A DNA stretch of 64,000 bases from Novosphingobium jiangmenense. Lineage in GTDB: Bacteria > Pseudomonadota > Alphaproteobacteria > Sphingomonadales > Sphingomonadaceae. Each line of letters begins with the position of its first letter. Within the stretch, counting starts at the first letter, position 1. The position numbers and the translations under genes are program-made. The notes under the pieces were generated by a model that was given only the letters and a program-made list of their open reading frames with translations, was not told the DNA's origin and ran no database searches. Positions 1 through 64,000 of this stretch are shown here, piece by piece. The stretch lies in assembly GCF_015694345.1 (NCBI RefSeq), contig NZ_JADQDC010000002.1, forward strand, positions 310,001 through 374,000, in the 5' to 3' direction.

Positions 1-1096
1 ACAGGCACAGCGCGCGCATGCCCTCGATGAAGGTCTTGGCGTCCATCAACATGCGGCGCACGTCCGGATGGACGATGATCGGATCGGCCTTGGCCTGCGG
101 GTCTGCCGGCCCGGTCAGCGCGCGGCCCTGGCGGCGGTCGAGCGCATAAGCAAGGCCGTTCTGGTAGGCGACTTCAGCCTGCGCCAGCCCCTGCATGCCC
201 ACGCCAAGGCGCGCGGCATTCATCATGATGAACATCGCGGCAAGGCCCTTGTTCTCCTCGCCGACCATCCAGCCCTTCGCCCCGTCGTAGTTCATCACGC
301 AGGTGGCGTTGCCGTGGATGCCCATCTTCTCCTCGATCGAGCCGACCGAGACGCCGTTCTTCTCGCCCAGCGAGCCGTCGTCATTGACGATGAACTTCGG
401 CACGATGAACAGCGAGATGCCCTTGCTCGATTCCGGCGCACCCGGTGTCTTGGCAAGGACGAGGTGGATGATGTTCTCGGTCAGGTCATGGTCGCCCGCC
501 GAAATGAAGATCTTGGTGCCGGTGATCGCATAGGAGCCATCGGCCTGCGGCTCGGCGCGGGTCCGGATCATGCCGAGGTCGGTGCCGCAGTGCGGCTCGG
601 TCAGGTTCATCGTGCCCAGCCATTCGCCGGTCACCATCTTGGGCAGGTACTTGGCCTGCTGCTCGGGCGAGCCCTTGGCGATGATTGCCGAGATCGCGCC
701 GTTGGCAAGGCCGGGGTACATCGCGAAGGCCTGGTTGGCTGTGGCGAGGTACTTCTCCATGATGAAGCCCATCACGTGCGGCAGGCCCTGCCCGCCATAT
801 GCCTCAGGCGCGGAGAGCGTGCCCCATCCGCCTTCGACGTATTGACGGTAGGCATCCTTGAAGCCGGTCGGCGTGGTCACGCTGCCATCGGGATGACGGG
901 TGCAGCCTTCCTTGTCGCCCGAAAGGTTGAGCGGCGCGATGACTTCCGAAACGAAGCGTCCGGCTTCCTCGATGATCGCATCGGTCATGTCCGGTGTCGC
1001 GCTCTCGAAGCCCGGCAGGTTGCCGTAGCTTTCCAGGCGGATCAGTTCGTTGACGACGAAGCGGGTGTCGCGGGTGGGCGCGGTGTAGATCGGCAT
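1..1096 (-). CDS. Acyl-CoA dehydrogenase, N-terminal part (cut by window edge)
   Basis: About 365 residues from the ATG at 1096; the 3' end lies outside the window. The protein has the acyl-CoA dehydrogenase N-terminal domain and the start of the middle domain, with the FAD-binding stretch [11 protein letters not shown] and a following [13 protein letters not shown] segment typical of the family. The N-terminal extension before the helical domain resembles the long (about 600 aa) subfamily that includes DmdC. It would oxidise an acyl-CoA to the enoyl-CoA with FAD, passing electrons to ETF. It lies 29 bp downstream of a MerR gene on the same strand, probably one operon. Substrate cannot be read from the sequence. 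Confidence 0.9.
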
Positions 1097-1125
1097 GTGG
1101 TCCTGTCCCTTTGAGCGTCCGGCCT

Positions 1126-1602
1126 TCAGGCCGTCGGATCGCGGCCTTCTGACCGCTCCTTGGCGATGACGAGATCGACGAAGCTGGTCAGTTCATCGAT
1201 GGTCGCAGCAATGTCCGCCTGCTGACGGCGCAAGTTCTCGATCCGCTCGCGACACTTGGCGATGGTGACGCGGCGCTGTTCGGCGCGGCCATCACCCATG
1301 TCGTAGAGGTCGATCATGTCGCGGATTTCGGCGAGGCTGAAGCCCACGTTCTTGGCGCGCATGATCCAGGCAAGCCGGGCACGGTCCCGCTTGGAATAGA
1401 TGCGCGACAGGCCGATCCGCTCCGGCGCGATCAGGCCCTCGTCCTCGTAGAACCGCAGGGCGCGCGCCGTCACCCCGAACTCGCCCGAGAGGTCGGAGAT
1501 GGTGAACTGGTCACGCTTGAGCGCATCGGGCTGATCGAGATGCCCGGTATGCTCGTTCTGTACAGACGGATCGCGAGTCGCTGTGGCGGCATGCTGTGAC
1601 AT
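1126..1602 (-). CDS. MerR-family transcriptional regulator
   Basis: 158 aa. Residues about 33-100 form the MerR winged helix-turn-helix ([20 protein letters not shown]), followed by a coiled-coil dimerisation helix rich in Arg and Glu. There is no cluster of Cys residues at the C-terminus, so a metal sensor is unlikely. Together with an acyl-CoA dehydrogenase gene directly downstream this resembles the LiuR-type regulators of branched-chain amino acid or acyl-CoA catabolism; that specific role is inference. A 30-residue polar extension precedes the DNA-binding domain. The promoter carries a TTACGTAA palindrome that could be its own operator. Confidence 0.88.
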
Positions 1603-1610
1603 GTCGCCAA

Positions 1611-1640
1611 GCTAACTAACCTTTACGTAAGCGTCAATCG
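1611..1640 (-). promoter_or_regulatory. Candidate promoter and operator of the MerR-acyl-CoA dehydrogenase operon
   Basis: On the minus strand a TTGACG -35-like box (1637-1632) is followed after 17 bp by the weak -10 candidate TAGCTT. The spacer holds the palindrome TTACGTAA (1623-1630). An operator between -35 and -10 is the normal arrangement for MerR-family regulators. The stretch also overlaps the end of hisI. Confidence 0.4.
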
Positions 1641-2026
1641 ACTATGCGTTCCAGCGTCCCCTCGGGCGTAACCCGCCGGTAGAAGCACGTCGGCGCCAAT
1701 GTGTGGCAGGCCGGACCCGCCGCCTCCACGCGAAGCTCCAATGCGTCCTGATCGCAGTCCACGCGAATCTCGACAATCCGCAGCACGTGCCCGGAACTCT
1801 CGCCTTTCATCCACAGCTTGCCGCGCGAGCGGGAGAAGAAGTGCGCAAACCCCGTCTCGAGCGTCTTGTCGAGCGCCTCGCGGTTCATGTGCGCCAACAT
1901 CAGCAGGGCATTCGTGCCATGGTCGACAGCCACCGCCGTAAGCAGCCCGTTTGCATCGAATTTCGGCATCAATTCAGTACCCTGCTCGCGCAAGGCGGTA
2001 TCGCTGGTGGTGGACAAGATGATCAC
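1634..2026 (-). CDS. hisI: Phosphoribosyl-AMP cyclohydrolase
   Basis: 130 aa from a GTG at 2026, which has an AGAAAAGG ribosome-binding-like stretch just upstream; an internal ATG at 1969 would give 111 aa. The protein opens the adenine ring of phosphoribosyl-AMP in histidine synthesis. Diagnostic motifs are FSRSRGKLWMKGESSGH, VDCDQDALELRV and the later ACHT and TCFYRR segments that supply zinc-binding cysteines. It is the stand-alone cyclohydrolase type, not fused to HisE. An in-frame extension upstream to 2215 is not conserved-looking and is probably leader. No other his gene is in the window. Confidence 0.88.
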   Translation of the reverse strand: MIILSTTSDTALREQGTELMPKFDANGLLTAVAVDHGTNALLMLAHMNREALDKTLETGFAHFFSRSRGKLWMKGESSGHVLRIVEIRVDCDQDALELRVEAAGPACHTLAPTCFYRRVTPEGTLERIVD

Positions 2027-2224
2027 TGCCTTTTCTGGACCGCCATTGCGTGGCGGATTTGTTGCAGGATAACCACACAGGGTGGCAAAATCCATAAGGC
2101 CGCGCACAATCCGCTTTCGCTGGCCGCATGAATGGGTGATGAAGAGACAGCGGTTTGAGGGAACTGCGAACTGAACCGCCAGCCCGCAACCGGGCGGCAA
2201 TGGACGTAGCGCCAACGTTCAGGG

Positions 2225-2407
2225 AACACTTGATGAGGGGCCGGTCAGCCGCCTCGCCGCAGGCCCAAAGGGCCGCGGGAAGCCGGACCGGAAGGTGAGG
2301 GTAAAAAGCGGGACGGTCAGGGGGCCGTCGGTATCGCGGTCAACGCGGACGCCGCAAGATTTTCGTCACGAGGACGCCCGGGGCTTCGGTTCCGGGCGTT
2401 TCCTTTT
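2225..2407 (+). ncRNA. Candidate structured small RNA between hisI and comF
   Basis: The interval 2027-2410 has no convincing protein gene. On the plus strand it contains a strong compound hairpin: CCGGTC (2241-2246) pairs with GACCGG (2286-2291), enclosing CCGC-a-GGCCC-AAA-GGGCC-GCGG (2257-2278). Next is a GACGG/CCGTC hairpin (2312-2329), and the stretch ends in a Rho-independent terminator. A terminator pointing away from both flanking minus-strand genes, with no reading frame before it, suggests an independent transcript of roughly 170-180 nt. The 5' end is a guess. It does not match the signatures I know for SRP RNA, RNase P RNA or the common riboswitches. Confidence 0.45.
2374..2407 (+). 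terminator. Rho-independent terminator of the candidate small RNA
   Basis: Perfect 8-bp stem ACGCCCGG (2374-2381) / CCGGGCGT (2392-2399) with a 10-nt loop, followed on the plus strand by TTTCCTTTT. On the minus strand no T-run follows, so it is not the terminator of comF. Confidence 0.75.
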
Positions 2408-2410
2408 GAA

Positions 2411-3199
2411 TCAGCCCTCGCTTTCGTATCCTCCCGCTGAGAGAGGCGCTTCGCGAAGACCGTCAAGCGCTTCATCAAGGACGCGCGAGAAGCAGGCGAT
2501 CCGCACTTCCGCCACCTTGGCCTTGCGCAGGGCAACCATGCAGGCGTCGGTCGTCGCGCCGCTGGTCATCACGTCGTCGACCAGCAGCACGCGCGCTCCC
2601 GCCAGCTCGGCCAGACAGCGAGGATTGCACTGGATCGCGCCGCTCAGTGCGCGGGCGCGAGCCTTGCGGTTCAGGCCACCCAGCGAAGGCGTCGCCTTGG
2701 CACGGACGAGAGCGTCTACCAGCAAGCGCTTGCCAGTTAGCCGCGCCACCTCCCTGCCCAGCAAGGCCGACTGGTTGAACCCGCGTTGCATCAGGCGCCA
2801 GCGATGCAGCGGCACAGGCACCACCAGCCAGTCGCCCTCCAGCCCGCCAAGCCGGGGCAAGATCATCCGCGCCATCATCGGCACCAGACCAATCTTCCGG
2901 CCATGCTTCAACGCCAGGACCAGCGCCCGCGATGGCTCGTTGTAGAGCGTCGCCGCTGCGATGCCGGAGTGCTTCGGCGGCTCGGCCATGCAGGGCGCAC
3001 AGATCAGATCGGCTTCGATGCCGTGCTGCTCGCCCATCGGTCGCTGGCACAGCTTGCAGCAGCTTCCCGTCGGCACAACCAGCGTATCCCAACACGCGAG
3101 GCAAAGCCCACCATGCGCCGCGACCGGACTGCCGCAGAGCGGGCAACGCGGCGGGAATACGAAGTCCACCATAGGCGTGAGAATGGTTGAAAGCTGCAT
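2411..3199 (-). CDS. comF: ComF family protein (phosphoribosyltransferase-like)
   Basis: 262 aa from the ATG at 3199. The N-terminus has the zinc-ribbon pairs of ComF proteins (PRCPLCGS, LCLACW, CCKLCQ, ICAPC), and the C-terminal half is a phosphoribosyltransferase fold with the PRPP loop VLLVDDVMTSGAT. ComF is a cytoplasmic protein linked to natural transformation in several bacteria. The frame stays open upstream to 3829, but that part overlaps the divergent methyltransferase gene and is not real. The gap to that gene is 63 bp and must hold both promoters. Confidence 0.9.
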   Translation of the reverse strand: MQLSTILTPMVDFVFPPRCPLCGSPVAAHGGLCLACWDTLVVPTGSCCKLCQRPMGEQHGIEADLICAPCMAEPPKHSGIAAATLYNEPSRALVLALKHGRKIGLVPMMARMILPRLGGLEGDWLVVPVPLHRWRLMQRGFNQSALLGREVARLTGKRLLVDALVRAKATPSLGGLNRKARARALSGAIQCNPRCLAELAGARVLLVDDVMTSGATTDACMVALRKAKVAEVRIACFSRVLDEALDGLREAPLSAGGYESEG

Positions 3200-3262
3200 G
3201 GGCGGTATCGTCGCACGAATGCCCCTCTTGGCAAGACGGGCGGACAAGGGCACTGCCCGGAA

Positions 3263-4054
3263 ATGGCCAGTACACCTCCCGTTATTTTTGCTCCAGAACG
3301 GCGGAATGCCGTCCGCCGCCGCATGGCGCACCTGCAGATGGCGCCGGACGCCCCACGCTATATCCACGGGGATATGGCCGAGGACGTGCTGGAGCGCCTG
3401 TCTTTCCTGCGGCACGAGCCGCGCCGGGCGCTCGTGATCGGCGACTGGACGCATGCGATCGGCGCCGCGCTTGAGGCCACCGGCGTAACTGTCGACCGCC
3501 GTGATCCGGCACTCGGTGACCGGCTCGTCGACGAGGAAGCGCCCTACCCTGCCCCTGCCGGGTACGACTTCATCGCCAGCATCGGCACGTTGGACACGGT
3601 CAACGACCTGCCCGGGGCGCTGGTGCATCTGCGCCGCGCTCTTGCCGATGGCGGACTGATGATCGCCTGTTTCCTCGGGGCGGGGTCCTTGCCGACGCTG
3701 CGGAGCATGATGCTCGAAGCCGATGACGACCGCCCCTCGCCACGCATCCACCCGCAAGTGGACGTGCGCGCAGGGGGCCAATTGCTGCAGCGTGCAGGCT
3801 TTGCCGATCCGGTGATCGACAGCCACCACATCGACGTGCGCTTCCGCTCGTTCGCGGGGATGATCGCCGACATCCGCGCGCAGGGCCTGAGCAACAGCCT
3901 TGCCCGGCCCGGAACACCGCTGGGCAAGGCCGCCCTTGCCCGCGCCCAGGCAGCTTTCGATGCGCGCAGGGATGCGGACGGCAAGGTGACCGAGCGGTTC
4001 GAGATCCTGACGCTGAGCGGCTGGGCCAAGACTCTCCGTCCGCCCAAGTTCTGA
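3263..4054 (+). CDS. SAM-dependent methyltransferase, BioC/NDUFAF5-like
   Basis: 263 aa. It begins with a short arm (VIFAPERRNAVRRRMAHLQ) followed by a class I methyltransferase core containing ALVIGDWTHAIGAAL as a degenerate SAM-binding loop, then FIASIGTLDTVNDLPGALVH and a C-terminal region with LTLSGWAK. This layout matches the alphaproteobacterial relatives of mitochondrial NDUFAF5 and of BioC. Many of these act on protein or small-molecule acceptors; the substrate here is unknown. It is divergent from comF, the usual partner in alphaproteobacteria. The glycine-rich SAM loop is weaker than in typical enzymes. Confidence 0.8.
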   Translation: MASTPPVIFAPERRNAVRRRMAHLQMAPDAPRYIHGDMAEDVLERLSFLRHEPRRALVIGDWTHAIGAALEATGVTVDRRDPALGDRLVDEEAPYPAPAGYDFIASIGTLDTVNDLPGALVHLRRALADGGLMIACFLGAGSLPTLRSMMLEADDDRPSPRIHPQVDVRAGGQLLQRAGFADPVIDSHHIDVRFRSFAGMIADIRAQGLSNSLARPGTPLGKAALARAQAAFDARRDADGKVTERFEILTLSGWAKTLRPPKF

Positions 4055-4085
4055 GCGGACTTCGGGGAAGCTTCAGAAGGCCACG

Positions 4086-4115
4086 TTGGAGTGTTTCCCC
4101 GGGGAAACACTCCAA
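4086..4115. repeat. Perfect 30-bp inverted repeat between methyltransferase and ppdK
   Basis: TTGGAGTGTTTCCCC (4086-4100) is followed without a loop by its exact complement GGGGAAACACTCCAA (4101-4115). It lies 31 bp after the stop of the plus-strand methyltransferase gene and 8 bp beyond the stop of minus-strand ppdK. It could be a two-way terminator, but no T-run follows on either side, so a protein-binding site is equally possible. The core resembles a parS site in form only: it differs from TGTTTCACGTGAAACA at the centre. Confidence 0.85.
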
Positions 4116-4123
4116 ATAGGTTA

Positions 4124-6787
<2,664 letters not shown>

Positions 6788-6864
6788 TTCGCCACCAAGG
6801 CTCCCTGCGTCAGTCTGTTCTTGCCGGATAGGGCCGGATTCGGCGCGTCGCCGATTTTTGGCCT

Positions 6865-9135
6865 TTACCCTTCTATTCGCGAAAAGTCCGCAACTTTGTG
6901 CACTGCAGCACGAAAACGGTCAAGCAGCGCCAAGCGACTGGAACGTTTGTTAGCGTCTGCATCATTGACCGTCACCTGATCAAAGAACGCATCGATCGGC
7001 CGGCGCAGGGTCGCCAACGCAGCCATTGCTGCAGTGAAGTCCTCCGCAGCGATTGCCCCTGTGGCCTGCGGTTCGGCAGAGTTCAGCGCATCGACCAGCG
7101 CCTGTTCGGCAGGCTCGCGGGCGTAGTTGCATTCGGGATGCGAGAACTGCGCGGCAACGCCTTCGAGGGCGGGATCATCGACCAGCACGAGCGGGTCTTC
7201 CTCGCCGGTTGGAGGCACGACACCCTCGCCTTCGGACCCGGCGTTGGGGTTGGCGGCGAAGCCTTCCTTCTTGAGGATGTTGGCGGCGCGTTTGTAGCCT
7301 GCGAGGAGGTTGGTGCCGTCCTCGGTGCCGACAAAGGCCTGCAGCGCGTGGACGCGGGCGAGCAGGCGGACGAGATCGTCCTCGCCGCCCAGCGCGAACA
7401 CGGCGTCGATCAGGTCATGGCGGACGCCTGCTTCGCGTTGCTGGACTTTGAGGCGGTCGGCGAAGAATTGCCGCACATGCTCAAGGCCGTCTGCGACTGC
7501 CAACCAGTTGTGTCCGCCAATGCTTGCCCAACCTCGGTAAAGGCCCTCGATCGACCAACGAAGACCGAGTTGGATTTGCAGGGAAAGAATGCCCAAAGTT
7601 GCACGTCGCAACGCGAACGGATCCTTAGATCCAGTGGGCAGTTCGCCGACAGCAAAGAACGAAAACAGCGTATCCAGCTTGTCCGCCAGAGCTACGGCCA
7701 CGGTCACCGGCGCAGTCGGCACGTCGTCGCCCTGGCCGACTGGCTTGTAGTGATCGCGGATGGCGTCGGCTACGGCGTCGGGCAGACCTTCGGCGCGGGC
7801 GTAGTAGCCGCCCATCAGACCCTGGAGTTCGGGGAATTCGCCGACCATTTCGGTGACGAGATCGGCCTTGCACAGGCGGGCGGCGAGTTCGGCCTGGTCG
7901 GCCAACTCTTCCTTCGTCACCCCCGCGGAGGCGGGGGTCCACTCTGGCGCTGTGTTTGACGCTGGATTCCCGCCTTCGCGGGAATGACGAAGGTTTTGGT
8001 TGGCGAGTTCTGGTTTTACGATGCCTTCCTCGACCAGCCAGCGGGCCAGCTTGGCGACGCGCTCGACCTTGTCGGCGACGGTGCCGAGCTTTTCGTGGAA
8101 GGTGATGCGGGAAAGCTTCTGCGCCTGCTCGGCGAGCGGCTTCTTCTTGTCCTGCTCCCAAAAGAAGCGGGCGTCTGAAAGGCGCGCGGCGAGGACCTTG
8201 CGGTTGCCGTCGACGATGGCGGCGCCGCCGTCCTTGGCCTCGATGTTGGCGGTGCAGACGAAGGCGTTGGCGAGCTTTCCGGCGCTGTCGCGGCAGATGA
8301 AGTACTTCTGGTTGACGCGCGCGGTGAGCTGGATGACTTCGGGCGGAACGTCGAGGAAGGCTTCGTCGAAGCGGCCGAGCAGCGGGACGGGCCATTCGGT
8401 GAGGCCGGCGTTCTCGATCACCAGGCCTTCGTCCTCGACCAGCACGAGCCCTGCGGCTTCTGCAGCGGCCTTGGCCTTCTCGCGCACCATGGCCTCGCGC
8501 TCGACATGGTCGACGATGACGTGGCAGGCGCGCAGCTTTTCGGCGTAGTCGCTGGCACTGCCGATGGTGATCTCGCCCGCATGGTGGAAGCGATGGCCAA
8601 GGGTAGCGTAGCCGGACTTGATGCCACCGATCTCACACTCGACCAGATCTTCGCCGAGGATGGCGACGATGCCGGAGAGCGGGCGCACCCAGCGCAGGCT
8701 TTCCGTGGAAAGCGATGCCGCGCCCCAGCGCTGGCTCTTGGGCCAGGGAAAGGCGCGGATGATCGCGGGGACGGCTTCGGCGAGCACGTCCCTGGTGGCG
8801 CGACCAGGCTTTTCGGTGACGGCGAACCACACGCCGTCGCGCTCGGTCAGCTGGTCACGGGTCAAGCCGGTCTTGCGCAGGAAGCCTGCGAGCGCCTGTT
8901 CGGGCGCGGAGGTCTTGGGGCCCTTGGTTTCCTCGGACACGGCCTCGGTGGCCAGCGGCAAATCGCGGGCGATCAGCGCGAGGCGGCGCGGGGTGGACCA
9001 GACGGTGATGTCCCCAGCCTTGAGACCCGCGGCGTCAAGCTGCTTGCGGAACAGCTTTTCAAGATCGGCGCGGGCGCCTGCCTGCATGCGGGCCGGGATT
9101 TCCTCGCTGCGCAGTTCGAGAAGGAAATCGGTCAC
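6865..9135 (-). CDS. glyS: Glycine--tRNA ligase beta subunit
   Basis: 756 aa from a GTG at 9135 that overlaps the glyQ stop (GTGA). The start [17 protein letters not shown] matches the family N-terminus. The protein charges tRNA-Gly as part of the alpha2-beta2 enzyme with GlyQ. The C-terminal half contains the DALR-type anticodon-binding region. Oddity: residues about 381-408 are not GlyS sequence but the translation of a palindromic repeat element (motif HSREGGNP ... TPASAGVT), inserted in frame, so the enzyme carries a loop of about 27 residues. An open extension upstream of 9135 overlaps glyQ and is rejected as the start. Confidence 0.96.
7911..7993. repeat. REP/MITE-like palindromic element inside glyS
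   Basis: The 83-bp element has inverted ends CCTTCGTCA (7911-7919) and TGACGAAGG (7985-7993). Two internal hairpins, CCCCCGC-ggag-GCGGGGG and TTCCCGC-cttc-GCGGGAA, lie on either side of a short centre. The same kind of element, reading GGATTCCCGCCTTCGCGGGA, is a common dispersed intergenic repeat in proteobacteria. Here it lies within a coding sequence, keeps the frame and has no stop codon in the frame of glyS. Confidence 0.85.
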
Positions 9136-10049
9136 TTGCTCCACTCCGGATACTTCGCCGCCCACTGATCGGCGTTCTTTTCCATGTAGGCCTCGCACGA
9201 ACCGCGCGCGAGATCGCGGACGCGGCCCATGTAGCTGGCGCGCTCCTGCACCGAGATCACGCCGCGGGCCTGCAGCAGGTTGAACAGGTGGCTGGCTTCG
9301 ATCGCCTGCTCATAAGCGGCAATGGGGACGCCGGCATCGAGGCTGCGCTTGCACTCTTCCTCGGCGCGGCGGAAGCCTTCGAACAGGCTGTCGGTATCGG
9401 CGACTTCGAAGTTCCACTTCGACATCTGCTTCTCGTTCTCGAGAAACACCTCGCCGTAGGTAACGTCGTGATTGTTGAACTTCAGGTCATAGACGTTGTC
9501 GACGCCCTGGATGTACATGGCGAGGCGTTCGAGGCCGTAGGTCAGTTCGCCTGCGACGGGCTTGCAATCGAAGCCGCCCATCTGCTGGAAATAGGTGAAC
9601 TGGGTGACTTCCATGCCATCGCACCAGACTTCCCAGCCGAGGCCCCATGCGCCCAATGTGGGGGATTCCCAGTCGTCCTCGACGAAGCGGATGTCGTGCA
9701 CCAGCGGGTCGATGCCGATCTCGGCGAGCGACTGCAGGTAAAGCTCCTGCAGGTTTTCGGGGCTCGGCTTCAGGATCACCTGGTACTGGTAGTAGTGCTG
9801 CAGGCGATTGGGATTCTCGCCATAGCGGCCGTCGGTGGGGCGGCGGCAGGGCTGCACGAAGGCGGCGTTCCATGGCTCGGGCCCGAGCGCACGCAGGGTG
9901 GTGGCGGTGTGGAAGGTCCCTGCCCCCATGCGCATGTCATAGGGCTGAAGGATCAGGCAGCCCTGCTCGCTCCAGAAAGCGTGGAGGCGCAGGATCATGT
10001 CCTGCAGGCTCAGGGGGGCGCGGGGAGGCATGAGTTTTGTGTCGGCCAT
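9132..10049 (-). CDS. glyQ: Glycine--tRNA ligase alpha subunit
   Basis: 305 aa from the ATG at 10049 ([10 protein letters not shown]); the frame is open 11 codons further to 10082, but that start is less like the family. Class II aminoacyl-tRNA synthetase core with [37 protein letters not shown] and the [21 protein letters not shown] segment. It binds ATP and glycine and works with the beta subunit encoded immediately downstream, whose start codon overlaps this stop by 4 bp, so the two are translationally coupled. Confidence 0.96.
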
Positions 10050-10112
10050 GGTCGCGCGGCTTTGGCCGATGAGGGCCGCCAAATCAACCGGGAACCACCA
10101 CCTCGGCCGCCA

Positions 10113-10185
10113 TGTCAGGTTATCTTGACATTAGTCAGCGAATCGCGACATATTGTCAGCACAACCTGACATATGGACAGGTCAG
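10113..10185 (+). promoter_or_regulatory. Promoter with repeated TGTCA/TGACA half-sites before the XRE regulator
   Basis: TTGACA (10125-10130) is followed after 17 bp by ACATAT (10148-10153), a plausible promoter. Around it lie three inverted repeats of the same half-site: TGTCA-N8-TGACA (10113-10130), GACA-N3-TGTC (10147-10157) and CTGAC-N10-GTCAG (10166-10185). This looks like an autoregulatory operator for the XRE protein encoded just downstream. Confidence 0.6.
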
Positions 10186-10191
10186 CATGAC

Positions 10192-10395
10192 ATGAATAAC
10201 CGATTGAGAGTTTTGCGCGCGGAGCGGCAGTGGAGCCAGGCCGACCTTGCCCTGAAGCTCGACGTGTCGCGCCAGGCGGTGAACGCGATCGAGACGGGCA
10301 AGCACGATCCCTCGCTCCCCCTCGCCTTCCGCATCGCGCGCCTGTTCCAGCTTCGTATCGAGGAGATCTTCGATGATGGTTTCCAACATGACTGA
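10192..10395 (+). CDS. Small XRE-family (Cro/CI) transcriptional regulator
   Basis: 67 aa from the ATG at 10192. It is a bare helix-turn-helix: LRVLRAERQWSQADLALKLDVSRQAVNAIETGKHDPSLPLAFRIARLF, ending in LRIEEIFDD. This is the YgzD/YozG-like type that usually sits before a small integral-membrane protein gene and represses the pair. A TTG start further upstream (10153) would run through the operator repeats and is rejected. Its end overlaps the start of the membrane-protein gene. Confidence 0.9.
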   Translation: MNNRLRVLRAERQWSQADLALKLDVSRQAVNAIETGKHDPSLPLAFRIARLFQLRIEEIFDDGFQHD

Positions 10396-11032
10396 CGATC
10401 AGATCGACCCGCCGGCGATGAGCCTCGGCAAGCTTGCCATGCGCATGTTCGGCGCGACGGTGGCGGCAGTGTTCTTTTCCGGCGCTGCGGTCGGCCTGAT
10501 CGATGCGCTTGGCAGGGAGGAGCAGGTCAAGCCGATCGGCTGGGTGATCATGGGCGTATTCGTTGCCCTGACGCTTGGCGCGTTCTGGTTCGCCTGGGTC
10601 AGCGCGCGACGTTACTATCGCGAGAACGGCCCGCTTTCGCCTCGGGCACGGCGCGCGACGATCAGCGCGGTGGTGGCAAGCGGAATCGGGCTCGTAATGG
10701 GAGTGTGGATGAGCTTCGCGGGCGACGCGCCGGACCAGCCGTTCGACGTAGCCGCCGGGCCTCTGCCCGCAGGCGTTGCTGCGGCGCTTATCGCCGTCAT
10801 CGTTCTCGTCATCGCGCCGGTCACGTGGTTCTGGCACCGCAACATCGACGAGCATGAGGAGCAGTCCTACCGCACCGGGGCCTTGATCGCGCTCTACTTC
10901 TACAGTGCGGCCGCGCCGATCTGGTGGCTGGGCAACCGTGGCGGGTTCCTGCCCGCGGCCGATGGAATGACGATCTACCTTGCGACGATGGCTGTGTGGG
11001 GCGTGGTCTGGTTCCGCCAGCGCCATCTCTGA
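10388..11032 (+). CDS. Integral membrane protein paired with XRE regulator
   Basis: 214 aa if started at the ATG at 10388; ATGs at 10373 and 10376 are also in frame. About six hydrophobic segments are visible, for example MFGATVAAVFFSGAAVGLI, PIGWVIMGVFVALTLGAFWFAW, ATISAVVASGIGLVMGV, AAALIAVIVLVIAP, TGALIALYFYSAAAPIWW and MTIYLATMAVWGVVW. No catalytic motif is recognised. The gene overlaps the regulator gene, so the two are translated from one message. This XRE plus membrane protein arrangement is widespread, but its role is not established. Confidence 0.85.
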   Translation: MTDDQIDPPAMSLGKLAMRMFGATVAAVFFSGAAVGLIDALGREEQVKPIGWVIMGVFVALTLGAFWFAWVSARRYYRENGPLSPRARRATISAVVASGIGLVMGVWMSFAGDAPDQPFDVAAGPLPAGVAAALIAVIVLVIAPVTWFWHRNIDEHEEQSYRTGALIALYFYSAAAPIWWLGNRGGFLPAADGMTIYLATMAVWGVVWFRQRHL

Positions 11033-11089
11033 CGCGACACTCGCAAACCTTCATTTCCCTGCAACCTGTTTACGGGCACAAGGAGCCTG

Positions 11090-12010
11090 ATGATGAAACG
11101 CGCCTATCGTACATTCACTGCCGCAATCGCGCTCGCCGCCTTTGCCTTTGCCGGGACGGTTCACGCCGAGGCACCTGCAGCCAAGCCCGCTGCCGCCGCC
11201 CCAGCGCCCAAGCAGATGAAGCCCGCTTTGTGGAAGGTCGCCGATGCGGACACGACGATCTACCTGTTCGGCACGATCCACGCCCTGCCCAAGGGACTGG
11301 TGTGGCTTGACGGGCCGGTAGGCAAGGCGCTCGACAGTTCGGGCGAGCTGGTCACCGAGATCCCGGAGGTTCCGGCGGCCGAGCAGCAGAAGACGGTGAT
11401 GGCGCTGGGCCTGCTCAAGGGCGAGACGCTGCGCTCGATGATGCCCGATGCCGATCGGGCGGCTTATGAGGCGCTGCTGACCAAGCTGAAGATCCCGGCA
11501 GAAGCGCTCGATCCGATGGAGCCGTGGCTGGCGGGGATCACGCTGGGCGTCCTGCCCTACAAGCTGGCCGGATACGGCGCCGAGGATGGCGTCGAGGCGG
11601 TGCTGCGCAAGGCGGCGGTGGCCAAGGGCACGAAGCTTGGCGCGCTGGAGACGGTCGAGTACCAGCTCGGCCTGTTCGACCAGTTGCCGCGCGAGGCGCA
11701 GCTCAAGTTCCTCGGCGAGGCGGTGCGCGATTTCGACAAGAGCTTTGCCATCATCGGCACGATGACCGATGAATGGGGTTCAGGCGATCCCGAAGGCCTG
11801 GGCAAGCTGATCAACGAGAACATGGACGATCCCGAACTGGCCGAGACGCTGCTTTACCAGCGCAATCGCAACTGGGCTTCGTGGATCGCCAAGCGGCTCG
11901 ATCAGCCGGGAACGGTGTTCATCGCGGTGGGCGCGGGGCATCTGGCGGGGGCGCGAAGCGTGCAGGACCTGCTCAAGGCGCAAGGCCTTGTCGCTACCCG
12001 CGTGCAATGA
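11090..12010 (+). CDS. TraB/GumN family protein (first of two)
   Basis: 306 aa. An AAGGAG site lies a few bases before the ATG pair. Residues 1-25 form a signal peptide ending VHAEA, followed by an Ala/Pro linker. The family signature is LFGTIHALPKGLVWL (the GxxH motif) near the start of the mature domain and FIAVGAGHLAGARSV at the end. TraB/GumN proteins share a fold with haem- and metal-binding proteases of the Tiki group; their role in proteobacteria is mostly unknown. The stop overlaps the start of a paralogue by 4 bp. Confidence 0.88.
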   Translation: MMKRAYRTFTAAIALAAFAFAGTVHAEAPAAKPAAAAPAPKQMKPALWKVADADTTIYLFGTIHALPKGLVWLDGPVGKALDSSGELVTEIPEVPAAEQQKTVMALGLLKGETLRSMMPDADRAAYEALLTKLKIPAEALDPMEPWLAGITLGVLPYKLAGYGAEDGVEAVLRKAAVAKGTKLGALETVEYQLGLFDQLPREAQLKFLGEAVRDFDKSFAIIGTMTDEWGSGDPEGLGKLINENMDDPELAETLLYQRNRNWASWIAKRLDQPGTVFIAVGAGHLAGARSVQDLLKAQGLVATRVQ

Positions 12011-12924
12011 AGCAGATCTCGCGCTTTCTTCCACGCCTGCTGTGGGCGGTGGTTCCGGCGCTGCTGCTGGGCATGGCGGTGGCGTGGCTGGAGCACGGGA
12101 AGCCTGCGCCCGCGCCGGATACGCGCGTGGCGCTGTGGCAGATCGAGGACAAGACCGGGGCGGTGCGCGGCTACATGTTCGGCACCGTCCATGCCCTGCC
12201 CCCTGACACGCAATGGCTGCGTCCGGCCATCGGCGAGGCCTTGGCGAAGGCGGACCGGCTGGTGCTCGAGATTGCCGAGCCGCTGAACCAGAAAGTGGCA
12301 GGCGAGGCGCTGGCGGATCTGGCAGGAACGGAAGGGCTGCCTCCGCCCTCGCAGCGCCTTGCGCCTGCCTATCGCGCCAAGTTGGCCGAGGTCTATCGCA
12401 AGCTTGGCCTTTCGGATGCGGACTTTGCCAATACGGAAAGCTGGGCGGTGGCGCTGCAACTGGCGGCGATTGCCGGGCAGAAGGCAGGCGCCGATCCTGA
12501 CAGCGGCGCGGAGCCAGCCTTGCGCAAGCTGGCCGGAAACAAGCCTGTCGCGGGGTTCGAGACGATCCACAGCCAGTTCGGCGTGTTCGACGCCCTCCCC
12601 CCTCGCCAGCAGCAGGTGCTGTTGCAGGAAGTCACGGTCGAGGCGGCGAGCGACAAGGACGAAGAGGCCGACATGGTCGCGCTGTGGCTCAAGGGCGATG
12701 ACCTTGGCATTGCGCGCGAGGCGAACGAGGGTTTTCTGGCCGATGCCGGGCTGCATCAGGCTTTGCTGACCGACCGCAATCGGGCCTGGGCGGATCAGCT
12801 GGACGCAATGCTGAAGGGGGGCGCGAAGCCCTTCGTGGCGGTGGGCGCGGCGCACCTTTCGGGGTCGGACAGCCTTCAGCGCCTGATGATGGCGCGTGGA
12901 TGGACGATCAAGCGGGTGCCTTAG
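12007..12924 (+). CDS. TraB/GumN family protein (second of two)
   Basis: 305 aa, beginning in the ATGA overlap with the preceding gene. An N-terminal hydrophobic helix (LLWAVVPALLLGMAVAWL) acts as a signal anchor. The domain motifs MFGTVHALPPDTQWL and FVAVGAAHLSGSDSL are the same as in the upstream protein, and the two align along their whole length, so they are a tandem duplication. The downstream 119 bp before rplY hold no gene. Confidence 0.88.
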   Translation: MKQISRFLPRLLWAVVPALLLGMAVAWLEHGKPAPAPDTRVALWQIEDKTGAVRGYMFGTVHALPPDTQWLRPAIGEALAKADRLVLEIAEPLNQKVAGEALADLAGTEGLPPPSQRLAPAYRAKLAEVYRKLGLSDADFANTESWAVALQLAAIAGQKAGADPDSGAEPALRKLAGNKPVAGFETIHSQFGVFDALPPRQQQVLLQEVTVEAASDKDEEADMVALWLKGDDLGIAREANEGFLADAGLHQALLTDRNRAWADQLDAMLKGGAKPFVAVGAAHLSGSDSLQRLMMARGWTIKRVP

Positions 12925-13043
12925 GCGGGGATTGATTTCTTGCATTTCCGGCCAAACCCGCTAAGGGCCGCCGCTCCCCTGTCATGGTCATCCCTGGAGG
13001 CGTGGCGGAGGAAGTGTGATTAACTCAGCTGAAGGTACTGACA

Positions 13044-13649
13044 ATGAGCGAAACGCTGCATCTGTCGGCCGAGACGCGCGATCGGGCTGGCAAGGGAGCC
13101 TCCCGTGCACTGCGTCGCGAAGGCCGCACCCCCGCCGTGATCTATGGCGGCAACGAAGAACCCATCGCGATCCACCTTGAAGAAAAGGCGCTCAACAAGG
13201 CGCTGGGCACCGGCCACTTCTTCAACTCGGTCGTCGAGCTCACTGTCGGTGGCCAGACCATCCGCACCCTCCCCAAGGACGTCGCCTTCCACCCGGTGAC
13301 CGACCGTCCGCAGCACGCAGACTTCCTGCGCGTTTCGAAGGACTCGGTCGTTCACGTGGACGTGCCGGTGGCCTTCATCAACGAAGAGAAGTCGCCGGGC
13401 CTCAAGAAGGGCGGCATTCTCAACGTCGTTCGCCACGAGCTGGAAATGATCTGCGCTCCTGACGCGATCCCCGACGACATCATCGTCGACGTTTCGGGTT
13501 ACGAAGTCGGCGATTCGATCCACATCAGCGCCGTCACCCTGCCCGCAGGCGTGAAGCCCGCGATCTCGGACCGCGACTTCACCATCGCGACGATCGTTGC
13601 CCCCTCCTCGCTGAAGAGCGAAGAAGGCGACACCACCAAGGAAGGCTGA
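13044..13649 (+). CDS. rplY: 50S ribosomal protein L25/general stress protein Ctc
   Basis: 201 aa, the long two-domain form. The N-terminal 5S rRNA-binding domain includes [21 protein letters not shown] (shown here in part); the C-terminal TL5/CTC domain runs from about residue 98 ([19 protein letters not shown]). It binds 5S rRNA at the central protuberance of the large subunit. It is followed by a terminator and then pth, its usual neighbour in alphaproteobacteria. Confidence 0.96.
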
Positions 13650-13693
13650 TAGCCGGACTTGGGTCCCGCTCCGGCAGGCGCGTGAAAAAGCAG

Positions 13694-13728
13694 CCCCTTC
13701 CGCCGCGTGCGGGAGGGGTTCTTTTTTT
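13694..13728 (+). terminator. Rho-independent terminator after rplY
   Basis: Stem CCCCTTCCGC (13694-13703) / GCGGGAGGGG (13709-13718) with one G-T wobble and a 5-nt loop, followed by TTCTTTTTTT. It lies between rplY and pth, so pth probably also has its own promoter or depends on read-through. Confidence 0.85.
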
Positions 13729-13784
13729 GTGTGTCGTAATCTGGCAGGGCACACAGGCCTCGCAACCAAGGAAACCTTACGCAC

Positions 13785-14354
13785 ATGCAACTCTGGGTCG
13801 GCCTCGGAAATCCCGGACCGCAATATGCGCTCCACCGGCACAATGTCGGCTTCATGGCGCTGGACACGATTGCCGAGGTGCACAACTTCGGGCCAGTGCA
13901 GAAGAAGTTCCAGGGCTGGCTGCAGGAAGGCCGGATCGGCAACCAGAAGGTGCTGCTGCTCAAGCCTGCCACCTTCATGAACGAGAGCGGCCGTTCGGTG
14001 GGCGAAGCGATGCGCTTCTACAAGCTGGGCATGGACGCGCTGACGGTGTTCCATGACGAGCTGGACCTGGCACCGTTCAAGGTCAAGGTGAAGCAGGGTG
14101 GCGGCACGGCGGGGCACAACGGGTTGCGCTCGATCGACCAGCATCTCGGCGCGGACTTTCGCAGGGTGCGGCTCGGCATCGGCCATCCGGGGCACAAGGA
14201 CCGCGTGACCGGATACGTGCTCGGGGCCTTCGCCAAGGCCGAGCAGGACGACCTGGTCGACATGCTGGGTGCGATAGCGTCAGAGGCGAACTGGCTGGCG
14301 GCGAAAGATGACGTTCGCTTCATGAACGACGTGGCCTTGAGACAGCAGCACTGA
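13785..14354 (+). CDS. pth: Peptidyl-tRNA hydrolase
   Basis: 189 aa. It releases tRNA from prematurely dropped peptidyl-tRNA. The start MQLWVGLGNPGPQYALHRHNVGF is the family signature, with catalytic His at residue 19; FMNESGRSVG and HDELDLAPFKVKVKQGGGTAGHNGLRSI follow. In most alphaproteobacteria rplY and pth are followed directly by ychF; here 4.7 kb of PEP-CTERM-related genes lie between pth and ychF. Confidence 0.96.
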   Translation: MQLWVGLGNPGPQYALHRHNVGFMALDTIAEVHNFGPVQKKFQGWLQEGRIGNQKVLLLKPATFMNESGRSVGEAMRFYKLGMDALTVFHDELDLAPFKVKVKQGGGTAGHNGLRSIDQHLGADFRRVRLGIGHPGHKDRVTGYVLGAFAKAEQDDLVDMLGAIASEANWLAAKDDVRFMNDVALRQQH

Positions 14355-14420
14355 CCGGCGGGAAACAATAGCGAAACACAATTCGTCGCCTTGGCTTACA
14401 CAGGCTCCGGCACAATTTGG

Positions 14421-14469
14421 CGTTAACCACGCAAAATCCTGAAAAACAAGAGTTGGCACCGGTTTTGCA
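14421..14469 (+). promoter_or_regulatory. Sigma-54 promoter and upstream motif of PEP-CTERM gene 1
   Basis: TTGGCAC (14453-14459) followed after 5 bp by TTGCA (14465-14469) puts GG and GC at the -24/-12 spacing of RpoN promoters and matches the consensus with one difference. The motif CGTTAACCA-n4-AAAT starts at 14421, 34 bp before the GG. The second PEP-CTERM gene has an equivalent pair at the same distance. PEP-CTERM genes in several bacteria are known to depend on RpoN and the PrsK-PrsR two-component system. Confidence 0.8.
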
Positions 14470-14508
14470 GAGCATCGACCAGACCGTAATTTACCAACGG
14501 GGGTTAAA

Positions 14509-14958
14509 ATGAACATTCGCTCAACCGCTATTGCCGCAGTCACCCTTGCCGCCATTTCCGCAGCCACGCCCGCGCAGGCGACGTGGTGGCTGAAGCACAA
14601 GCATTATTGCAATTGCGGCCACAGTGGCGGGTCGAGCCTGTGCGGTGGCACTACGACATCGGGCGGCACGACCAGCACTTCGGGAGGCACTACCACAACC
14701 ACGTCGGGCGGTACGACCACGACCTCGGGCGGGACCACGACGACCTCAGGTGGCACCACCACCACTTCGGGCGGGACCACCACCACGTCGGGCGGCACCA
14801 CCACCACGTCGGGCGGCACCACGACGACCTCTGGCGGGACCACGACGAGCACCTCCGGTGGCACTCAGGTGCCTGAACCCGGCATGCTGGGCATGATGGC
14901 GCTCGGGCTGCTCGGCGTGGGCTATGCCCGCTCGCGCCGGATCAAGCCGCGCGCCTGA
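14509..14958 (+). CDS. PEP-CTERM protein with Gly-Thr-Ser heptad repeats
   Basis: 149 aa. Residues 1-24 are a signal peptide (AAISAATPAQA). A short segment HKHYCNCGHSGGSSLC with three Cys residues follows. About 80 residues are then built of SGGTTTT-type heptads. The C-terminus is a PEP-CTERM tail: VPEPGML, a hydrophobic helix and the basic end RSRRIKPR. Such proteins are exported, cleaved by an exosortase and probably become glycosylated surface or matrix material; the Thr/Ser array is an obvious glycosylation target (inference). There is no globular domain. No exosortase gene is in the window. Confidence 0.9.
   Translation: MNIRSTAIAAVTLAAISAATPAQATWWLKHKHYCNCGHSGGSSLCGGTTTSGGTTSTSGGTTTTTSGGTTTTSGGTTTTSGGTTTTSGGTTTTSGGTTTTSGGTTTTSGGTTTSTSGGTQVPEPGMLGMMALGLLGVGYARSRRIKPRA
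14644..14866 (+). repeat. Tandem 21-bp repeat in PEP-CTERM gene 1
   Basis: About ten imperfect copies of a 21-bp unit, roughly ACCACCACTTCGGGCGGGAC, encode the heptad SGGTTTT. Copies in the middle differ mainly at third codon positions (tcg/tca/tct, ggc/ggg), while the edge copies vary in amino acid sequence. Copy number is likely to change by slippage between strains. Confidence 0.85.
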
Positions 14959-14994
14959 CCGGCTACGGTAAGGTATGCGCAGTCTGGCTCGCGG

Positions 14995-16521
14995 TCATGA
15001 TGCTTCGCGCAGGTGATAGCGGGCCAGTGCCTGCCGGAAGATGACGTTGTCCGGTGCAGCTTGCACGGCCTGCTGCAACATCGCAATTGCGGCGGGCACG
15101 TCTCGCCCCGCCCTGACCCGAACCAGACCGGCCATGTAGCTCGTATCCGGATCGTCCGGCCTGAGCGCTCTGGCTCTGTCTGCAGTGCGGATCGCCTCGT
15201 CCGCCCTGCCCTGATGGCTCAAGGCCAGGGCGAGGCGTTTGAGCACTTCGGCATCCTCGCCCTGTTGTGCAAGACGGGAAAACACGTCGACGGCCTTGGG
15301 CCAGTCCTCACGGACGAGCGCGGCATTGCCTTCGGCAGAGAGCGCCTTGACCATGCCTCGACGGGCATCGGCAAGACGCGCTCGATAGGCCGTTGCTTCG
15401 GGAAGACCGGCCGCTTCCGCCGCCTTTGCAGCAAGTTCCAGTTCGCGCTGCTCTGCCATGACGCTGCTGGCAAGCGGCACGACCGTGGCATGGGCAGCGC
15501 GGGCATCGCCGGTGGCCAGTTGCGCTTCGGCCAGCATGAGCCGCGAGAACGGATTGTTGGGCGAGCGGGTCAGCGCGCGCTGGAACAGGGCCCTGGCCTG
15601 CTCGGGATGGCCGGTGCGCAGCATCGCCTCGGCATAGCTCAGGCCGTTGGCCGACAAGGGATCGAGCGTGCGCTCCTCCCTCGCGAGCAATGACCGCACC
15701 GTCGACCAGTCCCCCTTCATCGCGGCGAACTGGACCTTGAGGTCGCGGACGCGCGGATCGTCGGGCGCGATCGTGGCGGCGCGGTTGGTCATGGCCACGG
15801 CTTCGTCGAGCTTGCCTTCGAGATCGAACACGGTTGCGCGCGCGATAAGGGCGTCGGGCACCTTGGGGTAGCGCGCGGCGGCCTTTTCGAGCAGACCGTG
15901 CGCCTCGGCATGGCGGCCGCGCCGCGCTGCAAGGTCCGCACCGAGCATGAGCGCATCGAAGCCATCCGGTTGGAGCCGCGACAGAGCGGCGATCTGACTG
16001 GCGGCGCCATCGAAGTCGCCAGCGCCGATCAGGAAGCGGGCATAGTCTCGCAGCAGCAGCGGGTCGGCGCCGACGGCAACGCCACGGCGCAGGGCCGCCA
16101 GCGCGCCCGAAGCATCCTCCTTTGCGAGCAGAGCGGCGGCGCGCACGCGCTCCGCATGCGAGCTTGCCGCAGAGCCGAGCAGGGCCAGGGCTGCGTCGGG
16201 ATTGCCGCGCAGGAGTGCGGCTTCGGCCCGGATCGGCATGAGGTCCGCAGGCGTGGCTCCTGCCCGCTCGAGCCGATCGGCTGTCGCCGCAGCCCCTTCG
16301 CCGTCACCCAACCGCAATTGCACGTCTGCGAGCAGGCGCAGGGTAGCAGGGTCGTCGCCTTGCTCGGCCAGTGCCGCCACGAGATCGACGCGCGCTGCAG
16401 CCAGTTCCATTCCCGCAATTTCCTGCCGCGCGCGGGCTATGCGGTCGGCGGGACTTTCCCCGCAGGCGGACAAGGTCAGGAACAGGGCAAGGGCAAGACG
16501 AGTGCGCATTGCGCGAGTCAT
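14995..16521 (-). CDS. TPR-repeat lipoprotein, PrsT-like (first copy)
   Basis: 508 aa (or 504 from the ATG at 16509). The signal sequence ends in a lipobox, LTLSAC, so the mature protein should be an outer- or periplasm-facing lipoprotein. The rest is a chain of TPR helical pairs, for example LVAALAEQGDDPATLRLLADVQLRLGD (in part) and ALTRSPNNPFSRLMLAEAQLATGD (in part). It is collinear with the protein at 17472-18977 (shared ALLAKED, DYARF and DW-TVRS-L segments). It matches the PEP-CTERM-system TPR lipoproteins named PrsT but is shorter than the roughly 900 aa PrsT of XrtA loci. It lies tail to tail with PEP-CTERM gene 1. Confidence 0.8.
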   Translation of the reverse strand: MTRAMRTRLALALFLTLSACGESPADRIARARQEIAGMELAAARVDLVAALAEQGDDPATLRLLADVQLRLGDGEGAAATADRLERAGATPADLMPIRAEAALLRGNPDAALALLGSAASSHAERVRAAALLAKEDASGALAALRRGVAVGADPLLLRDYARFLIGAGDFDGAASQIAALSRLQPDGFDALMLGADLAARRGRHAEAHGLLEKAAARYPKVPDALIARATVFDLEGKLDEAVAMTNRAATIAPDDPRVRDLKVQFAAMKGDWSTVRSLLAREERTLDPLSANGLSYAEAMLRTGHPEQARALFQRALTRSPNNPFSRLMLAEAQLATGDARAAHATVVPLASSVMAEQRELELAAKAAEAAGLPEATAYRARLADARRGMVKALSAEGNAALVREDWPKAVDVFSRLAQQGEDAEVLKRLALALSHQGRADEAIRTADRARALRPDDPDTSYMAGLVRVRAGRDVPAAIAMLQQAVQAAPDNVIFRQALARYHLREAS

Positions 16522-16602
16522 GCCAGCGAGCGCTGAATCTTTGGTGAAAGCGGGTGGCGAGAGCGGCGGTGCACCTGTCGGAAATGCTTACGCTCGACAC
16601 AT

Positions 16603-16651
16603 CGTTAATCATTACAAATGGCTGAATTTCGCAGTTGGCACAGTCATTGCG
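16603..16651 (+). promoter_or_regulatory. Sigma-54 promoter and upstream motif of PEP-CTERM gene 2
   Basis: TTGGCAC (16635-16641), 5 bp, TTGC (16647-16650): GG and GC are correctly spaced for RpoN. CGTTAATCA-n4-AAAT starts at 16603, 34 bp before the GG, exactly as in front of PEP-CTERM gene 1. The 17-bp motif is the same at 12 positions; the pyrimidine change C/T is the only difference in its first nine bases. Confidence 0.8.
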
Positions 16652-16694
16652 TTAGTAACGGTTAACCGAATTCCGGTTCATGGGAGCAGTTTCG

Positions 16695-17411
16695 ATGACC
16701 TTCAGGAAAGTTCTTGCCGGCCTTGCTGCCAGCGCGGCAATGGCGATCGCATCGCCTGCCTTTGCGGATTCCGTGACGCTCGGCTCGGGCGACATCGGCA
16801 CCAGCTTCACGCTCAATTACAACGGCTTTTCAGGCGGCACGACGATCGACGGGCTGACCGGCTCGACGACGTTCAAGCTGACCGGGATCTCGGGCAACGA
16901 CTACACGTTCGACTACTCGGTTTCGAACACCAGCTCGGCCCCGGTGACGGACTCGCGCATCTCGAGCTTCGCGTTCAACACCGATCCGAACATCTCGTCG
17001 GCGACCAGCACCGGGGCGTTTTCCTACACCACGCTGTCGTCTAACTACCCGAACGGCATCGGCACGGTCGATGTCTGTTTCAAGGATGCGCAGACCGGCA
17101 GCTGTGCGGGCGGTGGCAGCGGTGGCCTGACCCTTGGCCAGACCGGCACCGGCTCGTTCACCTTGAGCTTCTCGCAGCCGGTCAGCTCGCTTACGCTGAG
17201 CGACTTCTATGTCCGCTACCAGTCGATCGCGGGCGTGCCCGGCATCAGCTCGGCCAGCGGTTCGGGCACGCTCAGCAGCACGGGTGGCTCGACCGGTGGT
17301 ACGCCGGTTCCGGAGCCGGGCATGCTCGGCCTGCTCGGTGCGGGCCTTGTCGGTCTGGCTCTCGCACGCCGTCGCCAGTCGGCACCGCAGCGGCTTGCCC
17401 TCGCCGCCTGA
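16695..17411 (+). CDS. PEP-CTERM protein, cistern-like
   Basis: 238 aa from the ATG at 16695, chosen because GGGAG (16682-16686) gives it a good ribosome-binding site; the upstream in-frame ATG at 16680 has none. Signal peptide ends ASPAFA. The mature part is a beta-rich, Ser/Gly/Thr-rich domain with two Cys in VCFKDAQTGSCAGG. The C-terminus is VPEPGMLGLLGAGLVGLALA followed by RRRQ, a PEP-CTERM sorting tail. The composition and paired Cys recall the cistern family of sphingomonad PEP-CTERM proteins, an assignment by resemblance. It would be exported and processed by an exosortase encoded elsewhere. Confidence 0.87.
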   Translation: MTFRKVLAGLAASAAMAIASPAFADSVTLGSGDIGTSFTLNYNGFSGGTTIDGLTGSTTFKLTGISGNDYTFDYSVSNTSSAPVTDSRISSFAFNTDPNISSATSTGAFSYTTLSSNYPNGIGTVDVCFKDAQTGSCAGGGSGGLTLGQTGTGSFTLSFSQPVSSLTLSDFYVRYQSIAGVPGISSASGSGTLSSTGGSTGGTPVPEPGMLGLLGAGLVGLALARRRQSAPQRLALAA

Positions 17412-17434
17412 GCGCACTGCAACGGTTCTCGGAG

Positions 17435-17465
17435 GGGAGTCGGCGCGAGCTGGCTCCCTTTTCGT
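17435..17465 (+). terminator. Terminator after PEP-CTERM gene 2
   Basis: GGGAG (17435-17439) pairs with CTCCC (17454-17458); the 14-nt interior can extend the pairing. It is followed by TTTTCGTTT. The stem is short, so strength is uncertain. Confidence 0.55.
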
Positions 17466-17471
17466 TTGTGC

Positions 17472-18977
17472 TCAGCCTTTTTCGGCGCTGCGCAAATGGG
17501 CAGCGATCGTGGCGTTGCCCGGAGCCTTGGACGCAGCATCGCGCAGCAATGACAGGCCGCGCGCGGGGTCCTTGCCGCTCTCGACCAGCAGCCAGCCCAG
17601 CGTATCCATCACCGAGGCACTGGTCGGGGCAACTTTGTAGGCGCGCTCTGCGAACTCGAGCGCCTTGGTCTTGTTGCCGACCATGCCCTGCGCATAGGCC
17701 ATGTTGTTGAGGACGAGCGGGTTCTTGCCGTCGGTGACGGCGAGCAGGCGTTCGTAGGCGGCGATCGCGTTGCCCCAGTTGGACTGTTTCATCGCGGTGT
17801 CGGCTTGCGCGAGCGTTGCTGCCATCGCCTGCGCGGAGGGGAACTTTGCCTTCTCCGCCAGCTTTGCCGCATCGGGATCGCCGGAGGCTTCTGCCGCCTT
17901 GGCCAGCAGGCGCAAGTCCTCGGCATCGGCAGTCTGGACTTCGGCGAAGGGGCGCATCGTCTCGACCGCGCCGCGCGGGTCGCCTGCGGCAAGTTGCGCC
18001 TTGGCGAGTTCGCGGCGCAGCGTTGCGCTGCCGGGATTGCGGGTGAGCAGGGGCTGGAGCTTGGCGCGGGCCTGTTCGGGCTGCTTCAGCTGAACCAAGG
18101 CCTGCGCATAGAGCACGGTCGCCTCGTCCTTGCCGACCAGCGAAGCTTCGTTGGCCTGCAGCACGCTGCGGACGGTCTGCCAGTCGCTGCGGGCCGCGGC
18201 GGCCCGGGCCTGGAGATAGGCAACCTGCCCCCCGCCCTTGACCTCGGCCAAGGCTTTCAACACGCCCTCCATGTCGGCCGTGCGACCGAGATCGCCCAGC
18301 ACTGCCGCCTTGCCCGCCAACGCAGCGAGATTGCCGGGGTAGGCATCGACGGCGGCTTCGTAGCCCGCGAGTGCCTGCGCCAGGCGGCCTTCGGCGGTGG
18401 CGACTTCGGCATCGGCGAGGAGCGTATCGATCAGGCCCGGGTCGGCTGCCTTGGCGCGGTCAGCCAGAGCGCGGGCCTGCTTGACATCACCGCCCATCAG
18501 CATGAACCGGGCATAGTCCGAGAGCAGGCGGGCATCGGGCTTACCGGCGGCACCGGCCGCGAAGGCCTTGGCCGCACCTTCGCGGTCTTCCTTGGCCAGC
18601 AGTGCAAGCGCGCGCAGGCGTTGTGCGCTGGCCGAGGAATCGGAGCCGAGGACGGTGAGCGCCTCGTCCGCCATGCCGCGCAAAAGGTTCGCCTCGCCCA
18701 GTAGCAGGGCGAAGTCGGCAGGGCGTTTGCCTTCGGGGAGTTTGGTCAGGGACGCCTCGGCGGCGATGCCATCGCCCATGGCCAAGGCGTTGCGGGCGTG
18801 GAGTTCGAGCAACGCCGGATCCTGTGGATTTGACTCAAGTGCGGCGGCAAGATCGACCTGTGCGGCGCGATAATCGTGCGCATCGAAGGCCTTGCGGGCG
18901 CGGTCTGCGCGCTCCTGGGGGCTGTCGGTACAGGCCGCCAGCAGGAGCGGCAGGGTCAGGAACGCCAGCTTCTTCAT
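17472..18977 (-). CDS. TPR-repeat lipoprotein, PrsT-like (second copy)
   Basis: 501 aa from the ATG at 18977, which follows a GGAG site; the open frame beyond it to 19079 is rejected. Signal peptide with lipobox LLLAAC. TPR units fill the protein, including clear late ones (NNMAYAQGMVGNKTKALEFAERAYKVAP in part, and DTLGWLLVESGKDPARGLSLL in part). It is closer to classical PrsT than its paralogue at 14995-16521. PrsT-type proteins accompany exosortase and PEP-CTERM genes and may help assemble or secrete the matrix; mechanism unproven. It converges on PEP-CTERM gene 2 and diverges from ychF. Confidence 0.83.
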   Translation of the reverse strand: MKKLAFLTLPLLLAACTDSPQERADRARKAFDAHDYRAAQVDLAAALESNPQDPALLELHARNALAMGDGIAAEASLTKLPEGKRPADFALLLGEANLLRGMADEALTVLGSDSSASAQRLRALALLAKEDREGAAKAFAAGAAGKPDARLLSDYARFMLMGGDVKQARALADRAKAADPGLIDTLLADAEVATAEGRLAQALAGYEAAVDAYPGNLAALAGKAAVLGDLGRTADMEGVLKALAEVKGGGQVAYLQARAAAARSDWQTVRSVLQANEASLVGKDEATVLYAQALVQLKQPEQARAKLQPLLTRNPGSATLRRELAKAQLAAGDPRGAVETMRPFAEVQTADAEDLRLLAKAAEASGDPDAAKLAEKAKFPSAQAMAATLAQADTAMKQSNWGNAIAAYERLLAVTDGKNPLVLNNMAYAQGMVGNKTKALEFAERAYKVAPTSASVMDTLGWLLVESGKDPARGLSLLRDAASKAPGNATIAAHLRSAEKG

Positions 18978-19090
18978 CGCAATTTTCTCCACGCGTGAAG
19001 GGCTTAGTGCGCCCAATCCCTGAAATTTCCGTGAAGGTTTCCAAATCCCGTGCGGCCCGCTAAAGGCGCGGCCAGCCAAGGAGTTTGAAG

Positions 19091-20191
19091 ATGGGTTTTC
19101 GTTGCGGGATCGTCGGCCTTCCCAATGTCGGCAAGTCGACGCTGTTCAACGCGCTGACCGAGACGCAGGCGGCGCAGGCGGCGAACTATCCGTTCTGCAC
19201 GATCGAGCCGAACGTCGGCAATGTCGGCGTACCTGACCCGCGGTTGGACAAGCTGGCGGCGATTGCCGGAAGCCAGAAGATCATCCCGACGCAGCTTGGC
19301 TTCGTGGACATCGCAGGGCTTGTCCGTGGTGCGTCCAAGGGCGAAGGCCTTGGCAACCAGTTCCTCGGCAACATCCGTGAAGTGGACGCGATCGTTCACG
19401 TGCTGCGCTGCTTCGAGAATGATGACATCCAGCACGTCGACAACAAGGTCGATCCGATTTCCGACGCCGAGACGGTCGAGACCGAACTGATGCTCTCGGA
19501 CCTCGAAAGCCTTGAGAAGCGCGTTCCTGCCGCCGAAAAGAAGGCCAAGGCCGGCGACAAGGAATCGAAGATCATCGCCTCCGTGCTTGGGCAGGCGCTC
19601 GAACTGCTGCGCGAAGGCAAGCCCGCGCGTCTGACACAGCCCAAGGACGACGAGGAAGCGCGCGTGTTCCGCCAAGCGCAGCTGCTGACCGCCAAGCCGG
19701 TCCTCTATGTCTGCAACGTAGAGGAAGAGAGCGCAGCGAACGGCAATGCGTTTTCAGCCCGCGTATTCGAGAAGGCCAAGGCAGAGGGCGCCAATGCGGT
19801 GATCGTCTCGGCCGCCATCGAGTCCGAACTTGTGGGAATGGATCCCGAAGAGCGCTCGGTCTTCCTCGAGGAAATGGGTCTGCACGAGACCGGCCTCGCC
19901 CGCGTGATCCGCGCGGGATACGAACTGCTCCACCTGATCACCTTCTTCACCGTCGGCCCCAAGGAAGCGCGCGCGTGGACGGTGCATCTGGGGGCGAAGG
20001 CGCCCGAAGCGGCAGGTGAAATCCACTCCGACATGCAGCGCGGCTTCATCCGCGCCGAGACCATCGCCTATGACGACTTCGTCAGCCTCGGCGGCGAAAG
20101 CGCGGCGCGCGATGCGGGCAAGCTGCGGCAGGAAGGCAAGGAATACGTGGTGAAGGACGGCGACGTCCTGCACTTCAAGTTCAACGTCTGA
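19091..20191 (+). CDS. ychF: Redox-regulated ATPase/GTPase YchF
   Basis: 366 aa from the ATG at 19091 (MGFRCGIVGLPNVGKST), exactly the usual length; AAGGAG lies 8 bp upstream. Obg-related P-loop protein with G1 GLPNVGKSTLFNAL, switch region DIAGLVRGASKGEGLGNQFL and a C-terminal TGS domain (ARAWTVHLGAKAPEAAGEIH). YchF prefers ATP and binds ribosomes. It is the third member of the rplY-pth-ychF set, displaced here from pth. Confidence 0.96.
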   Translation: MGFRCGIVGLPNVGKSTLFNALTETQAAQAANYPFCTIEPNVGNVGVPDPRLDKLAAIAGSQKIIPTQLGFVDIAGLVRGASKGEGLGNQFLGNIREVDAIVHVLRCFENDDIQHVDNKVDPISDAETVETELMLSDLESLEKRVPAAEKKAKAGDKESKIIASVLGQALELLREGKPARLTQPKDDEEARVFRQAQLLTAKPVLYVCNVEEESAANGNAFSARVFEKAKAEGANAVIVSAAIESELVGMDPEERSVFLEEMGLHETGLARVIRAGYELLHLITFFTVGPKEARAWTVHLGAKAPEAAGEIHSDMQRGFIRAETIAYDDFVSLGGESAARDAGKLRQEGKEYVVKDGDVLHFKFNV

Positions 20192-20194
20192 TCC

Positions 20195-20590
20195 TCAGGC
20201 TTCGAAAGCGGCGATGATCGGGCATGGCCCGGCGTCGCCCCTGGCGCATTCGCGGGCTAGCTTGCGCAGCGACTGGCGGGCGGTTTCGAGGCGCGCAATC
20301 TCCTGATCGATGGCTTCAAGCCGGGTCCGCGCCATTTCGCGAGCGCGCGGACGGTCGTGCCCTGCATCCAGAGCCAGCAATTCGGCGATTTCGGAAAGGG
20401 TGAAGCCTGCGCCTTGCGCGCTGCGGACGAAACGCAAGCGGCGCAGGTCATCGGGGCCATAGTGTTTCTGGCCCTGTCGGCCGCTGCGGCTGGGCCGGGG
20501 ATCGTCAAGCAATCCCTTGCGTTGATAGAAGCGCACTGTCTCGACGCCGACGGCGGCGCCCTTGGCGAGCTCGGAAATCGTCATTGCCAT
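20195..20590 (-). CDS. MerR-family regulator with partial metal-site cysteines
   Basis: 131 aa. Winged helix-turn-helix at residues 4-70 (TISELAKGAAVGVETVRFYQRKGLL), then a dimerisation helix and a C-terminal RECARGDAGPCPII motif. The two Cys match the C-terminal pair of mercury-sensing MerR, but the third ligand, a Cys at the start of the dimerisation helix, is absent (LALDAGHDR there). So it is close to MerR yet probably not a normal Hg(II) sensor; it may respond to another metal or to thiol stress. It is divergent from a glutaredoxin-MauE gene with a mer-like operator between them. Confidence 0.88.
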   Translation of the reverse strand: MAMTISELAKGAAVGVETVRFYQRKGLLDDPRPSRSGRQGQKHYGPDDLRRLRFVRSAQGAGFTLSEIAELLALDAGHDRPRAREMARTRLEAIDQEIARLETARQSLRKLARECARGDAGPCPIIAAFEA

Positions 20591-20595
20591 GCCGC

Positions 20596-20627
20596 TTGAC
20601 TCCGTACCGTGGTACGCAGGTTATAGG
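20596..20627 (+). promoter_or_regulatory. Mer-type promoter-operator
   Basis: TTGACT (20596-20601) and TTATAG (20621-20626) are 19 bp apart, the stretched spacing used by MerR-activated promoters. The spacer holds CGTACCGTGGTACG (20604-20616 region), a GTAC-N4-GTAC dyad identical in layout to the operator of mercury-resistance operons. The expected transcription start is about 20633, almost at the ATG at 20635, giving a leaderless message. Confidence 0.8.
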
Positions 20628-20634
20628 TCCTCGC

Positions 20635-21396
20635 ATGACAAACGCACAGACCCCGAATCGAACCGCCGTGCTCTATCGCATGGTCATGCCCAAACACGTC
20701 TGCCCCTATGGCGTGAAGGTGAAGCACCTGCTGGAACGGCAAGGCTACAAGGTGGAGGACCACTGGCTGCGCACGCGCGAGGAAACCGACGCGTTCAAGG
20801 CGGCGCATGGTGTGAAGACCACGCCGCAGGTGTTCATTGATGGCAAGCGCATCGGCGGCCATGACGACACGCGCCGCTTCCTTGGCCTGAAAGTCGCCGA
20901 CCCGGATGCAGTGAGCTACGTGCCGGTGCTCGCCGTCTTTGCCATTGCCGGTGCGCTTGCCCTTGCCGTGAGTTTCACGCTGTTCGGCACGCCCTTCACG
21001 GGGCGCGCGGTCGAATGGTTCGTGGCCTTCGCGATGGCGCTGCTGGCGATGCTCAAGCTGCAGGACGTCGACCGCTTTGCGACGATGTTCCTCGGCTATG
21101 ATCTCCTGGCGCGGCGATGGGTGCCTTATGCCTACCTCTATCCGTTCGGCGAGGCGCTGGCGGGCGTGCTGATGGCAGCGCGGGCCCTGCCTTGGCTTTC
21201 CATCCCGATCGCGCTGTTCATCGGTACGATTGGTGGCGTTTCGGTGTTCTACGCCGTCTATGTCCAGAAGCGTGAACTGAAATGCGCCTGCGTCGGCGGT
21301 TCGGGCCGCGTCCCGTTGGGCTTCGTCTCCTTGACCGAGAACGTGGTCATGGTCGGCATGGCGCTGTGGATGCTGCTGATGCCCGCGATGAGTTGA
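20635..21396 (+). CDS. Glutaredoxin domain fused to MauE/DoxX-like membrane domain
   Basis: 253 aa. Residues about 11-88 form a glutaredoxin domain with the redox motif CPYG (Cys at about 23) and the cis-Pro motif TTPQVFIDGKRIGG. From about residue 100 there are four or five membrane segments of the MauE/DoxX type with a KCACVGG motif facing one side. This looks like a device that moves thiol redox equivalents to or across the membrane. It is controlled by the divergent MerR-type gene. No ribosome-binding site is visible, in keeping with a leaderless transcript. Confidence 0.87.
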   Translation: MTNAQTPNRTAVLYRMVMPKHVCPYGVKVKHLLERQGYKVEDHWLRTREETDAFKAAHGVKTTPQVFIDGKRIGGHDDTRRFLGLKVADPDAVSYVPVLAVFAIAGALALAVSFTLFGTPFTGRAVEWFVAFAMALLAMLKLQDVDRFATMFLGYDLLARRWVPYAYLYPFGEALAGVLMAARALPWLSIPIALFIGTIGGVSVFYAVYVQKRELKCACVGGSGRVPLGFVSLTENVVMVGMALWMLLMPAMS

Positions 21397-21453
21397 GGCA
21401 CCGCAAGGCTGTCGGCGCGTTCCTTGCCCGAACCGGGAAAGAGGAGCGCGCTG

Positions 21454-22257
21454 GTGGTCGACAAGTCGGAGAAGGTGGTGTGGCTGGCTCGGGTGGGCTT
21501 TGCCGTGCGCGGTCTGGTCTATTTGCTGCTGGGCTATCTTGCCCTGACCGCGCGCAAAGCTGACGTCGACGATGGCGCAGGGGATACCTTCCGCGTCTTG
21601 AATGCCATCCCCGGTGGCCCGGTGGTGCTGTATGTCGCAGCGGCGGGATTGGTCGGCTATGCGCTCTACAGGTTGTCGGCCGCGCTGTTCGATATCGAGC
21701 GCAAGGGCACCTCGTGGAAAGGGCGCGCCGCCCGTGTCGGCTATCTGGCCAGCGCCGTGGTGCATCTGGTCATGGCGTGGACGGCGACGCGCATCGCCAG
21801 CGGCGCGCGTGGGGCGGGCAAGGATTCGTCGGCGCAGATGGCCGGTGGCGTGCTCGACATTCCCTTTGGCGAGACGCTGCTGGGCGTTGTCGGCGCGGGC
21901 CTGCTCATGGCCGCGCTGCTTCAGGCGCGCAATGCGGTGACGGCAGGGTTCATGCGGCATGTCTCGTCCCGCGCGCCTGCGTTCACGTGCTGGGTGGGGC
22001 GCGCAGGACATGCCGCACGCGCCGTGGTCATGGCGCTTATCGGATGGTCCCTGCTGCGCTCGGCGTGGGTAGGGCAAAGCCGGGAAGTCGTGTCGCTGGG
22101 AAAGGCCATCAACAATCTGCGGGACATGGGCCTCGGATTCCATCTCGTCGCAGCAGGCCTGCTGCTGTTCGGAATTTTCAGCCTGATTACCGCGCGTTAT
22201 CGCATCATTCCCGATCCCGCTCCGCCCATGAAGGGCTTGCGCGCAATCCGGATTTAA
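21454..22257 (+). CDS. DUF1206 integral membrane protein
   Basis: 267 aa from a GTG at 21454 with GAGGAG 7 bp upstream; an in-frame TTG at 21424 is the less likely start. Six membrane segments in three repeats of two, each starting with an Arg-rich turn (LARVGFAVRGLVYLLLGYLAL, ARVGYLASAVVHLVMAW, GRAGHAARAVVMALIGWSLL, the first given in part). This three-fold pattern is the DUF1206 signature. Function unknown. It lies 57 bp after the glutaredoxin-MauE gene and may share its message. Confidence 0.87.
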   Translation: MVDKSEKVVWLARVGFAVRGLVYLLLGYLALTARKADVDDGAGDTFRVLNAIPGGPVVLYVAAAGLVGYALYRLSAALFDIERKGTSWKGRAARVGYLASAVVHLVMAWTATRIASGARGAGKDSSAQMAGGVLDIPFGETLLGVVGAGLLMAALLQARNAVTAGFMRHVSSRAPAFTCWVGRAGHAARAVVMALIGWSLLRSAWVGQSREVVSLGKAINNLRDMGLGFHLVAAGLLLFGIFSLITARYRIIPDPAPPMKGLRAIRI

Positions 22258-22300
22258 TCGCGCGATTGACTTTGCGTTTCGGAGCGTCGAACCTGCACCG

Positions 22301-22747
22301 ATGATGTACTTCGAAGATATCGAGCCCGGCGCGATCCAGCGGTTCGGAAGCTATGCCGTCAACCGCGAGGAAGTGATCGACTTCGCCTCGAAGTATGACC
22401 CCCAGCCTTTCCACCTTGACGACGAAGCCGCGGCCAAGACCCATTTCGGGCGGCTTTCGGCAAGCGGCTGGCACACCTGCGCGATGACCATGGCGATGCT
22501 GGTGGAGAACCTGAAGGAGCGCAAGCAGGCGGGCCTCGGTTCGCCGGGGCTGGACGAGATCCGTTGGCTCAAGCCGGTCTATCCCGGCGACACGCTCAGC
22601 GTGGAGACCGAGATCGTCGACAAGAAGCGCAGTTCATCGCGCCCGGAGATGGGCAGCTTCCGCTCGAACGTCAGGGTCTACAATCAGGACGGCGTGGTGG
22701 TGATGACGATGAAGTCGATCGGCCTGATCCGCACAAGGGACGCCTGA
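22301..22747 (+). CDS. MaoC-like (R)-specific enoyl-CoA hydratase
   Basis: 148 aa. Single hot-dog domain with the hydratase-2 motif FASKYDPQPFHLDDEAA, where the Asp and His of D-x-x-x-x-H are the catalytic pair, then GRLSASGWHTCAM. Expected reaction: hydration of trans-2-enoyl-CoA or dehydration of (R)-3-hydroxyacyl-CoA; substrate not predictable. It is convergent with the lipoprotein-mutL pair, with only 4 bp between stops. Confidence 0.9.
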   Translation: MMYFEDIEPGAIQRFGSYAVNREEVIDFASKYDPQPFHLDDEAAAKTHFGRLSASGWHTCAMTMAMLVENLKERKQAGLGSPGLDEIRWLKPVYPGDTLSVETEIVDKKRSSSRPEMGSFRSNVRVYNQDGVVVMTMKSIGLIRTRDA

Positions 22748-22751
22748 CGCT

Positions 22752-23246
22752 TCAGATCGCCTTGCACTGCACGTCGCCGGTCGCCTCGTAGACCGGACGT
22801 TCGAAGGCATCGGTCACGACCATCTTGCCCTTGAACTGCTCGGTCGTGCCGACCGGCGTGACCGGCCCGGTCGTGGTCAGCGTGACGGCATTCTCCTTGC
22901 CGGTGTAGCGCGAGAAACTGCCCTTGGGCAGCTTTGCGGAACCGGCATCGGGCGCGAGAACCTGAACGTGATCGCCGTACTTGATCACGCCACGCTTGTC
23001 CTGCGCCAGGAGCACAGCGCCGAGACCGCCACCGTCGGCAACGAAAGCGCAGCCGGTGCCGTGGAGCTTGTTGATGGTGATATCGGGGTAGAGGATTGGC
23101 TGGAGTTGCAGCGGCTTGACCGGAGGCTTGCCGTCCTGCGCGGCCTCGACGGCGGCAATCGCTTCGGCGTCGGTCGGCTCCTTTTCGGAGCAGGCGGCCA
23201 AGGCGAAGATGGACAGCGAAATCAGGGCCAGACGTCCGTGCAGCAT
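22752..23246 (-). CDS. Putative lipoprotein downstream of mutL
   Basis: 164 aa from the ATG at 23246, which overlaps the last base of the mutL stop. Signal peptide with lipobox FALAACS, then an acidic linker (EKEPTDAEAIAAVEAA) and a compact beta-rich domain with two Cys (GTGCAFVADGG near the middle and VQCKAI at the very end) that could form a disulphide. I do not recognise a functional family. The tight coupling to mutL is probably just operon packing, since a periplasmic lipoprotein has no evident role in mismatch repair. Confidence 0.82.
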   Translation of the reverse strand: MLHGRLALISLSIFALAACSEKEPTDAEAIAAVEAAQDGKPPVKPLQLQPILYPDITINKLHGTGCAFVADGGGLGAVLLAQDKRGVIKYGDHVQVLAPDAGSAKLPKGSFSRYTGKENAVTLTTTGPVTPVGTTEQFKGKMVVTDAFERPVYEATGDVQCKAI

Positions 23247-25042
23247 CACTTTCTCCCGAACAGCTTCTCGATGTCGCCGTGCGCCAGCTTGACCCACGTC
23301 GGGCGGCCATGGTTGCACTGGCCGGAGCGGGGCGTCACTTCCATTTCGCGCAGCAGGGCGTTCATTTCGGCTACCGAAAGCTGGCGGCCTGCGCGGACCG
23401 AGCCATGGCATGCCATGGTGGCGAGGACCAGGTCGAGCTTTTCGCTGAGCAGCAGCGCGTCGCCGTGGTGGGCAAGGTCATCAGCGACGTCGGCAACGAG
23501 CTTGGCCGGATCGCCCTTGGCCAGAGCAGCAGGGACGGAGCGCACGAGCATGGCGTTGGGGCCGAAGCGTTCGAGAGCGAGGCCGAACTCGGCAAGCTTG
23601 GGCGCGGCTTCCTCAAGCCGGTCGCAGGCGACTTCTTCCAGTTCCACGACCTCGGGGATCAGCAGGGCTTGCGCGGACGCGGTGCCCTGCCCTGCCCCGG
23701 CAGCGCGCAGGCGTTCGAGCACGAGACGTTCGTGGGCGGCATGCTGGTCGACAATGACCAGGCCGTCCTCTGCCTCTGCAACAATGTAGGTGTTGGATAT
23801 CTGGCCTCGGGCGATGCCGAGGGGATGACTTGTCGCGTCGACGACGGGTTCGGCAGCGACTTCGGCTCGTCCTTGCAGCGGGGCCAGGACCGACTGCTCG
23901 TAGCCGCGCCAGGCCTGTCCGGCGTCGGAAACGCGCGCCTCGGGCCGCCATGGCTGGCTGAACATGCTGCCCTGTGAGGCAGGCGGCGGCGGAGCGATGG
24001 GTTCGGCCTGCCATGCTGCCATCGCGCTGGCCGAGGGAGCTTGTGCGCTGCGCTGGTCGCCGGTCGACAGGGCGTGACGCAGCCCCGAGACGACCATGCC
24101 CCGCACCAGTGCCGGATCGCGGAAGCGGACTTCCGACTTGGCGGGATGGACATTGACGTCGACCTCGCTGGCCGGAACCTGCAGGAACAGCGCGAGCACC
24201 GCGTGGCGGTCACGCGCGAGCATGTCGGCATAGGCGCCGCGCACTGCGCCGATGAGCAGGCGGTCCTTCACCGGACGGCCGTTGACGAACAGGTACTGGT
24301 GGTCGGCCACGCCGCGGTTGTAGGTCGGCAGGCCGGCGATGCCGGTCAGGTGATAATCGCCGCGGAAGAGATCGACCTCGACCGAATTGCCGGCGAGTTC
24401 GCGGGCGACAAGCTGGGCCACGCGGGCTTCGAGGGTTTCGCCGGCCTGCACGTGCAGCGCGCGGCGGCCATCGTGTTCCAGCGTGAAGCCCAGGTCAGGC
24501 CGGGCCATCGCAAGGCGACGGACCACGTCCGATGCGGCGGCCCATTCCGAGCGCGGGCTGCGCAGGAACTTGCGGCGGGCGGGGATCTTCTCGAACAGCT
24601 GTTCGACCCGCACGCGGGTGCCCGGTGGAAGAGCGGCTGGTCCTTCGGCGACCAAAGCGCCATTGTCGACGACACGCTTCCAGCCATCGGCGCTGCCTTG
24701 TGGCCGGGATTCGATAGTGACGCGGGCGACAGACGCGATGGACGGGAGGGCTTCTCCTCGGAATCCGAGCGTTTCGACCATCTCGATCGCTTCATCGGGG
24801 AGCTTCGAGGTGGCGTGGCGTTCAAGGGCCAGTTCGATCTCGTCCGGGCGCATGCCGCAGCCGTCGTCGGAGACTTCGATCATGGCGAGGCCGCCCTCGG
24901 ACAGGCGCACGTGGATGTGGCTCGCGCCCGCGTCGATGGCGTTTTCGACGAGTTCCTTGAGCGCGCTGGCAGGGCGCTCGACCACCTCTCCGGCAGCGAT
25001 GCGGTTGATCAGGGTTTCGGGGAGGCGGCGGATGACTCGCAT
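23246..25042 (-). CDS. mutL: DNA mismatch repair protein MutL
   Basis: 598 aa. N-terminal GHKL ATPase with ELVENAIDAGASHIHV, DDGCGM and RHATSKL; a transducer domain with VNVHPAKSEVRF; a variable Pro/Ala linker near residue 340; and a C-terminal dimerisation domain. The motif DQHAAHERLVLE fits DQHA(X)2E(X)4E, the metal-binding nicking site of MutL proteins from bacteria lacking MutH, and ARSGQCNHGRP-like residues complete the site near the C-terminus. So this MutL is expected to be a latent endonuclease. Confidence 0.96.
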   Translation of the reverse strand: MRVIRRLPETLINRIAAGEVVERPASALKELVENAIDAGASHIHVRLSEGGLAMIEVSDDGCGMRPDEIELALERHATSKLPDEAIEMVETLGFRGEALPSIASVARVTIESRPQGSADGWKRVVDNGALVAEGPAALPPGTRVRVEQLFEKIPARRKFLRSPRSEWAAASDVVRRLAMARPDLGFTLEHDGRRALHVQAGETLEARVAQLVARELAGNSVEVDLFRGDYHLTGIAGLPTYNRGVADHQYLFVNGRPVKDRLLIGAVRGAYADMLARDRHAVLALFLQVPASEVDVNVHPAKSEVRFRDPALVRGMVVSGLRHALSTGDQRSAQAPSASAMAAWQAEPIAPPPPASQGSMFSQPWRPEARVSDAGQAWRGYEQSVLAPLQGRAEVAAEPVVDATSHPLGIARGQISNTYIVAEAEDGLVIVDQHAAHERLVLERLRAAGAGQGTASAQALLIPEVVELEEVACDRLEEAAPKLAEFGLALERFGPNAMLVRSVPAALAKGDPAKLVADVADDLAHHGDALLLSEKLDLVLATMACHGSVRAGRQLSVAEMNALLREMEVTPRSGQCNHGRPTWVKLAHGDIEKLFGRK

Positions 25043-25230
25043 GGTCTGATCGAGCCTAGCGCCGAAGCCGATTTATTTCGAGACAAGCGGTGAAGTTATC
25101 CGTCCAAACCCGCACAAACCCATGGGCTTTGCGCGAATCGCCTGCTAGGAAGCCGCCTTCCCGGGCGCACTTTCTGGAGGGGTCTGGCGCTAGCCCGTGC
25201 GCCAAACCGCAGATTATCACGGATTCTTAG

Positions 25231-26277
<1,047 letters not shown>

Positions 26278-26352
26278 CGATTTTCGGGTATCGCAAGCAT
26301 ACGGGTTGCATCGCGGCGCATGTCTGAGCGCCGGATTGAAGGGGTTTGACGG

Positions 26353-27258
26353 ATGGCGCGGTCGCAGGACCGGCGCCCGGGCTATTCGCGCAGGGCGCAG
26401 TACGGCATATTCACCGGCTACGTTGTCGCCATTCTTGGCGTCGTGGCCGGAGTTGCCGTGCTCGTGACCTCGCTGGTCAATCCGGATGCCTTTTCATTCG
26501 CCCGCAGCGCCGCTGCCGAAGCGGCTCGCCCGCTGGGCGAAGCCGGCGCCGAGAGCCGGTCCACCGGACAGGGCGTGTTCGCTGCGATCGGTGCCTACTT
26601 CAACGCCGGACGGCAGAACGCCGAACTCCGCCGGGAAGTGGAAGCTGCGCGCGCCAATGCGATCTCGATGCAATCGCTTCGCGACGAGAACCGTCGGCTC
26701 AAGGCGCTGCTCGGCATTGTCGAACCGCAGCGCCAGCCTGTCGCCACCGTGCGTCTGATCGGCTCGACCGCTTCCAGCACGCGGCGCTTTGCCATCATCG
26801 ATGCCGGGACATCGAGCGGCGTGCGTCCCGGCCAGCCAGTCCGCGCCGCGTCAGGACTGATCGGCCGCGTGATCGAGGCGGGTCCGGGGACGGCACGCGT
26901 TCTGCTGGTGACGGACCCTGACAACGTCGTTCCGGTAAAGCGCGCGCGCGACGGGCTGACCGCGTTTGTGCAAGGAGCATCGAACGGCAGGATCGACATC
27001 CGCCTGATCAACCAGGGCGTAAATCCCGTGAAGCAGGGCGATGTCTTCGTCACCTCCGGTTCGGGCGGTCTCTATCCCCCCGGCATACCGGTTGCGGTGG
27101 CAACCGAGCCCCACCGTGACGGCGCAACCGGACATCTCGCTGCCGATCCCGCGGACAACGAATTCGTGATCGTGGAACCGGCCTACAGCGGTGAAGCCCG
27201 CGCGCTTATCGAGCAGATCGAGAAGGACGGCGCGAAGAATGCCGCAGGCGAGCCCTGA
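26353..27258 (+). CDS. mreC: Rod shape-determining protein MreC
   Basis: 301 aa. Short basic cytoplasmic tail, one membrane helix (YVVAILGVVAGVAVLVTSLV), a coiled-coil (NAELRREVEAARANAISMQSLRDEN in part) and two beta-barrel domains containing VIDAGTSSGVRPGQPV-like sequence. MreC sits in the periplasm, bridging MreB/MreD and PBP2. Its last base overlaps the mreD start. Confidence 0.95.
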   Translation: MARSQDRRPGYSRRAQYGIFTGYVVAILGVVAGVAVLVTSLVNPDAFSFARSAAAEAARPLGEAGAESRSTGQGVFAAIGAYFNAGRQNAELRREVEAARANAISMQSLRDENRRLKALLGIVEPQRQPVATVRLIGSTASSTRRFAIIDAGTSSGVRPGQPVRAASGLIGRVIEAGPGTARVLLVTDPDNVVPVKRARDGLTAFVQGASNGRIDIRLINQGVNPVKQGDVFVTSGSGGLYPPGIPVAVATEPHRDGATGHLAADPADNEFVIVEPAYSGEARALIEQIEKDGAKNAAGEP

Positions 27259-27809
27259 TGCTCGGCCCACTGCGGGGCACGCCTGAGGAAATCGCGCGCA
27301 AGCGGATCAACCGCGAACCGTGGCCGGTGCTGGCAACCGGGTTGCCGTGGGCCACGATCATGCTTGCTTCCATGGCCAGTTTCTCGCCGGTGATCTCCTC
27401 GGCCCCGGTCATGCCTCCCCTCGCCTACATGATGCTGCTTGCCTGGCGCATGATGCGGCCAGGAATGCTGCCCTTGTGGGTCGGGCTGCCGCTCGGCTTC
27501 TTCGACGACCTCTATTCCGGTATGCCGTTCGGATCGGGAATTGTGCTGTGGTCGGCGACGATGCTGGCGATGGAAGTCGTTGACGAGCGGTTTCTGTGGC
27601 GTGGGTTTGCCCAGGACTGGCTTGCGGCGAGTGCGCTGATTACAGCGTACCTGTTCCTGAGTTCGGTTCTGGCAGGAATTGCCACAGGCTATCCCTTGCC
27701 CATCGTGATCGTGCCGCAATTGCTGATGTCGCTGGTCCTCTATCCGGTGGTGACGCGTCTGGTAGCGCTGCTGGACCGTGTCCGTCTGCTGCCGCTGAAA
27801 AGGATCTGA
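27258..27809 (+). CDS. mreD: Rod shape-determining protein MreD
   Basis: 183 aa. Five hydrophobic segments and a conserved PLWVGLPLGFFDDLYSGMPFGSG stretch, matching the sphingomonad MreD type (DLYSG motif). Integral inner-membrane partner of MreC. It starts in the mreC stop codon and ends 2 bp before mrdA. Confidence 0.92.
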   Translation: MLGPLRGTPEEIARKRINREPWPVLATGLPWATIMLASMASFSPVISSAPVMPPLAYMMLLAWRMMRPGMLPLWVGLPLGFFDDLYSGMPFGSGIVLWSATMLAMEVVDERFLWRGFAQDWLAASALITAYLFLSSVLAGIATGYPLPIVIVPQLLMSLVLYPVVTRLVALLDRVRLLPLKRI

Positions 27810-27811
27810 CG

Positions 27812-29890
27812 ATGCGGCAGAAGCTGCCGGTGACATCGGCAATCCTGACCAACCGGTTCGAGCGGCGAACTTTCGTGCTTGGCGCACTGCAGGGCGGGGT
27901 TGGCCTGCTTCTGGCGGCGCGACTGGGCTATCTCGCCGTTGCCCAGAACGAGAAGTACCAGGCGGCGTCCGAGAGCAACCGGGTCAACCTTACGCTGATA
28001 CCGCCACGGCGCGGTTGGGTGCTCGACCGCTTTGGCAACGCACTCGCCGCTAATCGCGCAGACTTTCGCGTCGACCTCATCCCCGATCGCGTCGACGATC
28101 CCGACAAGACGATGGCGACGCTCGCAGGCCTGCTTTCGCTGCCGCCCGACAAGGTGCGCGACATCCGCGACAAGCTCGACAAGGCTCGCGGGTTCCAGCC
28201 CGTCGAAGTGGCATCGAGCCTTGATTGGGACAAGTTTGCTGCGGTGAGCGTTAGACTGCCCGAATTGCCGGGCGTGATTCCGCAGCGGGGCTATTCACGG
28301 TACTATCCGGCAGGAGCTTCGGTAGGCCATCTCGTTGGTTATGTCGGTGCGGCGTCGGCCGAAGACTACGAAAAGGAGCGCAATCCGCTTCTGATCACGC
28401 CGGGCTTCAAGATCGGCAAGGACGGTCTTGAGAAGCACTTCGAAGCGCGCTTGCGCGGCGTGCCGGGAGCGCGCCGCGTGGAGGCCACGGCATCTGGCCG
28501 CATCGTGCGGGACCTTGGCACCCGCGAAGACGTACCAGGCAAGCCAATCGCGTTGACGATCAATGCCGGGCTTCAGGACTATGCGGCGCGCCGCATCGGT
28601 CTGGAGTCCGGCTCGGTCGTGGTGATGGACTGCGAGACCGGCGATATTCTCGCCATGGCCTCGATGCCGAGTTTCGATCCGAACAGCTTCTCGGACGGCA
28701 TCGGCCGCGTCGAATGGAAGATGCTGTCCGAGGACGACCACGTACCGTTGCGCAACAAGGTGCTGCGCGGCCTTTACCCGCCGGGTTCGACGGTAAAGCC
28801 GATGGTCGCGCTGTCGTTTCTGGAAGCTGGTCTCGACCCCAATGCTAGCGTCGGATGCGCTGGTGGCCTCCGTGTGGGCAACCGCGTGTTCCATTGCTGG
28901 AACCGTCGCGGCCATGGCTCGGTCGACATGGCCAAGGGCATCTACCAATCGTGCGACGTGTACTTCTACCACTTCGCGCAGCAGATCGGGATGGACAAGA
29001 TCGCTGCAATGGCGCGCAGGCTGGGACTGGGGCAGGAATTCCCGATGCCCTATCCCGGCCAGTCCTACGGCACCGTGCCCGATCCGGCGTGGAAGCTGCG
29101 CAAGTACAAGAAGGAGTGGGCGGTTTACGACACCGTCAACGCCACCATCGGGCAAGGCTACATGCTGGTGAACCCTCTGCAACAGGCGGTGATGGCTTCG
29201 CGGATCGCTTCGGGGCGCCAGGTGATGCCGAAGCTGCTGCTGGACCGGAATGCGCCGCCGGTGAAGTCCATGGGTTTCTCGCAGGAGCACCTCGACTACA
29301 TCCACGCGGCGATGAGCGAAGTGGTCAACGGACGCGGGACAGCTGGCAAGGCGCGCATTCCGGTCGACAACGTGCTGCTGGCGGGCAAGACCGGGACGGC
29401 GCAGGTCGTCGGCCTCAACATCGCCAATGGCAAGAGCGGCGCTTGGAAGTACCGCGACCACGGGCACTTCATCTGCTTCGCGCCGTTCGACAAGCCCAAG
29501 TATGCCTGCGCCGTGGTGATCGAGCATGGCGGCGGATCGGGCGCAGCCTATCCGATTGCGCGCGACGTGATGACCTACATCTTCGCCCCGGACAAGGCGA
29601 TGGCCGTACTGGAGGAGTTCGAGAAGCAGTGGGGCGGCAACGTGCAACAGCGCATGGCCGCCCGCTACAACAGCTTTGCGGCGAAGTATGGCGAGTCTGC
29701 ACCCAAGCCGGTGCCGGACGACGAGGATCTGACCGAGCAGGTCGAGGAGGGGCGCAAGCCGGCCGAAGAGCCGGCGACTGCGCAGACCGACGCTGCAGCA
29801 CCTCCCCCCGAGCCTGAACAGCCTGCCCCCGCGGTTGCCGCACCGCCACCGCCTGCCCCTCCGGCCACCGCGCCAGCAGGAGGCCAGTGA
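27812..29890 (+). CDS. mrdA: Penicillin-binding protein 2
   Basis: 692 aa from the ATG at 27812. A membrane anchor at about residues 19-41, a dimerisation/pedestal domain (PPRRGWVLDRFGNALAAN), and a transpeptidase domain with active-site S326-TVK (PGSTVKPMVAL) and KTGTAQV. It cross-links peptidoglycan during elongation with RodA as glycosyltransferase. After about residue 630 there is a long acidic, Pro/Ala-rich tail (PEPEQPAPAVAAPPPP) not needed for the fold, common in sphingomonads. The stop overlaps the rodA start. Confidence 0.96.
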   Translation: MRQKLPVTSAILTNRFERRTFVLGALQGGVGLLLAARLGYLAVAQNEKYQAASESNRVNLTLIPPRRGWVLDRFGNALAANRADFRVDLIPDRVDDPDKTMATLAGLLSLPPDKVRDIRDKLDKARGFQPVEVASSLDWDKFAAVSVRLPELPGVIPQRGYSRYYPAGASVGHLVGYVGAASAEDYEKERNPLLITPGFKIGKDGLEKHFEARLRGVPGARRVEATASGRIVRDLGTREDVPGKPIALTINAGLQDYAARRIGLESGSVVVMDCETGDILAMASMPSFDPNSFSDGIGRVEWKMLSEDDHVPLRNKVLRGLYPPGSTVKPMVALSFLEAGLDPNASVGCAGGLRVGNRVFHCWNRRGHGSVDMAKGIYQSCDVYFYHFAQQIGMDKIAAMARRLGLGQEFPMPYPGQSYGTVPDPAWKLRKYKKEWAVYDTVNATIGQGYMLVNPLQQAVMASRIASGRQVMPKLLLDRNAPPVKSMGFSQEHLDYIHAAMSEVVNGRGTAGKARIPVDNVLLAGKTGTAQVVGLNIANGKSGAWKYRDHGHFICFAPFDKPKYACAVVIEHGGGSGAAYPIARDVMTYIFAPDKAMAVLEEFEKQWGGNVQQRMAARYNSFAAKYGESAPKPVPDDEDLTEQVEEGRKPAEEPATAQTDAAAPPPEPEQPAPAVAAPPPPAPPATAPAGGQ

Positions 29891-31005
29891 TGCCAAGAGC
29901 CTACGTCCCTGCAGCCATCGCCCGTCAGCCCTGGGGCGTATTGCTTCCGCTCATGGCTCTCGTCAGCTTTGGCGCTGCGGTGCTGGATTCGGCGGCTGGT
30001 GGACGCTTCGAGACGTGGTCGATGTCGCACTTGCTGCGCTTTGTCGTGTTCCTGATCATGGCCATGGTCATCGCGCGGTTGCCGCAGGAACTGTTCCGCA
30101 AGATGGCGCTGCCGGTTTACGGGGTGCTGTGCCTGCTGCTGGTGCTGGTGGAACTGATCGGCGGGATTGGCGGCGGGAGCCAGCGCTGGCTCAACCTCGG
30201 GTTCATGACGCTGCAGCCTTCGGAGCTGATGAAGCCCGGCATCGTGCTGGTGCTGGCGTGGTTCTATTCGGTGCTGCCGATCGGGGAGACGCAGAGCTGG
30301 CGGGCGCTGTTTCCGGCGGCGGTGCTGCTGGGCATTCCGGCGGGGCTTGTCATGCTGCAGCCGGACCTCGGAACAGGCCTCGCCATCAGTTTCGGTGCGG
30401 TCGTCGTGATGTTCCTGGCGGGCCTTCCGCTGCGCTGGTTTCTTGGCGCAGGCGCGGCTGGCCTGGTGGCGGCCCCCCTCGCCTTCTTCTTCCTGCTGCA
30501 TGATTATCAGCGCAACCGCGTGCTGGTGTTTCTCGATCCGGAAAGCGATCCGCTGGGCACCGGCTATCACATCACCCAGTCAAAGATCGCCATCGGCTCT
30601 GGTGGGCTGATCGGAAAAGGTTTCGGCAACGGATCGCAAAGCCATCTCAACTACCTGCCTGAATCGCACACCGACTTCGTGTTCGCGACCATGGCCGAGG
30701 AATGGGGGATGCTTGGCGGACTGTTCGTGCTCGTCGTGTTCTGGCTGATCTTCCGCTGGGGCCTGAAGGTCGCCCGCAACGCCCCAGACCGCTTCTCGCG
30801 CCTGCTTGCGGCGGGCATGACCATGACCATCTTTTTCTACATGTGCATCAACCTGATGATGGTCATGGGCCTGGCGCCCGTGGTCGGCATCCCGCTACCG
30901 TGGATGAGCCATGGCGGCTCTTCGATGATGACCAACATGATCTGCGTCGGCACGATCATGGCCGTGGAACGGTGGAGCCGCGCCGGTCCGCGAAGCCTGT
31001 CCTGA
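29890..31005 (+). CDS. rodA: Peptidoglycan glycosyltransferase RodA
   Basis: 371 aa, SEDS family, about ten membrane helices. Signatures are GGSQRWLNLGFMTLQPSELMK, LQPDLGTGLAI, YLPESHTDFVFATMAEEWG and GIPLPWMSHGGSSMM. It polymerises lipid II together with PBP2. Last gene of the shape operon, starting in a TGATG overlap with mrdA. Confidence 0.96.
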   Translation: MPRAYVPAAIARQPWGVLLPLMALVSFGAAVLDSAAGGRFETWSMSHLLRFVVFLIMAMVIARLPQELFRKMALPVYGVLCLLLVLVELIGGIGGGSQRWLNLGFMTLQPSELMKPGIVLVLAWFYSVLPIGETQSWRALFPAAVLLGIPAGLVMLQPDLGTGLAISFGAVVVMFLAGLPLRWFLGAGAAGLVAAPLAFFFLLHDYQRNRVLVFLDPESDPLGTGYHITQSKIAIGSGGLIGKGFGNGSQSHLNYLPESHTDFVFATMAEEWGMLGGLFVLVVFWLIFRWGLKVARNAPDRFSRLLAAGMTMTIFFYMCINLMMVMGLAPVVGIPLPWMSHGGSSMMTNMICVGTIMAVERWSRAGPRSLS

Positions 31006-31083
31006 AAAACGCAAAATTGGGGCTTGGCAGGGCCGATAAAATCGTTATTGGGGCGGCTCCCGAACGGGAATGCCTGATGGCAT

Positions 31084-31159
<76 letters not shown>

Positions 31160-31205
31160 CCATCGCTTTTCCCTCGCCGCCACCAAGCGGCTTCTTGACG
31201 GGTAC

Positions 31206-31281
<76 letters not shown>

Positions 31282-31361
31282 TCCTCCACCTCTCCCTAAC
31301 GCCAATTACCGCCGCGATTTTCCACGCCTAGACCTCCTGCACAACGAACAGGAGAGTGTGC

Positions 31362-31703
31362 ATGGAGCGGGTTACGCTGTGGGGCTGGATCGATTTCGAA
31401 GGGAAGGATGCCGCCGAGATTGTACGTGGTGGCGCGCAATACATTCTACCCACTTACGAGGAGCCGGGCTGCATCCACTATGTCTGGAACGCGGATCCGC
31501 TCAAGCCGGATCGTATCTGGGTCTACGAGGAATGGGAAACCGTAGGCGCTTTGGCAGATCACCTTGCCGGACCGCTCTATCGCGCGATGGCTGGCTACTT
31601 GGCCGACGCCGGCATGACTGGCGCCGAGGTCGACAAGTATCTCGCTGTGCGCAAGCAGCCGGTCTACGACGGATCGGGCCTTCCCAAGGCGTCATTCGAT
31701 TGA
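31362..31703 (+). CDS. Antibiotic biosynthesis monooxygenase (ABM)-domain protein
   Basis: 113 aa from the ATG at 31362, with GGAG 7 bp upstream; a GTG at 31356 is in frame. A single dimeric alpha-beta ABM fold: VTLWGWIDFEGKDAA, EEPGCIHYVWNADPLKPDRIWVYEEW in part, and LADHLAGPLYRAM. ABM proteins are usually small homodimeric oxygenases or quinone-metabolising enzymes; the substrate cannot be told. It is a monocistronic gene, convergent with the TonB receptor. Confidence 0.85.
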   Translation: MERVTLWGWIDFEGKDAAEIVRGGAQYILPTYEEPGCIHYVWNADPLKPDRIWVYEEWETVGALADHLAGPLYRAMAGYLADAGMTGAEVDKYLAVRKQPVYDGSGLPKASFD

Positions 31704-31710
31704 GTTGACC

Positions 31711-31744
31711 ATAAAAAGCGCCGGAACCCGCTGGGTCCCGGCGC
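31711..31744 (-). terminator. Terminator between the ABM gene and the TonB receptor
   Basis: GCGCCGG-a-ACCC (31718-31729), loop GCT, GGGT-c-CCGGCGC (31733-31744). On the minus strand it is followed by TTTTTATGG, a good terminator for the receptor gene; on the plus strand only AAGGTTTTC follows, weaker. Confidence 0.75.
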
Positions 31745-31775
31745 AAGGTTTTCGCGTCTGGTTCGACGTCGAAGA

Positions 31776-34706
31776 TCAGAACTTGAAGCCGGCGGCGACG
31801 CCGTAGCGACGCGGTTCCAGCGTGAAGATATTGGTGAACAGACCGGAAGACTGGTCGGTCACGTAGAGACCGGTCGTGGCGTTGTTGTTGGTGATGTTCT
31901 GGATGTAGCCCCGGAGGTACCAGCGGTCTTCCTTGCCGTTCAGCTGGATCTGGGCGTTCATGACCGAATAGCCCTTGATCCGGTTGATGTTGCCGTTGAA
32001 GATCGTGCCGTAGCTCTCGCCGGTGTAATTGATGTCGAAGCGCGGCACGATCGTCATGTCGCCCATTTCCAGCGTGTACTGGATACCGGCCGACCACTTG
32101 AACTCGGGCGCCTGCGGCAGTTCGTTGCCCTTTACGTTCTTTTCGATGCCCGAGCTGACCCGGATGCCACCGAAGGCTGCACCTGCGGCACCGGCAGCCT
32201 GCGCTGCAAGAGCGCCGCAGATGGAAAACGCGCCGGTCGTGTTTGTGCCGGGGATCGGGGTCGTGGGTCGCAGACCAATGCCCGCATTGATGGCGTTGAC
32301 GAAACCATTCGCCGCCGCCGCACTGGCACCGGTAACGGCGCAGTTCGAACCGAGCGTGATGTCCTTGATGATCACCGTATCGGAGCGGCCCGCCGAGACA
32401 TCGCGGGTATCGACGAAGAACTGATCCCCGACCACCTTGGTCTTGAGGTAGCTGGCCGACATGTTGACCAGCAGGTTGCGGGTCGGCGCCATGATGGCTT
32501 CGGCCTCGACGCCGTAGATGTTGGCATCGATGTTGTCGTTGACCGAGGTACGCGCGGTGATGCGGCTGAGCTGAAGGTCCTTGTAGCGGTAGTAGAACGC
32601 CGAGAGGTTCAGCTGTAGCGCACCGAAGCGGTTCTTCGAACCGATTTCGAAGGCATCGACCGATTCAGGCTTGAAAGAGTCATTGACCGAACCGACCGAG
32701 AGCGGCGGGTTGATGCCGCCCGACTTGTAGCCACGCGAGTAGGAAAGGTAGACGAGGTTGTCAGGAGTGATCTGGTAATCGAGCACTGCACGACCGGTGA
32801 AGCGACCGAAGCTTACCGAGCGCTCCTGGAACGGCTGAACGCCTGCTGTCCCCTTGTCGAAGTCAGCCGTGGCGTAGTTGAGGGCTTTCTCAAGCGATTC
32901 CGCACCGACGACGGCGTAGATCGCATTACCACCGGCAAATTCGCTCGACAGACCGTCGCTGAGCAAGGTGGTTCGAGCCCGGGTGAACTTCTTGTCGTGG
33001 TTGTAGCGAAGGCCGAGAGTCAGCTTAACCTTGTCGTTGAACTTGAAGTAGGTCTCGCCGAAGATGCCGTAGCTGTCGAGAATACCCTTGTCGGTATTGC
33101 TGCGGAAGAACGGCGAAGGACGGAACACAGCCTGGGGTCCGAACGCGCCGGTGCTTGCAGCAGCAGCGCCGAGGAGACCGGCAGCGTAATCTAGTCCAAA
33201 CGAGTTGACGTAGTAGCTGTTGTTGGTCGTCACGCCGCGAAGGTAGTTCGCGCCGATCAGGAAGTTGAACATTCCGTCGAAGTCGGAGTCGATGTGCGCT
33301 TCACCGGCGTACTGCTGGTAGGTCTGGCTGGATTCATCGAAATCGAGCGAGGTGTTGGCGCAGATTGCCTTGTTACCGGCACCGTAGACGCCGACGTTGT
33401 TCGGGTCGATGTCGGACTGGCAGATCTTGCCGGTCGGGCCGTTCGGGATCAGACGCGCCGCGATCGGTGCGAAAGCAAAGCCGAGAGCCGGGTTCTGGGC
33501 GAAAGCAGCGAGCGCAAACAGGCCCGGATTGCCGACGAGGCTCCGCTCGACAGCAAGGTTGTAGTCAGTGCGGCTGCGAACCTCGTTGCGCGAGTATCCT
33601 GCGGTGACGTTAAGCGTCAGGCCTTCGCCAAGCGACTGCTGCAGCTTGCCCTGGTAGACCTCTTCCTCGGCGAAATAGGTGGGCAGATAGTCGATGTTGA
33701 CGGTGCGGACGTCGGCAGGATTGACCGCGCCCGAGAAGTTGTCGCCATCATCGGCGTAGATGCTGCCCAGCCCGAGCGGACGGAATGCCGGCGAGACGGC
33801 GATCCCCAAGAACTCGCGCGAAGAGAGAAGCGCGGCCAGCGTGGAGTCCGCATTGGTCGTTTCATTGGCGAGCTTGTCGGGCAAGCATCCGAGAACGCCG
33901 GTCGGATCACGATGGCAGAGCTGCTTCTGAACGCGGCTGCGGCTGTCGTTCTCGCGGAAATAGTAGGCCGAGAGATCGATCGTGGTGTCCGGGCTCGGCT
34001 CCCAGCGCAGCGAGCCACGCAGCGCGTACATGTCGCGACCGTCAATGCGGCTGTTGGTGCCGATGTTGTAGGTGTAACCGTCGCGGCGGTTGTACATGCC
34101 CGACACGCGCACGCCGAGCGTTTCGCCGAGCGGCACGTTGAGCATCCCTTTGACGCGGACCGAGTTGTACTTGCCGTAATCAGCTTCGCCAGCCGCGCCG
34201 AACCCGGAAAGGTCGGGCTTGGCGGTGATGATGTTGACCACGCCCGACGTCGCGTTGCGACCGAACAGGGTGCCCTGAGGCCCGCGCAAGACTTCGATGC
34301 GTTCGAGGTCGAAGAACTCGGTTTCGAACAGGCGGCTGGAGACCATCGGCATGTCGTTGAGGTGAATGCCGGTCGCCGCGTCGCACGAGACGCCGACGCA
34401 AAGATCGCCGATGCCGCGAATGGTAAAGCTGGACGACGTGAAGTTCGTCTTGGTGAAAGTGACGTTCGGCAGCGAGAGCTGCAGGTCGGAAGAGTTCTGG
34501 ATCTGCTGCTTGGTCAGGTTTTCGGCAGAGAAGGCGGAGACCGCGATCGGCACGTCCTGAAGCGACTGCGCCTGGCGCTGTGCCGTAACGATGATTTCCT
34601 GCAGACCGACGCCTTCATCGGCGGACTGCGGTGCATTCTGGGCGAAAACCGGTGTTGCGACGGCTGCGGCGCACACGCCCGCAAGCAGGGAAAGCTTGCC
34701 CCTCAT
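31776..34706 (-). CDS. TonB-dependent outer-membrane receptor
   Basis: 976 aa from the ATG at 34706. Signal peptide ending TPVFAQ, TonB-box-like QEIIVTAQR near residue 40, plug domain (DVPIAVSAFSAENL ... IRGIGDLCVGVSCDAATGIHLN in part), then a 22-strand barrel ending in the aromatic FKF. The plug has two Cys close together (CVGVSC), and further Cys pairs occur in extracellular loops (LCHRDPTGVLGC). This is the large sphingomonad receptor type, often for organic nutrients rather than iron; the ligand is unknown. Next to it are an ABM protein and, divergently, ribH. Confidence 0.95.
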   Translation of the reverse strand: MRGKLSLLAGVCAAAVATPVFAQNAPQSADEGVGLQEIIVTAQRQAQSLQDVPIAVSAFSAENLTKQQIQNSSDLQLSLPNVTFTKTNFTSSSFTIRGIGDLCVGVSCDAATGIHLNDMPMVSSRLFETEFFDLERIEVLRGPQGTLFGRNATSGVVNIITAKPDLSGFGAAGEADYGKYNSVRVKGMLNVPLGETLGVRVSGMYNRRDGYTYNIGTNSRIDGRDMYALRGSLRWEPSPDTTIDLSAYYFRENDSRSRVQKQLCHRDPTGVLGCLPDKLANETTNADSTLAALLSSREFLGIAVSPAFRPLGLGSIYADDGDNFSGAVNPADVRTVNIDYLPTYFAEEEVYQGKLQQSLGEGLTLNVTAGYSRNEVRSRTDYNLAVERSLVGNPGLFALAAFAQNPALGFAFAPIAARLIPNGPTGKICQSDIDPNNVGVYGAGNKAICANTSLDFDESSQTYQQYAGEAHIDSDFDGMFNFLIGANYLRGVTTNNSYYVNSFGLDYAAGLLGAAAASTGAFGPQAVFRPSPFFRSNTDKGILDSYGIFGETYFKFNDKVKLTLGLRYNHDKKFTRARTTLLSDGLSSEFAGGNAIYAVVGAESLEKALNYATADFDKGTAGVQPFQERSVSFGRFTGRAVLDYQITPDNLVYLSYSRGYKSGGINPPLSVGSVNDSFKPESVDAFEIGSKNRFGALQLNLSAFYYRYKDLQLSRITARTSVNDNIDANIYGVEAEAIMAPTRNLLVNMSASYLKTKVVGDQFFVDTRDVSAGRSDTVIIKDITLGSNCAVTGASAAAANGFVNAINAGIGLRPTTPIPGTNTTGAFSICGALAAQAAGAAGAAFGGIRVSSGIEKNVKGNELPQAPEFKWSAGIQYTLEMGDMTIVPRFDINYTGESYGTIFNGNINRIKGYSVMNAQIQLNGKEDRWYLRGYIQNITNNNATTGLYVTDQSSGLFTNIFTLEPRRYGVAAGFKF

Positions 34707-35082
34707 TGTCAGACCTCTCTCTCCAGCGGCCCCCGTCATTGATCGCGGGTGGCCTGGAGGACAGGACATAACTTCAGCAATTCTTTGTCAACCGGATAAT
34801 TAAAAATACGGCATTCCGTAGGGGAAGCTGGTTGCATGCGCGACCAAATCATCGACGTTTCGCATGAAAACGCATCACATCATGATGCGCGCGCAACGAT
34901 ACTGACAACACCATGATGTCAAACTTGACAGATCATGGCAATAAAAACGGACGCTCTGCGAATCAGTCAGCCGCGCTTTCGACATCCGGATGCATGCGGA
35001 AGGCCATGGCCATCGCGGTTGAGTGCCACTAAGGGAACCGCTGCAACCGTATCAGTTCCGCAGTATTCGAGGACCAAGTGAC
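34707..35082. other. Divergent intergenic region, TonB receptor / ribH
   Basis: 376 bp with no gene, more A/T-rich than its surroundings. It must hold both promoters. The palindrome CATCATGATG (34878-34887) recurs with one change as CACCATGATG (34909-34918), 31 bp away (about three helical turns), with a further GATCATGG at 34931; this looks like a repeated regulator-binding site. I see no FMN riboswitch in front of ribH. No strong -35/-10 pair is evident. Confidence 0.6.
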
Positions 35083-35502
35083 ATGGCGAAGTTTCTGATC
35101 GTCGAAGCCCGTTTCTACGACCATCTCAACGATATGCTCGTTGCCGGCGCCAAGGCTGCCCTGAAAGCTGCAGGTCATTCGGCTGAAGTCGTGACCGTTC
35201 CCGGCGCGCTGGAGATTCCCGGCGCGATCGCTCTGGCCGACCAGTCAGGAGACTATGACGGCTATGTCGCGATCGGCGTCGTCATCCGCGGCGAGACCTA
35301 TCACTTCGAAATCGTTGCCGGAGAAAGCGCGCGCGGCATCATGGCCCTGACGATGGACGGGATGGCCATCGGCAACGGCATTCTCACGGTCGAGAACGAA
35401 GCGCAGGCTCTGGTCCGCGCCGACCCGGCGCAGAAGGACAAGGGTGGCGAGGCGGCCAAGGCTGCAGTGGCCCTCCTCGCCTTGCGCGAACGCTGGACCT
35501 GA
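35083..35502 (+). CDS. ribH: 6,7-dimethyl-8-ribityllumazine synthase
   Basis: 139 aa from the ATG at 35083, with GAGGA upstream. Condenses the ribityl-pyrimidine with dihydroxybutanone phosphate in riboflavin synthesis. Motifs: [27 protein letters not shown] and [23 protein letters not shown], the last with the catalytic His region. Short RibH typical of alphaproteobacteria. It is isolated from other rib genes in this window. Confidence 0.95.
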
Positions 35503-35518
35503 AGCCCAGGGTCAGGAC

Positions 35519-36043
35519 CTAGAGAGGCGCGCAGGAATCGCCCCGGCGCGCCTTGTCGGCCACCTCGAACGCGGCTTGCGTCGGCGCCAGCCTGCGGTCG
35601 AGGATGATGCCTCGGGTCGTCGGGGTGTAGATTACGGGGTCATCCCCCGGGTGCACCAGTTTGCGCTCCTTCTGGAGGATGAACCGGATGCCTTGCGGAC
35701 TGTGGATGGAATCCATGACCGCGACATTGTCGGTGTTCCCGGCGAAGACCGATACCGACACGTAACCCCCGCCCGGGGTTGCCGGCACATCGACGAGGAT
35801 CGGTCCCTTCGACAGATCGTATACGCAGCTGGCATAGGCCAGGTCTGGTGACGGCCTTACCACCCAGCGCGAGGCCGAGGTCGTACGGTCCGAAAAGCGG
35901 AACGCGTTGATGAGCTTGCCGTCCTCGGACAGCTTGCTCATCGCCAGATGCATGATGGCGTTCGGTGCTGCCAGTATCGTGCCCACATGCCCGACGCCGA
36001 CGGCTGCGACGAAAGCCAGCAGATAGCGCAGTCCCGGCTTCAT
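35519..36043 (-). CDS. DUF1254-domain protein, membrane-anchored
   Basis: 174 aa from the ATG at 36043, inside an ATGA overlap with the preceding gene. An N-terminal hydrophobic segment (YLLAFVAAVGVGHVGTILAA) is followed by a single domain with PDLAYASCVYDLSKGPILVDVP and GGYVSVSVFAGNTDNVAV, matching DUF1254. This domain normally pairs with DUF1214, encoded directly upstream. Function not established. Last gene of a four-gene operon. Confidence 0.8.
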   Translation of the reverse strand: MKPGLRYLLAFVAAVGVGHVGTILAAPNAIMHLAMSKLSEDGKLINAFRFSDRTTSASRWVVRPSPDLAYASCVYDLSKGPILVDVPATPGGGYVSVSVFAGNTDNVAVMDSIHSPQGIRFILQKERKLVHPGDDPVIYTPTTRGIILDRRLAPTQAAFEVADKARRGDSCAPL

Positions 36044-36639
36044 TGCGGTTCTCCGCAGGATAGGCGTTCGACCTTGGGGAAAGCGATCGTCCCGAAGTCC
36101 CGCTGGGCTTGCTCGGACGGATTGTAGATCCGCAAGGTCAAGTCGAAGTTGCCGGCCTTGCGAGTAGAAAGCCATGGCATTGCGGGATTCCGCGCTGGTC
36201 CGGCTTCGGCTTCCCAAGCGCCGCTTGCATCGGGCCGGACTTCGGATGCGTCGACGGACAGTGCATCGTCCGAGTTCTGCGGAAGGTAGTCATCGGCCGC
36301 GTAGGCGGTGATCGACCACCAGCGTCCCGGCAATGGTCCGCCTGAAAGCCGGTAATGACAGCCTTCGCGCAATGGCTCGCCCAGATCGTCGACTTTGCGC
36401 GTGAAATAGATTGCCTGGCTGCGGTTGAGCGCAAGCAGGCCGGTCAGCGCCACGCGCGCCCTTAGCAGGGGGCCAGCCTCGCTCGATCCTGTCACGCGAC
36501 TGCCGGCCCAGCCCATGTGCTCCTCGCTGCCCATGCCGAAGTGCTTCATCGAGACGAATGCCGACGCTGCGCCGACCGCAAGGCCAAGCGCAACCACGCC
36601 CGCAAATCTGATAGCCGCCTTCCGCGCGCTAGCCGGCAT
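36040..36639 (-). CDS. DUF1214-domain protein, membrane-anchored
   Basis: 199 aa. N-terminal membrane segment (FAGVVALGLAVGAASAFV), then DUF1214 with AIYFTRKVDDLGEPL, CHYRLSGGPLPGRWWSITAYAADDY (in part) and a C-terminal FDLTLRIYNPSEQA motif. DUF1214 and DUF1254 are often two halves of one protein; here they are separate and both anchored, with a 4-bp overlap. The start overlaps the preceding gene by 11 bp. Confidence 0.82.
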   Translation of the reverse strand: MPASARKAAIRFAGVVALGLAVGAASAFVSMKHFGMGSEEHMGWAGSRVTGSSEAGPLLRARVALTGLLALNRSQAIYFTRKVDDLGEPLREGCHYRLSGGPLPGRWWSITAYAADDYLPQNSDDALSVDASEVRPDASGAWEAEAGPARNPAMPWLSTRKAGNFDLTLRIYNPSEQAQRDFGTIAFPKVERLSCGEPQ

Positions 36640-37720
36640 CGAAGTACTCCTTCAGCCCCCATGGCTCGTAAGGCCCGATCACCAGTTGCTCGAACCCGCC
36701 GATGCCGGTTTCGCCATCGCTGGTGGTGACGCGCGAGATCATCTGTACGTGAAGGTTCTCGAGGCTTGGGGCCATCGGATCGAGCGTCGCCAGCAGGAGG
36801 TCTTCCCGCTCGACCGCCAGCACGCCGTGGTGCAGGCCATGCCCCCATTTCGGGCTGGTATAGCCCAAGCCGCGCATCTGGAATCGCACCAAGGGCTCGA
36901 ACGTGACTTCGAGCGGGCCTTCGGGGCGTTGCACTGTCAGCGTGCCACCGGCCGGCCAGCGCGTCCCCGGCTGCATGGGAGACGACAGGGTGCAAGAGGG
37001 CGTTTCGTAGAACCCATCATGCCCTGCCCCGTCGGGCGCAATCACCGCCCGCGTGTTCCAGGGCGCGCCGTGGCGATCTGCGTTGACGTGAAAGAACAGG
37101 CTGCGATCCGGCAGATTGACCGGGGTCCATTGCCAGAAAAAGCTGCTGACCACCCCGTGGCCGTGCGGCTGGGCATCCGATGTGCCGACCGGACGCACGC
37201 CCCAGCTGCGGTCTCGCGTCCCGCACGTGCCGGGCGCAAGGTCGATACGTTTGCCGTCGACCTCGATCCAGCCGGTGTAGTGGCCGTTCTGAGTGAGGCG
37301 CGTGTAGTCCATGAACGTGCGCGGACCGATGCGGTAGGTAAAGCGCGGTTCCTCGATCGGGAAGGCGCGGCCGGTGAAGGTCAACTCGGCATTCAGCCCT
37401 TCCCCGCTGACCTTGACGCGAAGGACCCTGAGCGGCTCGACGACTTCGATGCTGATGGGGCCTACGGTGAGGTCAAACCGCTCCATCTGCAGTTCGCGCG
37501 AGGCGTGGAGATTGTGCTGAACGCCGTCGCGGATGCACGAGAAATGCGCATCGGCTACATTGAGATGCGGATAGATGCCGAAGGCGACCGCGAAGAAGCC
37601 GGAGCCATCAGGCGCGTAGCCGTTGAAGAAGTAGCGATCGTAGAAGTTCCGGTCGGTTCCGGCATAGGCCACCGGCTCCGGCGTCTGGTGGAGCGGAAAA
37701 TCATCACCTTTGGTCAGCAT
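36629..37720 (-). CDS. Conserved protein, CrtC/AttH lipocalin-like
   Basis: 363 aa without signal peptide. It starts HQTPEPVAYAGTDRNFYDRYFFNGY and contains DYTRLTQNGHYTGWIEVDGKRI, CGTRDRSWGVRPVG and a HGVVSSFFWQWTPVNL segment. The D-R-S-W-G-x-R and Y-F-F-N-G-Y patterns recall the double lipocalin fold of CrtC (hydroxyneurosporene synthase) and AttH, seen in sphingomonads next to kinase-like genes. A lipid or terpenoid ligand is possible, but this is inference. It begins in the stop codon of the kinase-like gene. Confidence 0.7.
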   Translation of the reverse strand: MLTKGDDFPLHQTPEPVAYAGTDRNFYDRYFFNGYAPDGSGFFAVAFGIYPHLNVADAHFSCIRDGVQHNLHASRELQMERFDLTVGPISIEVVEPLRVLRVKVSGEGLNAELTFTGRAFPIEEPRFTYRIGPRTFMDYTRLTQNGHYTGWIEVDGKRIDLAPGTCGTRDRSWGVRPVGTSDAQPHGHGVVSSFFWQWTPVNLPDRSLFFHVNADRHGAPWNTRAVIAPDGAGHDGFYETPSCTLSSPMQPGTRWPAGGTLTVQRPEGPLEVTFEPLVRFQMRGLGYTSPKWGHGLHHGVLAVEREDLLLATLDPMAPSLENLHVQMISRVTTSDGETGIGGFEQLVIGPYEPWGLKEYFDAG

Positions 37721-38808
37721 CAGGCATGCTCCATGCGACGCTTGAGGGCGCCGAGACTGTCATGTTCGAGGGCAAGCTCACAGGCTCCTCGCGCCATCGA
37801 GAGGAAGTTGGCGTCCCCGCGCTCGGTCCTGACGACGAAGGCGGCGCTGAACACGGCTGTGGACACCCCGTGCAGTGCGCCGATGCAGTAATCGTCCCAG
37901 ATCGCGTCGACCGTCAGCGGGACGCCAAGCCGGGTCATCTCTGTGCAATAGGCTTCGAGAAGCGCCCGCTCATTGGGGCGCCGTAATTCGGAGCCGATCC
38001 CGCAGCCGAGGAAATAGCCGATGTCGGTCAGCCCGCAGCCGACCGCCGATGTCTGCCAATCGACCAGAGCAACCGGTTCCGCTCCCCCGCGAATTCCGAA
38101 CAGCATGTTGTCGAGCCGAAAGTCGCCGTGGAGGAAGCAGCGGCTCGAATGCTGGCGGTCGAACCAGAGATCGAGGTTGTCGTTCAGCGCTTCGCACACC
38201 GCCATGAGTTCGGGTGCAAGCAAATCGGCGTAGCGCTCGCGAAAGACGGTCTGCGCTTGTGGGTAGAGCGCCCTTAGACTGGCGCTGGCTTGCGGATCGG
38301 GCTGCAGCCATTCCGCATCCAGAACTGCGTGATTCCGCGTCGGCGCATGCAGAGCGGCCGCCTGAATCATCGCATCACGAGCCTGAGAAAGGGTACAACC
38401 TTCAAGTTGATTGCCCGCTTCACAGGGACCGAGATCCTCGAACATCAGGACGAAGTCGCAGCCGTTCGGGTCAAGCATCGCCGCATAGGTTCGCGGAACC
38501 CGCATCTTGGTCAGCGAAGCGACCTCGCGGTAGAACATGACCTCGCGCGAGTAGAGCGAGAATGCGGCGGCGGTTTGCCGGCTGGTCGGATCGCTGGAGG
38601 GAAACTTGATCGCGACGCTCGCAGGCGCACCTTTGCTCAGTCCGGCGTACTCCAGTGTGAAACGCGCGGTATCACCCACCTGCCCCGTGCCGATCGATTG
38701 CCATGCGAAGCGGGCAATACGCGCATCGCCCAGCACTCCCGCGCGAGAAAGCTGCGCTTCGAGCCAGACCGCATCGACCTCGTCGGGTCGCGTTGGAAAA
38801 TCAGCCAT
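37720..38808 (-). CDS. APH/EcKinase-like phosphotransferase
   Basis: 362 aa from the ATG at 38808 (MADFPTRPDE) with GGGAG upstream. Aminoglycoside-phosphotransferase fold: N-lobe ASVAIKFPSSDP with the ATP Lys, Brenner motif FLHGDFRLDNMLFG with the catalytic Asp, and VALVDWQTSAVG with the metal-binding Asp. It belongs with the ecdysteroid-kinase-like and DUF1679 kinases, which phosphorylate small hydroxylated molecules, rather than with resistance enzymes. First gene of the four-gene operon ending at 35519. Confidence 0.83.
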   Translation of the reverse strand: MADFPTRPDEVDAVWLEAQLSRAGVLGDARIARFAWQSIGTGQVGDTARFTLEYAGLSKGAPASVAIKFPSSDPTSRQTAAAFSLYSREVMFYREVASLTKMRVPRTYAAMLDPNGCDFVLMFEDLGPCEAGNQLEGCTLSQARDAMIQAAALHAPTRNHAVLDAEWLQPDPQASASLRALYPQAQTVFRERYADLLAPELMAVCEALNDNLDLWFDRQHSSRCFLHGDFRLDNMLFGIRGGAEPVALVDWQTSAVGCGLTDIGYFLGCGIGSELRRPNERALLEAYCTEMTRLGVPLTVDAIWDDYCIGALHGVSTAVFSAAFVVRTERGDANFLSMARGACELALEHDSLGALKRRMEHA

Positions 38809-38888
38809 CTCGTTCTCCCACCGGCAGGCTGACAGAGAGAGCAAGGCTTTGGAAGTGGAATTCAAATGACCGATTAAGTCATGCTGGA

Positions 38889-38913
38889 GGAACCGGTTGC
38901 CGACCCGCCGGTT
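38889..38913 (+). promoter_or_regulatory. Weak EcfG-type promoter candidate
   Basis: GGAAC (38889-38893), 16 bp, GGTT (38910-38913). The alphaproteobacterial general-stress sigma factor uses GGAAC-N16/17-CGTT, so the -10 has one mismatch. The predicted transcript start is about 25 nt before the ATG at 38948. Confidence 0.3.
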
Positions 38914-38947
38914 CGGAAAGGTCCATATCCCGGTTCAGGAGCCAAGC

Positions 38948-39205
38948 ATGGACGGCCCGATTGAGTGGTTCGCGGCCATCGGAAAGATAATTGCGGCAGG
39001 CCTGGTTGCGGCAGATATCGGCCGCCGCTGGACAGGCTGGGGCTTCGTGCTTTTCGTGGCCGTGGCGCTGTCATGGATCGCATCCGGCATGATCAATGGC
39101 GCGGCTTCCCTGGTCATTCAGAACGGCGCACTCGTGATCATCAACGCATGGGGCGTGTGGCGTTATCTGCTTAATCCGGAGCGCGGCGCGAACTCAGGTA
39201 AATGA
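38948..39205 (+). CDS. Small membrane protein
   Basis: 85 aa from the ATG at 38948 with AGGAG at the right distance. Three hydrophobic segments (IGKIIAAGLVAADI, WGFVLFVAVALSWIASGMI and SLVIQNGALVIINAWGVWRYL). The last resembles the end of small YgjV-like or CBU_0592-like membrane proteins; I do not assign a function. It is monocistronic. Confidence 0.7.
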   Translation: MDGPIEWFAAIGKIIAAGLVAADIGRRWTGWGFVLFVAVALSWIASGMINGAASLVIQNGALVIINAWGVWRYLLNPERGANSGK

Positions 39206-39422
39206 CCCGGAGATTGCTCCAAATTGGCGCGAGCAGTTCACACAATCACTCTGCAAGACACTGTTCCATATACTTTTTGCCGCAAACGACCCGCAGATAA
39301 GGACAAATCCTTAGCCCAATACCGGATGGTTACCGCCATTTGCCCGGTCGATGTCTTAATTGAGGCCGCAGGTCGATCGGTCCCGAACAGCGCCTTGGGG
39401 AATGCGCAGCAGGGAAATGTGA

Positions 39423-39950
39423 ATGGGCAAGGAACAGATGAGAGCAAGAGCGCGGCGCCTGATCGGCGTGGCGAACGAACTGTTGGCACTCGCGCACGAA
39501 CTTGAAGCAAGGGAGTGCGACGGGCTGCAGGATGAGCCCGTGGCGGTCCAGTTGCCCAAGGACAATCCCTCGTGGGCCGACCTTGCGCGATCTGCCTATC
39601 GCGACCGTAGGCGGCGATCCAACATCTTCGGCGACCCGACGCTGTTCGGTGAACCGGCGTGGGACATCCTGCTCGACCTGTTCATTGCCGCCAAGGAGCG
39701 CAAGCGCCTGCCCGTGACCAGTGCCTGCATTGGCGCAGCGGTACCTGCCACGACCGCGCTGCGGTGGTTGACCGTGCTGGAAGAAAAGGGCCTGATCGTT
39801 CGCGAGAACGACCTGAGCGATGCGCGTCGGGTCTTCGTGCGGCTGTCGTCAGACGGCTACGAAAAGATGGTCAGCTACTTCGCGGAAATGGCGAGGGAAC
39901 AGCGCAACGATGACGATCTGCAGTTTGCCGCGCTGAAAGCTGCGCTTTGA
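39423..39950 (+). CDS. MarR-like winged-helix regulator
   Basis: 175 aa. The N-terminal 50 residues form a helix with Arg/Glu repeats. The winged helix follows (AWDILLDLFIAAKERKRLPVTSACIGAAVPATTALRWLTVLEEKGLIVREND, here in part), with the recognition helix around PATTALRWLTVLE and a wing at DARRVFVRLS. This is a common sphingomonad family, often near redox or stress genes. The 217 bp upstream contain no gene. A terminator follows the stop at once. Confidence 0.82.
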   Translation: MGKEQMRARARRLIGVANELLALAHELEARECDGLQDEPVAVQLPKDNPSWADLARSAYRDRRRRSNIFGDPTLFGEPAWDILLDLFIAAKERKRLPVTSACIGAAVPATTALRWLTVLEEKGLIVRENDLSDARRVFVRLSSDGYEKMVSYFAEMAREQRNDDDLQFAALKAAL

Positions 39951-39960
39951 AAAGCAGGAA

Positions 39961-39994
39961 GGGGCGGCTCCCGCGTGAGAGCCGCCCCTTCCTT
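39961..39994. terminator. Two-way terminator between the MarR-like gene and eno
   Basis: Perfect 10-bp stem GGGGCGGCTC (39961-39970) / GAGCCGCCCC (39979-39988) with an 8-nt loop. Plus-strand tail TTCCTT; minus-strand tail TTCCTGCTTTTC. It separates convergent genes. Confidence 0.8.
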
Positions 39995-40010
39995 AGCGAT
40001 TAGCGATCGA

Positions 40011-41351
<1,341 letters not shown>

Positions 41352-41360
41352 CTATCGGCT

Positions 41361-41385
41361 GGAACCGTGACAGGCAAGCCGCGTT
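41361..41385 (+). promoter_or_regulatory. EcfG (general stress response) promoter candidate
   Basis: GGAAC (41361-41365), 16 bp, CGTT (41382-41385): a full match to the GGAAC-N16/17-CGTT promoter of the alphaproteobacterial general-stress sigma factor. It points toward the four-gene membrane-protein cluster starting at 41522, leaving a leader of about 130 nt. Confidence 0.65.
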
Positions 41386-41521
41386 TGCAGTGCAACATAC
41401 CTATCCGGGCCAAGGAATTGCGCCAAGGCCCTTGCATTCGCCTGCAAGGCTCTAGCAAGATGGCGCAGACTGCCCATATCGAGGGTCCAGACTCGCGAGA
41501 ACAGCCGAAGGGAAAAGCAAC

Positions 41522-42100
41522 ATGGCCGACACCACGATGAACCCCGCAGACGCCCCCAAGAAGCGCTCTTCGAAGAAGGCTGTCGAACAGGTTGCCGCAA
41601 CTGCCCCTGCAGTCGACGCCACCGTTGAATCCGCCAAGGGCCGCTTTACCAAGGCGATCGAAGAGGCAAAGGCTGGTGCCGAGGCGCTCAAGGGCGAAGC
41701 GCTGGAAAAGGGCGCTGCCTACAAGGCCAAGGTCAGCGGAACGACTGCCGACTGGGTCGACGAAGCCAAGGTCTATGCCGGGCAGGCCAAGGAAAAGGGT
41801 GCCGCCCTGGCCGTCGAAGGCAAGGCTCGCGCGAGCGATGCGCTCGGTACGCTCGGCAAGACGATATCCGACACTGCGGCAACCATCGATGAGAAGCTTG
41901 GCGTGCAGTACGGCGACTACGCTCGTACCGCCGCCCGCTCGTTACAGGAGACGGCGGCCAAGCTGGAAGCCAAGGACCTCGCCGAACTGGGCGACGACGT
42001 GAAGGAATTCGTCCGGAAGAGCCCCGGCGTGGCCATCGGCGTGGCTGCCATTGCCGGCTTTGCCATTGCCCGCATGCTCTCTGGCGGATCGGACGACTGA
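41522..42100 (+). CDS. Phasin/ElaB-like Ala-Lys-rich protein with C-terminal anchor
   Basis: 192 aa. Ala/Lys/Glu-rich amphipathic helix over most of its length (coiled-coil, phasin-like), with the C-terminal segment VRKSPGVAIGVAAIAGFAIARML as membrane anchor, the signature of ElaB/YqjD/DUF883 proteins. YqjD in E. coli attaches to the inner membrane and is under stress control. First gene of a four-gene cluster with an EcfG-type promoter upstream. Confidence 0.75.
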   Translation: MADTTMNPADAPKKRSSKKAVEQVAATAPAVDATVESAKGRFTKAIEEAKAGAEALKGEALEKGAAYKAKVSGTTADWVDEAKVYAGQAKEKGAALAVEGKARASDALGTLGKTISDTAATIDEKLGVQYGDYARTAARSLQETAAKLEAKDLAELGDDVKEFVRKSPGVAIGVAAIAGFAIARMLSGGSDD

Positions 42101-42128
42101 CGGCGCCGGGCGTCTCGGTGCCGATGCG

Positions 42129-42509
42129 ATGAGCGAACAGGACAATATCTGGACGCCCGATCCCCCTTCGGCTGAAGAAGGGATCGGGCCAGCCATCAGA
42201 GCCTTGATCGAGGACGGTCAAACCCTGGTCGAGGCAGAGATTGCCTATCGCAAGGCGCAAGCCGCCTACGGCCTCGGCGAGGCCAAGACGATTGTCGTAT
42301 TGTTGCTGTTCGGCTTGGCCTTCGGATTTTTCACGTTGCTGGCGATCGTCGTGGGACTGTTGCTGGCGCTTGCCCACTATGTCGGGGTCTGGGGCTCTCT
42401 GGCCATTGTCGGCGGCGGACTGGCTATTCTTGCCGCGCTTTGCCTCGCCCGGGCCCTGAAGCGGATCAAGACCGCAAAAGCAGCCCTGAGCGGCGGGAGT
42501 GCGGCATGA
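42129..42509 (+). CDS. YqjE-like (phage holin superfamily III) membrane protein
   Basis: 126 aa from the ATG at 42129. An amphipathic N-terminal helix (AIRALIEDGQTLVEAEIAYRK) precedes two membrane helices (IVVLLLFGLAFGFFTLLAIVVGLLLAL in part and GSLAIVGGGLAILAALCLA). This matches the YqjE/DUF1469 family that co-occurs with YqjD. It lies 28 bp after the phasin-like gene and its stop overlaps the next start (ATGA). Confidence 0.82.
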   Translation: MSEQDNIWTPDPPSAEEGIGPAIRALIEDGQTLVEAEIAYRKAQAAYGLGEAKTIVVLLLFGLAFGFFTLLAIVVGLLLALAHYVGVWGSLAIVGGGLAILAALCLARALKRIKTAKAALSGGSAA

Positions 42510-42790
42510 GCGCCCCGGCAGCAGTGGCTTCGGCAAAGGCCCTCCGCGACGATGCGCTTGCGGTTTTCAAAGGCGATCTCGAGATCGCCAAACTGGAGGT
42601 TTCTCCGGGACGCGTGAAGGAACGCGCGATGGACGAAGCCGTTGAGATGCTCGACAGCGCTCGGGCGATTGCGGAAGAAAACAAGGCAGTCATCGGGGCG
42701 ACCCTGGCCGCACTTCTGGGCTGGTTCTTTCGCGAGCCGATCCGGGAGCTTGCCGAGCGCCTGATCGACAAAGTCCGATCTGGAGATTGA
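42506..42790 (+). CDS. Small YqjK/YqjD-like membrane-associated protein
   Basis: 94 aa, from an ATGA overlap with the YqjE-like gene. Helical N-terminus (KALRDDALAVFKGDLEIAKLE), then NKAVIGATLAALLGWFFREP as a single anchor and a basic end. No enzymatic motif. Position and layout are those of the third member of the yqjCDE-type clusters. Confidence 0.72.
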   Translation: MSAPAAVASAKALRDDALAVFKGDLEIAKLEVSPGRVKERAMDEAVEMLDSARAIAEENKAVIGATLAALLGWFFREPIRELAERLIDKVRSGD

Positions 42791-42791
42791 A

Positions 42792-43304
42792 ATGAGCGAA
42801 GAACTGCAAGCAAACGGCGCGGAAAGCCTGCGCGACAAGGTCGATGCGGCGAAGTCGCGACTGGCGGAGCGTACGGCCAGTTCGAAATCGGTACAGACCG
42901 TGAAGGGCCTGATCGAGGAGCATCCGGTCGCTTCGGTTGCTGCCGGCATCCTGCTCGGCGCGCTCGTCGCAAAGGCGCTTCCCTCGCTTGGCCGCGGTGG
43001 CAGCAAGGCGAAAGATGCCGCGGATGATGCGGCAAACTCGCTACGCAAGAGTGCGACTGGGCTGGCTGCCGTCGCCGGAAAGCTTGCCGTCGATTACGCG
43101 ATGCGCGCGCGTGAAGCAGGCCGGGATGGCTTGCACAAGGTCGAGGAAGTCGGCGGCGTTGTCGGCGAGAAGATTTTCGAAGGCACCGACGATGCCCGCC
43201 GGAAGGCCAGCGACCTTTCGGAAATCATCCGTTCCGCAGCCATTGAAGCCAGCGAAGCGGCGCTGCGCAAGGTCAACGAACTCGCATCTCGCGTGAAGCC
43301 TTAA
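42792..43304 (+). CDS. DUF883-like membrane-anchored helical protein
   Basis: 170 aa, starting 1 bp after the previous stop. Helical N-terminal part, the anchor motif LIEEHPVASVAAGILLGALVAKALP with the E-H/N-P-V turn typical of DUF883, and then a second amphipathic helical half with repeated SAxxASxxA-type residues. It looks like a relative of the protein at 41522 with the anchor moved to the middle. Last gene of the cluster. Confidence 0.75.
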   Translation: MSEELQANGAESLRDKVDAAKSRLAERTASSKSVQTVKGLIEEHPVASVAAGILLGALVAKALPSLGRGGSKAKDAADDAANSLRKSATGLAAVAGKLAVDYAMRAREAGRDGLHKVEEVGGVVGEKIFEGTDDARRKASDLSEIIRSAAIEASEAALRKVNELASRVKP

Positions 43305-43395
43305 AAAGGCGGCAATTGCGACGTTCGCACGACTTGCGCGCGGCTCGTCTTTTTGTCAGTGGCGCACACGAATCCTCCCCAAAGGAAAGTCGCCA

Positions 43396-43617
43396 ATGCA
43401 AAAGCTGCACCTCGTTATGGGCGGGCGGGTCAAAGACCCCCAGGGCCTCGAATTCCAAGACCTGAAGGCGATCGACGTTGTCGGCGTATTCCCTGACTAT
43501 GCCAGTGCCGAAGAAGCCTGGCGCGGGGCCGCGCAAAAGACGGTGGACGATGCCGAGATGCGCTATGTGATCGTGCACCTCCATCGCCTGCTCGAACCGG
43601 CACTGCCGAAGGACTGA
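43396..43617 (+). CDS. DUF4170 protein
   Basis: 73 aa. KLHLVMGGRVKDPQG ... VVGVFPDYASAEEAWRGAAQKTVDDAEMRYVIVHLH (in part) is the DUF4170 pattern, a small alphaproteobacterial family of unknown role. AAAGGAAAG precedes the ATG. A strong terminator follows within 14 bp. Confidence 0.87.
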   Translation: MQKLHLVMGGRVKDPQGLEFQDLKAIDVVGVFPDYASAEEAWRGAAQKTVDDAEMRYVIVHLHRLLEPALPKD

Positions 43618-43630
43618 GCAGGTTCACGAA

Positions 43631-43661
43631 AAAGGCCCCGGATCGCTCCGGGGCCTTTTTT
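43631..43661. terminator. Strong two-way terminator between DUF4170 gene and greA
   Basis: AAAGGCCCCGGA (43631-43642), loop TCGC, TCCGGGGCCTTT (43647-43658) followed by TTT on the plus strand. The A-tract on the other side supplies a U-run for transcripts from greA. Confidence 0.9.
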
Positions 43662-43680
43662 GTTGGCGGCTGCCGATCGC

Positions 43681-44157
43681 TCAGATGAACTCGATCTTCT
43701 GGACAAGGTAGAACTTGTCGCCCGAGGGCACGGTGACCTCGATCTCCTCATCGACCTTGCGGCCGATCAGTGCCTTGCCGAGCGGCGAGTTGTAGCTGAT
43801 CATGCCCTTCTTCGCGTCCGCCTCGTACGGGCCGACGATCTGGTACTTCACCGGCTTCTCGTCGTCATCGAGCAGCGTCACGGTGGCACCGAAGATGATC
43901 TTGTCACCTGAGAGCGTCGCAGGATCGATGATCTGCGCGCGGCTGACACGATCTTCGAGGTCGGCAATGGTCGCCTCGACCTGACCCTGACGTTCCTTGG
44001 CGGCGTGATACTCGGCGTTTTCCGAAAGGTCGCCGTGAGCGCGGGCTTCTTCGATTGCGTCGACGATCCGCGGCCGCTCCTCGCGCAGCGCTTTCAGCTC
44101 GGCAGTCAGCTTTTCGTAGCCTTCCGCAAGCATCGGCAGCTTTTCCACACTCGCCAT
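43681..44157 (-). CDS. greA: Transcription elongation factor GreA
   Basis: 158 aa from the ATG at 44157, the exact family length; an in-frame TTG two codons upstream is not needed. N-terminal coiled-coil with [21 protein letters not shown], carrying the acidic tip that enters the RNA polymerase secondary channel, and a C-terminal FKBP-like domain ([35 protein letters not shown]). It rescues backtracked polymerase. The gene lies downstream of carB on the same strand, 129 bp apart. Confidence 0.97.
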
Positions 44158-44286
44158 TCGCAACTCTCTTTCCTGTCACGCCCCGGCTGCCGCTACGGCA
44201 ACCGAGGGAAAACCTGCCCCCGCCGACCGGCGCCGCATGCGCCGAGCCGGACCAGTCTCATGACAATGCCGGGGGACTAATAAGGT

Positions 44287-47200
44287 TCAAGCATAATAGT
44301 CCTGCAACGAACGTACTTCAAGTTCGGCAGAGCGAAGTGCCTCGATCGCCTCGACCGCGGCTACCGAAGCAGCCGCCGTCGTGAAGTACGGAACGCGCGA
44401 GTTGAGCGCGGACGCGCGGATCGACTGCGAGTCCTTGTGGCTCTGCCAGCCTTCGGTGGTGTTGAAGATCAAGGCGATGTCGCCATCGATGATCCGGTCG
44501 ACGATGTGCGGACGGCCCTCGGCGACCTTGTTGACGCGTTCGATGATCAGGCCCGCGTCGGTCAGATAGCGCGCGGTGCCGCCGGTCGCGACGATCTTGA
44601 AGCCGAGGCCGATGGCCTTGCGCACGGCGGGCAGGATAACCGGCTTGTCGCTGTCCTTGACCGAGACGAAGATCGTCCCACCCTGCGGCAGCTTAGTGCC
44701 CGCGCCCAGCTGCGACTTGGCGAAGGCGACCGCGAAGGTCTTGTCCACCCCCATGACTTCGCCGGTCGACTTCATTTCCGGCGAGAGCACCGGATCGATG
44801 CCGGGGAAGCGTGCGAACGGGAACACGGCTTCCTTGACCGCCATGTAGTCGATCTCACGCTTGATCGCGGGCAGATCGGCCAGCTTCTCGCCCGCCATGA
44901 CGCGCGCGGCGATCTTGGCGATGGGCGTGCCGACGGCCTTGGCCACGAACGGCACGGTGCGGCTGGCGCGCGGGTTGACCTCGATGAGGTAGACTTCGCC
45001 GTCCTTGATCGCGAACTGGATGTTCATCAGGCCACGCACGTTGAGACCGCGAGCGAGCAGGACGGCCTGACGCTCCATCTCGGCAATGATGTCGGCGGGC
45101 AGGCTGTAAGGCGGCAGGGTGCACGCACTGTCGCCCGAGTGGATGCCGGCTTCCTCGATGTGCTGCATGACACCGGCGACGGTCACGTCCGTGCCATCGG
45201 CCAGCGCATCGACGTCGCACTCGATCGCATCGCGCAGGTACTGGTCGATCAGGACCGGGCTGTCGCCCGAGACCTGCACGGCGGTGGCGATGTAGTCGTC
45301 AAGCTGCGCCTGGCTGTCGACGATTTCCATTGCGCGACCGCCGAGGACGTAGCTCGGGCGGATCAGCACGGGGTAACCGATGCGGCTGGCAACGGCGACG
45401 GCTTCGTCGCGGCTGCGCGCGATGCCGTTCTTGGGCTGCTTGAGGCCAAGCTTGGCAACCAGAGCGGCAAAACGCTCGCGGTCTTCGGCAAGGTCGATCG
45501 AGTCCGGTGAGGTGCCGAGGATCGGGATCCCTGCGTCCTGCAGCGCCTGCGCCAGCTTGAGCGGGGTCTGCCCACCGAACTGCACGATCACGCCAACGAG
45601 TTCGCCCTTCGACTGCTCGACGGCGAGGATCTCCAGCACGTCTTCGGCCGTCAGCGGTTCGAAGTAGAGACGATCCGAGGTGTCGTAGTCGGTCGAGACG
45701 GTTTCGGGGTTGCAGTTGACCATGATGGTCTCGAACCCGGCATCACCCAGCGCGAAGCAGGCGTGGCAGCAGCAGTAGTCGAACTCGATGCCCTGCCCGA
45801 TGCGGTTCGGACCGCCGCCGAGGATGACGATTTTCTTGCGGTCAGTGGGCGCGGCCTCGTTCTCCGGCTCGCCGAACAGCGCGCCTTCGTAAGTCGAGTA
45901 CATGTAGGGCGTGACTGCTTCGAACTCGGCCGCGCAGCTGTCGATCCGCTTGAACACCGGGCGCACGCCGAGCTTGTGGCGTAAGCTGCGCACTTCGCTT
46001 TCGCTGGTGGCGCCGGCCATGGCCGAAAGCACATCGTGCAGCAGGCCCGAGCGCTTGGCCTGGGTCTCACCCAGACCACCGGCAACGCCGATGCCGCGCA
46101 CGGCCAACGTGGCGAGGCGCTTGTCCGAAAAGCCCATGGCCTTCAAGCGGCGCAGGCCAGCCGCATCGTTGGGCAGGCCATCGCGCTGGATGATCTGCTC
46201 GGCTTCCACGATCTCGTGGATGTGGCGCAGGAACCACGGCTCGTACTTGGTGACGGCATGGACTTCGTCGACCGACAGACCCTCACGGAACGCCTGCGCG
46301 ATCACCAGCAGGCGATCGGGCGTGGCGCGGGCGAGTGCGGCGGTGATCTCGTCACGGCTGGCGCCTTCAAGGCCGACGACACGGTTGAAGCCGTCAAGGC
46401 CGGTTTCAAGGCCGCGCAGAGCCTTCTGCATCGATTCCTTGATATTGCGACCGATCGCCATGACCTCGCCAACCGACTTCATCGCAGTGCCGAGCAGCGG
46501 CTCAGCGCCCTTGAACTTTTCAAAGGCGAAGCGCGGGATCTTGGTGACGACGTAGTCGATGGTCGGCTCGAACGCGGCCGGGGTGGCCCCGGTGATGTCG
46601 TTCATGATCTCGTCGAGCGTATAGCCCACGGCAAGCTTCGCCGCGACCTTGGCGATCGGGAAGCCGGTGGCCTTCGAGGCCAGCGCCGAGGAACGCGACA
46701 CGCGCGGGTTCATCTCGATGACGATCAGGCGGCCGTCCTTGGGGTTCACCGCGAACTGCACGTTCGAACCGCCGGTTTCCACGCCGATCTCGCGGAGCAC
46801 CGCGATCGATGCATTGCGCATGATCTGGTATTCCTTGTCGGTCAGCGTCAGTGCCGGGGCGACGGTGATCGAGTCACCGGTGTGGACGCCCATCGGATCG
46901 ACGTTCTCGATTGAACAGATGATGATGCAGTTGTCCTTCTTGTCGCGGACAACCTCCATCTCGTATTCCTTCCAGCCGAGGAGCGATTCCTCGATCAGGA
47001 CTTCGGTCGTGGGGCTGGCTTCGAGGCCGCCCTTCACGATCTTGACGAACTCTTCCTTGTTGTAGGCAATGCCGCCGCCGGTGCCGCCCATGGTGAAGCT
47101 GGGGCGGATGATCGAAGGCAGGCCGGTGCGCTCAAGGATCGCAAGCGCCTCGTCGATGGTGTGCGCCACGCCCGAGCGCGCGGATTCGAGGCCGATCTTG

Positions 47201-47610
47201 TCCATCGCTTCACGAAATCGCTGGCGGTCTTCGGCCTTGTCGATGGCATCGGCGTTCGCACCGATCATCTGCACGCCATACTTCTCGAGCGTGCCATCGT
47301 TGAACAGCGCCAGCGCGGTGTTCAGCGCGGTCTGCCCGCCCATCGTCGGCAGCAGCGCATCGGGGCGCTCCTTCTCGATGATCTTGGCGACGACCTCGGG
47401 CGTGATCGGCTCGACATAGGTCGCGTGCGCCATGTCCGGATCGGTCATGATCGTCGCGGGGTTCGAGTTGACCAGGATGATGCGATAGCCCTCTTCCTTG
47501 AGCGCCTTCACCGCCTGCGTGCCCGAATAATCGAACTCGCAAGCCTGGCCGATGATGATCGGCCCGGCGCCGATGATCAGGATCGAGGAGATGTCAGTGC
47601 GTTTGGGCAT
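44287..47610 (-). CDS. carB: Carbamoyl-phosphate synthase large subunit
   Basis: 1107 aa. Two homologous ATP-grasp halves ([18 protein letters not shown]-type loop in the first, [18 protein letters not shown] in the second) and a C-terminal MGS-like allosteric domain. Makes carbamoyl phosphate from bicarbonate, ATP and ammonia delivered by CarA, for pyrimidines and arginine. Oddity: the first 17 codons are part of a 52-bp repeat whose other copy, at 48360-48411, sits where carB would start in an undisturbed operon. The present start has only a poor ribosome-binding site (GGATTAACA) and is cut off from carA by a vapBC insertion. Confidence 0.97.
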
Positions 47611-47611
47611 T
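47560..47611. repeat. 52-bp direct repeat, copy 1 (5' end of carB)
   Basis: Identical at all 52 positions to 48360-48411, exactly 800 bp away. It covers codons 1-17 of carB plus one base. The two copies bound the segment carrying vapB and vapC. Confidence 0.98.
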
Positions 47612-47627
47612 GTTAATCCGATATCGT

Positions 47628-47653
47628 TGTATACATTGATTGCAGTGCAATCA
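47628..47653 (+). promoter_or_regulatory. Operator of the vapBC genes
   Basis: TGTATACA (47628-47635) is followed at once by the perfect palindrome TGATTGCA-g-TGCAATCA (47637-47653), 14 bp before the vapB start. Palindromes of this kind bind the antitoxin-toxin complex. The same 55 bp must contain any new promoter for carB on the other strand. Confidence 0.7.
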
Positions 47654-47666
47654 GTCGAGGTAAGCG

Positions 47667-47933
47667 ATGGGTAGTGTGACGATCCGCAATATTGCCGACG
47701 CGGTGAAACGCAACGCGCGGCTGGCCGCTGCAGCGAATGGCCGTTCGCTGGAGGCCGAATTGCGCGCGCTGCTTGAACGAACCTATGCCGAGGCGCACGA
47801 CGCCCATGTAGCGCGCATCAAGGCTATGAGCGGTGCGGAATTCGTTGACCATTTGATCAAGGTTGCCAACGGCGCGGGTGAAGGCGTCTTTGATGAAGTC
47901 GAAAACGAAGAACTGCGGGAATTCGACCTTTGA
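47667..47933 (+). CDS. vapB: FitA/VapB-type antitoxin
   Basis: 88 aa. N-terminal ribbon-helix-helix ([37 protein letters not shown] in part) for DNA binding, and an acidic C-terminal tail ([15 protein letters not shown]) that would block the toxin. GAGG precedes the ATG. It overlaps the toxin gene by 4 bp. Composition is richer in A/T than carA and carB around it, in keeping with transfer. Confidence 0.88.
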
Positions 47934-48343
47934 TCCTTGCAGACACGAATGTGCTGAGCGAGACCGCCAGCCTTCGCCCAAACCAGCAGGTACTCCGGTG
48001 GATCGCCGCAAACCTGTCAAAGCTCTATATACCAACGCCAGTGCTGGCCGAACTGCGCTATGGCTGCGAAAAGCTGCCGCAATCGAACAAGCGCCGGGAA
48101 TTGGAAGCGTGGCTGGCGAACCTGACAATACAATTCTCGGACCGAATTGTTGCCTTTGACCAATCATCTGCGGAAGCCCACGGCGCAATGCGCGCACACT
48201 TGAAGGCTGCTGGCAAACACTGCCCTGCAAACGACAGCTATATCGCCGCAATCGCACTTGCCCATGACTGCCCCGTGGCGACGAGAAACCAAAGTGATTT
48301 TGCCTGGACCGGCGCAGCACTGATCGATCCGTGGAACGCATGA
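47930..48343 (+). CDS. vapC: VapC/FitB-type PIN-domain toxin
   Basis: 137 aa, starting with TTG inside a TTGA overlap with the antitoxin stop. PIN domain with the acidic residues D5 (MILADTN), E41 (LAELRYG), D102 (ANDSYIAA) and the N120/D123 pair (TRNQSDF), so the nuclease site looks intact. Such toxins cleave tRNA or rRNA when the antitoxin is lost. The gene is antisense to the direction of the car operon. Confidence 0.9.
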   Translation: MILADTNVLSETASLRPNQQVLRWIAANLSKLYIPTPVLAELRYGCEKLPQSNKRRELEAWLANLTIQFSDRIVAFDQSSAEAHGAMRAHLKAAGKHCPANDSYIAAIALAHDCPVATRNQSDFAWTGAALIDPWNA

Positions 48344-48359
48344 CACACCCGTCCGTCAA

Positions 48360-48411
48360 CGGCCCGGCGCCGATGATCAGGATCGAGGAGATGTCAGTGC
48401 GTTTGGGCATT
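48360..48411 (-). pseudogene. Duplicated 5' fragment of carB (52-bp repeat, copy 2)
   Basis: Codons 1-17 of carB ([17 protein letters not shown]) starting at the ATG at 48410, then the frame runs into sequence antisense to vapC and codes for nothing recognisable. The ATG shares bases with the stop of the upstream gene (TAATG), the tight spacing expected of the original carB start. So this copy marks the old junction, and the 800 bp between the copies is the insertion. Confidence 0.85.
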
Positions 48412-48823
48412 ATTGGTTCACCGGCTCAAAAGTCATATAAAGGGGGCGGTACGTAGGCTCAGAGGCCATATTCGAAAGCGGCGATGGAGGGGGCTCACCT
48501 TTCACAGACGCTTGTGCTTCGTCGAGCAAACATTGGAATTCGCTAGCCGACATATCCTCAAGCCGGACACTCGCCTGCTCCATACCTTCCGTTGCCGAAT
48601 CAATTTGAAATTTCGCTATCTTGCACTTGGCGACAGCCATTGTTGGAGTGTGCTGCTCAAGCCTTGTTCCGTCTATTTTTGGCGCCGCTTCATTCCATGC
48701 CTGTCCACGGATCTGAATTGCAGAACCTGAATAGGGATTAGCATTCTTGGCGTATAACCAACCGATGTATCCTGACAGAACCGAAGTCAGCACCATCATC
48801 AGGATAACACGCCGATTGGTCAC
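48410..48823 (-). CDS. Small anchored protein between carA and carB
   Basis: 137 aa. N-terminal membrane segment (VILMMVLTSVLSGYIGWLYA), then a soluble part of about 110 residues with two Cys (MAVAKCKIAKFQID and EFQCLLDEA). No family recognised. It starts in an ATGA overlap with the carA stop and its own stop overlaps the ATG of the carB fragment, so it was part of a tight carA-x-carB operon. Its base composition is lower in G+C than carA, so it may itself be an acquired gene. Confidence 0.75.
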   Translation of the reverse strand: MTNRRVILMMVLTSVLSGYIGWLYAKNANPYSGSAIQIRGQAWNEAAPKIDGTRLEQHTPTMAVAKCKIAKFQIDSATEGMEQASVRLEDMSASEFQCLLDEAQASVKGEPPPSPLSNMASEPTYRPLYMTFEPVNQ

Positions 48824-49995
48824 CCCAACATCCCCACAAACTTCTCGAACAGATAGAAACTGTCCTGCGGCCCCGGCGAAGCCTCCGGGTGATACTGCAC
48901 CCCGAACGCCCGCTTGCCCTTCACCGCGATGCCGCAGTTCGAGCCATCGAACAGCGAAACGTGCGTTTCGATCACGTTCTCGCCCAGCGCGCCCGGTGCG
49001 TTATCCACCGCAAAGCCGTGGTTCATCGAGGTGATCTCGACCACGCCGTCTGCCATGCGCTTGACGGGGTGGTTCGCGCCGCGATGGCCCTGATGCATTT
49101 TGGTGGTGCGGGCACCGGCAGCGAGCGCCAGCATCTGGTGGCCGAGGCAGATGCCGAAGATCGGCATGTCGGCCTCAAGCAGCTTCTGGATCACCGGGAC
49201 GGCATAGGCGCCGGTCGCCGCGGGATCGCCGGGACCGTTCGACAGGAACACGCCATCGGGCTGGAGCGCGAGGATCGTTTCGAGCGAGGTCTCGGCCGGA
49301 ACCACCGTCACCGCCGCGCCCGCCTTCACAAGATTGCGAAAGATGTTGTCCTTTGCGCCGAAGTCCATAGCGACGACATGCGGGCGCCTGTCGTGGGGGC
49401 TGCGGCCGAAGCCCTTGCCGAGGTGCCAGACCGAGCCTTCCCAGCTCTCCTGCCCGTCACGCGTGACGACGCGGGCAAGGTCCATGCCTTCAAGGCCCGG
49501 CCAGGTTTTCGCGCGCTCGATCAGCGCAGGAATGTCGAATTCGCCCTTGGGGTCGTGCGCGATCACCGCGTTGGGCGCACCGCTCATGCGGATGCGGCGG
49601 GTGAGCGCGCGGGTGTCGAGCCCGGCAATGCCGATCTTGCCCTGCTTTTCCATCCACTGCTGGAAGGTGCCGGCAGCGCGGAAGTTGGCCGGAGCGGTCA
49701 CGTCCTCGCGCACCACGCAGCCGACAGCGCCCGGCGTGTCATGGCTTTCCATGTCTTCCGGATTGGTGCCGACGTTGCCGATGTGCGGGAAAGTGAAGGT
49801 CACGATCTGCGCCGCGTAGGACGGATCGGTCATCACTTCCTGATAGCCGGTCATCGCGGTGTTGAAGCACACCTCGCCAACGGCTGCGCCGGCAGCGCCG
49901 AAACCACGTCCCCAGGCAACAGACCCATCGGCTAAAACAAGGACTCCCGTCGCACCATCTGGTTGAGGCGCGTGCGAAAGTGCGGGGTCGGCCAT
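48820..49995 (-). CDS. carA: Carbamoyl-phosphate synthase small subunit
   Basis: 391 aa. N-terminal CarA domain (GEVCFNTAMTGYQEVMTDPSYA) and C-terminal class I glutamine amidotransferase with the nucleophile in PIFGICLGHQMLALA and the His/Glu pair in QYHPEASPGP. It supplies ammonia to CarB. First gene of the disrupted car operon; 160 bp upstream separate it from yqeY on the other strand. Confidence 0.97.
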   Translation of the reverse strand: MADPALSHAPQPDGATGVLVLADGSVAWGRGFGAAGAAVGEVCFNTAMTGYQEVMTDPSYAAQIVTFTFPHIGNVGTNPEDMESHDTPGAVGCVVREDVTAPANFRAAGTFQQWMEKQGKIGIAGLDTRALTRRIRMSGAPNAVIAHDPKGEFDIPALIERAKTWPGLEGMDLARVVTRDGQESWEGSVWHLGKGFGRSPHDRRPHVVAMDFGAKDNIFRNLVKAGAAVTVVPAETSLETILALQPDGVFLSNGPGDPAATGAYAVPVIQKLLEADMPIFGICLGHQMLALAAGARTTKMHQGHRGANHPVKRMADGVVEITSMNHGFAVDNAPGALGENVIETHVSLFDGSNCGIAVKGKRAFGVQYHPEASPGPQDSFYLFEKFVGMLG

Positions 49996-50155
49996 GATAT
50001 GGGGCGCTCCGTTGGCAGGGGTTCTGGCGATGTTGCTAAGGGGCGGCGGTTAGACCTGCATTGCCGCAGCGTCAACCTAGCGATTCCCGAAAGTTTGGCC
50101 TAGATAGGAGGTTTCCCGCCTTTCCGGCGGACAACTCCACGGGAAATACGATTAC

Positions 50156-50611
50156 ATGATCCGCGATACCATCAAGGCCGCGCAGGTTTCTGCCATGAAA
50201 GCGGGCGACAAACCCCGCCTCGCCGCCGTCCGCCTGATCCTCGCCAAGCTCAAGGACAAGGACATCGAACTGCGCACGGCCTCGGCGGTGCCTGAGGATG
50301 ACGTGCTGGTCACCGACGTGCTGCAGAAGATGGCCAAGCAGCGCCGCGAATCGATCACGCTCTACGAACAGGGTGGCAGGCAGGAACTGGCAGACGTCGA
50401 GAAGGCCGAACTCGCGGTCATCGAGGAATTCCTGCCGCAGCAGATGAGCGAGGACGACACCAAGGCCGCCATCGCCGGAATCATCGCCGAGACCGGCGCT
50501 GCCGGCATGAAGGACATGGGCAAAGTAGTTGCCGCACTGAAGGCAAAGCACGGGACGCAGCTAGACATGGGCAAGGCGAGCGGTCTGGTGAAGGCGGCGC
50601 TTTCGGCCTGA
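50156..50611 (+). CDS. GatB/YqeY domain protein
   Basis: 151 aa. All-helical YqeY domain: MIRDTIKAAQVSAMKAGDKPRLAAVRLILAK (in part), a middle YEQGGRQELADVEKAELAVIEEFLPQQMS segment and KAKHGTQLDMGKASGLVKAAL. It resembles the tRNA-binding tail of GatB and may help amidotransferase or tRNA quality control. It lies 7 bp before dnaG, the usual alphaproteobacterial order. Confidence 0.92.
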   Translation: MIRDTIKAAQVSAMKAGDKPRLAAVRLILAKLKDKDIELRTASAVPEDDVLVTDVLQKMAKQRRESITLYEQGGRQELADVEKAELAVIEEFLPQQMSEDDTKAAIAGIIAETGAAGMKDMGKVVAALKAKHGTQLDMGKASGLVKAALSA

Positions 50612-50618
50612 TCCCGAC

Positions 50619-52481
50619 ATGGCTCTCACCCCGCAATGGCTGGACGAACTCCGGACCCGCATCTCGCTCTCGGGCGTGATTGGGCGGAGCGTTCGCGTCA
50701 CCAAGGCGGGGCGGGAGTTCAAGGCGTGCTGTCCGTTCCATAACGAGAAGACGCCCAGCTTCACGATCAACGACGAGAAGGGCTTCTACCACTGCTTCGG
50801 CTGCGGTGCCCATGGCGACGTCATCCGCTGGATGACCGACCATCAGGGCCTGCCCTTCATGGAAGCGGTCAAGGAACTGGCGCTGCAGGCCGGCATGGAA
50901 GTCCCCGCCCCCGATCCGCGCGCGGCGAAGAAGGCCGAGCAGCAGAAGTCATTGCACGATGTGATGCAGGCGGCGCAGGACTTCTTCGTGCGTTGCCTGG
51001 CCGAAGAGCGCGGCAGCGAGGCCCGGCGTTATCTCGCCTCGCGCGGGTTCCCGGCGCAGATCGTGCGGGACTTCGGGTTCGGCTTCGCGCCGGACAGCCG
51101 CACCGCGCTGAAGGAAGCGCTGTCCGGATTCTCCGACGAGATGCTGATCGAGGCAGGGCTGAGGATCGTGGTCGAGGGCAAGGAACCCTATGACCGCTTT
51201 CGCGGACGCCTGATGCTGCCGATCCTGGACCCGCGCGGGCGGGTGATTGCGTTCGGTGGGCGTATCCTGACGGCTGAAAAAACGGACGCGCCAAAGTACC
51301 TCAACTCGCCAGACACGCCGCTCTTTGACAAGGGCCGCACCGTCTACAACCTGCACCGCGCTGGTCCTGCCTCACGCCAGAGCGGGCGGGTGGTTGTGGT
51401 CGAAGGCTACATGGATGTCGTCGCTCTTGCTGCAGCCGGAATTGGCGAGGCTGTCGCCCCGCTCGGCACCGCCTTGACCGAGCATCAGATCGAACGTCTG
51501 TGGCGCCTCGTCGAGACGCCGACGCTGTGCTTCGACGGCGACAGCGCCGGGCAGCGTGCCGCGATGCGCGCCATCACCCGCGCCCTGCCCTTGCTGCGCC
51601 CCGGCCACTCATTGCGCATCGTCACCTTGCCCGCAGGCATGGACCCGGACGACGTCGTCAAGAAGCAGGGGTCCGCAGCAATGGAACAGCTGCTGGCAGA
51701 GGCCCGCAGCCTCGTCGACGTGCTGTGGGAAGCCGAGCGCGATGCTGCGCCGCTCGCGACCCCGGAGGACAAGGCAGGTCTCAAGGCCCGCCTGCTCGCG
51801 CACTGCGAGACGATCCAGCATCCCGACATCAAGTCGCTCTACCGCCGCGAATTGACCGAGCGTTTCGGCGAACTCGCCTTTGCTCGCAAGGAACGCGCGC
51901 CGTTCCAATCCCGGCAAGGCAATGCACCTCGCGGCCAGGGTCAGCTGTGGAAGCCTGCCCCTCCCCCGCTCGCCGAACAGGACAAGGCCCGGATGCTGCG
52001 CATCGGCACAGGGCCAAGCACCAGCCTGCTCGCCGCAGTGATCGATGGACTGATCTGCCACCCGCAGCATATTGCGCGGCATTCCGACGCGCTCGCGCGA
52101 CTTCAGCCAGACAATCCAGACACTTGCGCATTGATCGATGCGCTCCTCGTCCAGGCGGATGGTGCCCAACCGCTTGAAAGCAAGGCCTTGCGCACCATAT
52201 TGCTGGAACGAGGGCTTCGGCTCCCGTCGGCGCAGGACTACGCCGGAATGCGATTCGGCTTTCTTGGCAGCGGTGGTGATTCGGCAGGCGATGAACTTGC
52301 CGAGGCAATTGCCCTCCTTGTCGAGCTACCAGCCGTCGAAGAGGCGCTGGGAGCTGCGACAAAACGCCACGAAGCGGAGTTTTCCGACGAAAGCTTTGCC
52401 GAGCAGCAGAGATTGTTGCAGCGAAGGCTGGCATTGCTTGCCCGTTTGGGGCAAATGGGCCGTGCTCGTGCTGCGTTATAA
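50619..52481 (+). CDS. dnaG: DNA primase
   Basis: 620 aa. Zinc-binding domain with C38-x2-H41 and C59-x2-C62 (CPFHNEKTPSF, HCFGCGAHGD), a TOPRIM catalytic core with VVVVEGYMDVVALAAAGI and CFDGDSAGQRA, and a C-terminal helicase-interaction domain of about 170 residues. It makes RNA primers for the lagging strand. Part of the yqeY-dnaG-rpoD block; rpoD follows after 64 bp. Confidence 0.97.
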   Translation: MALTPQWLDELRTRISLSGVIGRSVRVTKAGREFKACCPFHNEKTPSFTINDEKGFYHCFGCGAHGDVIRWMTDHQGLPFMEAVKELALQAGMEVPAPDPRAAKKAEQQKSLHDVMQAAQDFFVRCLAEERGSEARRYLASRGFPAQIVRDFGFGFAPDSRTALKEALSGFSDEMLIEAGLRIVVEGKEPYDRFRGRLMLPILDPRGRVIAFGGRILTAEKTDAPKYLNSPDTPLFDKGRTVYNLHRAGPASRQSGRVVVVEGYMDVVALAAAGIGEAVAPLGTALTEHQIERLWRLVETPTLCFDGDSAGQRAAMRAITRALPLLRPGHSLRIVTLPAGMDPDDVVKKQGSAAMEQLLAEARSLVDVLWEAERDAAPLATPEDKAGLKARLLAHCETIQHPDIKSLYRRELTERFGELAFARKERAPFQSRQGNAPRGQGQLWKPAPPPLAEQDKARMLRIGTGPSTSLLAAVIDGLICHPQHIARHSDALARLQPDNPDTCALIDALLVQADGAQPLESKALRTILLERGLRLPSAQDYAGMRFGFLGSGGDSAGDELAEAIALLVELPAVEEALGAATKRHEAEFSDESFAEQQRLLQRRLALLARLGQMGRARAAL

Positions 52482-52545
52482 TTATAGCAATAGGCGCAAC
52501 CGGGTCTGCCAAGGCCCGGCTCTCAGATGGTGGTACCGGGGTTAA

Positions 52546-54549
52546 ATGGCTTCGAACGACAAGACCGATAGCGGCGATGCTCCGCTGATCGACCTCAACG
52601 ATGCATCGATCAAGAAGCTGATCGCGCGCGCCAAGCGCCGCGGGATCATCACCTATGACGAGCTGAACGAGGCCCTGCCCCAGGACCAGATGTCTTCCGA
52701 GCAGATCGAGGACATCATGGCCGCGATCTCGGAAATGGGCGTCAACATCGTCGAGAGTGACGAGGACGCGGTCGATCCCGAAGAGCGTGCGCAGGACGAC
52801 GAGCTTGACGAGGCCGAAACCGTCGAGGATCGCCCCGACGTCATCAAGCGCAAGGAAACGGTTGAGCGCACCGACGATCCTGTGCGCATGTACCTGCGCG
52901 AGATGGGCGCGGTCGAACTGCTCAGCCGCGAGGGCGAAATCGCCATCGCCAAGCGCATCGAAGCCGGTCGCGACACAATGATCATGGGGCTATGCGAAAG
53001 CCCGATCACCTTCCACGCAATCATCCAGTGGTCCGACGCGCTGAATGCCGGGGAGATGCAACTGCGCGAGATTCTCGATCTCGACGCGATGCTTTCCAAG
53101 GAACCGCAGCCCGAGAACCTGTCCGAAGACGGCGAGGAAGCCGAGCCCGAAATCAGCGAGGCGACCGCCGGCCCTACCTTCAAGGAAGAGGAAGACGTCG
53201 AGGAGGAGGAAGCCTCCGACGACGAGGACGACGAACTGCGTGAGCGCCGCGCCCGGCCGGCCGAGGAAGAGGAAGAGGACAACACCCTCAGCCTCGCCCA
53301 GATGGAAGCACAGCTCAAGCCTGCCGCCCTTGAGCGATTCGCTGAAATCACCTCGCTGTTCCGCGCCTTCGAAAAGATTCAGGCCGAACGCCTCGATGCC
53401 CTTGGCAATGGCAACGATTTCCCTGCCGCCAAGGAAACGCAGTACCAGAAGCTGCGCGAAGACCTGACCGCGCAAGTGGAATCAGTGCAGTTCCACGCAT
53501 CGAAGATCGAATACCTCGTCGACAACCTCTACGCTTTCAACCGCCGCCTGACGACGCTTGGCGGCCAGATGCTGCGCCTGGCCGAGCGCCACAAGGTGCC
53601 GCGCAAGGACTTCCTCGACATGTACGTCGGGCACGAGCTCGACGACGGCTGGCTGCAGGCGCTGGCCGGTCGCGACAAGAAGTGGGCTGCGTTTGCCGCG
53701 AACGAGGCCACTCCGGTCGAGCGCATCCGCGCCGAAATCGCTGACATTGCCGCTGCAACCGGCATGTCGCTCGGCGAATTCCGCCGCATCGTCAACATGG
53801 TCCAGAAGGGCGAACGCGAGGCGCGCATCGCCAAGAAGGAAATGGTCGAGGCAAACCTGCGCCTCGTGATCTCGATCGCCAAGAAGTACACCAACCGTGG
53901 GCTTCAATTCCTCGACCTCATTCAGGAAGGCAACATCGGCCTGATGAAGGCGGTCGACAAGTTCGAGTACCGCCGCGGCTACAAGTTCTCGACCTATGCC
54001 ACCTGGTGGATCAGGCAGGCGATCACGCGCTCGATCGCGGACCAGGCCCGCACGATCCGCATCCCGGTCCACATGATTGAGACGATCAACAAGCTGGTCC
54101 GCACCAGCCGCCAGTTCCTGCACGAGCAGGGCCGCGAGCCGACGCCCGAGGAAATGGCCGAGCGTCTGTCGATGCCGCTCGAGAAGGTTCGCAAGGTGAT
54201 GAAGATCGCCAAGGAACCGATCTCTCTGGAAACGCCGATTGGCGACGAGGAAGATTCGCACCTCGGCGATTTCATCGAGGACAAGAACGCGATCATCCCG
54301 GTGGACGCGGCAATCCAGGCAAACCTCAAGGAAACGGTCACCCGCGTCCTTGCCAGCCTCACCCCGCGCGAGGAACGCGTGCTGCGCATGCGCTTCGGCA
54401 TCGGCATGAACACCGATCACACGCTGGAAGAAGTCGGCCAGCAGTTCTCGGTGACCCGCGAACGCATCCGTCAGATCGAAGCCAAGGCGCTGCGCAAGCT
54501 CAAGCACCCGTCACGCTCGCGCAAGATGCGCTCGTTCCTGGATCAGTGA
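52546..54549 (+). CDS. rpoD: RNA polymerase primary sigma factor RpoD
   Basis: 667 aa. Region 1.1 at the start ([18 protein letters not shown]), region 1.2 ([23 protein letters not shown] in part), a long acidic non-conserved insert (residues about 195-260, runs of Glu/Asp), regions 2-3 ([24 protein letters not shown] in part, [17 protein letters not shown]) and region 4 ending [23 protein letters not shown] within the end of dnaG is a possible -10 for a separate promoter. The stop overlaps a DUF2059 gene. Confidence 0.98.
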
Positions 54550-55169
54550 GCAAGCGAACACGAATGACCTTGTTCAAGACCTTCGCAATGGCCGGCAGCG
54601 TAATGCTGTCGGCCATTGTCGTTCCTGCCGCCACGGCTGCCGAGCCGGCAGCATCCACAGCGCCACCATCCGACGCGCTTGATCCTGCGAAGCTGGAGGT
54701 AGCGCGGCAGATCATCGCCACTGGCTATCCGGTCGACAAACGCGAAGCGATCTTCAGCAACGCCATTGACGCGATGCTCGTGCAGATGCGTTCGACCATG
54801 TTGTCATCGCTGAAGAACGATCCCGGCGCAGAAAAGCTGGTGAACGCAAAGGTCGACAGCTTCATTGGCGAAAGCAAGACCATTCTGAACGGGCACATTC
54901 CAGCGCTGATGGATGCCATGGCGCAAGCCTATTCGCGTGAGTTCTCCCTTGCCGAACTCACCGAACTCAAGGCTTTTGCGGACACGCCAGCAGGCCAGCA
55001 TTTCTTCCTGCGCAATTCCGCCGTCCTGAGCGATCCGAGCTTCCGGGCCGCGAACGAAGCCTACATGCGCGAGCTCATGCCCACGATCGACAAGATGCGC
55101 GATGCGATCGTCCGCGATCTTACGGCATATTTTGCGAAGAATCCGCCCAAGCCGTCGTCAGGTAGCTGA
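54546..55169 (+). CDS. DUF2059 secreted protein
   Basis: 207 aa from a GTG overlapping the rpoD stop (GTGA); an ATG at 54564 gives 201 aa. Signal peptide ending ATAAEP. The C-terminal half is DUF2059: [26 protein letters not shown], a motif shared with many proteobacterial periplasmic proteins of unknown function. Being translationally coupled to the housekeeping sigma factor is unusual for a periplasmic protein. Confidence 0.87.
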
Positions 55170-55178
55170 GAACTTCGC

Positions 55179-55634
55179 TCAATCGACCCTATAAACCGAA
55201 AGGCGGACCGTGTTCGCAACCTTGCCGCCATGGGCAAGGAACAGCGCGCGGTTTACCCAGCGGTATTCCGGATGGCCGCTTTCCAGCCGGATGGCTGTGC
55301 GCATATAGTATTCGCGAGGACCGACCTGTTCACCCGCCGCGATGCGCGCGTGAACGTCTGCCGAGGCATGGCGGATGCCCTGGCTGATCACTTCGATCAC
55401 AGCGCCCTCGGCGGTCTCGATAGCATAGCGCGCGTCGAGGTCAGCGATCCCGTCGGTCGAGACAGTTTGCCAGTCCGCGCCTATCGGCAAGATCCGGCCC
55501 GACAGCAGCGGCCCACTGGCACTGCCGCCCACGATCGGAATGATCCGGCGCACGCCGGGCGGACAATCGCCCATCTCATGCGGGCGCGAGAGTTCGACAA
55601 CGAGGTCGGTTGCGTGGCTCAGCGAAATCGTCAC
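55179..55634 (-). CDS. DUF3237 protein
   Basis: 151 aa, no signal peptide. Beta-barrel-like DUF3237 pattern: GVRRIIPIVGGSASGPLLSGRILPIGADWQ (in part), YAIETAEGAVIEVISQGIRHA and a final YRWVNRALFLAHGGK. Function unknown; frequently found beside catabolic oxygenases. Its start overlaps the end of a flavin monooxygenase gene by 4 bp, so the two are co-expressed. Confidence 0.87.
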   Translation of the reverse strand: MTISLSHATDLVVELSRPHEMGDCPPGVRRIIPIVGGSASGPLLSGRILPIGADWQTVSTDGIADLDARYAIETAEGAVIEVISQGIRHASADVHARIAAGEQVGPREYYMRTAIRLESGHPEYRWVNRALFLAHGGKVANTVRLSVYRVD

Positions 55635-56923
55635 GCAGGCACCCGCGCTACTTTTGCGCCTTCAGGTATCGTCCGGGGGGCGGCGTTCAGCTTGTCTTTC
55701 GCAAAACCCGCTGCCTGCTGATAGGCCAGCATGAAGGCGCTGCGCTCGGCTGCCGGTATGACATCGTCGATGTTCTCGAACTGTCCGCCGCAACGCTCGT
55801 CGACCATGTTGAGCAGACCGAATGGCCCTGCCCCGCGATTGCGCATGGCGACCTGGCCAATGGGGCCGCAGAACTCTGCGTCGAACTGCGCCAGTGCCTC
55901 GGCTGCGACACCCTGCTCGATCATGATCCGCCCGATCTGCCGTGCATCGACGATCGCCTGGGACGCGCCGTTGGATCCCGTGGGGTACATCGGATGCGCC
56001 GCATCCCCCATCAGTGCAACCGGTCCATCGACCCAAGTCGGCAGGGGATCGCGGTCGATCATGGGGTTCTCGTAGGCCACGTCCGATTTCGCCAAGAGCG
56101 CAGGCAGATCGAGCCAGTCGTAGACAAAGCCGTCGAACTCGTGCGCGAACTCGGCCAGCCCGACCGGGCGGAACCAGCCGGACTTCGACCAATCGTGACT
56201 GGTGTCAAAGGTCTGTTCGGCGATCCAGTTGATGTCGGACAGGCCATCGGCGTCCGGGTGCGAGATCGGGTAGATCACCACGCGATGCCGACTCGTGCCG
56301 AGGCCGACGAACGACGAACCAGAGCGAATCGGCACCCCCTTGGCCGTTCCACGCCACATGATCGTGCCGCCCCAGTGGATCGGGGGCTGATCCGGATGCA
56401 TCTGCGCGCGGATCGAGGAGTGGATGCCATCTGCACCGAACAGCAGCGTCCCGTTCACTTCTTCGACCGACCCGGATCGATCTTCGACGAATGCGGTGAC
56501 GCCGCCATCACTCGCCTTGCGATAGCCGGTCACCTTGCTGCCCAGCCGCACCGCATGCTCGCCCAGCCGTTCGATAACCTTGCGGTAGAGCATCATGTGG
56601 AACTCGCCACGGTGCACGGCATACTGGTGCCAGTTATAGCCGGCGAGCTTGCCGCGCGGCTCCGAATAGATTTCGCGACCATTGAGCCCAACCAGCGCCC
56701 ATTCACGCGCGGGAATACCGACCGCGTCCATCTCCGCCTCGCCGATCCCGAGGTCCTCGAGTTCGCGCACCGCGTTGGGTTGCAGGTTGATGCCGACGCC
56801 CAACGGCTTCAGTTCGCGCACGGATTCGAACACCGTGCAGGTGACGCCGATCTGGTGCAACGTCAGTGCAAGCGTCAGCCCGCCGATGCCGCCGCCTGCT
56901 ATGAGCACATGTTCCCCGCGCAT
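55631..56923 (-). CDS. FAD-dependent aromatic monooxygenase-like protein
   Basis: 430 aa from the ATG at 56923. Group A flavoprotein hydroxylase: dinucleotide motif VLIAGGGIGGLTLALTLHQIG near the N-terminus, a DG-like segment (LLFGADGIHSSIR) and the second FAD motif ALMGDAAHPMYPTGSNGASQAIVDA (in part). Family members hydroxylate aromatic or quinone substrates with NAD(P)H and oxygen; the resemblance is to 3-hydroxybenzoate 6-hydroxylase-type enzymes, but the substrate is not predictable. An in-frame stretch upstream to 57136 overlaps the rpiB region and is rejected. Confidence 0.9.
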   Translation of the reverse strand: MRGEHVLIAGGGIGGLTLALTLHQIGVTCTVFESVRELKPLGVGINLQPNAVRELEDLGIGEAEMDAVGIPAREWALVGLNGREIYSEPRGKLAGYNWHQYAVHRGEFHMMLYRKVIERLGEHAVRLGSKVTGYRKASDGGVTAFVEDRSGSVEEVNGTLLFGADGIHSSIRAQMHPDQPPIHWGGTIMWRGTAKGVPIRSGSSFVGLGTSRHRVVIYPISHPDADGLSDINWIAEQTFDTSHDWSKSGWFRPVGLAEFAHEFDGFVYDWLDLPALLAKSDVAYENPMIDRDPLPTWVDGPVALMGDAAHPMYPTGSNGASQAIVDARQIGRIMIEQGVAAEALAQFDAEFCGPIGQVAMRNRGAGPFGLLNMVDERCGGQFENIDDVIPAAERSAFMLAYQQAAGFAKDKLNAAPRTIPEGAKVARVPA

Positions 56924-57122
56924 TCCGCCAACCCTGTCCGATCCCGAATTTGGCGGCTCTAGGCGCACGGAGCGCCGCCCGCAACCGGCACGAAGCTCCC
57001 ACCTGTTAGGATGAGCCCCATCGGGCAGATTTCCCCCCGCGATTTGCGGTGGCTTGTTGCGCTGCAAGAGCCTAAAGGCGCGCCAACGAATCCCCGAATA
57101 CCGCTGTCGAGTAACGATCCCC

Positions 57123-57560
57123 ATGCGTATCGCCATCGCTTCCGATCATGCCGCCGTCGACCTCAAGGCCGAGTTGAGCGAGTACCTGATCGGCCTCGGC
57201 CACGAAGTTGCCGATCTTGGACCTGAGACCGCCGACCGGGTGGACTATCCCGACTACGGCTACAAACTTGCGTCGGTCATCGCGGAAGGCATCGCGGAGC
57301 GCGGGGTCGCGCTGTGCGGCTCCGGCATCGGCATCTCGATTGCCGTCAACCGCGAACCGGCCTGCCGCTGCGCCCTGGTTTCCGAGCCGCTTTCAGCCGC
57401 TCTCGCCCGCGAGCACAACGATGCCAACGTCATCGCCATGGGCGCACGCCTGACTGGCGTGGACATGGCCAAGGCCTGCCTCGATGCTTTCCTCTCCACC
57501 GAATTCGGCGGTGGCCGCCATGCTGGCCGCGTCGAAAAGCTTTCCAACCCCGCAATCTGA
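57123..57560 (+). CDS. rpiB: Ribose-5-phosphate isomerase B
   Basis: 145 aa. [29 protein letters not shown] and [19 protein letters not shown], the latter with the catalytic Cys. Interconverts ribose 5-phosphate and ribulose 5-phosphate. It lies 13 bp before glyA, a common pairing in alphaproteobacteria. Confidence 0.95.
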
Positions 57561-57573
57561 AGGAGCCACAGAG

Positions 57574-58884
57574 ATGACCACCGCCACGACAGCGCCGGAA
57601 ATCCGTAAAGCCGGCTTCTTTACCGAGCATCTCGAGACGGCAGATGCTGAGGTCTTCGCCGCGATCAAGGGCGAACTGCACCGCCAGCAGACCAAGATCG
57701 AATTGATCGCTTCGGAAAACATCACCAGCCGCGCCGTGCTCGAGGCGACCGGCTCGGTCTTCACCAACAAGTATGCCGAAGGCTACCCGGGCAAGCGCTA
57801 CTACGGTGGCTGCGAGTACGCCGACATCGTCGAGAATCTTGCGATCGAGCGCGCCAAGAAGCTGTTCGGCTGCAACTTCGCCAACGTCCAGCCCAACTCG
57901 GGCAGCCAGATGAACCAGGCCGTGTTCCTCGCCCTGCTTCAGCCGGGCGACAGCTTCATGGGCCTTGACCTCAACTCGGGCGGCCACCTCACCCACGGTT
58001 CGCCGGTCAACATGAGCGGCAAGTGGTTCAACGTGATCCCCTATGGCGTGCGCCCGGACGATCACCTGATCGACATGGACGAGGTTGCCCGCCTCGCCCG
58101 CGAGCACAAGCCCAAGCTGATCATCGCCGGTGGCACCGCCTATTCGCGCACCTGGGACTGGGCTGCCTTCCGCGCCATTGCCGATGAAATCGGTGCGTGG
58201 CTGCTGGTCGACATGTCGCACATCTCCGGCCTCGTCGCCGGTGGCGCGCACCCCTCGCCGTTCCCGCACGCCCACGTGGTCACCACCACCACGCACAAGT
58301 CGCTGCGCGGTCCGCGTTCGGGCGTGATCCTGACGAATGACGAGGATCTCGCCAAGAAGTTCAACACCGCCGTGTTCCCCGGCATGCAGGGCGGCCCGCT
58401 GGTCCACGTCATCGCCGGCAAGGCTGTCGCCTTCGGCGAGGCGCTGCGTCCGGAATTCAAGGCCTATGCCCACCAGATCGTCAGCAATGCCAAGGCTCTG
58501 GCCGAAAGCATCAAGGACGCAGGTCTCGGCATCGTTTCGGGCGGGACCGACAACCACCTGATGCTGGTCGACCTGACGCCCAAGGACGTCACCGGCAAGG
58601 CTGCCGAAAAGGGTCTCGATCGCGCCTGGCTCACCTGCAACAAGAACGGCGTGCCGTTCGACAAGCGCTCGCCCTTCGTCACCTCGGGCATTCGCCTCGG
58701 CACGCCGGCGGGCACCACCCGCGGTTTCCGCGAGGAAGAGTTCCGCACCATCGGCAAGCTGATCGTCGAAGTGGTCGACGGTCTTGCACGCAACGGTGAA
58801 GAGGGCGATGGTCAGGTCGAACAGCGCGTGCGCGATCGCGTGGCGGAGCTTTGCGCGCAGTTCCCGATCTATCCGGAGCTGTAA
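57574..58884 (+). CDS. glyA: Serine hydroxymethyltransferase
   Basis: 436 aa from the ATG at 57574, with GGAG 9 bp upstream. PLP enzyme converting serine and tetrahydrofolate to glycine and methylene-THF. Motifs: [43 protein letters not shown] and the PLP-lysine segment [14 protein letters not shown]. It sits in rpiB-glyA-(small gene)-nrdR-trmJ. Confidence 0.97.
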
Positions 58885-58888
58885 GCCT

Positions 58889-59095
58889 ATGAACGACCAG
58901 GACGATCTCGCCGCCCGCGCCAAGGAGGAAATCTCCGGCATGGCCAAGCAGGGCATGGCCCACCCATCGACCAAGCCGGTGCTGACCGGTGCGGCGATCG
59001 GTGCCGTCGCCGGTGCGCTCCTCCCGGTCGTTTCACTCCCCCTCGGCCTCGCCGTCGGCGCAGGCTTCGCCTTCTGGCAGCGGATCAAGCGCTGA
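58889..59095 (+). CDS. Small membrane protein between glyA and nrdR
   Basis: 68 aa, starting 4 bp after glyA. A charged N-terminus ([21 protein letters not shown]) and one or two hydrophobic stretches ([32 protein letters not shown], in part), ending in RIKR. No known family. Spacing of 4 bp on both sides shows it is part of the operon. Confidence 0.75.
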
Positions 59096-59099
59096 TCGC

Positions 59100-59564
59100 A
59101 TGAGATGCCCGTTCTGCGCCCACGATGACAGCCAGGTAAAGGACAGCCGGCCGAGCGAGGACAACACCTCGATCCGCCGGCGCCGCCAGTGCGAAGGCTG
59201 CGGGGCGCGGTTCACCACGTTCGAGCGCGTGCAGTTGCGCGAGGTCGTCGTGGTCAAGAGCGGAGAGCGGCGCGAGCCGTTTGACCGTTCCAAGATCGAA
59301 CAATCGGTCTCGCTCGCCTGCCGCAAGCGCCCGGTGACGCAAGAACGGCTCGATCAGCTCGTTTCGGGCATCCAGCGCCAGATCGAGACGATGGGCGACG
59401 CCGAAGTTCCGTCCAAGATGATCGGCGAAATGGTGATGGAAGGGCTGCGCCAGCTCGACAGCGTCGCCTACATCCGCTTCGCCAGCGTCTATCGCGACTT
59501 CACCGAGGCGCGCGACTTCGAGGAATTCGCCTCGAGCGTTCAGGAAGTGAGTGGGCGCACCTGA
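59100..59564 (+). CDS. nrdR: Transcriptional repressor NrdR
   Basis: 154 aa. Zinc ribbon MRCPFC ... [14 protein letters not shown] and an ATP-cone domain ([20 protein letters not shown]). Represses ribonucleotide reductase genes when dATP is bound. Its start follows the small membrane-protein gene by 4 bp, as in many alphaproteobacterial glyA-nrdR loci. Confidence 0.96.
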
Positions 59565-59566
59565 TC

Positions 59567-60319
59567 ATGAGTGAAGCCGAGCAGCGTCAACCGGTCATCG
59601 TGCTGGTCCGTCCACAGCTGGGCGAGAATATCGGCAAGGCCGCGCGCGCCATGCTGAACTTCGGGCTCGTCGAAATGCGGCTGGTTTCTCCGCGCGATGG
59701 CTGGCCCAACCCGTCAGCAGGCCCAGCCGCCGCTGGTGCCGACAGGGTGCTTGAGAACGCACAAGTCTTTGAAACGCTGGCTGAGGCGGTCAGCGATTGC
59801 TCCCACGTCTACGCCACGACCGTGCGCAAGCGGGGCGTTACCAAGCCGGTGCTGACCCCGGAACAGGCCGCGAAGGACGTCATCGCAGCGCCGGGCCGCA
59901 GCGCGATCATCTTCGGCCCCGAACGCTCCGGCCTCGAGACCGACGACGTCGCGCTTGCCCGCGCCATCATCACCGTGCCGATCAACCCCGAGTTCGGTTC
60001 GCTGAACCTCGCCCAAGCCGTGATCCTGTGCGCTTACGAATGGTCCAAGCACGTCGATCTCGTGCAACCCACGGTCGAGGACATGCTGCCCCCTGCCCCG
60101 CAGGAGGAGTTCGAGGGCATGTTCGAACAGCTGTGCACCATGCTGGAGCCGCGCGGCTACTTCGAACCCGAAGCTCGCGCTGCAGCAACCCGCCGCACCT
60201 TGCGCACGATGCTGACCAAGCCCGGCTGGAACCATCTCGAGGTGCGGACGATGCGGGGCGTGCTGAGCGCACTTCGCCGCAAGGAAGGCTCGAAGCCAGG
60301 CGACGAACCGCGCAACTGA
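59567..60319 (+). CDS. TrmJ-like tRNA/rRNA methyltransferase (SPOUT)
   Basis: 250 aa. SpoU-type knot: VIVLVRPQLGENIGKAARAMLNFG, AIIFGPERSGLETDD and NPEFGSLNLAQAVILCAYEW. This is the TrmJ subgroup, which 2'-O-methylates position 32 of tRNAs. Starts 2 bp after nrdR and ends convergent with the chorismate-mutase-like gene. Confidence 0.93.
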   Translation: MSEAEQRQPVIVLVRPQLGENIGKAARAMLNFGLVEMRLVSPRDGWPNPSAGPAAAGADRVLENAQVFETLAEAVSDCSHVYATTVRKRGVTKPVLTPEQAAKDVIAAPGRSAIIFGPERSGLETDDVALARAIITVPINPEFGSLNLAQAVILCAYEWSKHVDLVQPTVEDMLPPAPQEEFEGMFEQLCTMLEPRGYFEPEARAAATRRTLRTMLTKPGWNHLEVRTMRGVLSALRRKEGSKPGDEPRN

Positions 60320-60321
60320 CT

Positions 60322-60624
60322 TCAGTCGTTGATCGCGCGATTGCTTCGTTGTGCCTGGATGGCTTCCGAGGCATCCATCAGGCGGTCCCAGAAATCCGTG
60401 ACGAGGGCGACCGGAATGCCGAGTTCAAAAGCACGCCTGCGAATCAGCGAAAGCTGCATCTTGCGCTGATCATCCGAAGCCGCTGTCGCACCACCAGCTT
60501 CGGCAGCCAAACCAAACCGTTGTGACAAAAGGGAAAGTATCTGCAGGTCGATCGACTCCACCCCGTCGGAAACGCTTTCCAACGGTTGTGACTGGTCGGG
60601 ACGAGGCGGCCTCTCGTGCATCAT
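60322..60624 (-). CDS. Chorismate mutase-like protein, degenerate site
   Basis: 100 aa from the ATG at 60624 (a GTG at 60636 is also possible). [19 protein letters not shown] and a following [31 protein letters not shown] have the AroQ helical pattern, with the R of the first helix and the final Q kept. The expected Arg before IDxQI (here GVES) and the middle Lys are missing, so catalysis is doubtful. It may be a regulator or a diverged enzyme. No aromatic-pathway gene is near. Confidence 0.6.
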
Positions 60625-60793
60625 TCTCGATTGCACTCCAGATTCGCCGCCCTGTCTATGGCTGGTGCCCTTGACAAAGCCCTAATTCTCTGTTCTTGGC
60701 CGAGCTTCGCAATTGGCCCTGCACTCCCGGTGAAGCGGTGGCCGCACTTCGCAATCGGCAAAGTGGTGCGTGTCCGGGACTTGAAGCATCGGC

Positions 60794-60811
60794 GCATTGC
60801 CGGTGCAATGC
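60794..60811 (+). promoter_or_regulatory. Hairpin in the rpsD leader
   Basis: GCATTG (60794-60799) and CAATGC (60806-60811) form a 6-bp hairpin 18 nt before the rpsD ATG. Upstream, TTCGCAATTGGC and TTCGCAATCGGC repeat. S4 controls its own translation in other bacteria, and this hairpin next to the ribosome-binding site could serve that; no known S4 leader fold was matched. Confidence 0.3.
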
Positions 60812-60828
60812 AGATTGAAAGGCAGCGC

Positions 60829-61440
60829 ATGTCCAAGCGCAAGGCATCCAAGTACAAAATTGACCGCCGTCTTGGCGAGAACATCTGGGGCCGTCCCAAG
60901 TCGTCGGTGAACCGCCGCTCGTATGGCCCCGGCCAGCACGGCCAGCGCCGCAAGAGCAAGGTCTCGGACTTCGGCATCCAGCTCCGCGCAAAGCAGAAGC
61001 TCAAGGGCTACTACGGCGACGTGACCGAGAAGCAGTTCAAGCGCACCTACCAGGAAGCGTCGAAGATGAAGGGCGACACCGGTCAGAACCTGATCGGCCT
61101 GCTCGAACAGCGCCTCGACATGGTCGTGTATCGCGCCAAGTTCGCGCCGACCATCTTCTCGGCCCGTCAGGTCGTTTCGCACGGTCACATCTACGTCAAT
61201 GGCGTGAAGTGCAACATCGCTTCGCGTCGCGTTCGCCCCGGCGACGTGATCAGCCTCGGCAAGAAGGCCAAGGAAATGGCCCTCATCGCCGAAGCGCAGT
61301 CGCTGCCCGAGCGTGAAGTTCCCGACTACGTCGCCGCCGAAGGCGACAAGGCCACCTTCACCCGCGTTCCGACGCTGGACGAAGTGCCTTATCCGGTGAA
61401 GATGGAACCGAACCTGGTCGTCGAATTCTACTCGCGCTGA
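60829..61440 (+). CDS. rpsD: 30S ribosomal protein S4
   Basis: 203 aa from the ATG at 60829 ([18 protein letters not shown]). N-terminal region with [20 protein letters not shown] and the S4 RNA-binding domain [31 protein letters not shown] (in part). Binds 16S rRNA early in assembly. The 192 bp upstream contain TTGACA at about 60671 as a candidate -35. A terminator follows. Confidence 0.97.
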
Positions 61441-61471
61441 TCGGTTTTCCAACCACTGCGAAACACGGAAG

Positions 61472-61498
61472 AGGCGGGGCGCAAGCTCCGCCTTTTTC
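61472..61498 (+). terminator. Rho-independent terminator after rpsD
   Basis: AGGCGGGGC (61472-61480), tetraloop GCAA, GCTCCGCCT (61485-61493, one G-T pair) followed by TTTT. Confidence 0.88.
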
Positions 61499-61588
61499 AT
61501 ATTTGCAAACAGGATGTTACGTGTCGTTTCGCGGCTGAAATTTGCGGATCTGCGGGGAACCCGCAAGGGTTCTGGCCATTGGAGAGGC

Positions 61589-61786
61589 ATGCCTCTCTAT
61601 CGTTTCGTCACCCCACATCGCATCGGCAAATGGTATCCGGACCTGCTTACGGCACAGAAGCAGGCCTTCGCCATCGGCGCAGGCTTTCTGGATGAGCGTA
61701 CTGGCGAGTTCTACGCGTACAGGGACACGCGGCTTGAGACGCATGACCCCATCATGCATGAAGGGTCAGAGGGTATCGCCGCCTAG
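61589..61786 (+). CDS. Small hypothetical protein
   Basis: 65 aa from the ATG at 61589 ([19 protein letters not shown]) with GGAGAGG upstream. A soluble, single-domain composition with [19 protein letters not shown]. No family recognised. Its last four bases overlap the end of tgt on the other strand. Confidence 0.6.
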
Positions 61787-62907
61787 CGCGCGAAATAGTT
61801 CCGCCGGAAATCTGCAGCAAAGGCAGCGAAGCGTCCTTCGGCGATTGCCGCCCGCATGCCTGCCATCAGCTGCTGATAGAACCACAGGTTGTGTTCCGTC
61901 AGCAACATCGCACCGAGCATCTCACCCGACTTGTGCAGATGATGCAGGTAGGCGCGGCTGTACTTCGTGCAGGTCGGGCATGGGCAACGCTCGTCAAGCG
62001 GACAAGTGTCTTCGGCATGCTTCGCGTTGCGCATGTTGAGCGGACCATTCCAGGTGAACGCCTGCCCGTTTCGCCCAGAACGTGTGGGCAGCACACAGTC
62101 GAACATGTCGACGCCGCGCTCGACCGCTCCCACCAAGTCGTCCGGCTTGCCGACACCCATGAGGTAGCGCGGACGGTCAGCCGGCAGCTGCTGCGGCGCA
62201 AAGTCGAGGGTCGCGAACATCGCCTCTTGCCCCTCGCCCACGGCCAGGCCGCCGATGGCGTAACCATCAAAACCGATGTCGGTCAGAGCATCGGCACTGT
62301 ATTTGCGCAGGCCTTCATCGAGCGCACCTTGCTGGATGCCAAACAGCGCCGCACGTTCGGCATGTTCGCCACCAGCATCAAAAGCGTCGCGGCTGCGCCT
62401 TGCCCAGCGCATCGACATTTCCATCGACCTGGCAATGACATCGCGTGGCTGATCGGCGCGGGGGCACTCGTCGAAGCACATGACGATGTCGGAGCCCAGC
62501 AGCCGCTGGATCTCCATCGAACGTTCCGGGCTCAGCAGATGGCGCGATCCGTCGAGGTGGCTGGCAAAGGTCACGCCCTCCTCGGTGATCTTGCGCAGGT
62601 CCGAAAGGCTCATCACCTGATACCCGCCGCTGTCGGTCAGTATCGGGCGATCCCACCCGCCGAACTTGTGCAAACCGCCAAGCCGCGCAACGCGTTCGGC
62701 TCCGGGGCGCAGCATCAGGTGGTAGGTGTTGCCGAGGATGATGTCGGCCCCGCTGGCGCGGACGTCTTCCATCTTCATTGCCTTGACCGTCGCAGCGGTG
62801 CCGACCGGCATGAACGCGGGCGTGCGAATGTCGCCGCGCATCATGCGGATAGTCCCGATGCGCGCCTTTCCGTCGGTGGCGTGGATATCGAAGGCAAAGC
62901 GGGTCAT
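61783..62907 (-). CDS. tgt: Queuine tRNA-ribosyltransferase
   Basis: 374 aa. Exchanges G34 for the queuosine precursor in tRNAs with GUN anticodons. Catalytic and binding motifs: [23 protein letters not shown] (in part), [13 protein letters not shown] and the zinc site [22 protein letters not shown] (in part). The promoter is in the 62 bp shared with the divergent permease gene. Confidence 0.97.
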
Positions 62908-62969
62908 CGTGCGGCAATCTCGGCAAAAAGAGTGTTGCGGCCCTTAGGCGCAATCGCCAAAGCGCGCAA

Positions 62970-63752
62970 ATGCCAGACCTGCTGTTGCTTGAACCCGCCC
63001 ACCTCGACCTCTGGTTCTATCCGGCGCTGACGTGCGTTGCGGTGCTCTCGGGCTTCATCGACGCCGTGGCGGGCGGCGGCGGGCTGGTGATGATGCCGGT
63101 GCTGCTGTCCACCCCCCTGCCCCCGCATGTCGTGCTCGGCACCAACAAGATCCAGTCGATGTGCGGCACTTCGATGGCGACGTGGCGTTACCACAAGGCG
63201 GGCCTGTTCAGCTTCCGCAAGAGCGCACCGACCGCGGCACTGGTCTTTGCCGGAGCGATGGCAGGATCATTGGCGATTCAGCACCTTAGCGCCGATGTCC
63301 TCAAGCTGGTCGTGCCTGTATTGCTGATTTCAGTAGCCCTCTACACCGTCTTCTCGCCCGGCATGACCGACGAAGATCGCAAGGGACATCTGTCAGAACG
63401 CGGCTACATGCCGGTGGGGGCGGGCGTTGCGTTCTACGATGGATTCTTCGGCCCCGGCGCCGGGCAGTTCTTCGCGACGACGCTGGTCGGCTTGCGCGGC
63501 ATGGGACTGACACGCGCGACTGGGCTTACGAAATTCCTCAACGTCACCAGCAACATAGCCAGTGTGATCGTGTTCAGCATCGGCGGGCAGGCGATGTGGA
63601 TCCTCGGCCTATGCATGGGCGCTGGCGCGATGACCGGGGCGTGGATTGGCTCGCACTACGCCACGAAATTCGGCGCGAAGGTTATCCGTCCGCTGCTGGT
63701 GGTGGTCAGCATCGGACTTACGGCTCGCCTTGTATGGGGTTGGTTTTCCTAG
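62970..63752 (+). CDS. TSUP (TauE/SafE) family permease
   Basis: 260 aa, seven or eight membrane helices in two repeats, each with a Gly-rich hinge: FIDAVAGGGGLVMMPVLL and FYDGFFGPGAGQFFATTLVGL. TSUP proteins carry sulphite, sulphonates or similar organic anions; substrate unknown. The stop overlaps that of the P450 fragment on the other strand. Confidence 0.9.
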   Translation: MPDLLLLEPAHLDLWFYPALTCVAVLSGFIDAVAGGGGLVMMPVLLSTPLPPHVVLGTNKIQSMCGTSMATWRYHKAGLFSFRKSAPTAALVFAGAMAGSLAIQHLSADVLKLVVPVLLISVALYTVFSPGMTDEDRKGHLSERGYMPVGAGVAFYDGFFGPGAGQFFATTLVGLRGMGLTRATGLTKFLNVTSNIASVIVFSIGGQAMWILGLCMGAGAMTGAWIGSHYATKFGAKVIRPLLVVVSIGLTARLVWGWFS

Positions 63753-64000
63753 GGATTCCAGACCAGCGGGATCGCGGTGCAGGCACCGACGTTGCCGCCC
63801 TTCATGGTGACCGGCTTGTTCGGATCGAGCCTGACCTCGGGCATGCCCGCGAGCCATTCTTCAAGGAATACAATCACTTCCATCCGCGCAAGGCCTGCGC
63901 CGACGCAGCGGTGGGCGCCGACGCCCATCGTGGTGTGGCGGATCGGGGCCATGCCACGGTCGAAACGGACCTCCTCCGGCGCGGAAAAGCTTTTCGGATC
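63749..64000 (-). CDS. Cytochrome P450, C-terminal part (cut by window edge)
   Basis: About 83 residues open at the right edge. The haem-ligand loop MGVGAHRCVGAGLARMEV gives the Cys thiolate, preceded by PKSFSAPEEVRFDRG, the usual segment after the meander. The rest of the gene lies outside. Alphaproteobacterial P450s of this type oxidise terpenes, fatty acids or steroids; the class cannot be set from the C-terminus. Confidence 0.88.
   Translation of the reverse strand, partial: DPKSFSAPEEVRFDRGMAPIRHTTMGVGAHRCVGAGLARMEVIVFLEEWLAGMPEVRLDPNKPVTMKGGNVGACTAIPLVWNP

Follow-up and report, generated by a model that had tools for sequence, protein, structure and literature searches.

The closest described counterpart to the promoters analysed here is the PEP-CTERM cis-regulatory system of Proteobacteria, which comprises PrsK, PrsR and RpoN (Haft et al. 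2006, PMC1569441); excerpts of later RpoN work on PEP-CTERM regulation (PMC9850573) were also considered. In the Haft system a 17-nt motif 1 ending in TTTACA lies 32–92 nt upstream of a sigma-54 site, motif 2 (PMC1569441), the mean spacer is 62.8 bp with no element described in it, and section 7 of that paper contains neither a TTAACCA element nor a mention of CtrA. For alphaproteobacterial CtrA, the excerpted sections of PMC6180460 report TTAACCAT and TTAA-N7-TTAA as binding motifs, together with half-sites that occur alone and that, at repressed promoters, overlap the −10 region. In Sphingomonas, motility, EPS and biofilm are reportedly under CtrA control (PMC8921679, citing Francez-Charlot 2015). 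Two Caulobacter systems come near to joining these regulators. At PhvyA and PsciP CtrA shares the promoter with a protein of the NtrC family, but that NtrC reportedly lacks the sigma-54 contact motif and acts on sigma-70 promoters, and the sections of PMC10274813 compared here give no fixed shared layout. The FlbD/ftr flagellar promoters are sigma-54 promoters linked to the cell cycle whose regulator can also repress, whereas CtrA is reported to control early genes, at a previous stage of that cascade (PMC3930126).

We analysed a 64-kb stretch of Novosphingobium jiangmenense DNA (the window) that carries, on the forward strand, two PEP-CTERM genes encoding secreted surface proteins; both products exceed the PF07589 and TIGR02595 cut-offs. 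Gene 1 (14509–14958) has a low-complexity TSGGT body and scores 19.8 bits with TIGR02595 (cut-off 16) and 28.4 bits with PF07589 (cut-off 20.7). Gene 2 (16680–17411, alternative start 16695) belongs to the cistern family (NF033947, 239.5 bits, cut-off 60). Between them, on the reverse strand, lies a TPR lipoprotein gene (14995–16521) that is PrsT-like, its TIGR02917 score of 118.1 bits being under the cut-off of 312.2. Each PEP-CTERM gene is preceded by an exact forward-strand sigma-54 core, TTGGCAC-N5-TTGC, with its −24 GG and −12 GC, at 14453–14468 (TTGGCACCGGTTTTGC) and 16635–16650 (TTGGCACAGTCATTGC). An earlier note had claimed that both promoters also share a 17-bp motif at identical spacing, and this was borne out, far above chance: the motif occupies 14421–14437 (CGTTAACCA-N4-AAAT) and 16603–16619 (CGTTAATCA-N4-AAAT) and at each promoter its first base lies 34 bp ahead of the −24 GG.

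The part of the motif that resembles a CtrA half-site lies on the forward strand at 14422–14429 (GTTAACCA) and 16604–16611 (GTTAATCA), starting 31 bp before TTGG and separated from the core by spacers at 14430–14452 and 16612–16634 on the same strand. The earlier description had overlooked a second, downstream half-site, also on the forward strand and with one mismatch at each promoter: TTTACCA at 14490–14496, 21 bp past TTGC, for gene 1, and TTAACCG at 16662–16668, 11 bp past TTGC, for gene 2. Relative to the transcription start, which at both promoters we presume from the usual sigma-54 spacing, these copies fall at about +11 to +17 and about +1 to +7. Further upstream, each promoter has a forward-strand site of the form GTCG-N7-TTACR, at 14385–14400 (GTCGCCTTGGCTTACA), ending 52 bp before TTGG, and at 16577–16592 (GTCGGAAATGCTTACG), ending 42 bp before it. 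Both distances fit the range of Haft motif 1, which the sites resemble in distance and 3′ end; there they read CTTACA (gene 1) and CTTACG (gene 2), one and two bases off TTTACA. PEP-CTERM targets, the sigma-54 motif 2 and a PrsR encoded in the genome (660 bits, cut-off 502.6) are also in common. The core is that of the already described Haft system, to which the site of PrsR type further upstream (GTCG-N7-TTACA) probably belongs as well. Distinct from the 17-bp motif, this site ends 21 bp upstream of GTTAAYCA in gene 1 and 11 bp upstream of it in gene 2, and PrsR is an unlikely binder of the motif itself, for which it had been suggested.

The two upstream regions had been called otherwise unlike, which needs amending in that both carry GTCG-N7-TTACR besides the motif. 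In an ungapped alignment anchored at the core, 25 of 55 bases are identical from −55 to −1 and 21 of 85 from −140 to −56. In the 64-kb window GTCG-N7-TTACR occurs only at these two promoters (0.30 expected; two or more in 5 of 100 shuffles), as does the exact CGTTAAYCAN4AAAT. The same word taken alone with up to three mismatches is at chance level in the window (8 found, 7.1 expected), as is bare TTAAYC (14 and 11.7). The significance of the motif thus rests on its position and its conservation.

Conservation was assessed with 56 loci (58 promoters) collected by protein similarity, independently of the motif, with 714 other cores as control. Sequences of one genus are related, and counts are therefore not independent events. 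In 43 of the 58 promoters and 3 of the 714 controls, GTTAAYCA (allowing one mismatch) stands at one exact place, with its start 31 bp ahead of TTGG; all three control matches (L090, L115 and L116) adjoin downstream cistern matches missed by the reading-frame filter. Widening the position to 29–31 bp raises the number to 47 of 58. The PrsR-type site, written as GTCG-N7-T[TG]AC[AG], is found at 51 of the 58 promoters and 9 of the 714 controls, and in this set its distance to the core takes only the values 42/43 or 52/53 bp. A downstream TTAACCA (up to one mismatch) is present at 39 of 53 promoters, compared with 10 of 714 control cores, and lies 10–12 bp (24 promoters) or 21–22 bp (15 promoters) past the core, about the predicted transcription start. 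Thirteen of the 53 have the upstream copy only and three the downstream copy only. The spacings that vary do so in steps of about one helical turn, so that the positions appear to be locked to the helix, and the sequences support the proposal of one shared regulator bound on a fixed face.

Across the 53 promoters the consensus is TTAACCA, followed by T in 25, and TTAA is constrained about as strongly as the sigma-54 core while adjacent columns drift. The AAAT half of the original motif is weakly conserved, what persists being mainly AA at −19/−18; together with AWWT at −10 to −7 this gives AT-rich tracts about 10 bp apart in the spacer. By eye the consensus appears to contain a triple 10-bp direct repeat, of which the computed part is the AT phasing with a period of about 10. 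CGGAWWTCCG beside the core was considered as a dyad and rejected: its pairing equals the level predicted by the columns and so gives no support from covariation.

An order-wide scan in which the spacer was left unconstrained found TTAAYCA (up to one mismatch) in 56 of 69 family promoters, with 46 matches at 29/30 bp and 6 at 41 bp; the average in shuffled spacers is 6.5. In 58 promoters that belong to different genera and families, the PrsR-site gap is 41–44 or 52–53 bp in all 30 that carry the TTAACCA element and 50–51 or 60–62 bp in 23 of the 28 without it. TTAA stands exactly 11 bp past the core in 19 of the 30 other-genera promoters with the upstream site and in none of the 28 without. These promoters differ from the Haft system in having short, quantised gaps rather than a mean spacer of 62.8 bp, and in having TTAACCA at a nearly fixed place with a second copy downstream. 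No description of a TTAACCA element was found in the excerpted literature on PEP-CTERM and CtrA promoters. A strict pattern with exact copies on both sides of the core matched only 2 of 397 family genomes; either it is too strict or the arrangement is rare outside the genus.

The scan pattern put forward in the earlier note had a gap of 17 between AAAT and TTGGCAC and gives no match in the genome at up to three mismatches; the true gap is 15. Corrected accordingly, with the leading C dropped and up to three mismatches allowed, it recovers just these two promoters in the window genome. Across the genus it matches 68 of 149 genomes (reversed pattern, 0 of 149). The expectation that the motif precedes PEP-CTERM genes had a mixed outcome in the window genome, where the whole layout stands at two of the four PEP-CTERM genes over the model cut-off. 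The third only just exceeds the cut-off (16.2 bits against 16); its core is degenerate, with TTAACCAT 40 bp ahead of it and no PrsR-type site; the fourth has TTAACC words, but no core scoring at least 16 of 19. One more combination of PrsR-type site, ATTAACCA and core lies upstream of a small membrane protein that is not of the PEP type, and other genera also have the layout ahead of a small, unrelated membrane protein. Of 30 composite loci, 25 precede a PEP-CTERM gene; the exceptions are L031 (contig end), L042 and L049 (unclear), L050 (small membrane protein) and L055 (PII-like gene). The automatic PEP label of the cross-genus scan is loose, some marked frames being chance, and no count rests on it. 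TTAACCA is absent at three other exact cores of the window genome (L001, L007 and L008); the L008 core sits, as judged by eye, before a flgB-like gene.

The suggestion that the motif is a CtrA half-site is now probably the best-supported identity for it. The genome encodes CtrA (427 bits, cut-off 350), and the promoter of its ctrA gene likewise carries the word; across the genus, every one of 30 ctrA promoters inspected has TTAACC words (75 words, against 3.2 in shuffles). In two genomes of one related genus (G213 and G343), full TTAA-N7-TTAAC boxes replace the half-site at the same place. Both window promoters lack the full TTAA-N7-TTAA box, and TTAA-N7-TTAAC is not enriched in the window genome (1, versus 7 in the reversed control). 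Both window promoters are one base off TTAACCAT, agreeing at 7 of its 8 positions (gene 1, TTAACCAC; gene 2, TTAATCAT). Genome-wide TTAACCAT occurs 26 times versus 13 in the reversed control, a twofold difference only, and 6 of the 26 copies begin an opposite-strand ATGGTTAA frame of at least 100 codons. One of these six lies 224 bp before a flagellin-like gene, and another TTAACCAT copy lies 55 bp before a cpaB gene. With the CtrA half-site promoters of PMC6180460 the window promoters share a near-matching word, a genome that encodes CtrA and a copy close to the start, as in repressed promoters. They differ in that the published promoters are described in terms of −35/−10 regions and not of sigma-54 and an enhancer protein, whereas the present ones have a sigma-54 core with a half-site on either side at distances fixed by the helix.

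We give about an even chance to the reading that both promoters are of the PrsR/sigma-54 class and that CtrA, bound on both sides, gates them, likelier as a repressor. The sphingomonad version of this class would then have gained a second regulatory layer. PrsK would phosphorylate PrsR, which would bind GTCG-N7-TTACA and activate sigma-54 RNA polymerase. PrsR is over the cut-off in 134 of 149 genus genomes and 0 of 14 control genomes. CtrA would occupy two TTAACCA half-sites, of which the upstream one (about −57 to −50) lies between PrsR and polymerase and the downstream one (about +1 or +11) covers or closely follows the transcription start. In the motile phase, high phosphorylated CtrA would block or restrain promoter opening, and as CtrA falls PrsR would be free to drive synthesis of matrix proteins. 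PEP-CTERM genes of some genera (g14, g18 and g39), which have a PrsR-type site and core with no TTAACCA at 29/30 bp, count against this reading, as do the unenriched full box and the one-base departures from TTAACCAT. We infer PrsR and CtrA as the binders, CtrA at both sites and net repression from elements whose positions, conservation and joint occurrence are observed directly.

IHF plays a bending or contact role at other sigma-54 promoters; by eye, its consensus does not fit the spacer here. CtrA could act in an IHF-like way at the same sites, bending DNA or touching both PrsR and polymerase, which we regard as possible but doubtful. Rigid placement relative to −24 is at least as much what one would expect of a co-activator as of a repressor. 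A helper between PrsR and polymerase would explain the fixed phasing, that is, the upstream half-site at exactly 31 bp, the PrsR-site distances that come in steps of about one turn, the AT tracts with a period of some 10 bp between half-site and core, and the shorter gaps of element-bearing promoters. Against this, the downstream copy, at or just past the predicted start, has no obvious co-activator role, and half-sites overlapping the polymerase site are those reported for CtrA repression (excerpts of PMC6180460).

It is unlikely that the binder is another winged-helix response regulator or some other protein reading TTAACCA. Related regulators are abundant, since the CtrA search yields 33 matches in the window genome, and TTAACCAT is incompletely matched at both window promoters; yet the same TTAACC word stands at all 30 of the ctrA promoters inspected, and full boxes take the same place in the two genomes above. 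CenR was rejected as a candidate, being reported to read TGA-N8-TGA, with CenKR not identified in Sphingomonadales by the authors (excerpts of PMC9275681). Still less credible, and in our view very improbable, is that PrsR touches TTAACCA as an auxiliary site: the two elements co-occur in phase, but other families and several genera have PrsR-type sites and cores with no TTAACCA at 29/30 bp, and the word recurs at ctrA promoters. That the similarity is without regulatory significance and simply reflects a past tandem duplication of a PEP-CTERM and TPR module is scarcely tenable, for although the two TPR genes are both PrsT-like and corrected-pattern matches are paired about 2.0–2.3 kb apart in several genomes, the cross-genus comparison already disfavours it, with TTAA conserved like the core amid drifting columns and the layout also found before the unrelated small membrane protein.

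Gating by CtrA remains the reading we prefer. With confidence a little short of even, we propose a helically rigid sigma-54 promoter on which PrsR would be held 41–44 or 52–53 bp off and flanking half-sites would let CtrA, the master regulator of the cell cycle, directly gate a conserved small membrane protein as well as matrix proteins sorted by exosortase. Such a layout would be an unusual sigma-54 case, with enhancer spacing quantised by helical turn, and it gives a sharp genome-scan signature of the regulon. No direct link from CtrA to exosortase-sorted proteins was found in the excerpted literature on CtrA and PEP-CTERM; if our reading is true, the two-site CtrA layout on PrsR/sigma-54 promoters supplies that link, which would be testable through two 7-bp words. 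Matrix production may in this way be tied directly to the cell cycle via CtrA-like sites, and, if so, the layout would put a sigma-54 promoter under a cell-cycle lock and wire the motile phase directly to matrix secretion.

Both PEP-CTERM genes of the window, at 14509-14958 and 16680-17411 (both on the forward strand), have the exact TTGGCAC-N5-TTGC core claimed in the earlier note, and at both the motif CGTTAAYCA-N4-AAAT begins 34 bp ahead of the -24 GG, as was also claimed. In the parts of the paper available, Haft et al. (2006; PMC1569441) described a 17-nt motif ending in TTTACA that is followed, after a spacer of 62.8 ± 10.6 nt, by a sigma-54 motif. They saw this pair ahead of 99 of 167 proteobacterial PEP-CTERM genes and attributed it to the enhancer protein PrsR with its kinase PrsK. 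The available passages of later reports show RpoN dependence of a PEP-CTERM gene in Aquincola (PMC9850573) and cite PrsK-PrsR control in Zoogloea (PMC9012009). PrsR is encoded in the window's genome (660 bits; cut-off 502.6), and 134 of the 149 genus genomes have a match above that cut-off. This promoter class is therefore already known, and the shared element is one that lies inside its spacer.

The genome scan proposed in the earlier note, with 17 bases between AAAT and TTGGCAC, gave zero matches because the real gap is 15. When the gap was set to 15, the leading C was dropped and up to three mismatches were allowed, matches were found in 68 of 149 genus genomes, and the reversed pattern matched in none of the 149. 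The free 15-bp stretch of this pattern is itself conserved across the 77 distinct matches. The spacers at 14430-14452 and 16612-16634 carry a conserved palindromic consensus, GAWWTCCG, with AT tracts ∼10 bp apart; no covariation support was found for this palindrome between half-site and core.

To examine the element independently of the motif, we turned to the cistern family of PEP-CTERM proteins, to which the product of the second gene belongs. Cistern proteins of the nearest named relatives, Novosphingobium taihuense and N. subterraneum, are 96 and 93 percent identical, which places the genus as Novosphingobium. Seven cistern sequences were aligned, and the alignment fetched 56 loci through protein similarity; six of its seven rows originated from motif matches, but the loci themselves were found by protein. 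Requiring a sigma-54-like core (score ≥16 of 19) within 250 bp upstream of a PEP-CTERM frame yielded 58 frames in 41 loci and none in the remaining 15, and 714 other sigma-54-like cores from the same DNA served as controls. GTTAAYCA (≤1 mismatch) stood exactly 31 bp before TTGG at 43 of 58 promoters, compared with 3 of 714 controls, and all three control matches (L090, L115, L116) sit just upstream of cistern matches missed by the frame filter; at 29-31 bp the count was 47 of 58. A PrsR-type site, GTCG-N7-T[TG]AC[AG], was present at 51 promoters and 9 controls; its end precedes TTGG by 42/43 bp at 19 promoters and by 52/53 bp at 32, never by an intermediate distance. Five promoters scored just 16 at the core; among the 53 left after their removal, the information in the TTAA columns was comparable to that of the invariant core bases, and the AAAT half reduced mainly to AA at -19/-18.

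A second copy follows the core. TTAACCA (≤1 mismatch) occurred downstream at 39 of these 53 promoters versus 10 of the 714 controls, either 10-12 bp (24 promoters) or 21-22 bp (15) after TTGC; 13 promoters had the upstream copy alone, three the downstream copy alone and one neither. In the window the downstream copies are TTTACCA at 14490-14496 and TTAACCG at 16662-16668, both on the forward strand with the one mismatch allowed. If, as we assume by the usual convention, the C of TTGC is -12, such copies start near +1 or +11. Of 58 promoters outside the genus (49 from the same family, nine from others), 30 have the upstream site, and in 19 of these a TTAA follows the core at exactly 11 bp; none of the 28 that lack the site has TTAA there (Fisher p 6.5e-8, uncorrected for descent). 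Counting against such pairing, besides the promoters above with one copy or none, is that the exact two-sided pattern matched in only 2 of 397 family genomes.

An order-wide scan for a PrsR-type site and core separated by 32-62 free bases identified 78 places in 65 of 396 genomes, and none with the reversed pattern. The gaps clustered at 40-44 (36 places), 50-53 (26) and 60-62 (16), leaving 45-49 and 54-59 empty within the range covered, at whose upper limit of 62 there was a pile-up of 13 places. TTAAYCA (≤1 mismatch) was present in the spacer of 56 of 69 family promoters, compared with an average of 6.5 for shuffled spacers; 46 matches started 29/30 bp and six 41 bp before TTGG. None of nine promoters from other families had it at 29/30 bp. 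PEP..W-type PEP-CTERM genes of other genera (L207, L209, L211, L224-L227, L229, L231) have a PrsR-type site and core with gaps of 51 or 61-62 bp and, lacking TTAACCA at 29/30 bp, form a natural contrast to the window promoters.

The expectation that the motif would mark PEP-CTERM genes held only in part. Of the gap-15 matches that came as loci, 25 of 30 precede a PEP-CTERM frame. The whole layout is found at two of the four PEP-CTERM genes over the cut-off in the window's own genome. C25:247333 (16.2 bits, borderline) has a degenerate core preceded at 40 bp by TTAACCAT, and the PrsR-type site is absent; at C27:171108 there are TTAACC words and no core scoring ≥16. Nor is the layout confined to such genes, because it also precedes a small membrane protein and its relatives. 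The promoter at C3:16127-16200 (minus strand) has a PrsR-type site, ATTAACCA and a core with one mismatch, with no TTAACC seen downstream; its 81-residue product has no Pfam or NCBIfam match. At least 20 of the 58 promoters outside the genus precede relatives of it with an LFVIKT-like N-terminus (by-eye judgement), and this small membrane protein is a second conserved target in many sphingomonad genera. These proteins of ∼80 residues have a start resembling M(L/F)RKIGRLFVIKTR and contain GAVFLAGAKILD (L016, L188-L236). The genome has three further exact cores, among them one ahead of a flgB-like gene (by eye), and TTAACCA is absent from all three. At locus L055 (1501-1547), a PII-like gene precedes an ammonium-transporter-like frame (each identified by eye), and its sigma-54 core also carries GTTAAGCG at the -31 position, which may be chance.

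The earlier note had likened the element to a half-site of CtrA, a regulator of cell cycle and motility. The available text of PMC6180460 reports TTAACCAT and TTAA-N7-TTAA as CtrA motifs, and half-sites overlapping -10 at repressed promoters. CtrA is encoded in the window's genome (NF045991, 427 bits; cut-off 350). TTAACC words were found in all 30 genus ctrA promoters returned from 59 genomes searched (75 words versus 3.2 in shuffles), and TTAACCTT and TGGTTAA are exactly 26 bp apart in 29 of 30. In these promoters (L154-L183) the common form is AAATTAACCTTT, which together with TGGTTAA looks like an autoregulatory pair. The first TTAAC is preceded at 11 bp by a TTTAC-like word, reminiscent of a full CtrA box in degenerate form. 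In two genomes (G213, G343) a full TTAA-N7-TTAAC box replaces the half-site, and three (G473, G280, G383) carry 11-bp repeats of related words. Elsewhere in the window's genome, copies of TTAACCAT are found 55 bp upstream of a cpaB gene and 224 bp upstream of a flagellin-like gene (like flagellin models, below their cut-offs). Genome-wide its enrichment is no more than twofold (26 versus 13 in the reversed control), six of the 26 copies, including the flagellin copy, begin an ATGGTTAA frame of at least 100 codons on the opposite strand, and no enrichment is seen for the full box (1 versus 7 reversed).

Two PrsT-like TPR genes, at 14995-16521 and 17472-19043 (both minus strand), alternate with the PEP-CTERM genes. 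Several genomes also have paired promoter matches spaced by ∼2.0-2.3 kb, a pattern suggestive of an ancient tandem duplication of a module made up of a PEP-CTERM gene and a TPR gene. A glyS-like frame within 6865-9198 (minus strand) contains a 24-residue stretch that resembles an in-frame repetitive palindromic element.

Judged by title, no work tying CtrA to PEP-CTERM was found among the 5.39 million papers searched, outside which most subscription papers fall, and the available parts of PMC12421884, PMC10274813 and PMC3930126 describe no such promoter. In Sphingomonas, motility, EPS and biofilm are reported to be under CtrA control (PMC8921679, in the part available, citing Francez-Charlot 2015). 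Beyond the existence of the sites, we infer from sequence that PrsR would drive sigma-54 polymerase at these promoters and that CtrA, bound on both flanks of the core, would gate them; the rigid phasing points to an ordered complex. Repression is ranked ahead of co-activation, favoured by the half-site copy at the predicted start of transcription, and would fit a switch that restrains matrix proteins during the motile, high-CtrA phase.
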